Shown piece by piece: positions 1 through 61,496 of a DNA stretch of 61,496 nt (position 1 is its first letter; each line of letters starts with the position of its first letter). This DNA comes from Desulfobacteraceae bacterium (GTDB lineage: Bacteria; Desulfobacterota; Desulfobacteria; Desulfobacterales; SKZT01). The stretch is from assembly GCA_011389745.1 (NCBI GenBank), contig JAABTQ010000008.1:1-61496 (forward strand), in the 5' to 3' direction. Both the position numbers and the translations under genes were made by a program. The notes under the pieces were generated by a model, which ran no database searches, was not told the origin of the DNA, and was given only the letters and a program-made list of their open reading frames with translations.

Positions 1-470
1 GTTCCTTTTATGGTGTTGTTTGATGTGATATGTGCGTAAACCGCATCAGGGCTGAACTTAATATTCTCAGGAATATAAGAAAAATTTTTATCTTCAGATG
101 AGGCAACGACTTTAATATTTTTTTTCAACAGCTGAGCTTCTTTAATGGCTTTGGTAGCCCATGTTCCTGTATTGACATAGTCAGCAGATTTGCCGTCGTC
201 CAATAAGTTCATGGGTATCATGCAAAACTGCATGCTTGCTCCGCCCTGTATAAACAGAACTTTAAACCGGTCATCCAGTTTTAAGAGGCGTTTTGTGCGT
301 TCAATAGCATCATTGATGACATCATCGAAAGGTTTGGAACGATGGCTGATCTCTGTGATGGACATTCCGGAACCTTTGAAATTTAAAAACTCCCCCTGAA
401 TCTCTTCCAGAACTTCCAAAGGAATGGCAGCAGGACCTGGGTTAAAGTTTAGCACTCTGTTTTCTTTCAT
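1..470 (-). CDS. serC: Phosphoserine aminotransferase, N-terminal part (cut by window edge)
   Basis: PLP-dependent transaminase converting 3-phosphohydroxypyruvate and glutamate to phosphoserine in serine biosynthesis (class V aminotransferase fold, cytoplasm). Translating the minus strand from ATG at 470 gives a protein opening with NFNPGPAAIPLEVLEEI, then GMSITEISHRSKPF, and near the cut end a stretch with SYIPENIKF and AHITSNNTIKG; these are the characteristic SerC blocks. About 156 of the usual ~360 residues are present; the PLP lysine lies beyond the window. A GGAGG Shine-Dalgarno stands 8 bases before the ATG. The call rests on clear family motifs; only the truncation limits it. Confidence 0.93.
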   Translation of the reverse strand, partial: MKENRVLNFNPGPAAIPLEVLEEIQGEFLNFKGSGMSITEISHRSKPFDDVINDAIERTKRLLKLDDRFKVLFIQGGASMQFCMIPMNLLDDGKSADYVNTGTWATKAIKEAQLLKKNIKVVASSEDKNFSYIPENIKFSPDAVYAHITSNNTIKG

Positions 471-846
471 AATTTATCCTCCAATTCTTTTATAAATAAT
501 TTGCGAATTTCATTGATTTCCTGATTTTAAAACTGACTATTTGCACAGAACCGATAAAATAAGTCAATAATAATTTTTCGGGGCACGAAAAGAATACTTT
601 GATATTGACAAATATTGACATTTTAAGATTTCAAAGATATTTTAATAACTTAGTATTTAGATTTTTATTGAACTCAAATTGCTTTAAATGATTGAAAATT
701 ATATGGGGCCAAAGCCGGCCGCGGCAGGTTAAGTGAAAAACAACTTGAATTGTTTAAAAAATATCTGTTAATTTCTTAGGAGTTATTTTTTATAGAAACG
801 ATGAAAATGACAATCATTCAGGATTGGTTTTTTGCCGTGTTTTTCC
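471..846. other. AT-rich divergent intergenic region with a tandem ATATTGACA repeat
   Basis: Non-coding stretch between the divergent serC and mglA-like genes. The sequence ATATTGACA occurs twice at a 10-base period (602-610 and 612-620), giving two overlapping -35-like TTGACA boxes; a poor TATTTT lies 17 bases after the second. A short GC-rich block (about 702-726, with GCCGGCCGCGGC) breaks the AT-rich context. I see no convincing gene, riboswitch or terminator here. The promoter role of the repeat is inference. Confidence 0.35.
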
Positions 847-861
847 AGGGAGGTTAACTTG
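847..861 (+). promoter_or_regulatory. Ribosome binding site that fixes a TTG start for the MglA-like gene
   Basis: AGGGAGG (847-853) lies 5 bases before TTG (859-861). Starting here gives M-A-A-I-N-I-K-K-K, which aligns directly with the start M-A-F-I-N-Q-K-K-K of the paralogue at 39694-40299. The upstream ATG at 832 has no good ribosome binding site and adds nine residues absent from the paralogue. Confidence 0.75.
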
Positions 862-1464
862 GCAGCCATAAATATAAAAAAAAAGCTTATCCAGGTCAAA
901 ATAGTTTATTATGGGCCAGGCAGAGGCGGAAAAACCACCAATCTTGAGTATATATATAATAAATTCCGACACCGGATGCAATCTGAACTCATTAGCATAA
1001 AAACCCAGGGAGATCGCACACTTTTTTTTGATTTTTTGCCTATCGGAATCGGTAAAGTCAGAGGCTATGAAATCAGAATACAACTATACACTGTACCTGG
1101 TCAGGTGCGCTATAACGCTTCACGGCGACTGGTATTAAATGGTGTAGATGGTATTGTTTTTGTAGCAGATTCAATGGTGATCCGAAAGGAACGGAATTTA
1201 CTTTCCATGAAAAACCTTGAGGAAAACCTGCTCCTGTACAAAACAGATATCAGGAAAATACCTCTTGTGATGCAATACAATAAGAGGGATTTGTCGGAAA
1301 AGGGCATAACATTGCTGGATATCGAGGATATGGAACGTGATTTAAACTCAAAATTAAAGGTACCATTTTATTCTGCCAGTGCTATGTTGGGCCGAAATGT
1401 TGTCGCGACTTTAAAAACAATTGTAGTCTTGACAATGAATAGCCTGAAAAATGAGTTCAAATAG
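859..1464 (+). CDS. mglA: MglA-like small Ras-family GTPase (copy 1)
   Basis: Small GTPase of the bacterial MglA group, which in Myxococcus sets cell polarity and controls type IV pili and gliding. From the TTG start (about 201 residues) the P-loop GPGRGGKTT is at residues 19-27, the switch II region reads TVPGQV (the MglA-type form of DxxG), and the base-recognition motif is QYNKRDL. It is strongly similar to the second copy at 39694-40299. It sits 109 bases upstream of a PilB-type motor ATPase on the same strand, which suggests that this GTPase governs a type IV pilus or secretion machine. No MglB/Roadblock partner lies beside this copy; one accompanies copy 2. Confidence 0.87.
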   Translation: MAAINIKKKLIQVKIVYYGPGRGGKTTNLEYIYNKFRHRMQSELISIKTQGDRTLFFDFLPIGIGKVRGYEIRIQLYTVPGQVRYNASRRLVLNGVDGIVFVADSMVIRKERNLLSMKNLEENLLLYKTDIRKIPLVMQYNKRDLSEKGITLLDIEDMERDLNSKLKVPFYSASAMLGRNVVATLKTIVVLTMNSLKNEFK

Positions 1465-1573
1465 AGGTCAACGTGAAAAGATAAACCGATGGTCTTTTAA
1501 ACATTGTTAGCAATCCAGCATAGAATCAGAACTTAAAAAGTACTTCAAACGCTTTAGAAACCCAGGTGAATTT

Positions 1574-4057
1574 ATGGATATCAGCTCAGAAAAGGATAAA
1601 ATCAATATTGATGCCAAAATGCATGCCGCAGAAACCTTCTATTCTATGGGATTACTTGCCGAAGCAATCGATGCATACAATGAAATCATTAAAGATGTTC
1701 CGGATCTCGTTGAAAACAAAAAAAAGCATATCAAGGAAAAAATTGACTCGATCCAAAAAGAGATAGGAGACATGAATCATAAGGAGGTTACGGACCTTAC
1801 GGACAAAGAACTAAATCTCATTAGAAAAACCCTTGCCGGCAAAGGCCGGGAAAGCGTTTCACAAATTTTAAACAGTGGTTACGCTCTCAGAGAACTGGGC
1901 TTATACGAAGAAGCTCTTAATGAATATCAAAAGCTTTTTTCTTTTGAGTATCCAAAAATTAAAATTCTGATTGAAATACTGGAGTGCTTGCTTAAAATCC
2001 AGACGCATCCGGAGGTGATCCAAAAAATTAAGGAAATAATGGAAACCTATGGCATAAAGGGACGGGAAAAAGATCAGATTAACAATATGCTCGGTCTTGA
2101 GATGGAAAAGCGCGGATATAGGGAACTTGCCCACGATTTATTGAAGCTTTCCGGGCATAGGGTAAACGAGGATGGAAGGCTTCTACAAGAGCGACGCACA
2201 GCTCCCAGTGGCTTATCAGGCGAAATTGTCGATACAAAAACGGAAAAAGATAAAAGCAATTATCTGCTTGTTGAAAAAACAAATAAAACAGCGGCTGTTT
2301 CGGGCCCTGTTACAGGTTCTAAATACGATTATTTAATCAAAGAAAAATTGGTTGACCTTGAACAGTTACAAAGTGCCTTAGCACAATCCAAAAAGCAGAA
2401 AAAAAGTGTCGAACACGTTTTGATTGAGAAGTTTAGAATTAAGAAAGAACAAGTGGGAAAATCCCTCTCGGAATATTCCAATTGCAAATTTAAAAGTTTT
2501 GATTCCGACTTTCCGGTTCCCTATGAATTGATTGGCAATCTCAAACAGTCTTTTCTTCTGAATGAATTATGGATTCCTTTGAAATGGGATAAAAATTCTG
2601 TCGAAATTCTGGTTGATGATCCTAAAAATCTTATTAAGACGGATAGAATCCGTGCTTTGGTAAAAGCTAAAAAGCTCACTTTTTCGATTGGTACAAAAGA
2701 AGATATCGAAGCTTACATCAATCATTTTTTTGAAAACAAAAAACGTGAAGATTCTGCCGCTTCAATGGTTTTCGATGATACGTTTGATTTAATCCCGGAT
2801 ATCGAATTTGAAGAAGAGGAAAGAGTTTCGACCCAGGAAAATCTTGTTGATGAGTCATCCAGCCAAATAGTTCGGCTTGTTGATCAGGTGATTATAACCG
2901 CTTACAGGGACAATATCTCCGATATTCATGTTGAGCCATCGACTGTGACCAAAAAAACTTTAATTCGATTTCGCCGTGATGGTGTATGCCAGGAGTATAT
3001 CAGTGTACCTAACACAATGGCCAGGGCGATTCTTTCGAGAATCAAGATTATGTCGAATCTGGATATTGCCGAAAGGCGTCTTCCTCAGGACGGTAAAATC
3101 AAGTTTCGTCGAAAAGGAGTACCTGAATTTGAACTTCGTGTTGCCACTATTCCTACTACAGGCAGTTTCGAAGACGTGGTACTTCGAATTCTTGCCAAAG
3201 CAGGGGCTATGCCCCTGGAAGAGATGGGAATGACCGACAGAAATCTGGGTATCTTAAAAAAAATTATTAGTCAGCCTTATGGTTTAATTCTTGTAGTAGG
3301 ACCCACCGGCTCGGGAAAAACAACCACACTTCACGCCGCTTTAGGGCATATCAATAAACCCAGCATAAAAATATGGACTGCTGAAGATCCTGTGGAAATC
3401 ACCCAGGCCGGACTTCGCCAGGTGGAAGTCAAGCCTAAAATCGGACTCGATTTTGCCAGGGTCATGCGAGCATTTCTTCGGGCCGACCCGGATGTGATCA
3501 TGATCGGTGAAATGCGGGACCATGAGACGGCATCCACCGGAATAGAAGCATCCCTGACAGGACATCTTGTTTTTTCCACCCTTCATACCAACAGTGCGCC
3601 TGAAACAATCACACGCCTTTTGGATATGGGTCTGAATGCCCTGAACTTTTCCGATGCTTTTCGGGGAGTTTTGGCCCAGAGACTTGTCAGAAAACTATGT
3701 AAGGATTGCCGGGAACAATATCATCCTTCCGAAGAGGAATTTGATGAAATCACAGAGCAATTCGGCAGGGATTCTTTAAACAAAAGCGATATCCAATATA
3801 GCCCTGATTTGAATCTTTTCAAACCCAAAGGTTGTGAAAAATGCAATCAAAGCGGATACAGCGGACGAATGGGGATTCATGAGATGATGGAAGGTACACC
3901 CACGATTAAGAAAATGATCAAAAAACAATCTCCAACCGATGAACTTTTCAAAAAGGCGGCTGAAGAAGGCATGTATACCCTTAAACAAGATGGCATCTTA
4001 AAAGTTTTACAAGGTTTTACCGATATGAGCGAGGTTCGCAGAGTTTGTATTGATTAA
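1574..4057 (+). CDS. pilB: PilB/GspE-family type IV pilus or type II secretion assembly ATPase
   Basis: Hexameric AAA-like ATPase powering pilin polymerisation or pseudopilus assembly at the inner membrane. The 827 residues are longer than usual (~560-570): residues 1-200 form an extra helical, TPR-like region, followed by an MshEN/GspE-N type domain (about 250-390) and the motor domain (about 430-827). Seen motifs: Walker A GPTGSGKT at 576-583, Walker B in RADPDVIMIGEMRD (636-649), and a tetracysteine zinc motif C709/C712 plus C754/C757. The start is supported by AGGTG before ATG 1574. The stop overlaps the convergent MFS gene by 4 bases. The N-terminal extension next to an MglA GTPase could be a docking site (inference). 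PilB versus GspE is not certain. Confidence 0.85.
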   Translation: MDISSEKDKINIDAKMHAAETFYSMGLLAEAIDAYNEIIKDVPDLVENKKKHIKEKIDSIQKEIGDMNHKEVTDLTDKELNLIRKTLAGKGRESVSQILNSGYALRELGLYEEALNEYQKLFSFEYPKIKILIEILECLLKIQTHPEVIQKIKEIMETYGIKGREKDQINNMLGLEMEKRGYRELAHDLLKLSGHRVNEDGRLLQERRTAPSGLSGEIVDTKTEKDKSNYLLVEKTNKTAAVSGPVTGSKYDYLIKEKLVDLEQLQSALAQSKKQKKSVEHVLIEKFRIKKEQVGKSLSEYSNCKFKSFDSDFPVPYELIGNLKQSFLLNELWIPLKWDKNSVEILVDDPKNLIKTDRIRALVKAKKLTFSIGTKEDIEAYINHFFENKKREDSAASMVFDDTFDLIPDIEFEEEERVSTQENLVDESSSQIVRLVDQVIITAYRDNISDIHVEPSTVTKKTLIRFRRDGVCQEYISVPNTMARAILSRIKIMSNLDIAERRLPQDGKIKFRRKGVPEFELRVATIPTTGSFEDVVLRILAKAGAMPLEEMGMTDRNLGILKKIISQPYGLILVVGPTGSGKTTTLHAALGHINKPSIKIWTAEDPVEITQAGLRQVEVKPKIGLDFARVMRAFLRADPDVIMIGEMRDHETASTGIEASLTGHLVFSTLHTNSAPETITRLLDMGLNALNFSDAFRGVLAQRLVRKLCKDCREQYHPSEEEFDEITEQFGRDSLNKSDIQYSPDLNLFKPKGCEKCNQSGYSGRMGIHEMMEGTPTIKKMIKKQSPTDELFKKAAEEGMYTLKQDGILKVLQGFTDMSEVRRVCID

Positions 4058-5262
4058 AACTTTTCCGTTTCAGGAATACTTTCTTTCTGTTCCACAGTAA
4101 CGGAACGTAGCTGCACAATAAAAACGATTACGCCCAGCAGCATGGTTGCGCTTCCCAGATAAAAAGCTTGCCGTAAATTGAAAAGATCCATCATTAATCC
4201 GGCAGCCATAGATCCCGCTAACATTCCAAGACTATGGCCCATGGTGAAAAGCCCCATGACAGAGCCCATGGAATCAGCTTTATTTCCTTCGGCAATCGCA
4301 AGAGCCGTAACTGCCGGCATGGATACTCCTCCTCCTATCCCGAAAAGCACATTGGCCAGAAACATATCATAAAATCCATCGGCCCATCCCAATGAAAGTA
4401 TGGCATAGCAGGTAAGAAGACCGCCAAAAACCCCCATTGTTTTTCGGCTGAATCGGTCCGCAAGATAACCCATGGGAGTTTGAAGCAAACCACTGATAAA
4501 AACACCGAGCATTACCAGAATTCCAATCGAAGAACTGGTAAGTGAGAACTCAGATTCGGCAAAGACCGGTAAAAAGCTCCAGATGATTCCGATACATGCA
4601 GTGTAAGCAAATCGGAAAAATATCAGTCCGGAAACATTTCTATCTTTTAAAAGAATATTCCAGGTGGCGGGAATTCTGTTCCGGCTTCTTGCACGTTCAT
4701 GTCTTGTGGGTGGAAGAAAAATGAGTGCAAACGCAAATGCGATAAAAGCAAAAAGACCCATGCAACCAAAGGCGGCATTTAAGCTGTAATGTTCATTGAT
4801 AAAGCCTCCGGCCAAGGGTCCGATGCTAAGTCCGAAAAACACCGAAATGTTGAAAATTCCCATGGAAAATCCTTCACTTCCGGCCGGAGTTATGTCTCCT
4901 ACATAGGCCTGGGTTACAGGCATGATCATCGCAGATGCAATTCCTTGCACAAAACGAATGGCGATAAGGGTTTCGATGTTATTGGATAAAATAAATGCGA
5001 GGGAAATAAATGCGTAGGCCAAAAGACCTGCGAGAATAAATGGTTTTCGTCCCTTTTGGTCCGAGGCTTTTCCGAAAAAGGGTAAAAAACAGGTTCTGGA
5101 AAGAGAAAAGGCGCTGAATATAAGTCCAATATACAATCCGCTGGCTCCCAAATCATGAGCATACACCGGAAGAAGCGGCACGACAATTCCAACACCGGTG
5201 ATGGTGGCAAATAGTGCAAAAAAAAGTGTGCAAAATATCTTTTGATCTGATTTTTTCATCAT
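4054..5262 (-). CDS. Major facilitator superfamily transporter (drug-efflux-like)
   Basis: Inner-membrane proton-coupled transporter of about 401 residues with the 12-helix MFS pattern. The loop 2-3 signature is present as GKASDQKGRKP and the helix-5 region contains repeated glycines typical of antiporters (TetA/multidrug type). The substrate cannot be read from sequence. I chose the paired ATGs at 5262/5259, preceded by TAGGGA, over the upstream TTG at 5310 because the upstream 16 residues are polar and lack a good ribosome binding site. It converges on the PilB-type gene with a 4-base stop-codon overlap and appears to be a single-gene unit. Confidence 0.82.
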   Translation of the reverse strand: MMKKSDQKIFCTLFFALFATITGVGIVVPLLPVYAHDLGASGLYIGLIFSAFSLSRTCFLPFFGKASDQKGRKPFILAGLLAYAFISLAFILSNNIETLIAIRFVQGIASAMIMPVTQAYVGDITPAGSEGFSMGIFNISVFFGLSIGPLAGGFINEHYSLNAAFGCMGLFAFIAFAFALIFLPPTRHERARSRNRIPATWNILLKDRNVSGLIFFRFAYTACIGIIWSFLPVFAESEFSLTSSSIGILVMLGVFISGLLQTPMGYLADRFSRKTMGVFGGLLTCYAILSLGWADGFYDMFLANVLFGIGGGVSMPAVTALAIAEGNKADSMGSVMGLFTMGHSLGMLAGSMAAGLMMDLFNLRQAFYLGSATMLLGVIVFIVQLRSVTVEQKESIPETEKF

Positions 5263-5390
5263 ATTCCCTATAAAACTTTGTCTTATATCATCAGGTTTGC
5301 ACATGGACAACAGCTTTTAGGGTTCTTAGGACAAGTTTTGACTTTTCCACAGAATTATGTGTAAGTATTCCATTAGTCTGGTAGTGGGAT

Positions 5391-5612
5391 TTGAGTGTAA
5401 CCTTTTTGTGTGAAAAGACTTGTGCTCAATTGTAGGTGCGAATTCATTCGCACAATGTGAACCCCGTTGTCTATTATACAGTCTATGCCCGTTCCCTTAG
5501 GAAAAAAGTTGCTGGGGGCCTCTAAGGAATTTTCTGTAAATCCGTGCCGGATTTTAAGTGCGAATGAATTCGCACCTACAGAAAGATCGGATTTCACACA
5601 AACAGGTTACGC
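5391..5612. repeat. Palindromic repeat element with inverted ends, copy A (MITE-like)
   Basis: A 222-base element whose ends are inverted copies of each other: GTGTAACCTTTTTGTGTGAA at the left and, on the opposite strand, CGTAACCTGTTTGTGTGAA at the right. Each half carries the palindrome GTGCGAAT-GA-ATTCGCAC or its complement (5436-5453 and 5558-5575). The right part (5500-5612) recurs almost identically, inverted, at 22902-23016. No transposase is encoded. Short open frames across it (for example 5373-5597) are read-through of the repeat, not genes. This is best described as a non-autonomous mobile or REP-like element. Confidence 0.75.
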
Positions 5613-5751
5613 TCGTGGGATTTCCCCGCTGTCAATCTGAGAAGGCGAAAACTGAAACTGGTCAGCCGGCACGGAAAAATTGGCCGACAAAGTATCTCTC
5701 GTTTTTTTATTATGATTTTCTTTTTGTAAAGGATGATTTCACCGGTTATTT

Positions 5752-5995
5752 ATGGATCATTTACATATACCTTTTTGGAAAAAAAATCTGTTTTTGAAAT
5801 GACCCGGCAGGAATGGGAGTTGCTCTGTGATGGTTGTGGTCGCTGTTGTCTGGAAAAATTAAAGGATCATAAAACCGTCATTCCGAGGGCATTTCCGTAA
5901 GAGGAAAGGCTGTTTCGTCAATAGGCATACCAGAAGCCGAATATGAAAAACATATTACCTCCAACAAAATTTGGGCTCGATCAGCAGACTGGTAA
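5752..5995 (+). pseudogene. Decayed ycgN/YkgJ-type CxxCxxCC protein (UPF0260), internally deleted
   Basis: Three fragments of one gene are visible in different frames. ATG 5752 begins MDHLHIPFW; after an 8-A run (5779-5786) the reading shifts to [19 protein letters not shown] and then [12 protein letters not shown], the hallmark N-terminal Cys motif of the YcgN family; from 5891 a third frame reads [10 protein letters not shown] and later EYEKHI, ending at TAA 5993-5995, matching the family's C-terminal block. The middle (roughly 80-90 residues in intact ~150-residue homologues) is missing. So there is at least one frameshift and one internal deletion. It lies 139 bases from repeat copy A and upstream (convergent) of another Cys-cluster protein. 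Confidence 0.72.
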
Positions 5996-6014
5996 TAATA
6001 TTAAAAGGTACTAG

Positions 6015-6869
6015 TTATGTTCTTACCATCATTTTTTCAATAACAGCACCAAAATGGTCAGCTAATACGCTCTCTGCCTGACGCAAGGCTTGAGAATCAT
6101 GAAATTGTGAACCTAACTCTTGTAAAATAGCATGATAGCGTGAAGGTTTAACCTGGAATTTCTGATAGTTTAAAACCGGAGGGCAGTATTGACGATCTTC
6201 AAAAAAATAATTGGCAATCGGCCACTGAGAACTTCGAAATCGCCAGTCTAGCTTAAGGGTTAAAAGCCGATAAATTTTCGATAATGCTTCAGAAGAGAGC
6301 ATATGCAAATAAACATGGCTTTTTAGACGTATTTCAATTTCCTTAAAAATTGCAGCGATTAACTCGTACTCTGTGATAATCAATCCGTAGGCGTACCAGT
6401 CATCAAAGCATGCACGGACAATGATTTTGATTCGTTCAGGCAGATGCCTGTTGACAGGGCAAAAATAGATCCGGCAGGCCATACCACCGTAATAGCTTAA
6501 CCCTCGAAAATCAATACCCCTATTGTTCTCAGCCATGGGATGAAGCAGGCAGCCGACTCTGGAGAGTTCGTGGCCGATCAATCCCACATAAGGGCAATGA
6601 TGAAATTCCGGAAATGGTTGATTATGGTGGGTCCGCCGGCATTCCATTTCTCCGAAACGGATGATTTCGGAAACTTCTCTGGAAACCCTGGCAAACTCAA
6701 ACGTTCGTTTCTCAAGGATTTTGGCCAGAGCCTCCTGAGAAAAATTCGCCAGATTATAAAGTCCGCAACAAGCTCCGCAAGAAACGGATTCACTGATCTG
6801 GCAAAGATAAACACTACCTGGAACCGTACCGTCCTCTTTTTTATTCATCAAGTTTTGACTGGTTTCCAT
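6015..6869 (-). CDS. Uncharacterised cysteine-cluster protein
   Basis: 284 residues, no family firmly recognised. The N-terminus carries a metal-binding-type cluster: C23, then CGACC at 31-35, followed by further Cys residues in CRRTHH, HHCPYVG, VGCLLHP and CRIYFCP. This arrangement recalls YkgJ/YcgN-type Zn/Fe-chelating proteins, and a decayed YcgN gene lies directly beyond its 3' end. The C-terminal 150 residues are helical and charged, without signal peptide or membrane segment, so it is probably cytoplasmic. It follows two UspA genes on the same strand (24-base gap) and may be the last gene of the glnB-usp-usp transcript. Function unknown; redox or metal binding is an inference. Confidence 0.7.
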   Translation of the reverse strand: METSQNLMNKKEDGTVPGSVYLCQISESVSCGACCGLYNLANFSQEALAKILEKRTFEFARVSREVSEIIRFGEMECRRTHHNQPFPEFHHCPYVGLIGHELSRVGCLLHPMAENNRGIDFRGLSYYGGMACRIYFCPVNRHLPERIKIIVRACFDDWYAYGLIITEYELIAAIFKEIEIRLKSHVYLHMLSSEALSKIYRLLTLKLDWRFRSSQWPIANYFFEDRQYCPPVLNYQKFQVKPSRYHAILQELGSQFHDSQALRQAESVLADHFGAVIEKMMVRT

Positions 6870-6892
6870 GCATTAATAATTTTCGGGAAAGT

Positions 6893-7348
6893 CTAACTAT
6901 TTTCCGGGGACCCTATGATCAGCACCGGAGATTTTGAAAGTCGCATCACTTTCTCCGTGACCGATCCGAACATAAACCGTTTCCATCCGGACTGACCGTG
7001 TGTGGCAATGACAATAAGGTCGGCCTCAATTTCTTTGGCGTATTCCGCGATTTCATCCGGTGGTGATCCCTCAAGCAATATCGATTTAGATCTCAGGGTG
7101 TCAGGTACCTTTTTCTCCATCATTTCCTTCAAGGAGGTCTCTGCGTTATTTCGAATACTTTCCATGACCTCAGGGAGATAATGAGCTGCAGGAGCCGCTG
7201 ATGTGGCCGCGGCAGAAAGCGGTGCCACAACATAGACAACCAAAAGTTCCGCGGAGAAATGCTCTGCCAGCTCAATAGCAGCTTTTAGACCCACGTCTGA
7301 TAACTCACTGAAATCGGTGGGGCTGATGATTTTTTTTATGGGTAACAT
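6893..7348 (-). CDS. Universal stress protein, UspA family (copy 1)
   Basis: 151-residue single-domain Usp: starts LPIKKIISPTDFSELSD and ends with ATHGQSGWKRFMFGSVTEKV, close to the ATP-binding G-2x-G-9x-G(S/T) motif but with Ala at the first Gly. Such proteins bind ATP or AMP and dimerise in stress and energy limitation. It is a tandem paralogue of the gene at 7433-7903 (both begin LP-KKI-SPTDFSE). AGGA precedes the ATG. Same strand as, and downstream of, glnB, suggesting co-expression under nutrient stress (inference). Confidence 0.88.
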   Translation of the reverse strand: MLPIKKIISPTDFSELSDVGLKAAIELAEHFSAELLVVYVVAPLSAAATSAAPAAHYLPEVMESIRNNAETSLKEMMEKKVPDTLRSKSILLEGSPPDEIAEYAKEIEADLIVIATHGQSGWKRFMFGSVTEKVMRLSKSPVLIIGSPENS

Positions 7349-7432
7349 GAATTAAATCCTTTCCTTTATTCAGTGACTGTAAAAAAGCAATAAACCGTTG
7401 TCCGGCATCCTGTGTCCTTGAAATCGGAACAA

Positions 7433-7903
7433 TCAATCCGGCTTATCATCCTTTTCCTTATGGGGGCTTACAATGAGGACCGGACACCCGGCAATTCGCA
7501 TCACCTTGTCTGTGACAGAACCGAACATAAGCCGTTTCCACCCTGACTTGCCATGGCTTGAAATGACAATCAGGTCCACATTTTCTTCTTTGACACAGCG
7601 GGATATTTCTTCTGCCGGAACCCCCTCAAGCATTCTAGGTCGTGCTTTTATCCGACCTGGTATTTTGTTTTCAATCATATGGTTCAGTAAGTTATCCGTG
7701 GAAGTTCGCATCTCATCCAAGATATCGGAAAAGCTGATAGCGGAATGGCCTGTCATTGTAGGCGTTATTGAAAGTGGTGCCACTACATGGACTAGTAATA
7801 GTTCGGAGGAAAAATGTCCCGCCAGCTCAATGGCAGCTTCCAATGCAAGATTGGAAGGTTCGCTGAAATCTGTTGGGCTCATAATTTTTTTGAATGGTAA
7901 CAT
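7433..7903 (-). CDS. Universal stress protein, UspA family (copy 2)
   Basis: 156-residue Usp domain with N-terminal FKKIMSPTDFSEPSN and nucleotide-site block SSHGKSGWKRLMFGSVTDKV, in which Ser replaces the first Gly of the G-2x-G-9x-GS motif. Clearly a duplicate of the neighbour at 6893-7348; the middle segment (residues ~50-75) has diverged most. It lies 44 bases downstream of glnB on the same strand with an AAAGGAT ribosome site. Role: nucleotide-binding stress protein; the specific stress cannot be read from sequence. Confidence 0.88.
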   Translation of the reverse strand: MLPFKKIMSPTDFSEPSNLALEAAIELAGHFSSELLLVHVVAPLSITPTMTGHSAISFSDILDEMRTSTDNLLNHMIENKIPGRIKARPRMLEGVPAEEISRCVKEENVDLIVISSHGKSGWKRLMFGSVTDKVMRIAGCPVLIVSPHKEKDDKPD

Positions 7904-7947
7904 AATTTTTTTATCCTTTCACAGAAATGATTGTTCATAGGTAAAGA

Positions 7948-8331
<384 letters not shown>

Positions 8332-8397
8332 TTAACGGTTGAAATTTATCATAAATTTCTGCAAATGTCTTAGAAAAGTGCATAAAAAAAAAGATAT

Positions 8398-8437
8398 AAA
8401 AAAACCCTTCCTTGCTTTAAATGAAGGGCTTTTTTTG
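8398..8437 (-). terminator. Intrinsic terminator after the XRE-cupin/leucine-type operon
   Basis: Stem CCCTTC (8405-8410) pairs with GAAGGG (8423-8428) around a 12-base loop; flanking A and T runs (8398-8404 and 8430-8436) make it usable in both directions. It lies about 30 bases beyond the stop of the minus-strand regulator at 8467, and so probably ends the 13886-8467 operon. Confidence 0.75.
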
Positions 8438-8466
8438 CGATTATCAAAAACCTTTGTTGAGTCACT

Positions 8467-9105
8467 TTATTCTTGATAAAGCACAGCTATAATTGTAGCG
8501 GTGCCTTTTTGGGCCATGATAATATGAGGTGTTGTGGAAAGATAATAGGCGCTGTCTCCTGGCTCAAGATCAAAGGTATCTTCTCCGATCCGAAGAGAAA
8601 CGGTTCCATCAAGAACGTAAATAAACTCTTCCCCATCATGGCAAGATGGTTCCGGTTCACTGAGAGTTTCTAGTTGAACAATCAGAGCTTCCATATGACG
8701 TCCCTTAACTTCAGGAGCCAGGCTTTTATAGGTATATACCTTTTGTTGACCTTTTTTTGAAGTGGATCTGGATATGATCTTTTGTTCATCTTTTCGGGTG
8801 ATGGAATAAAGTTTATTGCCAACGCCGGAAACCAATCGGCCAAAAGCACTGTCCAAGGCCTTTGACAACCTCATGATGGTTCCAAGTTGAGGTTTGACTT
8901 CGTTGTTTTCAATGCGTTTTAAAAATTCAACTTCGAAGCCTGTCAGGTTTGAAAGTTCATCCAAAGTCAAACCTTTTTCCTCGCGCAATCGTTTGACCCT
9001 TTCACCGATGGCCTCAACACCTTTTCCCGACGCCTTTAAAATGTTGCCCGTAAGATCTTCGAAAAAATCCACGTTAATATGAGGCGTATTATTGTCTTTC
9101 TGCAT
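8467..9105 (-). CDS. XRE-family regulator with C-terminal cupin domain (copy 1)
   Basis: 212 residues: helix-turn-helix of the Cro/C1 type at about 35-95 (GERVKRLREEKGLTLDELSNL), and a cupin_2 beta-barrel at about 140-212 containing CHDGEEFIYVLDGTVSLRIGE and PGDSAYYLSTTPH. Such proteins usually sense a small ligand through the cupin and repress or activate nearby catabolic genes. It is the last gene of the leucine-type operon, 39 bases after the HMG-CoA-lyase-like gene, with AGGAG before its ATG and a terminator just downstream. A related regulator (20330-20881) is embedded in the divergent operon, suggesting paired control of both branches (inference). Confidence 0.86.
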   Translation of the reverse strand: MQKDNNTPHINVDFFEDLTGNILKASGKGVEAIGERVKRLREEKGLTLDELSNLTGFEVEFLKRIENNEVKPQLGTIMRLSKALDSAFGRLVSGVGNKLYSITRKDEQKIISRSTSKKGQQKVYTYKSLAPEVKGRHMEALIVQLETLSEPEPSCHDGEEFIYVLDGTVSLRIGEDTFDLEPGDSAYYLSTTPHIIMAQKGTATIIAVLYQE

Positions 9106-9144
9106 TATAAGCTCCTGTCGTGGTCAATTCATAGATCAACCGGA

Positions 9145-10314
9145 TTACGAAGCAGTATACTTCTCAGATAAATTTGCATGGTCAGCCCAATCGGCAGGCA
9201 ATTTTTGCCCTGGTTTTTCCCCGAATTTTTCTTTTAGCTTTTTGAGTCCGGGGCGCGCGAACCTGGGATGTCCTTCTTTTAGCGTTCGTCCGTTGATAAC
9301 GGCTTCCGAACGAAGTTTTCTCCCAATGGTTTTTTCCAATTTCTTACCAATCCATAGAATACGATCCACATCGTAGCCGTGTTCAATATCCATTTCATCG
9401 ATTTGAACGAGGGTATCTTCCAGGGTAACTAGGCCCACGTATCGGGGATCTTCATAATAATATTCGCCGGTTCCTTTGACAGGGCAATCATCCAGAAAAT
9501 TGGCGGGTTGACCTCCCAGGCCTCCTAAAGTGGCTTCGTAGCGTGTGATACCTGCCTGCAATGTAGCCAGAATCGATGCCGAGGCCACCCGTTTGGTTTC
9601 GTGAAAGTGAGCCAGGTGAAGATCCGTATTGGGGATCTCATCAAGAATCATGGAAAAATAACGATATACATCAGGCGAAGATGCGCTGCCGTCATGGTCT
9701 GCATGTTCAATATCGTGAGCGCCGATTTCCAGCCATCGCTTGGTAAATTCCACAGCATCTTTTAAATCCGTGGCCCCGCCGATGGGGCTTCCCCAGATGG
9801 TGCTCACGGTGCCGCACATGATCATTCCTGCATCATTGCATTTTTGGATGCACCGTTCGGCTTCTTTCCAATAGGCCGGAAGGGTGGTGCCTGAGTTGGC
9901 AAAATGGTGTTCTTCTTCGGTAGAAACCATCATCAGAAGGCGATCCGGGCCGATCCCCTTGTTTCTCAATTCAATGGCCCGATCCACCGCTGCCTCCCTG
10001 ATTGTAATCGCCGTGAGGGTGATGTCGTCATAGTTGACATCGTTTTTCGCACAACGCTTTTTAAAAAGGTCACTTCTCATATGTGTCAAAAGTTCTTCGG
10101 CATCTCTGAACTGAGGCATTAAATATGGGTTGCCCAGATTGGTTACCTCGATATCCCGGCATCCGGCAAATATCAATTCCTCCAGGTAAAATATTTTTGC
10201 AGGGGTGGAGATGAATTTTTCTTCATGCTGAAAGCCATCACGAACGGTAATATCTCCAATCGTTACCTTTCGCGGCATTTTTGGAAATATTTTCCAGTAA
10301 TCATATTCGGTCAT
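9145..10314 (-). CDS. HMG-CoA-lyase-like DRE-TIM metallolyase
   Basis: 389-residue TIM-barrel protein of the HMGL/pyruvate-carboxyltransferase family, probably performing the retro-Claisen step at the end of leucine-type degradation. Visible: TVRDGFQHEE with R25-D26, metal-site HFH (H236, H238) in the AHFHETK block, and GLGGQP at 265-270. In classical HMG-CoA lyases the last motif is GLGGCP with a catalytic Cys; here that residue is Gln269, with the nearest Cys at 277. So the exact reaction is uncertain. I chose ATG 10314 because AGGGGG lies 6 bases before it; the upstream start at 10359 would overlap the previous gene and has no such site. Confidence 0.72.
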   Translation of the reverse strand: MTEYDYWKIFPKMPRKVTIGDITVRDGFQHEEKFISTPAKIFYLEELIFAGCRDIEVTNLGNPYLMPQFRDAEELLTHMRSDLFKKRCAKNDVNYDDITLTAITIREAAVDRAIELRNKGIGPDRLLMMVSTEEEHHFANSGTTLPAYWKEAERCIQKCNDAGMIMCGTVSTIWGSPIGGATDLKDAVEFTKRWLEIGAHDIEHADHDGSASSPDVYRYFSMILDEIPNTDLHLAHFHETKRVASASILATLQAGITRYEATLGGLGGQPANFLDDCPVKGTGEYYYEDPRYVGLVTLEDTLVQIDEMDIEHGYDVDRILWIGKKLEKTIGRKLRSEAVINGRTLKEGHPRFARPGLKKLKEKFGEKPGQKLPADWADHANLSEKYTAS

Positions 10315-10339
10315 TGTTAACCCCCTTTCTTGGATCGTT

Positions 10340-11941
10340 TTAAAATCTGAGGTTTCCAAAAGACGGTTCTCCCACAGACTTCAGAAGGCTGACTTCAAAA
10401 GACATGGCAAGCCAGTCCCTGATTTCCGAAAATTTCAGTACCCGGTCACTTAAAAGTCTTGCACCGCAGTAAAATGGGTGAGCTTCGCCATCATATTTGT
10501 CGATCATTTTTTGACGAAAGTCTTCTTTCTCTATTTCGGTCATAGGTTTTCCCTTTGCTTCACGTTTTCTTTCCTCGATAGACAGCAAGACTCCTGCCGC
10601 ACTTCTTCCACTCATCACGGATGTACGTGCTCTCATGGTTGAAAATAAAAAGTGCGGACGGTAAGCTCTTCCACACATTCCGTAGTTGGCAGCGCCATTA
10701 TCAGGGCCAATGACCAGTTGGATACGCGGAACCTGAGCGCAGGATACGGCTCGGACCATGTCTGCACCGTATTTTCCGATGCCCATTTGTTCAGCTTCAG
10801 AGCCCACCATGTATCCGGGAGAACTTTGAACAAAAAGCAAAGGAATTTTTTCCTGTGAACATCGAATAATCCATTCAGTGGCTTTTCGGGCCGCTTCTAT
10901 AAAAATAATACCTACGGCATTGGATGCAACAACACCCACGGGTATGCCTTTCAATCGCAATTTTCCGGTGACGATGTTATCTCCCCGGCCAGGAGCATAA
11001 TGTTTTTTGTATTCGCTGAAATAACCGTCATCGGCGATAGCCTCCAGAAAAGACCGGATATCAATGCCCTGGTGTATGGCAGCAGGAAGCATTTCATAGA
11101 TGACTTCAGGGGGAACCTTGGATGGTGTTTCAGCATATCGGTGAAGAAAAAGCTTCTGAGGTGGCTCCAAAGAGAGAATGTCCCGAACGATTTGAATTCC
11201 CTCCTCCTGGGTGGTACAGAAATGGTCCGCTCCCCCGGACAATTGTGTATGAACTTTAGCACCGCCTAATTCTTCGGCTGAAATTTTTTCTCCGGTGGCC
11301 ATTTTGACCAAAGGCGGTCCACCCAGAAAAGAATAAGCCAGTTTATCAATCATTACCGCCTGGCATGCCATGAAAACAATGTATGCGCCGCCGGCTGTAT
11401 TTCCCCCCGTACTCAGCGTGATCTGTTTAAGCCCCATGGATGACATCCTGGCCATATTGTAAAACATGGATCCAAAATGCTGGTCATCAGGAAACACATC
11501 GGCCTGCATAGGTAAATAAGCCCCTCCGGAATCAGCAATATAAACACAATTTAAACCACACTGTTCGGCAATAGCCTGGGCACGCATATGTTTTTTGAGT
11601 GTAATCGGAAAATATGTGCCTGCTTTAACACGGCTGTCATTTGCAATGATCATGGTCCAGTTACCATGTATCTTGCCGATTCCGGTCACAAGGCCGGCGC
11701 AGGGCACGTCAGTCACATCAGGATAATTCATGCCGAATCCCGCGATTCGGCTAAACTCGAAAAATTCAGTGTCGGAATCGATCAGCTCGCTTATCAAGTC
11801 CCGAACCGGACGTTTTCCTTGTTTCGCCAATCGGTCAACGGCTTCCTGCCCACCGGGCCACACGGCGTAATATAGCCGTTCGTCGAGTTTCAATTCCTCA
11901 TTTTCCCAGAAAAGATGATTTTGTGTTTTTGAATCGGACAT
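10340..11941 (-). CDS. Acyl-CoA carboxylase carboxyltransferase (beta) subunit, methylcrotonyl-CoA-carboxylase-like
   Basis: 533 residues with both crotonase-fold halves of a biotin-dependent carboxyltransferase. N-half: ANDSRVKAGTYFP, YIADSGGAYLP, GGNTAGGAYI and FLGGPPLVK; C-half: GNLR-type block with SSPGYMVGSEAEQMGI and GAANYGMCGRAYRP. These resemble methylcrotonyl- and geranyl-CoA carboxylase beta more than propionyl-CoA carboxylase. The start codon shares one base with the preceding stop (TAATG), indicating translational coupling to the crotonase gene. No biotin carboxylase or biotin-carrier gene is present in the window, so the partner must be encoded elsewhere, or the protein could work in the decarboxylating direction (inference). 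Confidence 0.85.
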   Translation of the reverse strand: MSDSKTQNHLFWENEELKLDERLYYAVWPGGQEAVDRLAKQGKRPVRDLISELIDSDTEFFEFSRIAGFGMNYPDVTDVPCAGLVTGIGKIHGNWTMIIANDSRVKAGTYFPITLKKHMRAQAIAEQCGLNCVYIADSGGAYLPMQADVFPDDQHFGSMFYNMARMSSMGLKQITLSTGGNTAGGAYIVFMACQAVMIDKLAYSFLGGPPLVKMATGEKISAEELGGAKVHTQLSGGADHFCTTQEEGIQIVRDILSLEPPQKLFLHRYAETPSKVPPEVIYEMLPAAIHQGIDIRSFLEAIADDGYFSEYKKHYAPGRGDNIVTGKLRLKGIPVGVVASNAVGIIFIEAARKATEWIIRCSQEKIPLLFVQSSPGYMVGSEAEQMGIGKYGADMVRAVSCAQVPRIQLVIGPDNGAANYGMCGRAYRPHFLFSTMRARTSVMSGRSAAGVLLSIEERKREAKGKPMTEIEKEDFRQKMIDKYDGEAHPFYCGARLLSDRVLKFSEIRDWLAMSFEVSLLKSVGEPSFGNLRF

Positions 11942-12726
11942 TATTTTCCCTTAAAAACAGGTTTGCGTTTTTCCCTGAAAGCGTTAAGAGCTTCTATTCG
12001 ATCTTCCGTAGGCACTGTTACCCAATAAGCGTTTGACTCAATTGCGAGACCTGTCTGAATATCGGTTTCAATACCGAAATTAATGGCGTACTTGGCTTGT
12101 TCGACGGCAACAGGAGCGGCTTCACATATCATGGCAGCCATTTTACGGCCCTGGTCTATCAGTGTTTCCAATGGGCAAACCAGGTTGACCAGGCCGATGT
12201 CAAATGCTTCTTTCGCACTAATACGGCGACCGGTAAAGATCAGTTCCTTGGCCTTACCCACACCGATAAGCCTTGGAAGCCGCTGTGTTCCGCCCGCACC
12301 GGGAATGATTCCCAGCCGTGTTTCAGTAAGTCCCATGGATGCATTTTCAGATGCAATGCGAATGTCACAGGCTAGTGCCAACTCGGTTCCACCGCCTAAA
12401 GCAATTCCGTTGACCGCCGCAATCACAGGCTTGTTTAATTGTTCGATGCTCGTAAAAAGATTCCGGATGGTTAATATGAATTTTTTAACTTCCACAGGTT
12501 CCATGGTCGAACGCTCTTTTAGATCAGCACCCGCGCAAAAAGCTTTTTCGCCGTTGCCGGTAATGATCACGACTCGCACATCCTGGTCGAATCGTAATTT
12601 TTCTATTTCGTTTTTTAAAGCACTCAACAAAGAAAAATTAAAAGCGTTCATCACTTCCGGACGGTTCAGCTTAAGCACCACAACACCATGATCGCTTTCA
12701 ACCTGTAAAAATGATGTTTCAGTCAT
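11941..12726 (-). CDS. Enoyl-CoA hydratase, methylglutaconyl-CoA-hydratase-like
   Basis: 261-residue crotonase-fold enzyme. Key blocks: CAGADLKER (CoA/oxyanion region), ALGGGTELALACD with the first catalytic-type Glu, and LTETRLGIIPGAGGTQRLPR with the second. CAGADLKER and the C-terminal GLAIESNAY and PTEDRIEALNAF blocks closely resemble mammalian AUH (3-methylglutaconyl-CoA hydratase). This fits its position between an acyl-CoA dehydrogenase (11-base gap) and a methylcrotonyl-CoA-carboxylase-like subunit (coupled stop/start). AAAGGAG precedes the ATG. The crotonase function is firm; the precise substrate is an inference from context and these blocks. Confidence 0.84.
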   Translation of the reverse strand: MTETSFLQVESDHGVVVLKLNRPEVMNAFNFSLLSALKNEIEKLRFDQDVRVVIITGNGEKAFCAGADLKERSTMEPVEVKKFILTIRNLFTSIEQLNKPVIAAVNGIALGGGTELALACDIRIASENASMGLTETRLGIIPGAGGTQRLPRLIGVGKAKELIFTGRRISAKEAFDIGLVNLVCPLETLIDQGRKMAAMICEAAPVAVEQAKYAINFGIETDIQTGLAIESNAYWVTVPTEDRIEALNAFREKRKPVFKGK

Positions 12727-12737
12727 TTACGACTCCT

Positions 12738-13886
12738 TTAACATCCGATATAACGGGAAATGACAATTCGCTGAACTTCAGAGGTTCCCTCTCCGATATC
12801 CAGAAGCTTTTGATCCCGGTAAAACCTTTCCACATGATATTCTTTCATCAGCCCATAGCCGCCATGAATCTGGACCGCGTGGTTGACCACACGTCCCATA
12901 AGTTCGGAGCAATACAGTTTTGCCATGGCAGCCTCCTTAGCAAACGGCCTGTTATTGTCCCGAAGCCAGCAGGCCTTGTAAAGAAGATTTCTTCCGCATT
13001 CGATTTCCATGGCGCAATCAGCCAGTTTAAAAGCAATGGCCTGAAACTTGCTTATGGGCTGGCTGAATTGAACCCGATTTTTGGCATATTTCAATGCCAT
13101 CTCGTAGGCTCCCTGAGCACCTCCCAAGCCCATGGCCGCTATAGATAACCTTCCGCCATCCAAGGTTTCAAGCATCTGGTGAAACCCGTCGCCTTTTTTA
13201 CCAAGTATATTTTCTTCAGGAACCCGAACATCGTCAAAATAAAGCTCAGCAGTATTCGACGAGCGCCACATCATTTTGCGGTGCATTTCTACGGCTTTAA
13301 ATCCACGGGTTCCATGTTCTACCAGAAAACATGTGTATTCCGGCTTGCCGCTTGGACGTGTTCCGGTAATTGCCTGGACTGTAACTCCCATGGATAACTC
13401 ACACGAAGCGTTGGTGATAAATATTTTTGAACCATTGATGACCCATTGGTTGCCATCTTTTACGGCTGTGGTTTTGCTGCCGCCTGCATCGGAACCCGCT
13501 GTAGGCTCTGTCAGGCCAAAGCCCCATAACCCCTCACCGCTGCAAAGTTTTGGAAGGTACTTCTGTTTTTGTGTTTCACTGCCGTAATAATATATCGGTC
13601 CGATGCCAAGAGAGTTCCCGGCGGCAATCGTTGCCGACTGAGAACCATCAACCCTTGCAATTTCCTCCACTGCAATAATATAGGAAAGATAATCAAGACC
13701 CTGGCCGTCGTATTTTTCAGGAACAAACATACCGAACAGGCCGATTTCACCCATTTTCAAAGTCAGGTCCCTGGAAAATTCCTCTTTTTCATCCAACTCC
13801 AACGCCACGGGTGCAATTTCGCTTTGGGCGAATTTACGAACCTCCTTACGAATCATTTCCTGTTCTCTGGATAGGTCAAAATTCAC
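12738..13886 (-). CDS. Acyl-CoA dehydrogenase (candidate isovaleryl-CoA dehydrogenase)
   Basis: 382-residue FAD enzyme oxidising an acyl-CoA to the 2-enoyl-CoA and passing electrons to ETF. Signatures: GFGLTEPTAGSDAGG, and HGGYGLMKEYHVERFYRD near the end. The catalytic-base position reads IGEGTSEVQR with Glu366, as in short-chain enzymes, whereas classical isovaleryl-CoA dehydrogenases have Gly here and place the Glu on an earlier helix. Isovaleryl specificity therefore rests only on operon context. The start is GTG at 13886 with AGGAGG 5 bases upstream. It is the first gene of a five-gene minus-strand operon ending at 8467. Confidence 0.86.
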   Translation of the reverse strand: MNFDLSREQEMIRKEVRKFAQSEIAPVALELDEKEEFSRDLTLKMGEIGLFGMFVPEKYDGQGLDYLSYIIAVEEIARVDGSQSATIAAGNSLGIGPIYYYGSETQKQKYLPKLCSGEGLWGFGLTEPTAGSDAGGSKTTAVKDGNQWVINGSKIFITNASCELSMGVTVQAITGTRPSGKPEYTCFLVEHGTRGFKAVEMHRKMMWRSSNTAELYFDDVRVPEENILGKKGDGFHQMLETLDGGRLSIAAMGLGGAQGAYEMALKYAKNRVQFSQPISKFQAIAFKLADCAMEIECGRNLLYKACWLRDNNRPFAKEAAMAKLYCSELMGRVVNHAVQIHGGYGLMKEYHVERFYRDQKLLDIGEGTSEVQRIVISRYIGC

Positions 13887-14115
13887 AGATTCCTCCTTTC
13901 CACCGGGTCTGTGGATTCATTTATGGGAATCAATATTTTAATTGCCAAGCGGGATTTTCATTTTACGATTCAAAGGTGTTTCCTGACAGAAATGTCAGAT
14001 ATGCCCTATGTTAATATTTTCATAGTATCCATGTGGACTTGTTTGTCAAATGTTTTTTGGCGATCCTGCACGATTCCCTTCTGTTTGAAAAAACCATGGG
14101 TTTATGAGAAATTAC

Positions 14116-14143
14116 TTGACAAGCGGAAATCTTAGCTTGTAAC
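14116..14143 (+). promoter_or_regulatory. Candidate sigma70 promoter for tetR-icmF
   Basis: TTGACA at 14116-14121, and TGTAAC (4 of 6 matches to TATAAT) at 14138-14143 with a 16-base spacer. The operator palindrome begins 5 bases after the -10 box and would cover the transcription start, so a bound repressor would block this promoter. Confidence 0.5.
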
Positions 14144-14147
14144 TTCG

Positions 14148-14165
14148 AGTGAGCGCTCGTTCACT
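14148..14165. promoter_or_regulatory. Palindromic operator, probable TetR binding site
   Basis: AGTGAGCGCTCGTTCACT: outer arms AGTGA/TCACT are perfect, and the core TGAGCGCTCGTTCA is a near palindrome of the TGAnCGnnCGnTCA type used by several TetR regulators of fatty-acid catabolism. It sits at the start site of the tetR promoter and about 100 bases upstream of the tetR ATG, as expected for autorepression. Binding by the neighbouring TetR protein is inferred. Confidence 0.55.
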
Positions 14166-14259
14166 ATCTGATTTTTCTTTACCCTCTATTAAATGCCCGT
14201 TAACATTAAAACCTGATTTAGCGGTTATTCAAAACGGGAATAATTAACGGAAAAAGAAC

Positions 14260-14907
14260 ATGAAACAATTAAACCGGACTAAAGACGTCCCCACTCAAAT
14301 TAAAAATCCTGACCTTGTGATAAAACGCCGAAGGCAAATTGTGGATGCCGCGGTTCAACTATTTATAGAAAAAGGTTTCCATAAAACGACTACAAGGCAG
14401 ATAGCAGGCGCCGCGGGTTTTTCAATCGGATCCCTGTATGAATATGTGGCCTCCAAAGAAGACGTTCTTTATCTGGTTTGCGATGCCATTCATCATGAAG
14501 TTGAACGGGGAGTCAATGAGGCGCTGCGAAGGGCTTCCGATGGAGAGGCTGCTCTGACCGAAATGATTCGGGAATATTTTCTGGTTTGTGACCAGATGCG
14601 GGATCATCTTCTTCTCATTTATCAGGAAACCAAGTCGTTACCCAAGCAATGGAGAAAGCGGGTACTTGAAAACGAAGTTCGAATTACCAATATATTTACC
14701 GAGGTTTTAAGGCGGATTGCCGATAATGAAACCATGTCGAATATAAATGAATATTCTCTTGAACTGATCGCACATAACATCACTGTATTGGGGCACATGT
14801 GGACTTTCAGGCGCTGGTATCTGGATAGAAAATTCGGAATTGAAGATTACATCAGAATTCAGACCGATTTCATTCTGGGACTTTCTTTTGGTAAGAAAAA
14901 AGAGTAG
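14260..14907 (+). CDS. TetR/AcrR-family transcriptional regulator
   Basis: 215 residues. The N-terminal HTH covers about 22-75: [20 protein letters not shown], then [26 protein letters not shown]. The C-terminal domain is helical with an aromatic-rich end ([15 protein letters not shown]) like FadR/PsrA-type acyl-CoA sensors. It is the first gene of the icmF operon, 29 bases upstream of icmF, and diverges from the leucine-type operon. The likely role is repression of both units through the palindrome at 14148-14165, relieved by an acyl-CoA (inference). Confidence 0.88.
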
Positions 14908-14936
14908 TCATTTATCATAACAGGGAGGAAAATGGT

Positions 14937-17900
14937 ATGAATAAAGAAGTTGTCGCATACCGGCCTGAAAATCCCGTTCGAGTGGTAACGGCCACTTCAC
15001 TTTTTGATGGCCATGATGCTTCCATTAACATCATGCGAAGAATTCTTCAGGATACAGGCGTGGAGGTGATCCATCTTGGACATAACCGTTCGGTTCAAGA
15101 GATTGTTGATGCTGCCATTGAAGAGGATGCCCAGGGTGTGGCCGTGTCAAGTTACCAGGGAGGTCATGTAGAGTTTTTCAAATACATGGTCGATCTTCTG
15201 AAGCAAAGGAATGCACCGCATATCAAAGTATTTGGTGGGGGCGGAGGTGTTATTGTACCGAATGAAGTCAGGGAGTTGGAATCGTATGGGGTGGCCAGGA
15301 TTTATTCCCCGGAGGATGGCGCCCGGTTAGGATTGCAGGGGATTGTCAATCATATGGTTCGCCTGATTGATTTTCCCACATTCCGGATAGAAGATCACTT
15401 TCATCTTGATGATCTGAATTTTGACAACAAGGGCATCTTGGCAAAGTTGATAACCATCATGGAACAGGCCAAAGGCGATGGGGAACAGCTTACTGAAAAA
15501 CTCAAAGTTCAAATCAAAGAAAAAGCCCACGGAAAAAATATACCGGTGCTCGGGATTACCGGAACCGGAGGTGCAGGAAAGTCGTCACTGACCGACGAAA
15601 TCATTTTAAGATTCCTGCACGATACACCTGATTCCCATGCCGCAATTGTCAGTTGTGATCCTTCCAGAAGAAAAACCGGTGGCGCGCTGCTGGGTGACCG
15701 GATACGAATGAACGCAATTTCCAACCCACAAATTTATATGCGATCCCTGGCAACACGAAAATCAAGTACTGAAATCCCGGAGGCCCTTCCTGACGTCATA
15801 TCAGTGCTTAGAGCTGCGGGTTTTAATCTGATTATTGTTGAAACAGCGGGAATTGGGCAGGGAGACTCCCGGATCATTGATCTGGTGGATGTTTCCCTTT
15901 ATGTGATGACCAGCGAATTCGGCGCTCCATCACAACTGGAAAAGATCGACATGCTCGATTTTGCCGATATCGTGGCTGTCAACAAATTTGAAAAGCGAGG
16001 TGGAGAAGACGCTGTAAGGGATGTCAGAAAACAGGTTCAAAGAAACCGAAAGGCTTTTGACAAATCTCCGGAGGATATGCCTGTTTATGGCACTATTGCT
16101 TCAAAGTTCAACGATGACGGGGTAACTTCACTTTACCATGCAATTCTTGATACGATCCGCCATAAGACCGGAATAAATGTTCAATCCAATCTGAATAGAC
16201 CGGAAAGCAAAATTTCAACCTCCAAAACCATTATTATTCCTCCGGAACGAACCCGCTATTTATCCGAAATATCGGATACCCTCAGGAAATATCATCAGGA
16301 GACCACGGCTCAGGCTGAGGCCATACGAAAAGCCTGGCACCTGGAAGAAACAGCCAAAACCCTGGCCGGAGACTCCATGGAGGCCGATACGGAAAAACTC
16401 CTGGAAAGGCTTAAGAATGAAATCAAAAAAGCTGATGAGAAAATTAAGCCTGAAAGCAAAAGACTTCTCGAAGACTGGGAAACTTTAAAAGCGACGTATA
16501 AAAAAAACGAACTGGTTTACCATGTGCGAAATCAAGAAATCAGGGTACCCTTATATACCGAATCCTTGTCGAGGAAACATATCCCGAAGATCGCCCTGCC
16601 GAGTTTTACGGATAAAGGAAGAACCTATCAATGGTTGCGGGAAGAACATCTTCCGGGACAATTTCCATATACGGCAGGTGTTTTTCCACTCAGAAGAGTT
16701 GATGAAGATCCCACGAGAATGTTTGCAGGTGAAGGTGATCCGGCCAGAACAAACCGTCGCTTTAAATTACTTTCCGCTAATTATGAGGCCAAGCGACTAT
16801 CCACGGCTTTTGATTCGGTCACACTCTACGGGTGGGACCCTGATATTCGACCCGACATCTATGGTAAAGTTGGGACATCGGGGGTAAGTGTCTGCACTTT
16901 TGAGGATGTCAAGATTCTCTATGGCGGGTTTGATCTGTCTTCTCCGCAAACATCCGTTTCCATGACCATCAATGGTCCGGCTCCCATTATTCTGGCGATG
17001 TTTTTAAATGTGGCCATCGATCAGCAGGTGGACCGGTATAGATCCGAGCATGGAAAAAATCCGACGACGGATGAATATGAAGAAATTAAGGCCAGGGTGC
17101 TTTCCTGTGTCAGAGGCACTGTACAGGCAGACATCCTGAAAGAGGATCAGGGACAAAACACCTGTATTTTTTCTATTGATTTTGCTCTGAAGATGATGGG
17201 CGACATTCAGGAATATTTTATTGAAAACAATGTGAGAAATTTTTATTCCGTGTCCATTTCCGGCTACCATATTGCCGAAGCCGGTGCAAATTCCCTTTCG
17301 CAGCTTGCTTTTACTCTTGCAAACGGTTTTACTTACGTGGAGTATTATTTGTCGAGAAAAATGCCAATCGACAGCTTTGGACCCAATCTGTCCTTTTTCT
17401 TTTCCAATGGCATGGATCCGGAATATACCGCATTGGGACGTGTGGCCAGAAGAATCTGGGCCATAGCTATGAAAGAACGCTATGGAGGTTCTCCGAGGTC
17501 TCAGATGCTCAAATATCATATTCAGACCTCAGGAAGGTCACTTCATAGCCAGGACCCTCAATTTAACGATATTCGCACCACGCTGCAGGCTCTGTGCGCC
17601 ATCTATGACAACTGCAACAGTCTTCACACCAACGCCTTTGATGAGGCCATCACAACCCCGAGCCATGAGTCTGTCCGCCGGGCGTTGGCAATTCAGCTCA
17701 TTATCAACCGGGAATGGGGCATTGCCCGATGTGAGAATAACAATCAAGGCAGTTTTATCGTGGAAGAACTCACCAGGCTAGTTGAAGAAGCTGTTTTGGA
17801 TGAATTCGATCGAATTACTCTGCGCGGAGGTGTGCTTGGTGCCATGGAGACGGGATACCAGCGGAGCAGAATTCAGGAAGAATCTATTTATTATGAAATG

Positions 17901-18218
17901 CTCAAACATACTGGAAAACTGCCTCTGATCGGAGTCAATACATTCAGGGACCCGAATGCCGATGATGATGATTTTATGCAGGAACTAGAACTTTCCCGGG
18001 CGACGGAAGCTGAAAAAAAATCGCAATTAACAAGTCTTTCAGAATTTAAGAAAAGAAATAAGGAAAAAGCCCCCGAGGCTTTAAAAAAACTTCAGAAGGT
18101 TGCCCTTTCAGGGGGTAATATTTTTGCGGAACTTATGGAAACTGTCAAGTGTTGTAGTTTGGGTCAAATTACTCAAGCCTTGTATGATGTGGGCGGCAAA
18201 TACAGAAGAAATATGTAA
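14937..18218 (+). CDS. icmF: Fused isobutyryl-CoA mutase (B12 domain, MeaB-like GTPase, mutase)
   Basis: 1093-residue adenosylcobalamin enzyme interconverting isobutyryl-CoA and n-butyryl-CoA. Order: B12-binding domain (1-140, cobalt-ligand motif DGHDASI at 24-30), G-protein chaperone domain (about 200-430, Walker A GTGGAGKS at 209-216, then [17 protein letters not shown] and ETAGIGQGD), and the mutase barrel (about 560-1093). The substrate-pocket residues expected for isobutyryl-CoA rather than methylmalonyl-CoA are present: Phe in RMFAGEG, and Gln in EDQGQNTC where methylmalonyl mutases have Arg. GGGAGG precedes ATG 14937. It links valine/isobutyrate to the butyrate-type beta-oxidation genes that follow. 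Confidence 0.92.
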
Positions 18219-18258
18219 CCATTTAAATATATTGAATAAAATTAATAGGAGGATCAAT

Positions 18259-19434
18259 ATGAAAGAAGTCGTTATTGTCAGTGCGGTCAGAACACCCATC
18301 GGTTCTTTTAACGGCTCCCTGGCGGGTATTGGAGCCACGAAGCTGGGTGCAATAGTTATTGAAGAGGCTGTGAAACGGGCGGGCATTCAAAAAACAGATG
18401 TCAATGAGGTGATCATGGGCCAGGTTTTACCTTGCGGTTATGGACAAAACCCGGCCAGGCAAGCTTCATATCAGGCAGGTATGCCCTGGGAGGTGGAATG
18501 TCTTACGGTCAATAAGGTATGCGGTTCTTCTTTAAAGGCAATTATGCTGGCCGCACAAGCCATAAAGCTCGGAGACGCCGAAATTATCGTGGCGGGCGGG
18601 ATGGAAAGCATGACCCGCGCCCCTTATTACATGGAGAATGCCAGGTTCGGATATCGAATGGGGCCCGGCAAAGTTGAGGATCATATGGTTCATGACGGAC
18701 TCTGGGACGTGATCAACGATTTTCACATGGGCATGGCCAATGAAATCGTCGCTGAAAAGTACGAGGTGACCCGCGAGGATCAGGACCGGTATGCCGAACA
18801 ATCCTACCAAAGAACCATGGATTCAATTAATTCGGGAAAATTCAGGGAGGAAATTGTTCCGGTGGAAATAACAAAACCGAAAGCTGGAAAAATTCTGTTC
18901 AGCGAGGATGAATGTCCTCGGGAAACATCTTATGAAATCCTGGCAAAAATGAAACCGGTGTTTAAAAAAGATGGCTCCACCACTGCGGGAAATGCGTCGC
19001 TTATCAGTGACGGGGCTGCGGCTGTCGTGGTTATGTCCCGTGATAAAGCTGAAAGTATGGGGTGTAAGGTCATGGCAACGATTGCGTCTCAGGCATCTGC
19101 CGCCGATGAAGCCCAATATGTTCTGGTGACGCCTATTAAGGCTATTCCCAAAGTTCTTAAAAAGGATGGGATATCTCTCGAAGATGTTGATCTGATCGAA
19201 GTTAATGAAGCATTCTCAGGATCCTCGGTGGCTGTTGCCAAAGCACTGGGTATCGACAATGCAAAATATAATGTCAACGGTGGTTGTGTTGCCCTTGGCC
19301 ATCCCATTGGTGCCAGCGGTGCCAGAGTTATGACAACGCTTCTTTACGAAATGGTCAGGCAGGATAAGAAAATCGGGCTGGCATCCCTGTGTCTGGGAGG
19401 TGGTGAGGCAGTGGCCATGATTGTAAAGAGATAA
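18259..19434 (+). CDS. Acetyl-CoA acetyltransferase (thiolase)
   Basis: 391-residue thiolase cleaving acetoacetyl-CoA to two acetyl-CoA in this catabolic setting. The catalytic residues are visible: Cys88 in NKVCGSS, the GHPIGASGA His near residue 347, and the Cys in CLGGGEA near the end. The start is ATG 18259 with AGGAGG 6 bases before it; the frame stays open upstream to 18100 but that part overlaps icmF and lacks homology. It lies 40 bases after icmF and 29 before the hydroxyacyl-CoA dehydrogenase, so it is part of one operon. Confidence 0.92.
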   Translation: MKEVVIVSAVRTPIGSFNGSLAGIGATKLGAIVIEEAVKRAGIQKTDVNEVIMGQVLPCGYGQNPARQASYQAGMPWEVECLTVNKVCGSSLKAIMLAAQAIKLGDAEIIVAGGMESMTRAPYYMENARFGYRMGPGKVEDHMVHDGLWDVINDFHMGMANEIVAEKYEVTREDQDRYAEQSYQRTMDSINSGKFREEIVPVEITKPKAGKILFSEDECPRETSYEILAKMKPVFKKDGSTTAGNASLISDGAAAVVVMSRDKAESMGCKVMATIASQASAADEAQYVLVTPIKAIPKVLKKDGISLEDVDLIEVNEAFSGSSVAVAKALGIDNAKYNVNGGCVALGHPIGASGARVMTTLLYEMVRQDKKIGLASLCLGGGEAVAMIVKR

Positions 19435-19463
19435 GTCGGATTTCATTACCCTAAGGAGCTACC

Positions 19464-20312
19464 ATGGAAATTAAAGTGTTCGGAGTTGTGGGGGCAGGGC
19501 AGATGGGAAACGGTATCGCACAGGTTGCGGCTTTAAGCGGTCTGGATGTGATTATGAGCGATATACGTAATGAATTTGTCCAGCAGGGTTTGGATCATAT
19601 CCGGAAAATGCTCGATAAGGGGGTGGAAAAAGAAAAAATCACGAAAGATGCCGCCGATGCCGCATTTGGACGGATTAACACCAGTGTGTATCTTAAAGAT
19701 ATGGCTAAAGCGGATTTTGTGGTGGAGGCGGCAACCGAGGAAGAAAGCATAAAGTTTTTGATTTTTCGGGATTTGGACGATATTTGTTCGTCCGACACTA
19801 TTTTGGCTACAAATACTTCCTCCATTCCCATTGGTCGGATAGGGGCTAAAACCAAAAGGCCCGACAAGGTTATCGGGATGCACTTTATGAATCCTGTCCC
19901 GCTGATGAAGCTTGTCGAAATCATCCGAAGCCTGGCGACTTCGGAAGAGACTTTTCAGGCAACCTGGAATCTGGCCGGTAAATTCGGGAAAATTCCTGCC
20001 GAAGCCAATGATTATCCGGGGTTTATTTCCAATCGGATTTTAATGCCCATGATTAATGAAGCGGTATTTGCCCTTCATCAGGGTGTTGGTACAAAAGAGG
20101 CAATCGATACGGTAATGAAACTCGGCATGAATCATCCCATGGGTCCGCTGGAACTTGCGGATCTGATCGGGCTGGATACATGTCTGGCCATCATGGAAAC
20201 CCTTTATGATGGGTTTAAGGATTCAAAATACTGGCCTTGCCCTCTTTTGAGAAAATACGTCGAGGCAGGATGGTTGGGACGCAAAACCGGAAAAGGTTTT
20301 TATGAATATTAG
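19464..20312 (+). CDS. hbd: 3-hydroxybutyryl-CoA dehydrogenase
   Basis: 282 residues, the usual length. The NAD-binding fold opens with GVVGAGQMGNGIAQ (GxGxxG), and the family blocks ATNTSSIPIG, GMHFMNPVPLMKLVE and the C-terminal HPMGPLELADLIGLD are present. It oxidises 3-hydroxybutyryl-CoA to acetoacetyl-CoA, directly feeding the upstream thiolase. AAGGAG precedes ATG. The operon lacks its own crotonase; the hydratase at 11941-12726 in the divergent operon, or one elsewhere, would have to supply 3-hydroxybutyryl-CoA. Confidence 0.92.
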   Translation: MEIKVFGVVGAGQMGNGIAQVAALSGLDVIMSDIRNEFVQQGLDHIRKMLDKGVEKEKITKDAADAAFGRINTSVYLKDMAKADFVVEAATEEESIKFLIFRDLDDICSSDTILATNTSSIPIGRIGAKTKRPDKVIGMHFMNPVPLMKLVEIIRSLATSEETFQATWNLAGKFGKIPAEANDYPGFISNRILMPMINEAVFALHQGVGTKEAIDTVMKLGMNHPMGPLELADLIGLDTCLAIMETLYDGFKDSKYWPCPLLRKYVEAGWLGRKTGKGFYEY

Positions 20313-20329
20313 AAACCAGGGAGGTCAGT

Positions 20330-20881
20330 ATGCCCAGGAAAAAGACCGGGGCAAATGTCCCGGTGGGACAGCGAATCAAAACAGCAAGGTTACAAAAAAA
20401 CATTTTAATGGAGCGTGTGGCCAATGATACCGGCATATCCATTGAAAATCTCAAAAACATAGAATCCGGAGAGTTGATACCTCCGGTGGGAACTTTGCTT
20501 CAGATTGCCAAAGCGTTAGAAATTGACTCAGGATTTTTGTTTCGGGAGCAGGAAGAGCAACTCAAAGAAAGAGTCAGGGCTTATGATAAACGGACCCAAA
20601 ACTACGCCTACACGACTCTGATTCAGGATGCAGCCAATAAACATTTAAAGGCTTTCAAAGTTGACGTGGACCCTCATCAGGACCATCAAGGTGTGGGATA
20701 TTGTCATGAGGGCGAAGAATTTGTCTATGTTCTCAAAGGCAATATAGAAATAACTGTTGGTGATCATATTAACCGGTTATCTGAAGGCGAATCCCTCCAT
20801 TTTAACTCAGCTGTTAGGCACATGGTCAAAAATCCCGGTGAAGAAAAGACCGAACTTCTGGTGGTCATTTACTGTCTGTGA
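20330..20881 (+). CDS. XRE-family regulator with C-terminal cupin domain (copy 2)
   Basis: 183 residues: HTH at about 10-70 (GQRIKTARLQKNILMERVANDT) and a cupin at about 110-183 with CHEGEEFVYVLKGNIEITVG. It has the same architecture as the regulator at 8467-9105 and recognisably similar cupin blocks. It starts after AGGGAGG, 17 bases beyond hbd, inside the icmF operon. The likely role is ligand-responsive control of acyl-CoA catabolism; DNA target unknown. Confidence 0.86.
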   Translation: MPRKKTGANVPVGQRIKTARLQKNILMERVANDTGISIENLKNIESGELIPPVGTLLQIAKALEIDSGFLFREQEEQLKERVRAYDKRTQNYAYTTLIQDAANKHLKAFKVDVDPHQDHQGVGYCHEGEEFVYVLKGNIEITVGDHINRLSEGESLHFNSAVRHMVKNPGEEKTELLVVIYCL

Positions 20882-20914
20882 AAAACAGGGTCTTTATGAA
20901 AGGACAAATCTCCA

Positions 20915-22069
20915 ATGTTGTTTAAGCTGACTGATGAACAGGTCATGATCCAGGCCATGGTAAGGGAGTTTTCACGAAAAGTGATTGCCGCCACTGCCGC
21001 CGAAAGAGACCGTACCAAAGAGTTTCCGGCTGACAATTTAAAAAAGATGGGAGAGCTTGGACTCATGGGTATGATGGTTCCCGCCGAATACGGCGGAGAG
21101 GGAGCCGATACCATCAGTTATGTACTTGCACTATCCGAAATCGCCTACTCGTGTGCGTCAACCGCAGTGATTATGTCAGTCCACAATTCCATTGTATGTC
21201 AAAGCATTTTACGCTACGGCACTGAAAAACAGAAATCAAAATATTTTAAACCACTTTGTACCGCCGACATGATCGGTGCATTCGCCCTCACGGAACCCCA
21301 GGCAGGATCAGATCCGGTGAGTCAGAACACAACAGCAGTTCGGGATGGAGACTATTATATTTTAAACGGAACCAAGCGATTTACCACCACCGGACAAAAC
21401 GCCGGACTGGTAATTGTGACTGCCAAAACCGATGAATCTGCCCGCCATCGTGGAATCAGCGCCTTTATTGTTACAAAGAAAACTTCCGGCTTCAGTGTCG
21501 GAAGGGTTGAGGATAAAATGGGGCTTCGGGCTTCCGACACATGTGATTTAAACTTTGACAACTGCCGCGTACCGGTTGAGGACCGTCTGGGTAAAGAAGG
21601 GGAGGGGTTTAAAATTGCCATGACCGCTTTGGATGGGGGTCGAATAGGCATAGCTGCCCAGTCTGTCGGCGTTGCACAGGCAGCACTGGATGCGGCTGTC
21701 CAATATACAAAAAAACGTGAACAATTTGGGCAGAAGATATCAAAATTTCAAGGGTTAAGGTGGATCATTGCCGACATGGCTACGGAACTTGAAGCGGCTA
21801 GGCAACTGATGCTTTCAGCCGCCGCTCTTAAGGACAGCGGTGAAAAATTTACAGCCCAGGCATCCATGGCTAAGCTTTTCGCATCCGAGATGGTCAACCG
21901 GGTCACGGCAAAAGCCCTTCAGCTTCATGGCGGATATGGTTATGTAACAGACTATCCTGTTGAACGGTTTTATCGGGATGCCCGGGTGTTTACCATCTAT
22001 GAAGGAACTTCGGAAATTCAACGAATGGTGATTGCCAACCACATTTTTAAAGACAAACGGGGACATTAA
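20915..22069 (+). CDS. Acyl-CoA dehydrogenase (butyryl-CoA-type)
   Basis: 384 residues with GAFALTEPQAGSD, MALDGGRIGIAAQSVG-type helix (here MTALDGGRIG) and HGGYGYVTDYPVERFYRD. The catalytic base is Glu363 in IYEGTSEIQR, the short/medium-chain arrangement. In context it should oxidise butyryl-CoA made by IcmF, completing a butyrate route with Hbd and thiolase. AAAGGAC lies upstream of ATG 20915. It is the last intact gene of the operon; a truncated antitoxin-like frame follows immediately and in phase after its stop. Confidence 0.88.
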   Translation: MLFKLTDEQVMIQAMVREFSRKVIAATAAERDRTKEFPADNLKKMGELGLMGMMVPAEYGGEGADTISYVLALSEIAYSCASTAVIMSVHNSIVCQSILRYGTEKQKSKYFKPLCTADMIGAFALTEPQAGSDPVSQNTTAVRDGDYYILNGTKRFTTTGQNAGLVIVTAKTDESARHRGISAFIVTKKTSGFSVGRVEDKMGLRASDTCDLNFDNCRVPVEDRLGKEGEGFKIAMTALDGGRIGIAAQSVGVAQAALDAAVQYTKKREQFGQKISKFQGLRWIIADMATELEAARQLMLSAAALKDSGEKFTAQASMAKLFASEMVNRVTAKALQLHGGYGYVTDYPVERFYRDARVFTIYEGTSEIQRMVIANHIFKDKRGH

Positions 22070-22204
22070 CGCTTCCTGTTCAAATTCAACCTGCGTATTT
22101 CCCCTGAACTGCATGCTGAAATAGCATCAAGAGCTTCAGCGGAAGGAAAGAGTCTAAACCAGTGGATTGTTGAAACGATAGACCAAATTATTCATGCCCA
22201 ATAA
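22070..22204 (+). pseudogene. Truncated HicB/RHH-type antitoxin remnant
   Basis: Directly after the acyl-CoA dehydrogenase TAA, the same frame stays open to TAA 22202-22204 and reads FKFNLRISPELHAEIASRA, then EGKSLNQWIVETIDQ. This is the ribbon-helix-helix block found at the C-terminus of HicB-type antitoxins. There is no ATG or GTG in frame; only a CTG at 22076 could start it, and no clear ribosome site exists. The N-terminal HicB domain and any HicA toxin are missing. I read it as a gene remnant; translation by read-through or from CTG cannot be excluded. Confidence 0.6.
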
Positions 22205-22226
22205 AACCCTTTCATTTATTGAGAAG

Positions 22227-22835
22227 CTAACCCATGATATCCACTATCTTAAAACCGCTTTTTTCCAGGCTGCCCTTTATAGTTTGAGTATTGCACGATG
22301 AGAGACGGAAATAATAAACTCTTTTGGAGGATTCCTGCGCGGTCATTCCGATATTGATAACATCTCCCTGACATTCCTGAATAATGCGCAATGCTTGATT
22401 AAAAGCATCACGATCATCCCCGATTTCCACATCAATTCTGGAACTTCCGGACAAAATGCCCATCATATCAATGAATGCCCGCAAAATATCCGATTCAGTA
22501 ATGATACCCACCAATTTGGCTTTTTTTACAACGGGAATTCCACCAATTTTATGTTTGTAAATAAGCTGGGCGGCAATCTCGATATCTTCATCCGGATCTA
22601 TGGTGATCGGGTTTTTGTTCATCACGTCTGAAAGAGAAACATCACTGACCATGGAAGGAATCAGTCCCAATCGTAAATCTGCCATGGTCACAAATCCTTG
22701 AAGGCATCTTGTTTTTTTGGATACCACCGGAAGATGCCTGATTGAATTGATTTTCATAATTTCGATAGCTTGCGCAATGGAGGCTTCTTTGGTGATCACG
22801 ATGGGATCGGGTATCATCAGAGACTTGATTTTCAT
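22227..22835 (-). CDS. Tandem CBS-domain protein with C-terminal ACT-like region
   Basis: 202 residues: two CBS modules (about 1-60 and 70-130: MIPDPIVITKEASIAQAIE, then NKNPITIDPDEDIEIAAQLI), followed by about 65 residues of alternating strand/helix resembling the ACT domain of AcuB-type proteins. CBS pairs bind adenine nucleotides and regulate a partner enzyme or report energy state. GGAGG lies 9 bases before the ATG. It stands alone, convergent with the acyl-CoA operon, so its partner is unknown; acetyl-CoA-linked control is only a guess from AcuB similarity. Confidence 0.8.
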   Translation of the reverse strand: MKIKSLMIPDPIVITKEASIAQAIEIMKINSIRHLPVVSKKTRCLQGFVTMADLRLGLIPSMVSDVSLSDVMNKNPITIDPDEDIEIAAQLIYKHKIGGIPVVKKAKLVGIITESDILRAFIDMMGILSGSSRIDVEIGDDRDAFNQALRIIQECQGDVINIGMTAQESSKRVYYFRLSSCNTQTIKGSLEKSGFKIVDIMG

Positions 22836-22901
22836 GTTGGATTACCTCCTGTAACTAAAAAAAATTGCCGGGAATTTTCAGGAATTAAAAATATTAAACG
22901 T

Positions 22902-23016
22902 TTGAGTGTAACCTGTTTGTGTGAAATCCGATTTTTCTGTAGGTGCGAATTCATTCGCACTTAAAATCCGGCACGGATTTACAGAAAATTCCTTAGAAGC
23001 CCCAGCAACTTTTTTC
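22902..23016. repeat. Palindromic repeat element, copy B (half element)
   Basis: About 115 bases nearly identical to the reverse complement of 5500-5612: TTGAGTGTAACCTGTTTGTG, then the palindrome GTGCGAATTCATTCGCAC, then AAAATCCGGCACGGATTT and a tail ending TTTTTTCC. Only one of the two inverted ends seen in copy A is present. It ends 6 bases beyond the 3' end of the HD-domain gene. AAATCCG-GCA-CGGATTT within it forms a second hairpin. Confidence 0.75.
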
Positions 23017-23022
23017 CACTAT

Positions 23023-23565
23023 TTATTCAAACTCATCAATCCAAAACAAGAACTTATTCCCTTTATCCTTTCCATAACGGTGAAGGCTTTGCAGAATTTC
23101 TTCTGTTGTTTTTTCTCTACTGTCGGATCTTGTCTTTGAAAAAAACTTATCTGCGTAACAGACTATTTTTTCTTCAAGGGTTACAGGGACCATATCCCGA
23201 AGGGGAAGGGGAAGTTTCTGACAGATGATATCGTCTTTGGTAAGCCCCACGCCAATATGTCTTTCACATACCATGGCATGGCGCAAAAGACCAACTTTTT
23301 CCAGCATTGAACGACCCAAAATTCCGTGAACAATGTATGGATGGTTTCCGAAACTCCCCAGTCGGGGCACATCGGTATAGACCATGCCGATATCATGGAG
23401 CATGGCGGATTCATAAATAAAATCCCGGTCCGGTTTAAGGTGTGACAGACGATCTGCAACAGCTAAGGCTTTTTCTGCAACCTGCAACCCGTGTTCCACT
23501 AAAATGTTATGTAGAGAGGTTTTCGGGGTATAGAACTTTTCGATGATTTCTAAACAATTCAGCAT
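23023..23565 (-). CDS. HD-domain phosphohydrolase-like protein
   Basis: 180 residues of the HDIG/uncharacterised HD group. The metal motif is visible as HGLQVAEKA (first His), LHDIGM (HD, about 57-58), NHPYIVHGI and CYADKF (late Asp). Such proteins hydrolyse phosphate esters or nucleotides; substrate unknown. It is the third gene of an lnt-prfB-HD unit (22 bases after prfB). Its 3' end borders repeat copy B, which may supply the transcript end. Confidence 0.8.
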   Translation of the reverse strand: MLNCLEIIEKFYTPKTSLHNILVEHGLQVAEKALAVADRLSHLKPDRDFIYESAMLHDIGMVYTDVPRLGSFGNHPYIVHGILGRSMLEKVGLLRHAMVCERHIGVGLTKDDIICQKLPLPLRDMVPVTLEEKIVCYADKFFSKTRSDSREKTTEEILQSLHRYGKDKGNKFLFWIDEFE

Positions 23566-23587
23566 ATTATAAGTACTTTTGGTAAAT

Positions 23588-24689
23588 TTACCTGGAATTC
23601 CCTAATAACAATACTCCCTCAATAAACGGATCTATGTGACCGTCAAGCACAGCCTGAACATTACCGACATCCAGGTCGATCCGGTGATCCTTGACCATCT
23701 GGTATGGATGAAGAATATAAGAACGAATTTGGCTCCCCCAGGCGATATCATCTTTGCCGTCATGGATTTCCTGCAATTTATCATCCTGTTTTTGTTTTTC
23801 CCGCTGATACAATCGTGCTTTCAAAACTTTCATTGCAAGATCCTTGTTTCGATGTTGAGATTTTTCCTGCTGGCATTGTACGACAATACCGCTGGGAAGA
23901 TGGGTAAGTCTTACGGCACTGCTGGTTTTGTTGACATGTTGTCCTCCGGCACCGCTGGCCCTGAAAACATCTACCCGAATATCTTTTTCTTCGACATCAA
24001 CGACTATTTCGCTATCCAGTTCAGGATAAACAAATACGGATGCAAATGAAGTATGGCGTTTTCCGCCGGCATTAAATGGCGATATTCTGACAAGCCGATG
24101 CACTCCGGTTTCCGTTTTCAAAAAGCCGTATGCATATGCTCCGCTTACGGTAAATGTTGTACTCTTGATACCTGCCTCGTCTCCGGGCTGGAAGTCGATA
24201 ATCTCGGATTCAAAGCCTTTTTGCTCCACATACCTTAAATACATTCTAAACAGCATTTCAGCCCAGTCCTGAGCCTCAGTCCCACCGGCCCCGGCATTGA
24301 TGGAGATAATGGCATTATTAGCGTCATCCTGGCCGCTCAGCATGAGCTCCAGTGACAACTTTTTGAGTCTTGCGTCAAGCCTTTTGATCAGTTCTCCGAC
24401 TTCCTTGATACTGCCCTGGTCGGATTCTTCCTCACCCAGTTCCAGCAGGATTTGACTTTCTTCCAAATCTTTTTCCAGGGCCGTGAATTTTTCAATCTGA
24501 TGGGAAATAAACGAGCGCTCTTTTAATATGGATTTTGTCTGTTCAGGATTGTCCCAGAATCCATCCCGGGAAATGAATGATTCGATTTCTTCCAGGCGTT
24601 TTTTTTTGGAAGACAGGTCAAAGATACCCTTTCAATTGTTCTAATTTTTGATCCAGTCCCTTTATTGTTTGTTTGTATTCTTCTATCAT
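23588..24689 (-). CDS. prfB: Peptide chain release factor 2, with programmed +1 frameshift
   Basis: RF2 recognises UAA/UGA and releases the peptide on the ribosome. The first frame runs from ATG 24689 (GGAGG upstream) through 23 codons to an in-frame TGA (24618-24620). Shifting +1 there continues as DLSSKKKRLEEIE into the 343-codon second frame, giving about 366 residues, the normal RF2 length. Seen: specificity motif SPF (in RISPFNAGG) and the catalytic GGQ in GAGGQHVNKTSSAVR. Reading only from an internal ATG near 24466 would lose the N-terminal domain. It lies 53 bases downstream of lnt. Confidence 0.95.
24617..24632 (-). other. prfB programmed frameshift site
   Basis: On the minus strand: AAAGGGTATCTTTGAC. 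It combines an internal Shine-Dalgarno-like AGGG, the slippery CTT, and TGA followed by C, matching the known RF2 autoregulatory frameshift signal (AGGGGGTATCTTTGAC) with two G-to-A-type differences in the purine block. Low RF2 favours the shift, raising RF2 synthesis. Confidence 0.93.
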
Positions 24690-24742
24690 TTTTTTTCCTC
24701 CTTTATTTTTATTGGTGAGAAAAAAAGGATACCCGGCCCTGA

Positions 24743-26302
24743 TTATCTTTTCTTCCTGTGCAAAAACCCCATAAGAATCAAATTAGAGGTCAGTAATGTA
24801 CATAAGATGGCAAAAAAATCTCCGTATCGGGTATAAAGACAAGTTTTATTATAAATTGGAATATTTCCGGTTAACACCGAATCTTTAAAAAGTACAGACT
24901 GTTCTATGACTCTTCCCACAGGATCGACAAATCCGCTGATGCCGGTATTGGCCGCTCGCACCAGGGATCTTCGGTTTTCAACAGCCCTGAATACAGCCAT
25001 GGAAAAATGCTGGTACGGTGCAGATGTCTTACCAAACCAGGCATCGTTGGTGATATTGATTAATATATCTGCCCCGTTTTGTGCCATAGCCCGGGAAAGA
25101 CCGGGAAAGATGATCTCAAAACAAATTTGTACACCCAATTTATTATCTTTCCAGGAAAGCGTTTCTCCTTTTATCCCCGGTTTAAAATCTCCTACATGGG
25201 CAACCATTTTTCCAAGGAATGGAAGCCATTTTTTAAAAGGCACATATTCGCCAAAAGGTACCAGGTGAACCTTGTCATATTTTCCGATAATTTTGGGTTC
25301 AGCATCTATTAAATAGGCGCTGTTATAATAATTGACTTCTTCAGTAGTTTCTTCAAAAGTGTAAGAAGGACTTCCGATTAAAAAATCCTTTCCCATCACA
25401 TCCACTGTATCCATGATCATTTTCGAAAGAGGCGCATTGTGAAGAAAGTAAAATGGCGTTGCCGTCTCCGGCCACACCACCAAATCCGGAGCATGTGTTT
25501 TTGCATAAAGAGACAAATTGACATATTTTTCAGTAGTTTCTGCCTGAAAGGCCGTATCCCATTTAATTGCCTGGTCGATATTTCCCTGTACAACCGAAAT
25601 TCGCCGAACAACCAGTTCTGAGTGGTTATCATCAAATGATAATATTTGCCACTTTCCATAAATCCAGGTTGCTGCCAGGAGTACAAAAAATACGAGCAAC
25701 GGCTGAAACACTCTGATATGAATATTTTTTTTTTCAGATCGCCTTTGTGCAAATATGTTTTCCATCGCCAGAAAAAAAGCAGCGCTGGATAATGCCATCA
25801 GAAAACTGATTCCATATACGCCGAATATATCTGAAATCTGAATAATATGCAATTGGTTGTATTGGGAATATCCTAGAAATGACCATGGAAAACCCGTGAA
25901 CAAAAACCCGCGAACGTATTCCAGGGAAACCCAAATTACAGGTACTGCCGCAAGACAATTCCAGGGCAGACTTTTGATCCAACGGGTCGTCAGCCCTGCA
26001 AACAAACCGATATAAAGGGCCATATAAGCCGACAGCAAAAACAAAACCGGTATGGCCAGGTAAAAAGGAAGCCCCCCGTAGGTTTGCATGGTGTACAACA
26101 GCCAGTATAGAAGCGTAAGAAAGTGGACCAGTCCTGCAGCAAACCCGATCCGAAATGCCTGTCCGAAAGTAAGGTCTTTCACCGCTATCAACAATGGCAC
26201 CAGGGCGAACCATCCCAATTGCCACAACCCGACTTTGGGGAAAGCGCAGGTTAACAGCACACCACTAAGAATGGCCAACAGCCAGTTTTTCTTTCCCATC
26301 AT
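24743..26302 (-). CDS. lnt: Apolipoprotein N-acyltransferase
   Basis: Inner-membrane enzyme that N-acylates the terminal Cys of lipoproteins. About eight hydrophobic segments occupy the N-terminal half and extreme C-terminus; between them is a nitrilase-fold domain with the catalytic triad visible as Glu in WPETATPFYF, Lys in YDKVHLVPFGEYVPF and Cys in GVQICFEIIFPG. Length about 519-525 residues is normal. The start is unclear: TTG at 26320, or the ATG pair at 26302/26299; none has a strong ribosome site, and I use 26302. A promoter and a terminator-like hairpin lie upstream. First gene of the lnt-prfB-HD unit. Confidence 0.92.
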   Translation of the reverse strand: MMGKKNWLLAILSGVLLTCAFPKVGLWQLGWFALVPLLIAVKDLTFGQAFRIGFAAGLVHFLTLLYWLLYTMQTYGGLPFYLAIPVLFLLSAYMALYIGLFAGLTTRWIKSLPWNCLAAVPVIWVSLEYVRGFLFTGFPWSFLGYSQYNQLHIIQISDIFGVYGISFLMALSSAAFFLAMENIFAQRRSEKKNIHIRVFQPLLVFFVLLAATWIYGKWQILSFDDNHSELVVRRISVVQGNIDQAIKWDTAFQAETTEKYVNLSLYAKTHAPDLVVWPETATPFYFLHNAPLSKMIMDTVDVMGKDFLIGSPSYTFEETTEEVNYYNSAYLIDAEPKIIGKYDKVHLVPFGEYVPFKKWLPFLGKMVAHVGDFKPGIKGETLSWKDNKLGVQICFEIIFPGLSRAMAQNGADILINITNDAWFGKTSAPYQHFSMAVFRAVENRRSLVRAANTGISGFVDPVGRVIEQSVLFKDSVLTGNIPIYNKTCLYTRYGDFFAILCTLLTSNLILMGFLHRKKR

Positions 26303-26333
26303 GCCTGATGCCGATTTCAAATTCTACCACCAT

Positions 26334-26364
26334 AAAAAAACCCGCACATCCATAAAGCGCAGGT
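26334..26364 (-). terminator. Terminator-like hairpin in the lnt leader (candidate attenuator)
   Basis: On the minus strand, CCTGCGC (26357-26363) pairs with GTGCGGG (26341-26347), with two G-U pairs, around a 9-base loop, followed by seven T residues (26334-26340). It lies between a good minus-strand promoter and the lnt start, with no minus-strand gene upstream to terminate. This is the layout of a transcription attenuator; function is inferred. Confidence 0.5.
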
Positions 26365-26415
26365 CTTTTGTTCTGGTTATTAATAATGCTTGCTGATAGT
26401 TGATTTTAATAACAT

Positions 26416-26444
26416 ATTATTTAGTATTACCCGCTTGGTGTCAA
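26416..26444 (-). promoter_or_regulatory. Sigma70-type promoter for lnt-prfB
   Basis: Minus strand TTGACA (26439-26444), 17-base spacer, AATAAT (26416-26421). Predicted transcription start about 26409, giving a leader of roughly 100 bases that contains the terminator-like hairpin. Confidence 0.6.
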
Positions 26445-26473
26445 TATTTTTTTCATATCACATTGAATGTGGG

Positions 26474-26500
26474 TTGACGTAAAACTTTCAAACAGATAAT
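26474..26500 (+). promoter_or_regulatory. Candidate promoter for ychF
   Basis: TTGACG (26474-26479) and GATAAT (26495-26500) with a short 15-base spacer; TAATCG at a 17-base spacing is the alternative. Located 40-65 bases before the ychF ATG. Confidence 0.4.
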
Positions 26501-26540
26501 CGTATGCCGAAACAAAAAACAATAAAAGGAAACTCAGGAA

Positions 26541-27545
26541 ATGAAACTCGGTATAATCGGTCTTCCAGGTTCAGGTAAAACCACTGTTTTTGAAGCATTA
26601 AGCCAAACCATCAGCGATACCGGCAAAAGGGAAGGAACCCGAATTTCCACCAGTCGTGTGCCTGATCAACGGGTGGATATTTTAAGCCGGATCTTTAAAC
26701 CCCAAAAGACAACTTACGCACAGGTAGAATATCTTTTGCCGGGAAAACAAGACATGCTGAGGGCAGTAAGAGACAGTGATTCGCTGATTCATGTCCTCAG
26801 AAACTTCGGGGTCTATGGTTTAAAAGACCCAAATCCTTATGAGGATTTTAGCAATCTCGATCAGGAACTTATTCTGGCCGACCTGGTTGTCGCGGAAAAA
26901 CGTCTTGAAAGGCTTCAGGCTGAAAATAAAAAAGGAAAAAAAGCAGATCCGGAGGAACTTACATTGGTAAACGAGTGCTGCAAGTATTTAGAGGAAGGAG
27001 TCCCGCTTCGTAAATTTCCTCATATTGCGTCAGCACCGATACTCCGGGGTTTTGCATTCCTTTCGGCAAAACCTATGCTGGTGCTTTTCAATAATGAGGA
27101 CGACAGGGAGGAAATTCCTGATATTGAAGGCCTCACGGACAAAGAAGATAGCATGGTTATCCGTGCGAAACTGGAACAGGAACTGGCCCAGATGTCGAAA
27201 GAAGAAGCTGAGGAGTTTCTGTCGGAGTTTGGCATAGCAGCTTCCGCAAAAAACCGAGTCGTCAGCAAGTCTTATGAATTAATGGGACTTATTTCTTTTT
27301 TTACCGTGGGCGATGATGAAGTCCGCGCCTGGACAATCAAAAAATCCACACAGGCCATTGACGCTGCCGAGGTCATACACACGGATTTAAAAAAAGGGTT
27401 TATCCGGGCTGAGGTTGTTTCCTACAATGATTTCATGGCTGCCGGTTCTATTACCGAAGCCAGAAAGCATGGTACCGTGAGACTTGAGGGAAAAACTTAT
27501 GTGGTTTCCGATGGAGATATTATCAATGTCAGGTTTAACGTTTAA
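26541..27545 (+). CDS. ychF: YchF/Obg-like GTPase/ATPase
   Basis: 334-residue P-loop protein of the TRAFAC/Obg group that associates with ribosomes and usually prefers ATP. P-loop GLPGSGKTTVFEAL at residues 7-20; a C-terminal TGS-like DUF933 region with SFFTVGDDEVRAWTI, FIRAEVVSYNDF and ending DGDIINVRFNV. The canonical NKxD motif is modified to NNED, as expected for the YchF branch with relaxed base specificity. It is shorter than typical YchF (~363), mainly through shorter switch loops, so it may be a divergent paralogue. CAGGAA precedes ATG. Confidence 0.87.
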   Translation: MKLGIIGLPGSGKTTVFEALSQTISDTGKREGTRISTSRVPDQRVDILSRIFKPQKTTYAQVEYLLPGKQDMLRAVRDSDSLIHVLRNFGVYGLKDPNPYEDFSNLDQELILADLVVAEKRLERLQAENKKGKKADPEELTLVNECCKYLEEGVPLRKFPHIASAPILRGFAFLSAKPMLVLFNNEDDREEIPDIEGLTDKEDSMVIRAKLEQELAQMSKEEAEEFLSEFGIAASAKNRVVSKSYELMGLISFFTVGDDEVRAWTIKKSTQAIDAAEVIHTDLKKGFIRAEVVSYNDFMAAGSITEARKHGTVRLEGKTYVVSDGDIINVRFNV

Positions 27546-27574
27546 TTTAGCACGCTCTGGTGAAAAAAATATAA

Positions 27575-28081
27575 TCAGTATAACCCAAATTCGGCAAGAC
27601 ATTGGTAAACTCCGGAGCTTTTTAACTTCAGTCGCATAAACTCGGATATGGTCGGCTGAAATGGACGTTTAAGCAAAATCATGGAGGCTTCCCTTGGTGT
27701 TCGTGCCGCTTTAAGGTCGTTACATTTCTTACAGCATGCTACGCAATTGTCGAAATCAGTCTTGCCACCCCTTGAGCGTGGGATTACATGGTCGATGGTG
27801 AGGGTTTTGCTTTTTGCTCCACAGTAAGCACATTTCTGCTGATCGCGGGCCAGAACATTTTTTTTGCTGTAGGGTACTTTGTGCCGATAAACCATGCGGA
27901 CAATTTTTATCAGCGCAACAACGGCAGGCGCTTTAAATGCTTTTTCAACACAATTAATCACATGGTTCGAATATTTCAATACCTTGACTTTTTCGGCAAG
28001 AACCAGATTAATTGCTCTTTTCCAGCTGACCGTGCAAAGATAAGAAAAATCGCCGTTCAGGACAATACATGAGGTGTTCAT
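27575..28081 (-). CDS. HNH endonuclease-family protein
   Basis: 168 residues. The C-terminal half has a complete zinc-supported HNH fold: CAYCG, TIDHVIPRSRGGKTDFDNCV and CCKKCN. The N-terminal half (NGDFSYLCTVSWKRAINLVL, EKVKVL) is shared by many stand-alone bacterial HNH proteins of unknown role. It is not linked to a phage, intron or restriction gene here. It starts at ATG 28081 after a very short leader with no obvious Shine-Dalgarno. Confidence 0.83.
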   Translation of the reverse strand: MNTSCIVLNGDFSYLCTVSWKRAINLVLAEKVKVLKYSNHVINCVEKAFKAPAVVALIKIVRMVYRHKVPYSKKNVLARDQQKCAYCGAKSKTLTIDHVIPRSRGGKTDFDNCVACCKKCNDLKAARTPREASMILLKRPFQPTISEFMRLKLKSSGVYQCLAEFGLY

Positions 28082-28109
28082 TGTTCTATAAAAATAAAGA
28101 GTTATCGAT

Positions 28110-28137
28110 TTTATAACCTCTTGACAACTTCTTTCAA
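28110..28137 (-). promoter_or_regulatory. Sigma70-type promoter for the HNH gene
   Basis: Minus strand TTGAAA (28132-28137), 16-base spacer, TATAAA (28110-28115). The predicted start lies about 22 bases before the ATG, giving a short leader. Confidence 0.5.
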
Positions 28138-28253
28138 CTTTGCATGTTCATAACTGATTTTTGAAAAAAATTCAATACTAAAATACATTATTGTACCATA
28201 TCAGTTGTTAATAACAAATCTTCACGACTCCCATTGTCGTTATTTTGACCCGA

Positions 28254-30101
28254 TTAAAACGTTTTTCTCTGGTGCAGCCTTAAAACTGCTCCATGAGCCC
28301 ATTTGCCCAGTTGGGCGATGGCATTGGAGTTGACATCAGGCCGGGCATCAGCGGCATTAAACCACAATTTGCCTTCCAAAGGAATTCCCAGAGCGCAAAT
28401 ATGGTTATGAGCGGTACCATCTTTTGCAATCAGGTGAAAGTCAGGGGTCACATCCAGTCCTCCCATATCGAAAGTGTCTGTATCATCTGTGTTGACATAG
28501 GTACGAATCATTTGACGTTTAAAAAGGTTCCGGATCAGTTCGGAAGTATCATTCGGATTGTCCACATTATGAATACGGCCGTTAATAATATGTTGCACCG
28601 GCCTTTTGGGTCCTGGTACGTCATTGCTCGATATTTCAAAGGCATGGTCGTTTTCATTAAAATCGATCCGGGGTGAAGGTCCTGAAAAAGAGACAAAACC
28701 TTGCTCAGCCAGGATCAGCAACTCCCGAACACTTTGGATAGGAGGTCCGACTGCAACACGATTATTGGTGCGGTCGAAAGTTTTTTTAAGGTGGCGATGA
28801 GATTTTGCATTCAGTCCACCATGGTCAACGGCTGATCTCAGTATATCCCGGAGATCGCGCATCACCGAATCAATCGCGTTTTTTAACGGACTTGACATGT
28901 TTCCTTTTTCTGCTTCCCGAAGATCGTTTCGAATTTGATCCATGACAAAACCAGTATAATGATCCAGGGATTCAAAAAGAGGAATTCCGGGTTTCCTTTT
29001 TGTTTCAAGCCGCCACAATGGGTTTTCCAGATCTTGCCAGTAAAAGCGATTTTCAGTGTCGACGTATTTTTCAACCAAAGCCTGCCGTTGCGCTGCATTT
29101 GCGCAGTCAAGGTATTGGTTGGCAAAGGGATCTCCCACCAAGGTTTTGTAAAATACATACTCCATTTCCTGAAGTATCATCGGGAAAAGGTCTTTTTCAA
29201 AATCGAGCTTATTTTTCTTTTGCTGTATTCTTTTTACGTAATCAGCGGTAAATATTTGCCCCTGGTATTGATTTGTTTTCTGATTAAATCCCCGGGCACA
29301 ATATGGTAATCCGATTCTTGATCCGATAATCACCCGAGGCTCTTTGCCACTTGGAAAGTATTTACCGTTTTTAAAGGTTCCTCCCCGACCGTACGTGAAT
29401 CCTTTGATAATATCAATGGCCGTAAGACCCATACCGATGACATATACCCACTCGCCCGGGGCAATGTATCGGAGCTTTTCAGATATGGGATATGCCAAAT
29501 GAAGATAGGAAATGTTTTTTCCCTTCTGTTGCTGTTTATCCGCGAATCCATGGCAAAAATCCTCAAGAGAACCCGGTATGATCTTATTTTGGGAATGGCC
29601 GGTCAGCAGAATGATTTCATGGGCGGATATGGTAATTCCATTATCTAAGGACACAACCTGAACGCCTTCGGACGAAGGGACAATATCAACTGCCCGGGCA
29701 TGATGGCGGTGAAGAATAACGCCGGGTGGAAGGTTCTCAGAGGTCCAGTCAAAAGCTGCTGCCAGGTACTCGCCGTGAAGAGCTCTCGGTGGATAGTCAT
29801 TTGTATCAAAGTCATAACCCTGTTTTACCAGGTAACCGTGAAGGGTTTTTCTTGATCCGGAGACGCGGGCTTCAAAATCATCATCGCCAAAGGCAGTGAT
29901 TTGCCCGGCAACCGTGTTCAATAGTAAATAATGTGGCTGGGTAACGCTATGAATTCCACCCCCACCGAATTTCCCGGACTTTTCAATGACATGAATATTG
30001 ACTTCATCTCCAAGAGGATTTTGCGCGAGTGCAAGTGAAAGTCGCCTGAAACCATAGGTTCCCCGAGGGCCTGCGCCGATAATAACGATGTGATGTTTCA
30101 T
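28254..30101 (-). CDS. FAD/NAD(P)-binding oxidoreductase, FAD-NAD(P)-binding_9 type
   Basis: 615 residues. It opens with a dinucleotide-binding motif HIVIIGAGPRGTYGFRRL, followed by HVIEKSGKFGGGGIH; a second nucleotide-binding segment is VYVIGMGLTAIDIIKGF (about 215-235). This layout matches the uncharacterised FAD-NAD(P)-binding protein family (HcbG-like), related to flavin monooxygenases. No membrane segment. Substrate unknown. It lies 12 bases downstream of an SDR gene, and the two probably act in one pathway. GGAGG precedes ATG 30101. Confidence 0.78.
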   Translation of the reverse strand: MKHHIVIIGAGPRGTYGFRRLSLALAQNPLGDEVNIHVIEKSGKFGGGGIHSVTQPHYLLLNTVAGQITAFGDDDFEARVSGSRKTLHGYLVKQGYDFDTNDYPPRALHGEYLAAAFDWTSENLPPGVILHRHHARAVDIVPSSEGVQVVSLDNGITISAHEIILLTGHSQNKIIPGSLEDFCHGFADKQQQKGKNISYLHLAYPISEKLRYIAPGEWVYVIGMGLTAIDIIKGFTYGRGGTFKNGKYFPSGKEPRVIIGSRIGLPYCARGFNQKTNQYQGQIFTADYVKRIQQKKNKLDFEKDLFPMILQEMEYVFYKTLVGDPFANQYLDCANAAQRQALVEKYVDTENRFYWQDLENPLWRLETKRKPGIPLFESLDHYTGFVMDQIRNDLREAEKGNMSSPLKNAIDSVMRDLRDILRSAVDHGGLNAKSHRHLKKTFDRTNNRVAVGPPIQSVRELLILAEQGFVSFSGPSPRIDFNENDHAFEISSNDVPGPKRPVQHIINGRIHNVDNPNDTSELIRNLFKRQMIRTYVNTDDTDTFDMGGLDVTPDFHLIAKDGTAHNHICALGIPLEGKLWFNAADARPDVNSNAIAQLGKWAHGAVLRLHQRKTF

Positions 30102-30113
30102 GTTCCTCCAGTT

Positions 30114-30902
30114 CTAATGTGCATCTCCGAAAAAATCCTTCGCTGGTTTGAAGATTTTGGGATCATCGTATTCTATAAACTCACCACTCAATTCCGGTGG
30201 TGCATTCATGGCCAGCCATGCAATAGAACGTGCCGGAACCCATGGAGGTTCCAGTTTTCCCTGTTGCTTTAAATTGATAAAATATTTGGAGAGTTCCGGA
30301 GGCATGGCCGTCGGACCTTTTTCACGAATAAGCGCTTGCATTTGTGTGTCCACAACGCCGGGCCTGACAGATATTGCTGTAATGGAAGGTTCTTCCGAGG
30401 CCAACACGCGAGTTAAATGGGTCAAGCCTGCCTTTGCCGCACAATAAGCGCTCCAGGAGGCGATCGGCTTGATCGCGGCACCGCTGCTGATGTTGATCAC
30501 ACGTCCATTTGATTTTCTAAGGGCCGAAATTGTCTGTCGAATCATATAAAAAGGTCCAAGGAGATTGACACATATATTTTGTTTGAACTGCTCAGGATCA
30601 CAATCGGCAATTTTTGATATAGGTTCCAGTATACCGGCGTTGTTGACTAAAGCATCAATTCTTCCGAACTGCTTCTTCACTTTTTCAACAACATCAACAC
30701 AGGCATTAGGATCGGAAATATCACAGGTTATCGGCATCGAAAAACTGCCATCAGTTCTGATTTCTTTTTCAAGCGATAGAAGGTCATTGTGGGAACGAGC
30801 GGTCATTACTACATTGGCTCCTGCACTGCTCACCCATCTGGCTATCCAGGCCCCTATTCCTCTGGATGCGCCTGTAACAATTACAACAGGTCTGTTTTTC
30901 AT
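30114..30902 (-). CDS. Short-chain dehydrogenase/reductase
   Basis: About 262 residues of the classical SDR fold: TGASRGIG cofactor motif near residues 10-17, NNAG in LVNNAGILEP, catalytic Ser in INISSGAA, and Tyr/Lys in SAYCAAKAG (about 153 and 157). It is an NAD(P)-dependent oxidoreductase of unidentified substrate. ATG 30902 is preferred over TTG 30905 because AAGGAGG stands 6 bases before it. It forms a two-gene unit with the FAD protein downstream. Confidence 0.86.
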   Translation of the reverse strand: MKNRPVVIVTGASRGIGAWIARWVSSAGANVVMTARSHNDLLSLEKEIRTDGSFSMPITCDISDPNACVDVVEKVKKQFGRIDALVNNAGILEPISKIADCDPEQFKQNICVNLLGPFYMIRQTISALRKSNGRVINISSGAAIKPIASWSAYCAAKAGLTHLTRVLASEEPSITAISVRPGVVDTQMQALIREKGPTAMPPELSKYFINLKQQGKLEPPWVPARSIAWLAMNAPPELSGEFIEYDDPKIFKPAKDFFGDAH

Positions 30903-31054
30903 CAAACGCCTCCTTATGAAATTTGTTCATGATTATCAAAAAGATACTGCACAGAACTTACCACCCTGAACAAAAAACTTTAATTCAGGAGAACTTATCA
31001 TAAACAGACGCATATCATCAATAGTACTTTAAGGATAGAATCCCGGTTTGGTTG

Positions 31055-31099
31055 TAAAAAAAAAGCCGCGATCAAACCAGATTTTGAAGTCGCGGCTTT
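31055..31099 (-). terminator. Intrinsic terminator of ppdK
   Basis: Perfect 10-bp stem AAAGCCGCGA/TCGCGGCTTT (31062-31071 and 31090-31099) around an 18-base loop, with a run of A on the plus strand (31055-31063) that gives a T run on the minus strand. It lies about 20 bases beyond the ppdK stop. Confidence 0.9.
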
Positions 31100-31117
31100 T
31101 GCATGACCTTATTTTGA

Positions 31118-33847
31118 TTATTTTTTTGCGTGATTTAATGCTGCGTGGGCAGCAGCCAAACGTGCTACAGGAACCCGAAATGGCGAGCACGAGACATAAT
31201 TCAGCCCCAAACGATGACAAAAATCTATAGATTTGGGATTTCCCCCGTGTTCTCCACATATACCGGCTTCAAGATTGGGACGGTTTGCTCTTCCTTTTTC
31301 AACGGCAAGGGTCATCAATTGTCCGACACCGTCTTCATCAATGACGGCAAAGGGATTTTCCGTTAAAATACCCGATTCCATATATTCTATAAGAAATCCG
31401 GATTCAGCATCGTCACGGGAAATGCCGAATGTGGTTTGGGTCAGATCATTGGTACCAAAAGAAATGAATGAAGCGTATTCGACTATTGCATCAGCAGTGA
31501 GTGCCGCTCTGGGAATTTCGATCATTGTGCCGAACTTGTAATCAATGACGATTCCTTGTTCATCCATGACGATCTTGGCTTCGTCCTCAAGGACCTGTCT
31601 TTGTCGTTTGAGTTCGTTTACATGGCTGGTTAATGGAATCATGATTTCAGGATGGACTTTGATGCCTTCTTTGCTGGCTTTGCACGCGGCTTCAAATATT
31701 GCTCTTACCTGCATGGTGGTCAGTTCGGGAATGTGGATACCTAATCGAACACCTCGAAGACCCAGCATGGGGTTTTCTTCCCGAAGACTCTCCACGCGTT
31801 TCAAAAGACGCTCATTGACTCTTATTTTCTGTAGCAGTTCGTCGATTTCAAAAAGATTGGGTGCATGAATCAGCCGAATCTTAAAATCCGCCAACTCCCG
31901 CATCAGTTGAATATGATTGGGTAAAAACTCATGAAGCGGAGGATCAATGAGCCTGACGATTACCGGAAGTCCATCCATAACCCTGAATAATCCGAGAAAA
32001 TCATCCCTTTGAAACGGAAGCAACGCATCCAGAGCCTCTCTTCGTTCGACAGGAAGGTCCGCCATGATCATTTTACGGACAAACGGAAGTCTATCGGTTT
32101 CCATAAACATGTGTTCAGTACGACACAGACCGATTCCTTCCGCACCATATTCACGGGCACGCTTGGCATCCTTGGGATAATCCGCATTGGCCCAAACCCC
32201 TAGTTTGCGATACTCATCGGCCCATGACAATAGTTTCATCAGCCATAAATCCTTGAATTCGGGCACCACCGTCTTTAACTTTCCGAGATAAACGTCTCCC
32301 GAGTTTCCGGAGATGGATATCCAGTCACCTTCATGAATAGTTTCATCGTTAACAAGCATTCGGCGTTTTCCCATATCGATAGTAAGCTCCGAAACACCCA
32401 CAACAGCCGGTTTTCCGAACTGTCTTGCAACCAGTGCGGCATGGCTCGTGCGCCCGCCCCGGCTGGTCAGAATCCCATTGGCCGCAAGCATGCCGTGGAC
32501 ATCATCGGGTTTGGTCTCGGGTCTAACCATAATAACATCCTTACCGTCTTTAGCCCAGGCTTCCGCCAGGTCGGCATCCAGTGCAACTATACCGTATGCT
32601 GCACCGGGGGAAACATTCAAACCGGATGCTATGAGCTTGCCTGCGGCTTTGGCTTCCTGAAGTGCTTCCCGGTCGAATTGGGGGTGCAGGAAAAAATCGA
32701 CTTGCTCGGGTGTAACCCTCATCAAAGCTTCTTCCTTGCTGATAAAGCCTGCTTCACACATCTCAACGGCAATCCTTACAGCTGCCCTGGCAGTGCGTTT
32801 GCCATCCCTCGTTTGAAGCATCCACAGTTTTCCTTTTTCAATGGTAAACTCGATATCCTGCATTTCCCGGTAATGTTTTTCCAGACGTTTGGAAATTTCT
32901 TCAAATTGTTTGTGAACTTCGGGCATTTCATCTCTTAACATATTAATATCTTTGGTGATTCGAATACCTGCGACGACATCTTCCCCCTGAGCATTGGTCA
33001 GGTAATCGCCCTCAATACGATCTTCACCTGTCGAGCCGTCACGGGTCATGGCGACACCTGTGGCACTGTCATTCCCCATATTGCCGAATACCATGGTCAC
33101 AATGTTGACTGCTGTTCCCATGTTGTGGTCTATGTTTGAAGCATTTCTGTAATCTATGGCGCGCTTGCCGTTCCAGCTCTTAAAAACCGCCTCAGTAGCC
33201 ATTTTTAATTGGTCATAAGGATTCTCAGGAAAATCATGTCCGGTTTTGTGGCGGTAGATGCTTTTAAATTTGTTTACCACCTGTTGCCAGTCCCCGGCTT
33301 TCAGCTCGGCATCAGTCTCAACCCCAGCTCTTTTTCTTGTTTCGGTAATCACATCTTCAAAATCGTCGTCCTCAATTCCCATAACTACGGAGCCGAACAT
33401 CTGAACTAAACGACGATAGGAATCGTAAACAAAGCGCTCATCATTTGTCAGGTTGACCATCCCTTTGATAGTATCTTCGTTTAATCCGAGGTTCAAAACC
33501 GTATCCATCATGCCAGGCATTGAAAACTTTGCGCCTGATCGGCAAGAAACCAGTAGGGGGTTTTCAGGATCTCCAAATTTTTTTCCGGTAACTTGTTCAA
33601 CTTTTTTTAAAGCCAGAAGTTCTTCCTCCCACATACCGGTGGGAAATATTCCGCCGGACTTCAAATACTCGTTACACGCTTCGGTGGTCACCGTAAATCC
33701 CGGGGGTACCGGAACGTCTATACGTGTCATTTCGGCAAGGTTGGCACCCTTTCCACCAAGAAGTTCCCGAACTTTTTCCCATTTACCCCCTACATATTGT
33801 TTGGCCTTTTCTACTTCGTCAAATGAAAACACCCACTGCTTCTGCAT
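31118..33847 (-). CDS. ppdK: Pyruvate, phosphate dikinase
   Basis: 909-residue enzyme converting pyruvate, ATP and phosphate to PEP, AMP and PPi. The three domains are present: N-terminal nucleotide-grasp (VRELLGGKGANLAEMTRIDVP), central swivelling domain with the phospho-His in GGRTSHAALVARQFGKPAVVG (about 455), and the C-terminal PEP/pyruvate barrel with GTNDLTQTTFG and the Cys in GICGEHGG. It diverges from a PPi-dependent phosphofructokinase, which would consume the PPi made here, a PPi-based glycolysis/gluconeogenesis arrangement (inference). A strong terminator follows. Confidence 0.95.
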   Translation of the reverse strand: MQKQWVFSFDEVEKAKQYVGGKWEKVRELLGGKGANLAEMTRIDVPVPPGFTVTTEACNEYLKSGGIFPTGMWEEELLALKKVEQVTGKKFGDPENPLLVSCRSGAKFSMPGMMDTVLNLGLNEDTIKGMVNLTNDERFVYDSYRRLVQMFGSVVMGIEDDDFEDVITETRKRAGVETDAELKAGDWQQVVNKFKSIYRHKTGHDFPENPYDQLKMATEAVFKSWNGKRAIDYRNASNIDHNMGTAVNIVTMVFGNMGNDSATGVAMTRDGSTGEDRIEGDYLTNAQGEDVVAGIRITKDINMLRDEMPEVHKQFEEISKRLEKHYREMQDIEFTIEKGKLWMLQTRDGKRTARAAVRIAVEMCEAGFISKEEALMRVTPEQVDFFLHPQFDREALQEAKAAGKLIASGLNVSPGAAYGIVALDADLAEAWAKDGKDVIMVRPETKPDDVHGMLAANGILTSRGGRTSHAALVARQFGKPAVVGVSELTIDMGKRRMLVNDETIHEGDWISISGNSGDVYLGKLKTVVPEFKDLWLMKLLSWADEYRKLGVWANADYPKDAKRAREYGAEGIGLCRTEHMFMETDRLPFVRKMIMADLPVERREALDALLPFQRDDFLGLFRVMDGLPVIVRLIDPPLHEFLPNHIQLMRELADFKIRLIHAPNLFEIDELLQKIRVNERLLKRVESLREENPMLGLRGVRLGIHIPELTTMQVRAIFEAACKASKEGIKVHPEIMIPLTSHVNELKRQRQVLEDEAKIVMDEQGIVIDYKFGTMIEIPRAALTADAIVEYASFISFGTNDLTQTTFGISRDDAESGFLIEYMESGILTENPFAVIDEDGVGQLMTLAVEKGRANRPNLEAGICGEHGGNPKSIDFCHRLGLNYVSCSPFRVPVARLAAAHAALNHAKK

Positions 33848-34130
33848 AAATCACTCCTCACAATAAAAAAGTTGATTGTTGAAAAAAAATTTAATTTCCA
33901 CCTGTGATTTTTCAAATACTTACGGTCATTTTTAAGATCATGTCATAAAAATGATGAATTACAACATGGTTTTTTGCAGAATTATCTTTCCAAACCCATG
34001 GCTCAGGTGGTTAAATCTCGTAATAAAGCTATTCTACGGAAAAACGTCCTAATACAATAATTTTAAGACGTCAAGGACTTTAACACAGTACATAAAAATG
34101 AAGCTTGTTTCACTTATGAGACTAATGATA
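33848..34130. other. Divergent control region between ppdK and pfp, with an inverted repeat
   Basis: Non-coding. It contains a perfect 9-base inverted repeat TCATTTTTA/TAAAAATGA (33926-33934 and 33946-33954, 11-base gap) roughly 80-105 bases upstream of ppdK, a candidate operator. I could not find a convincing minus-strand promoter; the plus-strand promoter for pfp is listed separately. Confidence 0.4.
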
Positions 34131-34159
34131 TTGACATGAATAAACAATGATTGGATAAT
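34131..34159 (+). promoter_or_regulatory. Sigma70-type promoter for pfp
   Basis: TTGACA (34131-34136), exactly 17 bases, GATAAT (34154-34159). The predicted start near 34166 leaves a leader of about 97 bases before the pfp ATG at 34263. Confidence 0.65.
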
Positions 34160-34262
34160 AGCTCGGGTGATGAAAATGAGGTCTTTTCCATCGCTCGGAT
34201 AACGACTATCTTCAAGGATCCATATTACTACTTAGACCTGATTTTAATGGAGGATAAACATA

Positions 34263-36362
34263 ATGGGCCAGGAAATTTTAGAACACGAAGAAATTCTTAC
34301 CTCTCCTATCGTTATAGAAACCATTTCCAATACCAGCAATGAGGTTATCAAAAGAAGATCTTTTGTGCCTAAACGGTGTGCCGTTTTTGAAAGCCCTTAC
34401 ACAGTTCTTGAAGAAACAGATCACTTTGAAATTAAAATTTATCCGGAATCCGCAAAGCAGCTTCCCGACATTATTGACAACAAAGTACAGACTATTAAAG
34501 GTTTGGATTCTCCTGATTCCGATAGAAAACAACAATATGAAAAAAAACGAAATATCGGTATCGTATTTTCCGGAGGTCCGGCACCCGGCGGGCATAATGT
34601 AATTGGAGGACTCTTTGATGCGGCCAAACGTGCCAACCCTGAATCCAGGATTTTCGGATTTCTGATGGGACCTGATGGAATTATTGAAAATGAAGCCATG
34701 GAACTGACTCGTGAACACGTCGATAATTACAGAAATCTGGGTGGATTCGGTATGATCAAAACAGGCAGGACTAAAATTGATACCGCCGAAAAAATGGCTC
34801 TGTCGGCCCAAACCCTTAAAGCACTTCAACTCGATGCTCTGGTCGTGGTGGGAGGAGATGACTCCAATACCAACGCAGCGTTTTTAGCGCAGGAAATGTT
34901 CAGCAAAGAAGTTCAGGTAATCGGTGTGCCAAAAACCATCGACGGCGATATCCAGGTCAGGGACAGCTTGGGAAACATATTGTGCGCTATGTCATTTGGG
35001 TTTCATTCCGCAGCCCATGCTTTTGCCAATTCCATCAATAATCTCGCCACCGATTGCAGTTCCGATGTGAAATACTGGCATGTATGTAAAGTCATGGGAA
35101 GAGTGGCCAGCCATCTGGCCCTGGAAGTGGCTCTGAAATGTCATCCGAATATCACGCTGATCGGTGAGGACATAGCGGATTATATAGATCAGAAAAGAAT
35201 TGAAAGGGCCAGGAAGGAAAACACTGTGGACTATACGGCCTATGGCATGACACTGCGAAATCTTTCAAGAGTCATCTGCGACGGCATTGTTCGGCGCGCG
35301 GCAGTGGGTAAAAATTACGGAGTGCTGGTCATTCCCGAGGGAGTTCTGGAATTTATCAATGAAATTCAAATGTTTATCATAAAGCTGAACACGATTATCG
35401 CCGATTATAATCAGACCCACGACAACATTTTTCACAAGGATTTTCCGAACCTGGAGGACAAGTTGGATTTTCTGCGAAGACAGGCGAGGCTTTCGCGTGA
35501 ACATCCCAATTTTTCGGTCTGGAATACCCGCGATGACGATCTTTTTAACGATATCCCGGCGTATTTTCAGGATGGGTTGCTTACCGAACGGGATGCGCAC
35601 GGCAATTTTCAGTTTTCACTTGTGCAAACGGAAAAAGTGCTCATGGATCTGGTGACGGACTATCTGAAAATACTTGAAGATGCAGGCAGATACAAGCTGG
35701 GCATTGCTAAAAACTGGTATGAAAAAACCATGAATAAGGGGGGGATGGATCCAGGTAAATTTGGACCGATCATTTTCAAAAATTACGGTCAGTCGGATTT
35801 TCTTTTGATCAAATCAGATATAATCTCGAAAAAAACCATGAAACAGGTTCTTGAAAATGAAGGAATGTTAAAAGAAAGTGAGGATATCCCGCAACCGGTG
35901 AAAAACGTGTTTGAAAAATCCGTTCCCAAATTTAAGACCCAGACCCATTTTTATGGTTATGACGGAAGGGGAAGCGATCCCACCTGGTTCGACTGTACCT
36001 ATACATATAATCTGGGATTTACGGTTTTCAGCCTTATTGCCAGCGGGGTGACCGGCCAGATGGCGGCCATTCGAAATCTCGAAATGGGTTTTGAGCATTG
36101 GGAGCCGCTGGGAATTCCAATTGCACCTATGATGCATCTTGAGGAACGAAAAGGTAAACTAGAGCTGGTACTGGAAAAAAGTATCGTGGATGTCAATTCT
36201 CGTGCATTCAGGGTTGTTAAAGCCCTTAGGGAAAAATGGCTTGCCGCGGTTCCTGGAAATGAGTGCTATAGGAACCCCGGCCCCAATGTATTGACCGGAG
36301 GCACCGTGGAGAAACGCCCGCTGACATTGAAACTTAATTCACTGGACAAAACCGTGCGTTAA
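34263..36362 (+). CDS. pfp: Diphosphate-dependent 6-phosphofructokinase
   Basis: 699 residues, PFK superfamily. FSGGPAPGGHN near residue 102 (phosphoryl-donor loop), GGDDSN at 197-202 where the Asp in place of Gly marks PPi rather than ATP use, and the catalytic KTIDGD at 224-229. The long form with a large C-terminal insertion resembles the plant/spirochaete-type PFP. It would phosphorylate fructose 6-phosphate reversibly with PPi. The gene is divergent from ppdK, a PPi producer. AGG precedes the ATG. Confidence 0.88.
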   Translation: MGQEILEHEEILTSPIVIETISNTSNEVIKRRSFVPKRCAVFESPYTVLEETDHFEIKIYPESAKQLPDIIDNKVQTIKGLDSPDSDRKQQYEKKRNIGIVFSGGPAPGGHNVIGGLFDAAKRANPESRIFGFLMGPDGIIENEAMELTREHVDNYRNLGGFGMIKTGRTKIDTAEKMALSAQTLKALQLDALVVVGGDDSNTNAAFLAQEMFSKEVQVIGVPKTIDGDIQVRDSLGNILCAMSFGFHSAAHAFANSINNLATDCSSDVKYWHVCKVMGRVASHLALEVALKCHPNITLIGEDIADYIDQKRIERARKENTVDYTAYGMTLRNLSRVICDGIVRRAAVGKNYGVLVIPEGVLEFINEIQMFIIKLNTIIADYNQTHDNIFHKDFPNLEDKLDFLRRQARLSREHPNFSVWNTRDDDLFNDIPAYFQDGLLTERDAHGNFQFSLVQTEKVLMDLVTDYLKILEDAGRYKLGIAKNWYEKTMNKGGMDPGKFGPIIFKNYGQSDFLLIKSDIISKKTMKQVLENEGMLKESEDIPQPVKNVFEKSVPKFKTQTHFYGYDGRGSDPTWFDCTYTYNLGFTVFSLIASGVTGQMAAIRNLEMGFEHWEPLGIPIAPMMHLEERKGKLELVLEKSIVDVNSRAFRVVKALREKWLAAVPGNECYRNPGPNVLTGGTVEKRPLTLKLNSLDKTVR

Positions 36363-36373
36363 ATTTTTCGTGT

Positions 36374-36823
36374 TTAACCGGTGTGTTTTTCAAGATTATT
36401 TGGAAGCCCCTCCACAAAGGAGCGGATTTCATCCCGTACCCTTCGATAATGGCCCATAGCCGAATCTTCATCAGGAGTTCCGGCTGCCAGGACCGGAGGG
36501 TCATCAAAGCCTTTGTGCACCCGCTTTGTTTTTCCCGGAAAAATCGGACAGGATTCGTTGGCGTGATCACAAAGGGTCACTACATAATCAAACTCCATTC
36601 CCAAAAACTCGTCAATATCCTTCGACTTTTGGCCGGAAATATCTACCCCGGCTTCGGCCATGACTTTGACAGCCGTTGGATCAATGGTTGATGGTGCCAC
36701 CCCCGCAGAGTAAACTTCCATCTGATCGTTTTTAAGTTTCCGGGTCCACCCCTCGGCTATTTGGCTTCGGCAGGAATTGCCTGTACATAAAAACAAGATT
36801 TTGATCTTTTTATTGTTTTTCAT
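36374..36823 (-). CDS. arsC: Arsenate reductase, low-molecular-weight phosphatase type
   Basis: 149 residues. P-loop CTGNSCRS (Cys13, Cys18, Arg19) and the downstream redox pair Cys85/Cys92 in LCDHANESCP match thioredoxin-coupled ArsC. The C-terminal MGHYRRVRDEI block is typical. It reduces As(V) to As(III). ATG 36823 with AAAGGAG is preferred; the frame extends 25 codons upstream without a ribosome site or homology. No ars transporter or ArsR gene adjoins it in the window, so it stands alone, convergent with pfp (11-base gap). Confidence 0.9.
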   Translation of the reverse strand: MKNNKKIKILFLCTGNSCRSQIAEGWTRKLKNDQMEVYSAGVAPSTIDPTAVKVMAEAGVDISGQKSKDIDEFLGMEFDYVVTLCDHANESCPIFPGKTKRVHKGFDDPPVLAAGTPDEDSAMGHYRRVRDEIRSFVEGLPNNLEKHTG

Positions 36824-37084
36824 CGATATTTCTCCTTTAATGGTTTTTAAGTATTGATCCTGAGTTGAAATTATTAGATGTAGTGTGATAGTTGTCAAGT
36901 ACCACGTTCAGAAGAGTCTGTTTCCTCATACCCCGCGACTTCCTTTCAAAAGCTGTTTTACCGACTTGATCTTTCATCCTCATTTGGTATATATTCACTT
37001 ACAATTTTTAGATCTTTCAAGACTTCAATAAAAATTCAAACCAGAGCCAAAAGTTTCGGTATAAATAAATAATCAGGAGTCTTC

Positions 37085-37639
37085 ATGAAAAAGGTGATCA
37101 TTTCGGTGCTGGGTCATGACAGACCAGGAATTCTTGCGGCAACAACCCAGGTGTTGTTTGAACAGGACTGCAACCTGGAAAATGTAAGTCAGACCATTTT
37201 GCAGTCGGAGTTTGCGGGGGTTTTTATTTCATCTATTCCTGAAAGCCTGACAGTCGAAGAGTTGAACAATCAATTGGAAAAGGCTTTGGGGGCTTTAAAT
37301 CTCTATGTTTTTGTCAGACCGATCCGGGTGGATGTTGCAACTTATGATGCACCCGGAAGCGAACCGTTTGTCATTACCACCAAAGGGCCTGATCGTAAAG
37401 GACTTGTTGCCGGAATTACATCCGTCATTGCCCGTTTTGGCGCAAATGTCACCAATCTGTCGGCGGTGTTCAAAGGAGGAGATGACCCCAATCAAAATAT
37501 TATGATCTATGAGGTGGATATCCCATGGAGAATTGACCAGAATGCATTTCAAAAAGACTTGCGGGAAAAAGCAACGGAATTGGGACTGAATATTAGTATC
37601 CAGCATCGAAAGATTTTCGAGGCCATAAATCGAATCTGA
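37085..37639 (+). CDS. Tandem ACT-domain protein (GcvR/UPF0237-like)
   Basis: 184 residues with two ACT modules: residues 1-75 (ISVLGHDRPGILAATTQVLF) and about 95-175 (TTKGPDRKGLVAGITSVIARFG). ACT pairs bind amino acids and regulate enzymes. It lies 18 bases upstream of the UPF0210 gene; the same pairing of a small ACT protein with UPF0210 is found in many bacteria and archaea. CAGGAG precedes ATG. Ligand unknown. Confidence 0.84.
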   Translation: MKKVIISVLGHDRPGILAATTQVLFEQDCNLENVSQTILQSEFAGVFISSIPESLTVEELNNQLEKALGALNLYVFVRPIRVDVATYDAPGSEPFVITTKGPDRKGLVAGITSVIARFGANVTNLSAVFKGGDDPNQNIMIYEVDIPWRIDQNAFQKDLREKATELGLNISIQHRKIFEAINRI

Positions 37640-37657
37640 TGATTTTTAAGGAGTGCC

Positions 37658-39031
37658 ATGCTCACTGAAAGAGAAATTATATCAACATTAGAGATGCTTG
37701 AAAATGAGCATCTGGATGTTCGGACCGTCACTTTGGGGATCAGCCTTATCGACTGTGTCAGCCATAATCCTGAAACACTTAAAAATAACATATATAAACG
37801 AATTACTCAGACGGCAAAAAAACTGGTTCAAACCTGTGATGAAATCGGAGAAAAATTCGGCATTCCCGTGGTCAACAAAAGGATTGCCATCAGTCCTGTG
37901 GCCATAATCGCAGCGGCTTTTTCCCCATCGGAACTTGTACAGGTAGCTCATACCATGAACCGGGCGGCCGCTGATGTCGGTGTGGATTTTATCGGAGGGT
38001 TTACAGCGCTTGTGGAAAAAGGAATGGCCAGGGGAGATCGGTCTCTGATTGAGTCAATTCCCCATGCACTTGTGGAAACGGACCGGGTTTGCGCATCAGT
38101 GAACGTGGCTTCAACCCGCGCAGGTATCAATATGGATGCAGTTTATTTGATGGGAAAAATAATCAAGGAAGCCGCCAGTCTTTCTGCCGACCGGGATGGT
38201 ATCGCCTGCGCCAAGCTTTGTGTATTCGCCAACATTCCTCAGGACATTCCTTTTATGGCAGGGGCTTATCTTGGTATTGGAGAGCCGGATGCAGTTATCA
38301 ATGTGGGGGTCAGTGGACCAGGGGTAGTGAAAAAAGCAATCGACCGGGCCCTCGAAGCAGATTCCGGGTTGGACCTTGGGCAGATTTCAGAAATCATCAA
38401 AACAACCGCATACAAGGTGACAAAGGTTGGAGAGCTTATCGGAAGAGAGGTGGCAGAAAGTTTAAATATCCAATTCGGTGTCGTGGATCTTTCGCTGGCA
38501 CCGACACCCAACGTTGGAGATAGCGTGGGTGAAATTTTTCAAAGCCTGGGATTAAAAAATATTGGAGTTCCCGGAACAACGGCAGCTCTGGCTCTTATAA
38601 ACGATGCTGTAAAAAAAGGAGGCGCTTTTGCAAGTTCTAAGGTTGGAGGATTGAGCGGGGCGTTCATTCCCGTAAGTGAGGATTTAAACATTTCTGAATC
38701 AGCTGCAGCTGGTTACCTTTCGTTAGAAAAGCTGGAGGCTATTACCAGTGTATGTTCCGTAGGGCTGGATATGGTGGCCATACCAGGAGATACCTCGGCT
38801 GAAACTATCGCTGCTATTATTGCTGATGAAATGGCTATTGGTGTGATTAACAGGAAAACCACCGCCACTAGGCTAATACCGGTGCCTGGAAAGAAAGCCG
38901 GGGATAATGCTTATTTTGGAGGCCTTCTGGGACAATCCATCATTATGCCGGTTAATAACGGATTGGGGGATAATCGGTTTATCCGGCTGGGAGGTCTTAT
39001 TCCAGCACCCATTCAGAGCTTGACCAACTAA
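37658..39031 (+). CDS. UPF0210 (DUF711) family protein
   Basis: 457 residues, full-length member of a conserved family of unknown function distantly related to PFL-like glycyl-radical folds. Recognisable blocks: DVRTVTLGISLIDC at residue 20, NKRIAISPVAIIA, FIGGFTALVEKGM, and GVSGPGVVKKAIDRAL; Gly-rich C-terminus. AAGGAG precedes ATG. It is co-transcribed with the ACT protein, which may be its regulatory subunit (inference). Confidence 0.85.
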   Translation: MLTEREIISTLEMLENEHLDVRTVTLGISLIDCVSHNPETLKNNIYKRITQTAKKLVQTCDEIGEKFGIPVVNKRIAISPVAIIAAAFSPSELVQVAHTMNRAAADVGVDFIGGFTALVEKGMARGDRSLIESIPHALVETDRVCASVNVASTRAGINMDAVYLMGKIIKEAASLSADRDGIACAKLCVFANIPQDIPFMAGAYLGIGEPDAVINVGVSGPGVVKKAIDRALEADSGLDLGQISEIIKTTAYKVTKVGELIGREVAESLNIQFGVVDLSLAPTPNVGDSVGEIFQSLGLKNIGVPGTTAALALINDAVKKGGAFASSKVGGLSGAFIPVSEDLNISESAAAGYLSLEKLEAITSVCSVGLDMVAIPGDTSAETIAAIIADEMAIGVINRKTTATRLIPVPGKKAGDNAYFGGLLGQSIIMPVNNGLGDNRFIRLGGLIPAPIQSLTN

Positions 39032-39037
39032 AAAAAG

Positions 39038-39679
39038 CTATGATCGTTTTTTCATCAGCATTCTTAACTCAGCTTTCATGTCATTAAATTCAGCTTTGAT
39101 CATTGCTTTAATTTCTTCAATGGCAATGGTAAGTTCCACGGGAATATCGGGCTTTTCGATTTCAATTTCTTTTTGATATACTTTTTCAAGGGGTTTTACT
39201 GCCTGTGCCTGTGTATCTTTTTTCAAGGAAACTTGCTCTTTTAATACTATAAATCGGCTGACTTCGGTCTGAAGAAGTTGTTTTCTATCTGAATCGCTCA
39301 ACTTATTGTCAAGAGCTGCTTTTTCAAAGCTTTGGATGGTGGAGTTGAGCAATTTGATAGAATCGGGATGGGCATTGGCTTTTTTGGCTTTGATATAAAC
39401 CCCGAGCTTTCCAAGGAGTTGTAAAAATAAAAGGAGAATACGGTCTTGCTGGTAGACGTTTTTAAGGATCGAAATTTGATCCATTAAACTGGACATTGTT
39501 TCATCGTTAATTTCCCAGTCGATAGATAAAACAACGGCTTTAAGTGCTCGAAGCACATCGTCCGAATTTTCTGATTCTTCAAAAATATCGTCATGAGTTG
39601 GTCCGTCATCTTCCTTGAATAATTCTTCAAGGCGACTCTTCACTTCGGAGGAAACCGATAGATCCTTTTTTTGAGCCAT
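39038..39679 (-). CDS. Uncharacterised protein of the MglA/Roadblock operon
   Basis: 213 residues, not recognised. Charged and helical throughout: an acidic N-terminus (EEDDGPTHDDIFEES region), a leucine-rich middle (about 85-110, RILLLFLQLLGKLGVYIKAKK), a linker with Lys/Gln, and a C-terminal coiled-coil-like segment (IEEIKAMIKAEFNDMKAELRMLMKK). No signal peptide. It follows the MglA-like gene by 14 bases with AGGAAA before its ATG, so it is probably an effector or scaffold of that GTPase (inference). Confidence 0.75.
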   Translation of the reverse strand: MAQKKDLSVSSEVKSRLEELFKEDDGPTHDDIFEESENSDDVLRALKAVVLSIDWEINDETMSSLMDQISILKNVYQQDRILLLFLQLLGKLGVYIKAKKANAHPDSIKLLNSTIQSFEKAALDNKLSDSDRKQLLQTEVSRFIVLKEQVSLKKDTQAQAVKPLEKVYQKEIEIEKPDIPVELTIAIEEIKAMIKAEFNDMKAELRMLMKKRS

Positions 39680-39693
39680 TTTCCTGCACCTCC

Positions 39694-40299
39694 CTATTTG
39701 AATTCCTTTTGCAAGGAAATCAGCGTCATATGTATGATCTTTTTCATGGTTTGAACCACGTTAATCCCTTTTAAAGCACTGGCTTTAAAGGCAGGGGCCT
39801 TGAATTTGCAATTGAGAGATTCCTCAAGCGTATTGTAGGATAAAAGTGGTATCCCCTGTTTGGCCAGATCCATTTTGTTATATTGCATCACAAGAGGAAT
39901 TTTATAGATATCTGTATTGAACATATTCAGATTTTCCTGAAGGTTATCCAATGCTGAAATATTTTTATCTTTTCTAACGACCATGGCATCGGCGACAAAA
40001 ACGATTCCGTCTACGCCACGCAATACCAGTGCTCTGGTGGCATTGTATTTGACTTGCCCTGGAACGGTGTATAGCTGAATTTTGATGTCATATCCTTTGA
40101 TCTTTCCGATGTTGAAAGGCAGGAAATCGAAAAACAGGGTTCTATCCCCCTGAGTTTTAATAGTCACCATTTCCGCTTTAATGCGTTCACTGAATTTCCT
40201 GTGGATATACTCAAGGTTAGTTGTTTTGCCGCCTCTGCCGGGCCCGTAATAAACAATTTTGACCTGAACTTCTTTTTTTTTTTGATTGATAAATGCCAT
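39694..40299 (-). CDS. mglA: MglA-like small Ras-family GTPase (copy 2)
   Basis: 201 residues from ATG 40299. P-loop GPGRGGKTTNLEYI at 19-32, TVPGQVKYNATRALVLRGVDGIVFVADA (switch II and following strand) and QYNKMDL base motif. It is roughly two-thirds identical by eye to copy 1 at 859-1464. The start is set by alignment to copy 1; the frame is open 23 codons further but without a ribosome site. It lies between a Roadblock protein (upstream) and a helical protein (downstream), so it has its own likely GAP-like partner. Confidence 0.88.
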   Translation of the reverse strand: MAFINQKKKEVQVKIVYYGPGRGGKTTNLEYIHRKFSERIKAEMVTIKTQGDRTLFFDFLPFNIGKIKGYDIKIQLYTVPGQVKYNATRALVLRGVDGIVFVADAMVVRKDKNISALDNLQENLNMFNTDIYKIPLVMQYNKMDLAKQGIPLLSYNTLEESLNCKFKAPAFKASALKGINVVQTMKKIIHMTLISLQKEFK

Positions 40300-40397
40300 G
40301 TGAAGATTCCCGCAAAAAAGGTGAACGGGGTAACCTCTTTTTACCAAACAGTCAAAGGAATAGTACAATCGAAAATGGACTAAATCAGCTGAGAATG

Positions 40398-40784
40398 TTA
40401 TAGTATATGTTTAATTTTATCGATTACTTCGGTGACCTTTAGCCTTAAAAAACCCAGAGAGATAAGGTTGCCGAAGATGGTAATCAAAAGAAATTCCTGT
40501 GAAACTTTACTGAAATGGATATTCTCTTTCTTGCCTTTATGAAAAAGAAGTGAAAATTCATCTTCACCGATAATTTTTGCCATGGCGCTGACAGCACCAA
40601 AATTACCTGCTGCTAATGCCGCTAAAGAGTAAATATCATGAACTACTTCCCCCTCATGAAGATCTGCGATGATGTTTCCCGCCATGTCGATCAGGAATAC
40701 GCATTGAACTCCCACATCAATGAGTTCTTTTTTCAGGATATCCTCAATGCCGTCAAGCTGTTTTTGTCCGAGTGAATAAGACAA
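40398..40784 (-). CDS. Roadblock/LC7-domain protein (MglB-like)
   Basis: 128 residues forming one Roadblock fold: VQCVFLIDMAGNIIADL, followed by AALAAGNFGAVSAMAKIIGE and a strand-rich end. In Myxococcus the homologous MglB is the GAP of MglA. The start is TTG 40784 with AGGAGG 7 bases upstream; no ATG is available near it. It precedes MglA copy 2 by 98 bases. Confidence 0.83.
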   Translation of the reverse strand: MSYSLGQKQLDGIEDILKKELIDVGVQCVFLIDMAGNIIADLHEGEVVHDIYSLAALAAGNFGAVSAMAKIIGEDEFSLLFHKGKKENIHFSKVSQEFLLITIFGNLISLGFLRLKVTEVIDKIKHIL

Positions 40785-41060
40785 TTCACGACCTCCTGTT
40801 TTTTGAATTTGGTTGCTTTTTTATTCAGTGTGGTTACAAAATTTTGAAGCACAGAGCAGAACCGATTTCCGGATATCCCGGAGCTAGTTTATTCTTCAAG
40901 TTTTTTTCATAACATCATTGTGTTGAAACAGTCAACAAAATAGATTGTTTCAAACGGACGGAACTATCAGACTACAGTGAATGTCTAATATTTAATAAAA
41001 GTCTTGAGAAACAGTCCTGTTTTTCATAATGTAGTTTAAGATGATTTGAAATTTTGTCAT

Positions 41061-42695
41061 ATGAAAACCCAGCCTTTTGAAAATGAAAACGGATTAAGAA
41101 GAGGTGACTTCAAAAAGATGTCTAGCCCGAAAATTGACGCTACAATTCAACAACTATCCATGTTGTTGGAATCGCTTCCTATGGTTGCTTATATATGCAA
41201 CGCCCATGGAAAATGTGAGATAACCTATGTCAGCAGATCCATAGAAGAAATGACTGGTTATTCACCTTCTCAATTTGTCCGGGATCCGGTCTTTTGGTGC
41301 AAATGTATCCACGAGGATGATCGAAAAAAATTTCTGGCTGAGCTTGAGGCGTCTTGTCTTCATGAAAAATATCAGACCGAATACAGACTACGTATTGCCG
41401 ACAATACTTACCGCTGGATTTCCGATACCCGACGCTCGATTAAGGGCGTTAAAGGAAAAATAAAACACATTGTAGGGGCATGGCAGGATATCAGTGAAGA
41501 AATAAAATTGAGGCAGGAATCCGACTATCGCTTACAACAAATCATCCAAGCCGACAAATTGGCTGCTTTAGGTCAAGTTGTAGCCGGTGTGGCTCATGAA
41601 ATTAATAACCCCAACAGTTTTATCACTTACAATATTCCAATCCTTGAAGAAACGTGGCATATTTTTGAGCCTATTTTAAAGGAATACGGCAACCGTCATC
41701 CTGACTGGCGTAATAGTAATATGACATTATCCGAGCTGTGTGAGGATATGGGAGCGATTATTAAGGCAATAAAAATCGGGTCAGACAGGATCACCAGGGT
41801 GGTAGACAATCTTAAAGAGTTTGCGCGAGCTGATGCAGGCGAAGCTTTTAAACCCGTTAATATTAATGAAGTGGTGGAAAAAACGATGCTGATTGTTGGA
41901 GGGCAGGTCCGCAAATCAGCAGTGGATATTCAAATCAATCTGTTGGATGAATTACCTCTTGTTAATGGCCATTTTCAGAAACTTGAACAGGTTGTAGCAA
42001 ATATTCTGGTAAATGCCGCACAGGCTATTCCAAATCGTGAAAAAGGCAAAATTATAATAAATACGCGCTATTTGAAACATCCTGATTGTATACTCATTGA
42101 AGTGGAGGACAATGGCATGGGGATGAAAACGGATGTTTTGGATCGTATATTCGAGCCATTTTTTACCAGTCGGCGCAATTCAGGAGGAACCGGTCTTGGT
42201 CTCTCAGTTTCCTATGGTCTTATTCAGGAACATAAAGGTAAAATCTGTGTACACTCAAAAATAGGAATCGGCAGTCGGTTCATGATTTTTCTTCCGGTGG
42301 AAAATGCCCTGAAAACCGAACTTCGCCCGGCAATACTTTGTGTTGACGATGATTTCATGATGCTTGATATGATCAGGACACTTTTTGTGGAAGTTAAAGA
42401 TATGGTGTTTGAAAGCACGAGCAATCCGGAAAGCGTTTTATCTTATCTGGAAGAACATCCGGAGGTTGATATCGTTATATCGGATATTGTCATGCCGGGT
42501 ATCAATGGTTGGGATCTTTTATCGAAAATAAAGGACAGGTTTCCCCTGATATCGGTAATACTTTATTCGGGCAATAAAGATGTTCTCATGAGCCGGCCGG
42601 AAGGTGTTCCCGAACCGGATCACCTGTTGGAAAAACCTTTTGATATCAATAAACTCCTTAACATTATCTATACTACTGACAGGCAGCGACTATGA
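41061..42695 (+). CDS. Hybrid sensor histidine kinase (PAS-HisKA-HATPase-REC)
   Basis: About 544 residues, soluble (no membrane segment). PAS/PAC at about 30-145; HisKA with phospho-His179 in AGVAHEINNPNS; HATPase with NILVNAAQA (N-box), DNGMGM and GGTGLGLSVSYG; C-terminal receiver with acidic VDDD and phospho-Asp in IVISDIVMPG (about residue 473). Phosphate probably passes to the adjacent NtrC-type regulator, whose start overlaps this stop (ATGA). The start is uncertain: TTG 41046, ATG 41061, or ATG 41118 with a GAGGTG upstream. Confidence 0.87.
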   Translation: MKTQPFENENGLRRGDFKKMSSPKIDATIQQLSMLLESLPMVAYICNAHGKCEITYVSRSIEEMTGYSPSQFVRDPVFWCKCIHEDDRKKFLAELEASCLHEKYQTEYRLRIADNTYRWISDTRRSIKGVKGKIKHIVGAWQDISEEIKLRQESDYRLQQIIQADKLAALGQVVAGVAHEINNPNSFITYNIPILEETWHIFEPILKEYGNRHPDWRNSNMTLSELCEDMGAIIKAIKIGSDRITRVVDNLKEFARADAGEAFKPVNINEVVEKTMLIVGGQVRKSAVDIQINLLDELPLVNGHFQKLEQVVANILVNAAQAIPNREKGKIIINTRYLKHPDCILIEVEDNGMGMKTDVLDRIFEPFFTSRRNSGGTGLGLSVSYGLIQEHKGKICVHSKIGIGSRFMIFLPVENALKTELRPAILCVDDDFMMLDMIRTLFVEVKDMVFESTSNPESVLSYLEEHPEVDIVISDIVMPGINGWDLLSKIKDRFPLISVILYSGNKDVLMSRPEGVPEPDHLLEKPFDINKLLNIIYTTDRQRL

Positions 42696-44059
42696 AAATT
42701 CTTGTTGTGGATGATGAACAGGTGGCGTTGACATCTATCAGGAGAGTTTTCAGGCACCATGGATATAACCAGGTAAATACATGTGATAACGGAAAAGATG
42801 CCATAGAGCTTATTAAGGCAAAGGGTTATGATATCGTATTGCTGGATTTGCTCATGCCCGGACTCGGTGGTATGGAAGTTTTGACTTCGACAAAACCCTT
42901 TAGCCAAGAAACCGAGTTTATTATGCTGACAGCAGTTGATGATCTTGCTACAGCGGTTTCAGCCATTAGAAATGGCGCATATGATTATCTAATTAAAACC
43001 GTAGATCCGCATCGACTTATTCTTTCAGTGGAAAGAGCCTATGAACACAAGGGCCTTTTAGCAGGACTCGCTGGTAACCTGGCACACAGAAACAAAGAAG
43101 TGCCCAAAATTTTTTCTGAAATTATCACCCAGTCTCCCAGGATGATTGAGTTGTTATCCTTTGCTCAGGTTATGGCCAAAAGCGGTAATCCGATTATTGT
43201 TACAGGAGAGTCCGGTACAGGTAAGGAGCTTTTGGCAAGGGGCATCCACCGGGGGGGGCCCTGCCCGGATGGTCCTTTTGTTCCTGTAAACGTGTCATCA
43301 ATTCCCGAATCCTTGTTTGAAAGCCAGTTTTTCGGTCATGTCAAAGGTTCATTTACAGGAGCCCAGACCGATCATCCAGGCTTTTTTCGCCAGGCACATG
43401 GCGGAACCCTGTTTTTAGATGAAATCGGTGAACTCCCTTTTAACCTTCAGGCTAAGCTTTTAAGAGTTTTGGAGGATAAAATCATCACACCTATTGGAGA
43501 AACCAGGTCAAATTCCGTATCCGTCAGAATTGTCTCTGCCACCAACCAGGATTTAAATAAAGGTTGCCGGGAAGGAACTTTTCGCTTAGACCTTTTTTAC
43601 CGTCTGAAATCAGCCAATATTCATCTTCCGCCTCTCAGGGAAAGGGAAGGTGATCTGTTGCTTCTGGCAAATTATTTTCTCAAAAGCGCATGCCAACGCC
43701 ATCAGAAAAGCATTAATGGATTTCATCCGGATACCATGAAATTTTTAACACAAAAAGATTACCCTGGAAATATTCGTGAACTGGCACAAGTTGTTGAAAA
43801 TGCTGTTTTATTAACTGAAACCGACCAGATTCTCCCCCACACCCTTGGAGGGATATCTATGCCGGGCAATCTCTTTGACCGTCAGTTATGTACGCTTAAA
43901 GAAGACGCAGATATACAGCTGGTTTATGTGCTGAAAAATACCAATGGTGATCGTCGAAAGGCAGCCGGTATTTTAGGTATTTCAATGCGTCAGGTGCAGC
44001 GAAGAGTTGCTCTCCTCAATCAACAACCCCACTGGAAAAAGATTATAGATGACATTTAG
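42692..44059 (+). CDS. NtrC-family sigma54-dependent response regulator
   Basis: 455 residues: receiver (phospho-Asp52 in IVLLDLLMPG), AAA+ sigma54-activator domain with Walker A GESGTGKE (172-179), GSFTGA loop (219-224; the sigma54-contacting GAFTGA with Ala to Ser), Walker B GGTLFLDEIGE, and a C-terminal Fis-type HTH (NGDRRKAAGILGISMRQVQRR). It overlaps the kinase gene by 4 bases, so the two form a coupled two-component system. About 280 bases beyond its stop is a near-perfect sigma54 promoter, its likely target. The short HTH is atypical but intact. Confidence 0.92.
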   Translation: MKILVVDDEQVALTSIRRVFRHHGYNQVNTCDNGKDAIELIKAKGYDIVLLDLLMPGLGGMEVLTSTKPFSQETEFIMLTAVDDLATAVSAIRNGAYDYLIKTVDPHRLILSVERAYEHKGLLAGLAGNLAHRNKEVPKIFSEIITQSPRMIELLSFAQVMAKSGNPIIVTGESGTGKELLARGIHRGGPCPDGPFVPVNVSSIPESLFESQFFGHVKGSFTGAQTDHPGFFRQAHGGTLFLDEIGELPFNLQAKLLRVLEDKIITPIGETRSNSVSVRIVSATNQDLNKGCREGTFRLDLFYRLKSANIHLPPLREREGDLLLLANYFLKSACQRHQKSINGFHPDTMKFLTQKDYPGNIRELAQVVENAVLLTETDQILPHTLGGISMPGNLFDRQLCTLKEDADIQLVYVLKNTNGDRRKAAGILGISMRQVQRRVALLNQQPHWKKIIDDI

Positions 44060-44071
44060 GTCATAAGGCGG

Positions 44072-44085
44072 CGACGTTAATGTCG
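44072..44085. promoter_or_regulatory. Palindrome CGAC-N6-GTCG, candidate activator site 1
   Basis: CGACGTTAATGTCG, about 290 bases upstream of the predicted sigma54 transcription start. It shares the CGAC-N6-GTCG form with a second site at 44164. Alternative reading: with the following T-run (about 44092-44098) it may be the terminator of the regulator gene. Confidence 0.35.
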
Positions 44086-44163
44086 TTCGTGCTTTTTTGC
44101 ATAATAAATCCGTTGGTTAATATACAGATATTTTATATGGAGCATGCCGGTGTAAACAAACGA

Positions 44164-44177
44164 CGACACTTAAGTCG
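44164..44177. promoter_or_regulatory. Palindrome CGAC-N6-GTCG, candidate activator site 2
   Basis: CGACACTTAAGTCG (extends to ACGAC...GTCGT), about 198 bases upstream of the predicted sigma54 start. Same arm sequence as the site at 44072. Upstream pairs of palindromes are where NtrC-type proteins bind; the assignment is inferred. Confidence 0.4.
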
Positions 44178-44215
44178 TATTCAGGGCAAGGCTTCTTGCA
44201 AGTAACTCCCCACAA

Positions 44216-44303
44216 GTCCCCCTTTGAAAAGGAGGATTTAGCGGGATTTTAAAATGGCATCAGTTTGTCGAATTCCCCCGGCTTCCTTTTTCAAAGGGGG
44301 GAG
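44216..44303. repeat. Inverted-repeat (MITE-like) element
   Basis: Left arm CCCCCTTTGAAAAGGAGG (44218-44235) and right arm CTTCCTTTTTCAAAGGGGGG (44282-44301) are imperfect inverted copies enclosing about 46 bases. CCCCCTTTGAAAAAGG-type ends are common in small non-coding repeats of many bacteria. It lies between the candidate activator sites and the sigma54 promoter. Confidence 0.65.
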
Positions 44304-44342
44304 CAGTTTTTTTAAATCACATCTTATTTTTATTAATATTTA

Positions 44343-44358
44343 TGGCACAACTATTGCT
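44343..44358 (+). promoter_or_regulatory. Sigma54 promoter
   Basis: TGGCAC (44343-44348), AACTA, TTGCT (44354-44358): an exact match to the -24/-12 consensus TGGCAC-N5-TTGC(A/T). Predicted start at G44369. It lies downstream of a gene for an NtrC-type sigma54 activator and upstream of the candidate small RNA and receiver gene. Confidence 0.85.
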
Positions 44359-44368
44359 TAATAAAAAA

Positions 44369-44540
44369 GCGAGCGGATATACGGACCAAGCATATCGGGA
44401 CCAACTTCTTTCCCGAAAATACTTTCCAGAGTCCTGTATCCATTCGTTTCAGGGCCGGGAGATATTTTCCCACCAACCTCACCTCCCTCCCCCTTCAGGT
44501 GACAGATCCCGGCCTTGAAACATTTTAATTTTTTACTTTG
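44369..44540 (+). ncRNA. Candidate sigma54-dependent small RNA with anti-Shine-Dalgarno loop
   Basis: About 170 bases, no open frame. A first hairpin TCGGGA/TCCCGA (44395-44400, 44411-44416) with a 10-base loop follows two GGACCAA copies. A 15-bp stem GTTTCAGGGCCGGGA (44446-44460) pairs with its complement at 44507-44521 with one G-U pair, then ATTTTAATTTTTT: an intrinsic-terminator layout. Its roughly 46-base loop is C-rich and contains TCACCTCC (44479-44486), identical to the 3' end of 16S rRNA that reads Shine-Dalgarno sites, so it could bind ribosome sites of target mRNAs. It could instead be a structured leader of the receiver gene at 44622. Confidence 0.5.
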
Positions 44541-44621
44541 AAAAAATTAATTCGGATTAAGAGAAAAAAAGTGGGGGAAAAATAACCTAAAAATCTTGTC
44601 GATTTTGCTTTAATCAATAAT

Positions 44622-45068
44622 ATGAAAATTACCAAAAAAAGATATGTGGCAGCGGATATCAAAAGTATTCTCATCGTCGATGACGAACCTGAGTTTATCA
44701 AAACCGTTCATCGTCACTTAAAAAGAGAAGGTTTTACTCTGTATTCAGCTTCTGATGGCTTAGAAGCCAGGGAAAAAATTGAGCAAAATTTAAAAGAAGG
44801 CAATCTGATTCAGGTGGTTATAACGGATATCTTTATGCCTCGAATGGATGGCATACAATTAATGAAGTGGGTTAAGGATTTCCATCCGGAAATATCCTTG
44901 CTGGCCGTTTCCGGATTTGCGGAAACAATTATTGCCCGCAAAATAATTCGTCCTGAAATGGATGAATATTGTCAGAAACCTTTTACACCAAATAAAATGA
45001 TGGTGCTTTTGGATAGTATTCATAATAAACGTCAAATCCAGGGTTGCAACTCCATGATAAAGATTTAA
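44622..45068 (+). CDS. Single-domain response regulator (receiver only)
   Basis: 148 residues with one receiver fold: ILIVDDEPEFIKTVHRHL, phospho-Asp69 in VVITDIFMPRMDG, Ser/Thr position in LLAVSG, and Lys in CQKPF. No output domain. It may act as a phosphate relay with the upstream hybrid kinase and activator. It lacks a clear Shine-Dalgarno before ATG 44622. It is about 80 bases downstream of the candidate small RNA's terminator-like hairpin and may be transcribed by read-through from the sigma54 promoter. Confidence 0.83.
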   Translation: MKITKKRYVAADIKSILIVDDEPEFIKTVHRHLKREGFTLYSASDGLEAREKIEQNLKEGNLIQVVITDIFMPRMDGIQLMKWVKDFHPEISLLAVSGFAETIIARKIIRPEMDEYCQKPFTPNKMMVLLDSIHNKRQIQGCNSMIKI

Positions 45069-45140
45069 TTTCTAAATTTATATGCTGAAATTTTCTAAGG
45101 TAGTTTTTAATGTGGATGTAACAAGGATTGAGAAAAAAAT

Positions 45141-45944
45141 ATGGAACAAACAGATTATTATAAAATACTGGGTATCGCAAAAGAAGCATCTCCTAAACGA
45201 ATCAAGGAAGCTTATCGTGAATTGGCTCTGAAATATCATCCTGACCGCAACAGAGATAATCCCGAAAATATTGAAAAGATGAAACTCGTTAACGAAGCAT
45301 ACGCCGTATTGTCGAACCCTTCAAAACGAAAGGAATATGATTCTTTTAAAGAACGATTCGGAACAGGTGCTTACTCACAGTTCAGACACTCCTATTCAGA
45401 ACATGATATTTTTAGTGGCTCGGATATACTTCGTGTCTTTGAGGAAATAGCAAAAGCATTCAATTTAAGGGGATACGATGAAATCTTCAAAGAGTTTTAT
45501 GGCTCCGGTTACCAAAAATTTGAATTCAAACAGCCTGGCGTTCATGTCAGAGGGTTTGTTTTTACGGGAGCCTTTGGATCAAAAAAAAACAGCGATCAGA
45601 AAATTTCAGGCCCGGGGCCTATCGGAAAATTATCACGTTTTATGTTTAAAAAGCTGACTGGAGCGGAAATCCCCCAGGATGGCTCAGATCTTCATGATTC
45701 GATCGATATTTCTCCGGAATTGGCCGGGGAGGGAGGGCCATATGCGTATTTTCATAACCGGAAATCTAAGAAACTGCTGGTAAAAATACCTCCCGGAGTT
45801 TATGAAGGACAGCGTATTCGCCTGTCGGCAATGGGTGAAGAAGGCAAAGGTGGCGGAAAACCCGGGGATTTGTACTTGAAAGTACGAATTCGTAAACCCT
45901 TGTTCAAAAAGATAAAGGACTTTTTAGCGGATTTAACAAAGTAA
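45141..45944 (+). CDS. DnaJ-domain co-chaperone (type without zinc finger)
   Basis: 267 residues. J-domain at 5-70 with HPD at 33-35 (KYHPDRNRDN); a middle region rich in Phe, Gly and Tyr (about 75-180); and a C-terminal fragment of a DnaJ substrate-binding domain (LLVKIPPGVYEGQRIRLSAMGEEG, then GDLYLKVRI). No CxxCxGxG zinc repeats, as in CbpA-type proteins. It stimulates DnaK ATPase; a specialised client is likely but unknown. The 3' end overlaps the convergent oleD gene by 12 bases. Confidence 0.85.
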   Translation: MEQTDYYKILGIAKEASPKRIKEAYRELALKYHPDRNRDNPENIEKMKLVNEAYAVLSNPSKRKEYDSFKERFGTGAYSQFRHSYSEHDIFSGSDILRVFEEIAKAFNLRGYDEIFKEFYGSGYQKFEFKQPGVHVRGFVFTGAFGSKKNSDQKISGPGPIGKLSRFMFKKLTGAEIPQDGSDLHDSIDISPELAGEGGPYAYFHNRKSKKLLVKIPPGVYEGQRIRLSAMGEEGKGGGKPGDLYLKVRIRKPLFKKIKDFLADLTK

Positions 45945-46997
45945 ATTTCCGCAACTGCTTTTTTTATGTCCTGACAACCAATTTTCAAGCCTTTTTAAAC
46001 CTTCCTGCGTGGACACACGAGGATAGTAACCCAAATCTTTTTTGGCGGCACTAATATCGAACCAGTGAGCTTTTGCGAGTTCATCGGCTACGAATCGTGT
46101 CATGGGAGGCTCTTTTTGAATATGAAGGAGTTTGAAAATGGTTTCAAAGCATGCTCCTGAGAAATATGCCGCGCGAGGTGAAATTGAACGTTTCACAGGG
46201 GGTAAGCCGCCGGCTTTCAAAATTGCATTGATCATTTCCCATAAAGGTACAGGCTCTGCCTGGCTTATAAAATAGATCCGCCCGGACAGTTCCGGATTGT
46301 CAGACAACCCTTGAGCGGCAAGAACATGGGCATCTGCGGCATTGTCAATGTAGGTGACATCCACCTTGTTCTTGCCATTTCCCACCTGAATTAATCGGTT
46401 GGCTTTACCCCTGGCAATTATTCTGGGAACCAGGTGATTATCCCTTGGTCCCCAGATAAGGTGGGGACGAAGGCATACGGTTCCAATTTTGGAGGAAACT
46501 TTTCTGACGGCTTTTTCGGCCATTGCCTTGGTTTTTGGATAGTATGCCGGATAATGATCAGGGTAGGGAACGGATTCATTAACCCCCTCCATTTCGGAAC
46601 CATCAAAAACCACACTGGGTGAGCTGGTATGAATCAAATAAGAAACATCGCATTTAAGGCAGGCATCGATGATATTTTGCGTGCCAATGACATTCGGCTG
46701 ATAAAATTTTTCAAATGTTCCCCATACTCCAGGTTTGGCTGCAACGTGAAATACAATTTCCATACCCCTTACTGCATTTTTAACAGCGTATTTATCGGCA
46801 ATGTCTCCACAAATTTGGTTAATTTTTAAACTTTCAAGTTCAGGGTAATGGTTTCTGCAAAAACTAAAAACATGATCGCCTCGTTCAACCAGACGTTCCA
46901 CAACAGCCCGGCCCAAAAAACCGCCTCCGCCGGTGACCAGAACTTTTCGCGGTGTGCCTGTGGCTGATACTTTACCTTGATCTGTATCTGATGTCAT
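45933..46997 (-). CDS. oleD: OleD-like 2-alkyl-3-oxoalkanoate reductase
   Basis: About 354 residues, 3-beta-HSD/extended SDR fold. NAD(P) motif VLVTGGGGFLGRAVVERL (about 19-36), Ser in LIHTSSPSVVFDG, and catalytic Tyr/Lys in AYYPKTKAMAEK. In the Ole pathway OleD reduces the OleA product to the 2-alkyl-3-hydroxy acid. It is the last gene of the pfa-oleABCD operon, 62 bases after oleC. The ATG at 46997 is used; a TTG just before it is the alternative. Its position with OleA, OleB and OleC makes the assignment firm. Confidence 0.88.
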   Translation of the reverse strand: MTSDTDQGKVSATGTPRKVLVTGGGGFLGRAVVERLVERGDHVFSFCRNHYPELESLKINQICGDIADKYAVKNAVRGMEIVFHVAAKPGVWGTFEKFYQPNVIGTQNIIDACLKCDVSYLIHTSSPSVVFDGSEMEGVNESVPYPDHYPAYYPKTKAMAEKAVRKVSSKIGTVCLRPHLIWGPRDNHLVPRIIARGKANRLIQVGNGKNKVDVTYIDNAADAHVLAAQGLSDNPELSGRIYFISQAEPVPLWEMINAILKAGGLPPVKRSISPRAAYFSGACFETIFKLLHIQKEPPMTRFVADELAKAHWFDISAAKKDLGYYPRVSTQEGLKRLENWLSGHKKSSCGNLLC

Positions 46998-47059
46998 CAA
47001 GCTAATGTGAGTTGCTCCCTCAGAATGACAGGCAAAAGGGTTATTTCCCCGACCTTGAA

Positions 47060-48751
47060 TTATTTTTCCACCTTACCTTCAGCCCATTCAGCTATTTTTT
47101 CCCGAAAAATTTTTGAATTGTGGCGTATATCCACAGGGAGTTTTTTCTTGAACAAAACGGTATCGATAATTTCTGCCAGCGGGTTTTCTCTGGCCATGGT
47201 CAAAAGCTCATGAGTGAGCGTTTCCTTATCTTTTCCCGGATCATTTTCTTCAAGCTCGATGACTATTACCGGTTTTTGACTGGGTGGAGTCCCCAAACCA
47301 ACAAGTGCACTTCGCATCACTCGCGGATGGTTATTAAAAATGGCTTCGCAGGGAATAGAATATAACGTACCGTTTTCCGTAATGACTCTATGGTCTTTTC
47401 GTCCGCAAAACCAAACCCGGCCGTTCTTATCCAGCCATCCCAAATCTCCCATACGGTGCCAGAAATCATCGCCGTCCATAATTTTTGCCAATTCGGTCGA
47501 CTCAGGGCGATTATAATATTCTCTTGTTACCAGGTCTCCTTTAACAATGATTTCGCCGATATCACCCTGGGGTGTTTCCAACTCATCATTCCATTCACTA
47601 ATAGGTTCATCAGTAACTTTTATAAGGCGAACCTCGATTCCTTCCAAAGGACGTCCTATACAGTTGCCGTATCCCTGTTCGCTAAGTTGCCTGGTACCGG
47701 ACAGAATTTCGTGGCTTCCGATTGAAATCACCGGTACCGCCTCAGTGGCCCCATAGGGTGTATGAATTTCAGTATCTTCATTGAGCATGGTTGAAAACTG
47801 TTCGATATTTGACGGGTGGACAGGGGCGCCGGCGGAAACCACCCGCTTTAAAGACGGAAGTTTAATATTGTGAAATTTTCCATACCTGCCCACTCGATTT
47901 AACAGAGCAGGGGAGGCGAACATGTTGGTTACCCCATGGTCCAGTATCGGTTCGATAATACTTTCAGGATTGACCATTGCCGGTTTGGTAGGGTCCATGT
48001 CCGGGATGACGGCGGTCATGCCGAGCGCGGGGTCGAAAAGCGCAAAAAGCGGAAAAGTCGGAAGATCTACTTCTTCAGGCATGATTTGAAAATGATTCCG
48101 GATATGACGAATTTGTGCTTCAAAATTTCCGTGGGTGTAAACAACACCTTTAGCAGGTCCGGTGCTTCCGGTAGTGAAAAGAATTGCCGCAACATCATCC
48201 CGCAACGTGTCTGCTGTTTGAAAAGGTTTCCAGGGAGAAACACGCAGCTGGTGTAATTTGTGGCCTCCCCAGAACCATCTTCTACCAACTGTTACATATG
48301 TTTGAATCGATTTGAAATATTTGGGGAATATTTTCCTCAACAGATGGGCTTTTGCCATGCCGATAAACACTCGAGGTTCACTTTCCTGCAGACATCGAAG
48401 CATGCCGTTAATTCCCATTCCCGGATCTACAATTACCGGGATCGCTCCAACTCTAAACAGCGCAAAAGTGATTGTAAAAAAGTCAGGACCCGGTCTGACC
48501 ATCAAGACAGTTTTGTCCCCACGACTTATGCCTGCCAGTGTCATTCCGGTAGCAAGCATGTCCGTCTGTTTTTCCAACTGCAGGAAAGTCAGATGGGCAT
48601 ATGCACGGTGGCCGTTATTATCCCTGGTTACAGGGTATACAACTGCACGCTTGTAAGGATGAATTTTTGACTTTTGGTTCAGAAGCGTCGAAATATTGAC
48701 AACGGTTTCTTCTGAATAAGTATCGACTGGTTGTTGATCTATTTTGTCCAT
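47060..48751 (-). CDS. oleC: OleC-like beta-lactone synthetase (AMP-binding)
   Basis: 563-residue ANL-superfamily enzyme. ATP motif ILFTTGSTGPAKGVVYTHGNF (about 185-205), GATEAVPV, and the late MGDLGWLDKNGRVWFCGRKD hinge. OleC converts the beta-hydroxy acid to a cis-beta-lactone, the step before olefin release by OleB. It starts 7 bases after the oleB stop. Residue length and motifs match known OleC proteins (about 550-570). Confidence 0.89.
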   Translation of the reverse strand: MDKIDQQPVDTYSEETVVNISTLLNQKSKIHPYKRAVVYPVTRDNNGHRAYAHLTFLQLEKQTDMLATGMTLAGISRGDKTVLMVRPGPDFFTITFALFRVGAIPVIVDPGMGINGMLRCLQESEPRVFIGMAKAHLLRKIFPKYFKSIQTYVTVGRRWFWGGHKLHQLRVSPWKPFQTADTLRDDVAAILFTTGSTGPAKGVVYTHGNFEAQIRHIRNHFQIMPEEVDLPTFPLFALFDPALGMTAVIPDMDPTKPAMVNPESIIEPILDHGVTNMFASPALLNRVGRYGKFHNIKLPSLKRVVSAGAPVHPSNIEQFSTMLNEDTEIHTPYGATEAVPVISIGSHEILSGTRQLSEQGYGNCIGRPLEGIEVRLIKVTDEPISEWNDELETPQGDIGEIIVKGDLVTREYYNRPESTELAKIMDGDDFWHRMGDLGWLDKNGRVWFCGRKDHRVITENGTLYSIPCEAIFNNHPRVMRSALVGLGTPPSQKPVIVIELEENDPGKDKETLTHELLTMARENPLAEIIDTVLFKKKLPVDIRHNSKIFREKIAEWAEGKVEK

Positions 48752-48758
48752 GATCGCT

Positions 48759-49658
48759 TTATCTTAGAAATTGATTGACATATTTTAAAATGATTTCAGG
48801 TATATCCTCAAGAATATAATGACCTGCGTGGGAAAACTGATATACCTGAGCATCAGGAAATTGCTGCCGCCACCGCAAGAGAAAATCTTTGTCAAACACA
48901 AAATCTTTCATACCCCAGCATATCAGCATGGGTTTTTCCCTTAACCGAAACAAATTTCTTTCCGTATTGCTTACCACAGAATAGCTGAAATCGGAAGGGA
49001 TAAGAGGAATATCCTGTACAAATTTTAAAATGGCAAGACGATTTTTAGGGCTATTGTAAGGAGCAATCAATGCCCTTTTTATTTTTTTGTCAATTCCTTT
49101 ATTGGTGGCCATATACAAGGCGGCTATCGCAAAAAGATTGAAATTTAAAATAGCGGGCTTGGCAATGAAGGTCAGGTTTCGGGCTATTTGCAACCGAATT
49201 GGAAGTTTTTTTTTCTTTGGTAAAAAAAAGGAGGCCGTGTTTAAAATTATCAGGCGCTTGATTTGTTCAGGATGCCTCACTGCATAAGCCATACCGATCA
49301 TACCGCCCCAATCGTGCAAAATCAGAGTTATATCTTTTTTGATTTTAAGTTGCTCAAGAAAAATGCCTAAATCTTCCACCCGGCTTTTCAGCCTGAAATC
49401 ATATTGGGATTCATTGGGTTTTGCAGACAATCCGCATCCGATATGATCCGGTACCAAACATCGGAATTCGGATGATAACCCATTGACCAGAGAACGAAAA
49501 TAAAATGACCAGGTCGGGTTTCCATGAAGCATCACCAAAGCCTCGCCGGAACCCTCATCCAGATAGTGATAATCAAGTCCCCGGATCTTCATGAAATGAG
49601 AAGAAAACGGATAGAGCTTTTTGAAGATCTTTGTTTTGAAGAATTGATGATATGACAT
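48759..49658 (-). CDS. oleB: OleB-like beta-lactone decarboxylase (alpha/beta hydrolase)
   Basis: 299-residue haloalkane-dehalogenase-like hydrolase. HGNPTW (45-50) with oxyanion residues, nucleophile Asp116 in LILHDWGGM, and catalytic His280 in HAGHYILED. OleB opens and decarboxylates the beta-lactone to the cis-alkene. The HGNPTW motif and Asp nucleophile, together with neighbours OleA and OleC, separate it from ordinary esterases. It starts 6 bases after oleA. Confidence 0.88.
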   Translation of the reverse strand: MSYHQFFKTKIFKKLYPFSSHFMKIRGLDYHYLDEGSGEALVMLHGNPTWSFYFRSLVNGLSSEFRCLVPDHIGCGLSAKPNESQYDFRLKSRVEDLGIFLEQLKIKKDITLILHDWGGMIGMAYAVRHPEQIKRLIILNTASFFLPKKKKLPIRLQIARNLTFIAKPAILNFNLFAIAALYMATNKGIDKKIKRALIAPYNSPKNRLAILKFVQDIPLIPSDFSYSVVSNTERNLFRLREKPMLICWGMKDFVFDKDFLLRWRQQFPDAQVYQFSHAGHYILEDIPEIILKYVNQFLR

Positions 49659-49664
49659 ATTTTT

Positions 49665-50720
49665 TTACCAGTCCACGCCGAGCATAAGGCAATTGAGGCC
49701 GCTTCCGATACCAAAAAATCCCACAAAATCACCTTTTTCCAGAAACTCCCGCTCGGATGCTATAGCCGCTGTAATCGGAAGCGAGACAGTACCGATATTG
49801 CCCAAAAAACGATAGGTGGTGAAATCTTTTTCCGCAGAAATACCCAGTGAATCCAGAATCGTTTTCTGGTGTGCGGAACCCACCTGGTGGCATATGACCT
49901 TATGGGGTTTATTATCGGATAATTGTAATGCATTTTTGAAAGCCTTGTAAGTTTCCATTCCTAGTGCGACGCCATGTTTAAGCACACCCACGGAGTCTGT
50001 TTCCATGACCACCGGGAAACTCGCGGGAATTCCCGTATCCGGTCCCCATCGGCACAACCGATGATGTTCAGTGGCATTTCTGACTACTCCCCCTACCAGA
50101 CGATGACCCTTATGGGAAAGTTTTTGATCCGTCATCAACAGGGCAACAGCTCCGGAGCCGCCGGTCAGTGTCGCTAATGACTTTTTGAAATGGTGCATAT
50201 TCGGTTCTTGCAAAAGCCGTTCAATGGTTAATTCAACTATCTGTCTTGATGATTCACAGGAAACAATCAGACCGGCTTGAATCTGACCCAATTCAATGGC
50301 GTTGGCCACCTGTATGATTGCGTTTAACACCCCCAAACAGGCGTTGGAAATGTCATAAATCTGCGTATGGGGCGCCAATCCCAGTTCACTTGCAACTGCA
50401 CAAGCGGTAGCCGGCTCAAGGTTGTCCCGGCAAACACCGGCATAAATCAGCATGCCGATTTGCAAAGGAGCAATATTGGCGATTTCCAGAACCTTTTTGC
50501 CGGCCATGGAAGCACCTTGATACATCCTGAAATTACGGTCCCAGAATCTTCGTTCATGAATTCCGGTGATAGCTTCCAATTGCCCGGCCTGAATATGAAG
50601 CAATTCGTATAATGGGCTCAGTTTTAATTCCAGGTCCTCGGATGTCACCACGTTCGGCGCCAACTCATAGCCAAATGCATCAATAAAAACTTTCGAGTAT
50701 GTTAATGAAAAGTCGTTCAT
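49665..50720 (-). CDS. oleA: OleA-like acyl-CoA head-to-head condensing thiolase
   Basis: 351-residue FabH-like thiolase-fold enzyme performing non-decarboxylative Claisen condensation of two acyl thioesters. Catalytic Cys128 (ISNACLGVLNA), His278 (ICHQVGSAH) and Asn308 (LGNIGTVSLP) are present, and Glu102 in LEPATA corresponds to the OleA glutamate that distinguishes it from FabH. Its ATG overlaps the stop of the megasynthase gene (ATGA), implying coupled translation and close functional linkage. Confidence 0.88.
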   Translation of the reverse strand: MNDFSLTYSKVFIDAFGYELAPNVVTSEDLELKLSPLYELLHIQAGQLEAITGIHERRFWDRNFRMYQGASMAGKKVLEIANIAPLQIGMLIYAGVCRDNLEPATACAVASELGLAPHTQIYDISNACLGVLNAIIQVANAIELGQIQAGLIVSCESSRQIVELTIERLLQEPNMHHFKKSLATLTGGSGAVALLMTDQKLSHKGHRLVGGVVRNATEHHRLCRWGPDTGIPASFPVVMETDSVGVLKHGVALGMETYKAFKNALQLSDNKPHKVICHQVGSAHQKTILDSLGISAEKDFTTYRFLGNIGTVSLPITAAIASEREFLEKGDFVGFFGIGSGLNCLMLGVDW

Positions 50721-53700
50721 GCAGCTCTCCGCACGCTCGATAACCGGATACCAAAATTATCCATTTTATAGATCACAAGGCCGTCTACTTTCAAGTATCC
50801 ATTTGCCGTCATCATTGGATATGGATTTTCCTGAATGTTGGTGATGATTGCTTCCACACAAATGGTTTTGTTTTTTGGTATAATCTGCCCGCGATAGCTC
50901 CAGGTGTGCGCTTTATCAATCATCAGCTCGAAAATATGGGAATTGCGCATTTTTTTCCAGCGTTTAACGGCCGCGAATTTTAAAAGTTGGAAAAAAGATT
51001 CGATTCCCAAGCTTCCGGGGCATACAGGATCCTGATAAAAATGGGCTTTGAAAAACCACTCATCAGGATCGACATGTTTGACCCCGCGAATAAATCCCAA
51101 CCCATGAGGTCCGCCGTCCGGAATAAATATTTCGATTTTGTCGATCATCAAAAGAGCCTTGGCAGGTAATGAAAGGCAAGTTGCCGAATCCGACCTGGGA
51201 TCGTCCGGGAAAAAAGGAGCATCCACAGGAAGATTTTCGCTGACAGCCCTTTTTAATTCGTCATCCGAGGGAACATAAACTGTTTTTTCAGCTTCTCTGA
51301 TACCGACCTGCTGATCTAAGGCATCGGAAGTAAAAAAACCGAAGTAGGTATCCCCTTCGTATATGGTGCGGTTGTTCTGGATGACTTTAAAATCGAAATA
51401 TTCAATAATCATATCACCGGCCTCAGAGACTTTACTCACGCGGCTTTTCATGGTAAGGGGGCCGTTTTCCGGAAATACGTCTCGCAGCAGTGTTGCCTGG
51501 CCCCCGAGATTTCTGAATTTCAGATCGTGGCTGCTTTTCAAAGCCGAACCTGCGTATGCGGCAAGCCATCCGCAGGGTTGAAGCGCAATCTCCAGAAGCA
51601 CGCAAAACGGAAGGGATGATGTTCGGTTGGCTTTATAGTACCAGGCATCCAACGGCATATCATATTCAGCCTCAATCCATCCGTCTGGTTTTAAAACCCA
51701 GGGTTCGGGTTTAACATGTACCACTCGATCCATAAAAGAATAAGGAGGTCCCGGAAGTCTGGCGATTTTTCGGTCATTGTCAAAAACTTCATAGGGCTTT
51801 CCAAAAGCCTCCGAAGGCTTTCCCACGGCAAAAGCAATTATACTGTTCCGGTCGTATAGGACCTGTTTTGCTGCAATAGTATCATGTGTTGATTTTTTAA
51901 CTTTTTGATTCCATATCCGATCAATGTCTTCTTTTGTTGCCCCGGTCATTTTCAAGCTCATGTTTTTGAAAAATACAATAGGGCAACCATCTGCGTACAT
52001 GAGTGCATCGGCAATCGCATAAGGTTCCGGAGAAAATCCGATTTCTTTCAAAAAGATTTCATAAATAACATGGTGTGTTTTCGGGGTGACAGGTCCCCGG
52101 CATTTCAATCGGCTTTTGACACCCACTACGGGTTCATAGCAGACTCCTGACTTGTCGGTTATCCACCCCATTCGCTGAAGAAACACTCTCAGGGTGTGGG
52201 CACAACATTCATACATTAGGGTACCGGGCATGACCATATCATCCATGAAATGGCACGTTAGAAACCAGTCATCCGGATAAATATCAGCTTCGGCCCGGAT
52301 TGCCCCCAGCTTGTATCGTCCTCCTTCAGGATCAAGGCTTAATACACGATGGATCAATTTCATTCTTTCGCCTGGAAGCCTTAGAGATTGGCTTAACGCT
52401 TTTCCGTGAAACTGAGGTCCGAAACATCCGGAAAGATCTCCGTTTCTTAAGGCATCGACCTGATGTTCGTTATAGCTCTCAGTCCCTTGGGGAAAACTTG
52501 TGTATGGTTTGTAGTTTTGAGAAACTTTGCCCGGCAAATCCTCTGTTTCTTCTTTTTTTAAAATAATGCCGCCTGAGTTTTCAATTTCATTTCCGGTGAA
52601 AAAACCCGCACATCCCTCTGTCATGGTAATTAAGTGCTCTTTTCCGATGTAACCATCAAAGTGAAAAAAGAAAAGATAGGTGTCCCCCTGGCGAACGAAC
52701 TTTTCTATTTCAATCTCATATCTTACGGTATCACCAGGTTGTGGAAGACCACGACTGAATTTAACCACCGCATCCAGCAGCCGATAAGTTCTTTTCCCTT
52801 TGACTTTAAGATCGATTCCCAGGTAGGAACAAAGAAAAAGGTCGGCCTGCCCGGCTTCCACAGAAATGCAAACCGGAGCCCGGCCACCATCCAGGTACCA
52901 CGCTCCTGGAATCACGTCATGTTCAGTGATGACTTTTCCTGATGTCAGCGAGCCTTTTTCACCCTCAACTGTGAGAATTCTGTCCACCAGCATCAAAGGT
53001 TCATCCGGAAGGCGTACTCTTGTCGAATAAGTGTCCACTTCGGCAAATTCAGGTCCCAGAACATTGGCCAATGATCCGACGGCAAATTCCATGCACATTT
53101 CTCTGTCATATGCGAAGGGAAATTCAGGTGGTGACGGTTTTATATCATCTAATGGTTCAAAGACCGGCATTCCTAATCGAATCAAAACTTCCATTAGTCT
53201 GGACTGATGCCCAAAAGCCTCCGTGTAAGCCCGGCTGGATTCTATGGAAAAGTTAAGGAAACTCTGATGAGCCTCTGCCGTGGTTTCGGATGCTTCTGTC
53301 ACAGAATGCATCAGGTCGGAAAAGGGTTCATGAATCAGATTGTTTTTTTCATAATGCGTATTTATTTCATAAGTACCCAAATCCGGCGGTTGTTTATTCT
53401 CTTTTTGGATATCCGGAATAAAAGGGCTATATGGCTTTCCTCCCACCGGGACAAGGACAATGTTTTGATGCACAACCGCCTCTTGTGGGTTCAATTTATA
53501 AGGATAGGCATCGGTTCCATAGAGCTTTTCCAGGTTTACGAAAACTCGCTCGGCAACCAGTGTCCCTAAACACTTGAGAACTGTTAAGTATTCATCCTCG
53601 CCACGCACCGAAGCCGAAATCGATAAATGCGGACGGTCATTGAGGATGGTGCGGATCATTCTTGTGCAGGAAGCATGAGGCCCCATTTCCATAAAAATCC

Positions 53701-56700
53701 GAACACCATCTTCGTAGGCCTGGTTAATAGTGGTGGGAAAATCAAAGCCCGAAAGGGCTTGTTTCAGGATTGACTCGGCGGTATTTTCAGAGTCAATATA
53801 ATAAGTGTTGCCATTAGCGCAGCTGTAAAAACGAATATTTTCCAGGGCCTTGGTGGGAAACACATGAAGGGCCTTATAGGCTTCGGCAACAGGAAGAGCA
53901 GCATCGCAATGCACGGTAACAACACCTTCCAGGAAAATCGCTTCACATCCAAGTGTTTTAATAGTCTTGTCCACATCTTCTGCTTTTCCACCGATCACAC
54001 ATTCATATGGCGTATTCACAATTAAAAGCCTGGCATAAGGAATATTCCTTATTATACTTTTAACCGTGTCTGCGGGCCGATTCACCATGGCAACTCGCCA
54101 CTCGAACGCCTCATGGTTTGAAATATTCCATGCTTTTCGGGCGGATTTGCATTCTCCCGCAAGAAATTTGGAAAATAAGTTCGTATTTTTCATCCGGTGA
54201 AGCATTTGTCCCCGGTCCGGCCACGCCTCAAAGGCAAAAAGTCCGGCCGATTCACCCAGGCTGTATCCGATAACCGATTCAGCTTCTATTCCGAATGCTC
54301 TGAAAAGATTGGTCATGACGCCGCCGTGCAGCACCTGGCCGAAAATCATGTGAAGCGTATCCGATTCAATATCATCAATGGCCTCGGACTCCCAATCCGG
54401 TCCCCACGATACACGCCAGGGAACATAGACATGCGGAATCATCTGAGTTTTTAATTCTTCAGTATCCGAATCCAATTGGCGGTAAATCTCAGGCCACTGA
54501 AGGCCGATTTCCCGCCCCATACCCAAAAAATGATTTCCGGAGCCCGGAAATACAAAGGCTATGGAAGCCGACGACTCTGGTGGTTCGGGAGTGTATGCAA
54601 CAAGATTTCGACCGTTAAATTCTTTTTTCTCCTTTTTCTTTACGGCATTGGCGGCAACTTTGATTCCTTCGAGCAACTGAGAGGAGTTTCGCGCGATAAT
54701 CGAAACCGCATGGCGCTGCTTCGGATTCAAACCATAGGTTTGAAACCAGTCGACAGCATAACGCTCGAAAATTTCTTCTTTAACCAAGTCATGGTTCGAA
54801 ATAAATTCTTTGAGGGAAACCAATTGATTTAATAACATATTTTTATTGTCGGCAGTCACACAAAAAAGGCCGGCCTCTTTCAGTCCCATGGGCCGTTTTC
54901 GTTCCCTTTTCATCTGTTCGAGAACCGGCTGGAGAACATCATGGTTACCCTGACTTTCCAGACCTTCTAAAACCACATGCATGCATGTCTCATCACAGGT
55001 TATCAGTCCCGTGCAGGCAATTCTCGGCCCGTCCTTGCGATTTCTAGCCCAGTATTGTCCGAAGGCGGGCATATGAAAGGATCCTTTTTTCCAAAAAGAA
55101 GATTCTGCCTGCTCAAAGTTTTTTAAAGGCGGAATGATTTCATGATAAAGACATAGACAGGTTTTCACTACCGAGGCCAGACCCGAGGCTGCTCCTGTAT
55201 GTCCGATATTGGGAGTGACGGCTCCGATGGCACAGGCATCATGACGCAAACGATCATCAAAAAATGAGTTAAGAGCCTCAACCTCTCTTGAATCGTCAGA
55301 GGGATTTCCAGTTCCAAGAGTTTCAAAATAGCTGACACGATCAGGTGTGATCTTTGCATCTGAAAATGAGGCACTCAGGGAGCGAACATAAGTGCTGATA
55401 TCGGAAGAATCAGAGCTGCTTTTTCCCGAATAACCGAACCCATCGATAACGGCATAAATGCGATTCCCGTCGGCCAGCGCTTCATCAAGGCGTTTCAACA
55501 CCAATGCAGCGGCCCCATCGCCTGGTAAAGATCCATCGGCCCGGCAATCAAAAGAATGAATTTTTCCACTTTTTGACCATGGCCTGATCAGGTGATTTGA
55601 AATAACATTTCGGACATCTCCGGCCAAATCGACAGCCCCCACCAGAACTGAATCGGTCTCGAAACGCTGCAAAGAACGAACCCCAATTTCCAGTGCTCGC
55701 AGTCCCGAAGCTTCTTCCTGAGAAACCACGAAACTGGGCCCCCCAAAACCGAATTCCTTAGCGATTCTGCTCGCTACGATGCCTCCAAGAGCACCCAATG
55801 TTCGCGTAGCGGTCAGGGGAGGGGATATGCTGTCTTTTAAAGATTTAAGCCAATCCTCGGTTTGTTGGTTATCAAGACTGATATTTGCTTTAATTTTAAA
55901 TTTGTCAATCTCGTTTTCAAGGTTCCATCGGAGATGAAAATTTGTGGCTTCAAAATCGAAAGAAATACCAATGATTGTTCCCATACCGGGTCGCATTTTT
56001 CGCAACGGGAAACCCGCATCTGCAAGAGCTTGCGCAGCCACTTTAAGCATTAAAAGTTGTTGGGGCAGGATATCCGGAATTTCATTGGGCGGAATTCGAA
56101 AATCACCTACTGAAATATCAATATTTTTTAAATAGTTTCCATCAGGACCAAATCCGTCCAACAGATTGTCCACTGTTGTATCAGCCCCTCGCCATCTATT
56201 TATTGGACGTTTGATGATTGCTGTTTCTCCCCTGAAAATCATTTCCTGGAATTGTCGCAAGCAAGAGCAATTTCCAAAATTGACAGACATACCCACTACG
56301 GCCACTTTTGGAACTTCATCATTGGAAAGAGTGACGTCGGAATTCTTTATCACGAGCTTTTGTTTAAAATCTTCGCTGATGAGCTCGCTACCGGAAAATT
56401 TTTCATGATGCTTTGTGTCATTTTTCGAAATTGTTTTTGAGAATTCCTCCAATAGAAAATGCGCATTGATTCCACCAAAACCAAATGCGCTTACAGCCCC
56501 CCGCCGAGATTTCTCGGGAACTCTTTTTTCCCAGGCTGATGCTTGGGTTTGGACCCTGAAAGGGCCGTTTTTCAAAGGACTGTTTTCAGAAGCTTCTCTG
56601 AAATTTATCGAAGGCGGTAAAATTTTATGATGCAATCCCAGAACTGTTTTAATCAGCCCGGCAGCTCCTGCACCGGTTAACAAATGACCGATATTGGATT

Positions 56701-57790
56701 TTACAGATCCGATGACGCATTGCCCCGGAGCTGCGTCAATCATATTTTCCCAAATTGACATAAGGCTGGAAATTTCGATGGTATCTCCCACGGGAGTTCC
56801 TGCGCCGTGACATTCGATGAAATCCACTTCCGAAGGCAACCAATCGGCTGATTGGTAAGCCTTTTTCATGGCTCTGATCTGCCCTTCACTGTCAGGAGCC
56901 AGAAGATTGGAACTCATATCGTTTGAAAGCCCGATGCCCCGGATAACAGCATATATGGTATCTCCGTCGGAAACGGCATCTTCAAGTCGTTTCAGCACCA
57001 CGATACCCGCTCCTTCTCCAACCACCAGGCCGTCGGCATTTTTGTCGAAAGGAGCACACCGACCCGAGGGAGATAATGCTTTCAATTGACTGAATCCAAC
57101 CTGTGTGTACAAGCATTCAGGCCTTGATACTCCTCCGGCAAGCATGGCATCCGCTCTGAAGGATTGAAGTTCGTCACATGCAAGTTTGACTGCGTATAGC
57201 GATGACGCACAGGCCGCATCCAGTGTATAACTTCCACCGCCCAGTCCTAGCCCTTTAGCAAGCAAGGATGCCGGAAAACTGGTTACCCTTGCAGACAGGC
57301 AATCTTCAAAAGAAACGGACATTGATAAGGCTTGTTTGAAAAGGCGGGATTCAAATGCAGGTCCTAAAATGTTTCGGGTAAGCCTGGATGAACTGTCTGT
57401 AGGAAGTGCAATCGCAGCCAGGATCACTCCCATTCGGTTTTTGTCGAGGTTGGCTGTATTAAAATCGAAAAATGCGTCACGCCCTGCATGAAGGACAAAA
57501 TGATAAAGCGGATCAAGTTGTGTGATCAGTTCAGGAGCAAGATCAAGTCCATTAAGGTCGAGTGAGAAATGATCCACAAAACAAGCTTTATTTGAGTAAG
57601 CCTTGTCCGGCATGGGTGTTGGATGATACATGGAATCTGTCGCTGCGATCCATCGTTCTTTGGGTACTTCGCGTACCATACGCTTACAATTAATGATGTT
57701 ACGCCAGAACTCTTCTATATTTGACGCACCAGGAAACACCCCCCCCATTCCAACGATCGCTATGGGAACTTTTTTAAACATATCTTCCAT
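50717..57790 (-). CDS. PUFA-synthase-type megasynthase, KS-CLF-AT-DH-DH (PfaC/Pfa3-like)
   Basis: 2357 residues, iterative type I lipid synthase. KS at 1-450 (Cys194 in DAACASSL, His328, His369); second KS-like domain 495-945 with Glu693 at the Cys position, a chain-length-factor form; acyltransferase about 1075-1420 (Ser1177 in GYSLGES); then two double hot-dog dehydratase pairs of FabA/PfaC type, about 1590-1950 and 2010-2350. In each pair one half keeps the catalytic His (1847 in CHFMDDMVMPG, 2250 in AHFYQDPVCPG). No ACP (no DSL site), ketoreductase or enoylreductase is present, so a partner PfaA/PfaD-like set must act in trans. Domain order matches myxobacterial Pfa3 without its acyltransferase tail. 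First gene of the ole operon. Confidence 0.88.
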   Translation of the reverse strand: MEDMFKKVPIAIVGMGGVFPGASNIEEFWRNIINCKRMVREVPKERWIAATDSMYHPTPMPDKAYSNKACFVDHFSLDLNGLDLAPELITQLDPLYHFVLHAGRDAFFDFNTANLDKNRMGVILAAIALPTDSSSRLTRNILGPAFESRLFKQALSMSVSFEDCLSARVTSFPASLLAKGLGLGGGSYTLDAACASSLYAVKLACDELQSFRADAMLAGGVSRPECLYTQVGFSQLKALSPSGRCAPFDKNADGLVVGEGAGIVVLKRLEDAVSDGDTIYAVIRGIGLSNDMSSNLLAPDSEGQIRAMKKAYQSADWLPSEVDFIECHGAGTPVGDTIEISSLMSIWENMIDAAPGQCVIGSVKSNIGHLLTGAGAAGLIKTVLGLHHKILPPSINFREASENSPLKNGPFRVQTQASAWEKRVPEKSRRGAVSAFGFGGINAHFLLEEFSKTISKNDTKHHEKFSGSELISEDFKQKLVIKNSDVTLSNDEVPKVAVVGMSVNFGNCSCLRQFQEMIFRGETAIIKRPINRWRGADTTVDNLLDGFGPDGNYLKNIDISVGDFRIPPNEIPDILPQQLLMLKVAAQALADAGFPLRKMRPGMGTIIGISFDFEATNFHLRWNLENEIDKFKIKANISLDNQQTEDWLKSLKDSISPPLTATRTLGALGGIVASRIAKEFGFGGPSFVVSQEEASGLRALEIGVRSLQRFETDSVLVGAVDLAGDVRNVISNHLIRPWSKSGKIHSFDCRADGSLPGDGAAALVLKRLDEALADGNRIYAVIDGFGYSGKSSSDSSDISTYVRSLSASFSDAKITPDRVSYFETLGTGNPSDDSREVEALNSFFDDRLRHDACAIGAVTPNIGHTGAASGLASVVKTCLCLYHEIIPPLKNFEQAESSFWKKGSFHMPAFGQYWARNRKDGPRIACTGLITCDETCMHVVLEGLESQGNHDVLQPVLEQMKRERKRPMGLKEAGLFCVTADNKNMLLNQLVSLKEFISNHDLVKEEIFERYAVDWFQTYGLNPKQRHAVSIIARNSSQLLEGIKVAANAVKKKEKKEFNGRNLVAYTPEPPESSASIAFVFPGSGNHFLGMGREIGLQWPEIYRQLDSDTEELKTQMIPHVYVPWRVSWGPDWESEAIDDIESDTLHMIFGQVLHGGVMTNLFRAFGIEAESVIGYSLGESAGLFAFEAWPDRGQMLHRMKNTNLFSKFLAGECKSARKAWNISNHEAFEWRVAMVNRPADTVKSIIRNIPYARLLIVNTPYECVIGGKAEDVDKTIKTLGCEAIFLEGVVTVHCDAALPVAEAYKALHVFPTKALENIRFYSCANGNTYYIDSENTAESILKQALSGFDFPTTINQAYEDGVRIFMEMGPHASCTRMIRTILNDRPHLSISASVRGEDEYLTVLKCLGTLVAERVFVNLEKLYGTDAYPYKLNPQEAVVHQNIVLVPVGGKPYSPFIPDIQKENKQPPDLGTYEINTHYEKNNLIHEPFSDLMHSVTEASETTAEAHQSFLNFSIESSRAYTEAFGHQSRLMEVLIRLGMPVFEPLDDIKPSPPEFPFAYDREMCMEFAVGSLANVLGPEFAEVDTYSTRVRLPDEPLMLVDRILTVEGEKGSLTSGKVITEHDVIPGAWYLDGGRAPVCISVEAGQADLFLCSYLGIDLKVKGKRTYRLLDAVVKFSRGLPQPGDTVRYEIEIEKFVRQGDTYLFFFHFDGYIGKEHLITMTEGCAGFFTGNEIENSGGIILKKEETEDLPGKVSQNYKPYTSFPQGTESYNEHQVDALRNGDLSGCFGPQFHGKALSQSLRLPGERMKLIHRVLSLDPEGGRYKLGAIRAEADIYPDDWFLTCHFMDDMVMPGTLMYECCAHTLRVFLQRMGWITDKSGVCYEPVVGVKSRLKCRGPVTPKTHHVIYEIFLKEIGFSPEPYAIADALMYADGCPIVFFKNMSLKMTGATKEDIDRIWNQKVKKSTHDTIAAKQVLYDRNSIIAFAVGKPSEAFGKPYEVFDNDRKIARLPGPPYSFMDRVVHVKPEPWVLKPDGWIEAEYDMPLDAWYYKANRTSSLPFCVLLEIALQPCGWLAAYAGSALKSSHDLKFRNLGGQATLLRDVFPENGPLTMKSRVSKVSEAGDMIIEYFDFKVIQNNRTIYEGDTYFGFFTSDALDQQVGIREAEKTVYVPSDDELKRAVSENLPVDAPFFPDDPRSDSATCLSLPAKALLMIDKIEIFIPDGGPHGLGFIRGVKHVDPDEWFFKAHFYQDPVCPGSLGIESFFQLLKFAAVKRWKKMRNSHIFELMIDKAHTWSYRGQIIPKNKTICVEAIITNIQENPYPMMTANGYLKVDGLVIYKMDNFGIRLSSVRRAA

Positions 57791-57797
57791 AAAATTA

Positions 57798-57829
57798 GGG
57801 GAAAATTTCCAAATGATGGAGTTTTCCCC
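57798..57829. promoter_or_regulatory. Inverted repeat just upstream of the megasynthase start
   Basis: GGGGAAAA (57798-57805) and TTTTCCCC (57822-57829), perfect 8-base arms with a 16-base gap. The hairpin ends 7 bases before the ATG, in the place of a ribosome site, and no ordinary Shine-Dalgarno is seen. It may be an operator or an RNA element limiting translation. Confidence 0.45.
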
Positions 57830-57918
57830 CGAATGTTATAAATAATACTTATTATGATTACACACCAATGCAACGTGTTATAGATACACAATAAATGCTG
57901 TCTTCGCAAGGGGCAAAA

Positions 57919-59811
57919 TTAATTGTCTGATGAAAATGCAATGCCGGCCGAGGAAAGGACCACCAGGACAGATCCGACATTATGAACCACCGCTCCTGTT
58001 ATCGGGCTTAAATATCCGCCGCCGCCTGCCAGTACGGCAATAAGGTTAAAACTCAGTCCCAGAACGATATTCACTTTTATGGTGAAAACCATCCGTTTTC
58101 CTAACTGAATCAGAAACGGAAGTTTGGATATATCATCATTCATCAAAGCAATATCTGCAGTTTCCAGAGCAACCTCGGTACCTTTTGCTCCCATGGCGAT
58201 ACCCACGTCGGCCATTGACAGAGCTGGGGCATCATTAATGCCATCTCCGATAAATATAACTTTTTTTCCGTTGTTTTCCGATTGAATCCTGCGAATAGCA
58301 TCAAGTTTGTCCTTTGGCTGCATTGAGAATCCGTAATCAGTAGCGCCGGTTTGGTTGGCTATTGTTTTTACCGATTGCTCATGGTCTCCGGAGAGGATTC
58401 CAATTTTGGACACCCCGGCGTTTTTGAGGTTTTCGATGGTTTGTTTTGCGTCAGGCCTGATAGGATCGGATACGGCGATAAGTCCGATGGCAACATTGTC
58501 CTGGTATACAATCAGCGGCGTGGCCCCTTTTTTAAGAATTCGTTCGTGTTCTTTTTTTAAATCTTCGGGAAAAGAATTTGAATTATCGGAAATCAGAAAG
58601 TTTCCCACATGAATCTGGCATCCATCAACACAACCTTTGACACCTTTTCCAATTTCTGTCAGAAGATTTTCAGCGGAATCCACAGAAATGCGGGCATCCT
58701 GAGCAGCCTTCATCACAGCTTTTGCAAGAGGGTGCGTACTGTTTTGTTCTACGCATGCGGCTTGGCAGAGTACATGATGTTTTTCCACACCTTTAGTCGG
58801 GATGATTTCTTCGACGATCGGTTCTCCCATGGTTAAGGTGCCGGTTTTATCAAAAAGAATAACATCGGCATAAGCAACATTTTCGATGAACCGACCACCT
58901 TTGATCAAAACACCGCGGCGAGCGGCCTTTGAAATGGCAGCAACCACAGCGGTTGGAGCTGCCAGGATCAACGCGCATGGGCAGCCAACGATTAATACGG
59001 TTATAGCTCTGTGGATTTCCCCGGTCAAAAACCATGTAATCACTGAGCAGAAAAGAATTGTCGGTGTAAACCATTGGGCATACCGGTCGATCAGGGCAAT
59101 GGATTCGGGATGATGTTTTTCGGCTTCGGTGATAAGTGCGATGACCTTTCCCAGGGTGGACTCTTTGCCGACACGTGTTGCTTTTATTTGAATGACACCG
59201 TTTTGATTCAATGTGCCGGAGTAGACTTCATCGCCGATTGTCTTTTCAATCGGGATCGGTTCCCCTGTAATGGAGGACTCGTCTACGGAAGCTATCCCAC
59301 TTGTGATAACAGCGTCTACAGGAATCAGTTCTCCTGGACGAATCAATAATATATTATCAGGGAAAATCTCCGACACTGGTTTTCGGATGCTTTTGCCGTT
59401 GTCAATAACTGTTGCCTCTTTGGGAGTCATTTCAACAAGGGATTGAATCTGCCTTCTTGCAGTGGCGGCAGTGGCTTCTTCAATCAAAGATCCAAGAACC
59501 ATTACAAAACTAATCACAGCCGCACTAAGAAACTCTCCCATTGCCAGGCTTGCCAGAATCGCCAGGCTCACCAGTTCATCCACATTGATTTTTTTTTCAA
59601 TCAATCCGGAAATGGCACCACGGATAATCGGAAATCCGTTAATTGCAACGGATGTGAGAATAAAAAACTTACCCCATAAAGGTAAAACACCATTTCCATA
59701 TTCCAGCAAAAAACCCGCCAGAACAAGAAATCCGCCGATACAAACGCGGGCAATATCCTTGATGCCAAATAGCTCTCTATAGGTATCCAGCCTGGAAAAA
59801 CGTCCGATCAA
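57919..59811 (-). CDS. P1B-type heavy-metal-translocating ATPase
   Basis: 630 residues with the P-type core: SSITGEPIPIEK (actuator), CPC in VGCPCALILAAPTAV (membrane metal site), DKTGTLTMGEP (phosphorylation Asp), HPLAKAV (His of the HP motif) and GDGINDAPALSMADVG. No N-terminal metal-binding domain. The Zn/Cd/Co branch is likely, but placement behind feoB suggests a role in iron or divalent-metal balance (inference). Start TTG 59811 overlaps the previous stop region (TAATTG) and is preceded by AGGAAAC, suggesting coupled translation. Confidence 0.87.
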   Translation of the reverse strand: MIGRFSRLDTYRELFGIKDIARVCIGGFLVLAGFLLEYGNGVLPLWGKFFILTSVAINGFPIIRGAISGLIEKKINVDELVSLAILASLAMGEFLSAAVISFVMVLGSLIEEATAATARRQIQSLVEMTPKEATVIDNGKSIRKPVSEIFPDNILLIRPGELIPVDAVITSGIASVDESSITGEPIPIEKTIGDEVYSGTLNQNGVIQIKATRVGKESTLGKVIALITEAEKHHPESIALIDRYAQWFTPTILFCSVITWFLTGEIHRAITVLIVGCPCALILAAPTAVVAAISKAARRGVLIKGGRFIENVAYADVILFDKTGTLTMGEPIVEEIIPTKGVEKHHVLCQAACVEQNSTHPLAKAVMKAAQDARISVDSAENLLTEIGKGVKGCVDGCQIHVGNFLISDNSNSFPEDLKKEHERILKKGATPLIVYQDNVAIGLIAVSDPIRPDAKQTIENLKNAGVSKIGILSGDHEQSVKTIANQTGATDYGFSMQPKDKLDAIRRIQSENNGKKVIFIGDGINDAPALSMADVGIAMGAKGTEVALETADIALMNDDISKLPFLIQLGKRMVFTIKVNIVLGLSFNLIAVLAGGGGYLSPITGAVVHNVGSVLVVLSSAGIAFSSDN

Positions 59812-59964
59812 TTACTGTTTCCTTTCAATGCTCGAACATCCTTCTGCATGATCGCAGCCATTGCATCCGCACCCACAATCGCCATCACGATAAATTACAA
59901 AAATTTTCCGTAAAAATCCCGCTACAGCCAAAAAAACGATAATTATCACCAATATATTTTCCAT
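59812..59964 (-). CDS. FeoB-associated Cys-rich membrane protein
   Basis: 50 residues, below usual gene-finding size. One N-terminal membrane helix (ENILVIIIVFLAVAGFL), a short basic patch, then a Cys cluster CGCGCNGC and a further Cys (GCSSIE). Small proteins of this design regularly follow feoB and may handle iron at the membrane or maintain FeoB. ATG 59964 is preceded by CAGGAG; it lies 33 bases after the feoB stop and directly abuts the P-type ATPase start. Confidence 0.85.
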   Translation of the reverse strand: MENILVIIIVFLAVAGFLRKIFVIYRDGDCGCGCNGCDHAEGCSSIERKQ

Positions 59965-59997
59965 TTCAAGCTCCTGCAAGTTATCTGCATACTAATA

Positions 59998-61496
59998 TCA
60001 GAAAAAAAGACCGAGTTGGTACACAGTGACAGCCAGAATAAAAGCCGCTGCGGTGTTGAATATCATCGAAAAAGCTCCCCATTTCCATGAGCCGGACTCA
60101 CGACAAATACAGACTACTGATATAAAACAGGGCGAATAAAACATGATAAAGACAATCAGGCTAATGGCTGTCAGGGAATCAAACCCCTGAGCTGACCGGA
60201 GTCTGGTGGAAAGACGACCGTCTTCTTCCATATCGGCATTTCCTAAAGAATATGCGGTGCCCATGGTTGAAATGATAACTTCCTTGGCGGCCACTCCTCC
60301 GACAAGCGCAATGTTGACACGCCAATCAAATCCAGCATAAACGGAGAGCTTTTCAAAAGCCGTTCCGATTTTACCAGCCACAGAATGTTTTAGAGCCTCC
60401 CCGGCTTCACGGGAATCGATTAAGTTCAGCTGTTCCTGAAGATTTAAGGCTGCTGCCGAAAAATTTCCTGTTTCACCACCCATGGAAAGTTCATGGATAA
60501 TATCCGGTGCAAATCCGGATATTGTTTGCTGTTTTTGCATTTCAAAAGCTTGCTGGGTTGCGGCAGGAAGCTGAGGGTAGCTCATCATTGCCCATAAAAT
60601 GACTGAAATGGCCAATATGACAGGACCTGCTTTTTTTAAATACTGCCAGGTTCTTTCCCACATGTGAATGATCAGGCCTTTCGGGGTAGGAAGGTGGTAT
60701 GGAGGAAGCTCCATGACAAAAGGGGCAGCTTCACCGGGTAAAATGGTGGATCGAAACAAGCGGGCTGCAAAAAGGGCAACCAACCATGCGGCGATAGTAA
60801 CCAGAACCATGACCGTTGTTTTGTAATTGGCAAAAAATGCTGCAATCAGGACAGCGAAAACCGGAAGTTTGGCTCCGCAATTCATAAAGGGAAGCGTCAG
60901 CATTGTAGCCAGGCGCTCTTTGGGCGATTTAAGAGTTCTGGTGGCCATAATCCCCGGAACTGCGCAACCTCCGGCAATACCTCCGGAAATAATGTATGCC
61001 ACTACTGAATTTCCATGAAGCCCGAAAAACCTGAAAATCCGGTCAAGCATGAACGCAACTCTTGCAAGATATCCTGAATCCTCCAAAATGGCGATTCCGA
61101 GAAACATGAGCATAATCAGTGGAACAAAACTGAATACCCCGCCTGCTCCGTCAATAATACCGGAAATCAGTAACGATTTGAGAGGTCCCTCTGATAGACC
61201 CGCGTCGGCCACTTGTCTGATATATTCGAAAGCTTTTTCGAGCCATTCCACCGGAGCCTGGCTGAAAGTAAAAGTAAAATGATAAAGTCCGAGAAGTGCG
61301 GCGGCAAGGAACACCGGACCAAATATCCGGTGAGTCAACACCCGGTCGAGCCGGTCTGAAAAATAAAATGGTTTGCGGGCTGAATCGGTTTGCACCACAC
61401 CTTGTGCGATCAATGATCGGATAAACCCGTACCGGTATTCTCCGATAATCGCTTCCGCAGTTGTATCCATAGACCTTTCAAGATGGTTCGAAAGGT
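59998..61496 (-). CDS. feoB: Ferrous iron transporter FeoB, C-terminal part (cut by window edge)
   Basis: The frame is open to the window end, so the N-terminal G-domain lies outside. The visible ~499 residues hold the membrane permease: Gate-like blocks GIIDGAGGVFSFVPLIMLMFL, SGYLARVAFMLDR, GGIAGGCAVPGIMATR and FMNCGAKLPVF, and the second half with LVGGVAAKEVIISTMGTAYSLG and MFYSPCFISVVC. It imports Fe2+ across the inner membrane, driven by the GTPase domain. It precedes the small Cys-rich protein and the metal ATPase as an operon. Confidence 0.94.
   Translation of the reverse strand, partial: LSNHLERSMDTTAEAIIGEYRYGFIRSLIAQGVVQTDSARKPFYFSDRLDRVLTHRIFGPVFLAAALLGLYHFTFTFSQAPVEWLEKAFEYIRQVADAGLSEGPLKSLLISGIIDGAGGVFSFVPLIMLMFLGIAILEDSGYLARVAFMLDRIFRFFGLHGNSVVAYIISGGIAGGCAVPGIMATRTLKSPKERLATMLTLPFMNCGAKLPVFAVLIAAFFANYKTTVMVLVTIAAWLVALFAARLFRSTILPGEAAPFVMELPPYHLPTPKGLIIHMWERTWQYLKKAGPVILAISVILWAMMSYPQLPAATQQAFEMQKQQTISGFAPDIIHELSMGGETGNFSAAALNLQEQLNLIDSREAGEALKHSVAGKIGTAFEKLSVYAGFDWRVNIALVGGVAAKEVIISTMGTAYSLGNADMEEDGRLSTRLRSAQGFDSLTAISLIVFIMFYSPCFISVVCICRESGSWKWGAFSMIFNTAAAFILAVTVYQLGLFF

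Follow-up and report, generated by a model that had tools for sequence, protein, structure and literature searches.

The window, the whole 61,496-nucleotide stretch of Desulfobacteraceae DNA that was analysed, encodes a sensor histidine kinase and an NtrC-type sigma54 activator, and the 562-bp intergenic stretch 3′ of the activator gene contains a sigma54 site. A single-domain response-regulator gene follows. The locus was compared with two relatives, namely the Desulfobacteraceae MAG SKZT01 (G001), the sole same-genus genome examined, and the Desulfobacterales MAG JAGYNR01 (G002), the sole same-family genome examined. The features of the locus in the window are:

41046-42695, + strand: sensor histidine kinase (PAS-HisKA-HATPase-REC, by Pfam)
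42692-44059, + strand: NtrC-type sigma54 activator (REC, Sigma54_activat and a weak HTH_8 Fis-type match, by Pfam and by orthologs in the order)
44051-44062, no strand assigned: putative activator site UAS1, GACATTTAGGTC, from the conserved GAC-N6-GTC triplet
44073-44084, no strand assigned: putative activator site UAS2, GACGTTAATGTC, from the same conserved triplet
44165-44176, no strand assigned: putative activator site UAS3, GACACTTAAGTC, from the same conserved triplet
44196-44306, no strand assigned: interspersed palindromic repeat (one copy), located 3′ of UAS3 and 5′ of the promoter, a net +76 bp relative to the conserved 102-bp spacing
44343-44358, + strand: sigma54 promoter TGGCAC-N5-TTGCT, an exact and conserved -24/-12 match, with a predicted start at about 44369
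44371-44445, + strand: 5′ hairpin of the RNA (outer helix 44375-44387/44431-44441; inner helix 44394-44399/44411-44416)
44446-44521, + strand: 3′ hairpin, a 15-bp stem (44446-44460/44507-44521) closing a C-rich loop
44479-44486, + strand: UCACCUCC, with UCACCU predicted to be paired to AGGUGA at 44497-44502
44522-44540, + strand: U-rich tail, a possible intrinsic terminator judged from its sequence, present in G001 and absent in G002
44622-45068, + strand: single-domain response regulator, the putative ancestral target of the promoter (from its domains, and from orthologs directly after the promoter in related families)

The exact -24/-12 match that a sequence-only reading of this DNA had pointed out at 44343-44358 is present. 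No other exact match occurs in the window; the 3.6-Mb genome has nine in total, compared with three in a reversed control, and the start near 44369 is placed from the usual -12 spacing. This promoter at the 5′ end of the RNA is kept in the relatives, where its elements read TGGCAT/TGGCCC-N5-TTGCT, and rpoN is present in all three genomes. Activator orthologs with 56-69% identity were identified in 12 further genomes of this order, and the search returned the same genomes when repeated at class level. Most of the activator-ortholog loci carry GAC-N6-GTC palindromes at about -215, -194 and -102 from the sigma54 site. In the window, the triplet (44051, 44073 and 44165) has the same internal spacing but stands 76 bp farther from the promoter. 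Exactly in this gap between UAS3 and the promoter lies a palindromic repeat of 111 bp, which has at least 40 genomic copies of 81-90% identity. The shared palindromes, together with a shift that matches the repeat insertion, provide strong comparative evidence that the activator gene product would control the 44343 promoter. The adjacent activator gene with its predicted upstream sites is found in the window and has been lost in G001.

The 177 nt from 44369 were predicted to fold with -55.8 kcal/mol (z = -5.2), and none of 200 shuffles was as good, bearing out the earlier description of a stem with a large C-rich loop and a U-rich tail. The loop of the 3′ hairpin comprises 46 nt (44461-44506), and the 15-bp stem is followed by AUUUUAAUUUUUU. 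Homologs of the RNA were found at 73% identity in G001 and, more distant, in G002, so that the RNA is present in all three genomes examined of the window's family, and each of the three RNAs folds better than every shuffle. Common to them are the sigma54 site, the 5′ hairpin, the stem GUUUCARGGCYGG/CCGGCYUUGAAAC, with 10 of 14 pairs of the long stem identical in all three, and a C-rich loop with CCUCC; two C-rich blocks recur among the homologs. Between the window and G001, every one of the 30 consensus pairs is intact; at three of them both bases have changed and at two only one has, whereas structures slid by 1-3 columns kept at most 55% of the pairs and no double change. In a column-shuffle control, 59 of 500 shuffles reached the same covariation, which is not extreme with only three sequences. 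Under a null that shuffles substitutions, the window fold gave P 0.016 for the few broken pairs and P ~0.05 for the double changes, and neither was significant with the G001 fold. Because the sequences are so few, the conservation of pairing is moderate evidence.

A covariance model of the 3′ hairpin, searched against 389 genomes of the order, gave three strong matches and no further member; its weak matches, which are not accompanied by a suitably spaced sigma54 site, appear to be unrelated. Similarly, scanning genome_contigs, a collection with a single genome for each bacterial/archaeal species, for the stem pattern returned only the two known relatives. Rfam 15 contained no match at the gathering score and no credible one at permissive thresholds, in line with the sequence-only reading, which had recognised no known family. 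A small protein in place of an RNA was also considered and rejected, as there is no conserved ORF and a 58-aa ORF begins within the promoter.

The sequence-only reading had further proposed that the loop exposes an anti-Shine-Dalgarno 8-mer. TCACCTCC is indeed located at 44479-44486, inside the C-rich loop, but its first six bases, UCACCU, are predicted to be paired to AGGUGA (44497-44502) within the same loop (unpaired probability 0.06-0.14), which leaves the motif only partly exposed. The only loop parts predicted to be open are CCCUCCCCCUUC and the upstream CCCACCAACC. All three genomes keep the stem and a C-rich loop with CCUCC, but UCACCUCC occurs in the window only and is missing from G001 and G002. 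The inner UCACCU/AGGUGA helix was likewise rejected as a conserved feature, since it is not kept in the homologs.

AGGGAGGT, complementary to part of the loop, was found where it had been described, at the starts of mglA copy 1 (847) and of the cupin regulator (20318), and additionally at the start of the gene beginning at 39679. Loop-to-ribosome-site matches of at least 7 nt occur in 4 of 44 window genes, and shuffled loops reach that in 37 of 300 cases; for matches of 5-6 nt, the 16S tail performs at least as well on these genes. Complementarity to the ribosome sites of the window genes was not above chance. In the whole genome, AGGGAGGT-N3-9-ATG occurs 15 times (the 8-mer as originally quoted, AGGGAGGU, stands before 15 ATGs), indicating that the 8-mer marks no particular target. 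With the 8-mer mostly paired and not conserved, and the target fit at chance, the proposal that the RNA silences mRNAs at their ribosome sites is not supported. By analogy, base-pairing at G-rich or Shine-Dalgarno-like sites is plausible, given that what stays open and conserved is a C-rich loop carried by a long stem, as in RepG and NfeR1. Two MglA-like small GTPase genes lie within the window (859-1464 and 39694-40368), the second adjoining an ORF that looks like roadblock/MglB (40398-40784).

At seven activator loci other than those of the window and G002, a sigma54 site precedes an ortholog of the response regulator at 44622. The leader between them is plain, about 35-80 nt long and without such an RNA in six of the seven. 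The remaining locus (L043), from another family, has an unrelated, strongly folded leader of 170 nt, about 26-196 bases after the start of the sigma54 site. A two-hairpin RNA of roughly 150 nt is interposed only in the window's family. Judged from this comparison, the promoter originally served the response regulator, the target to which these loci point, and the RNA is a late interposition in the window's family. At two loci from two families (L034 and L039), the activator is followed by a sigma54 site that stands before different genes and no response regulator, namely genes for a secreted protein and an SRPBCC-like protein (named by eye). The response-regulator gene still stands 3′ of the RNA in the window and in G002, which has no U-tract after the stem; it does not in G001, so a controlled gene 3′ of the RNA is not shared by all members. 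No sigma70-like promoter was found between the RNA and 44622 in the window, suggesting that the response-regulator gene is probably dependent on read-through.

G001 has lost the kinase, the activator, the palindromes and the response regulator, and retains the promoter and the RNA before a convergent gene. Its kinase remnant, 81 bp long, is still 74% identical, and the deletion may therefore be recent. A decayed remnant of the kinase PAS domain lies directly 5′ of the G001 sigma54 promoter (L010:8140-8430). That promoter and RNA were kept without a broken pair after the loss of the regulators speaks for an RNA that has its own function. The conserved promoter, the palindromes, the structure, the lack of an Rfam match and the survival in G001 support a putative sigma54-controlled non-coding RNA, the half of the earlier proposal that does not concern silencing. 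Hfq was not detected in the window genome, G001 or G002 by a search that works on controls.

We propose that a non-coding RNA some 150-170 nt long (about 44369-44530) depends on sigma54 and is switched on by the activator encoded just upstream, which would act from the three palindromic sites; we infer that this RNA accumulates as a separate species. It would have arisen within a single Desulfobacterales family, in what was the leader of the response-regulator gene, and most likely acts in trans and independently of Hfq. The long stem would present the C-rich loop (CCUCC/CCCUCC) to G-rich or Shine-Dalgarno-like sequences, presumably by pairing with mRNAs, and in two of the three genomes read-through beyond the hairpin may still provide the response regulator.

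We give an RNA with its own function in trans, possibly doubling as a leader, close to an even chance. A cis-acting leader, in which a structured 5′ UTR acts through its hairpins as a conditional terminator or translational control of the response regulator only, is possible and appreciably less probable. It gains from the loci where the same promoter reaches the response regulator through a short leader free of the RNA, from the response-regulator gene that persists 3′ of the RNA in two genomes, from the missing sigma70-like promoter and from L043, where a structured leader exists independently; the G002 arrangement, with no U-tract and the response regulator downstream, makes a leader or attenuator a serious rival. 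However, G001 keeps promoter and RNA with pairing intact and has no response regulator to control. Moreover, a pseudoknot between the loop and the downstream G-rich stretch was rejected, because shuffles as good were frequent in the window (58 of 500) and G001 (227 of 500), with a marginal result in G002 (31 of 500). A combined history, in which the mRNA leader evolved into a stand-alone regulatory RNA, is leader and sRNA at once, and outlived the kinase, activator and response regulator in one species, is somewhat doubtful.

The RNA might instead bind and titrate a protein, using the C-rich loop or the paired stems, as CrcZ does with Hfq/Crc, and not pair with mRNAs. The long stem is conserved in sequence and not only in pairing, the C-rich blocks recur, and the layout is like that of cbrB-crcZ (PMC10562864), but there is no candidate protein and Hfq is undetected in all three genomes, and we consider titration unlikely. 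Least probable, and improbable in itself, is that the hairpin region is a relic without function, or a mobile inverted repeat, lying by chance between promoter and gene. Confinement to one family and the loss of regulators in G001 would fit a relic, but the hairpin region is single copy in the genome, and promoter elements, stems and loop type are kept in three genomes whose flanks align poorly.

In layout, the window RNA is closely paralleled by the Pxr sRNA of Myxococcus xanthus, which works with PxrK/PxrR and is likewise known in one lineage only (PMC5684412, PMC5568312). In both loci, a kinase gene and an NtrC-type activator gene are followed by a small RNA with several hairpins behind a sigma54 promoter, and the Pxr host has no Hfq (PMC5684412, PMC5568312). 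Pxr differs in having 108 nt and three stem-loops, and 3′ of it lies a predicted NADH dehydrogenase gene with no response regulator reported, whereas the window RNA is followed by one. CrcZ/CrcY of Pseudomonas and Azotobacter, under CbrA/CbrB, are also RpoN-dependent sRNAs encoded directly 3′ of a sigma54 activator gene (PMC10562864, PMC6292655). However, CrcZ works on Hfq-Crc, and Hfq is undetected in the window genome. A C-rich loop like that of the window RNA is not a known feature of CrcZ. RepG of Helicobacter pylori similarly has a C/U-rich loop on its 3′ hairpin, able to address G-rich mRNA leaders, but it targets a G-repeat of the tlpB leader and is not described as being under sigma54 control (PMC8295292); the resemblance is one of loop type. 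In the rhizobial alpha-r14/NfeR1, which LsrB activates and NtrC represses, unpaired CCUCC-type motifs occlude ribosome sites (PMC10746234). These RNAs differ in that their three hairpins carry identical, ultraconserved CCUCCUCCC motifs, three in all, compared with one C-rich loop of variable sequence in the window. By analogy, we file the window RNA as a putative sigma54 sRNA of the kind encoded beside its activator (Pxr, CrcZ type), outside any named family.

Little work has been done on sRNAs in sulfate-reducing Desulfobacterales, and in these genomes Hfq went undetected. The RNA would give a tractable case of the birth of a regulatory RNA and of Hfq-free action, with an origin dated inside an mRNA leader; what makes it tractable is that the three relatives stand at different stages and that the putative sites of the activator are mapped. 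The sigma54 site itself recurs elsewhere: all 16 bases (TGGCACAACTATTGCT) are identical at a second site of the window genome (G000:C66:120432-120447, L060), and the same 16 bases occur in G001 (L004 1515-1530), before an ORF resembling PII uridylyltransferase (glnD).
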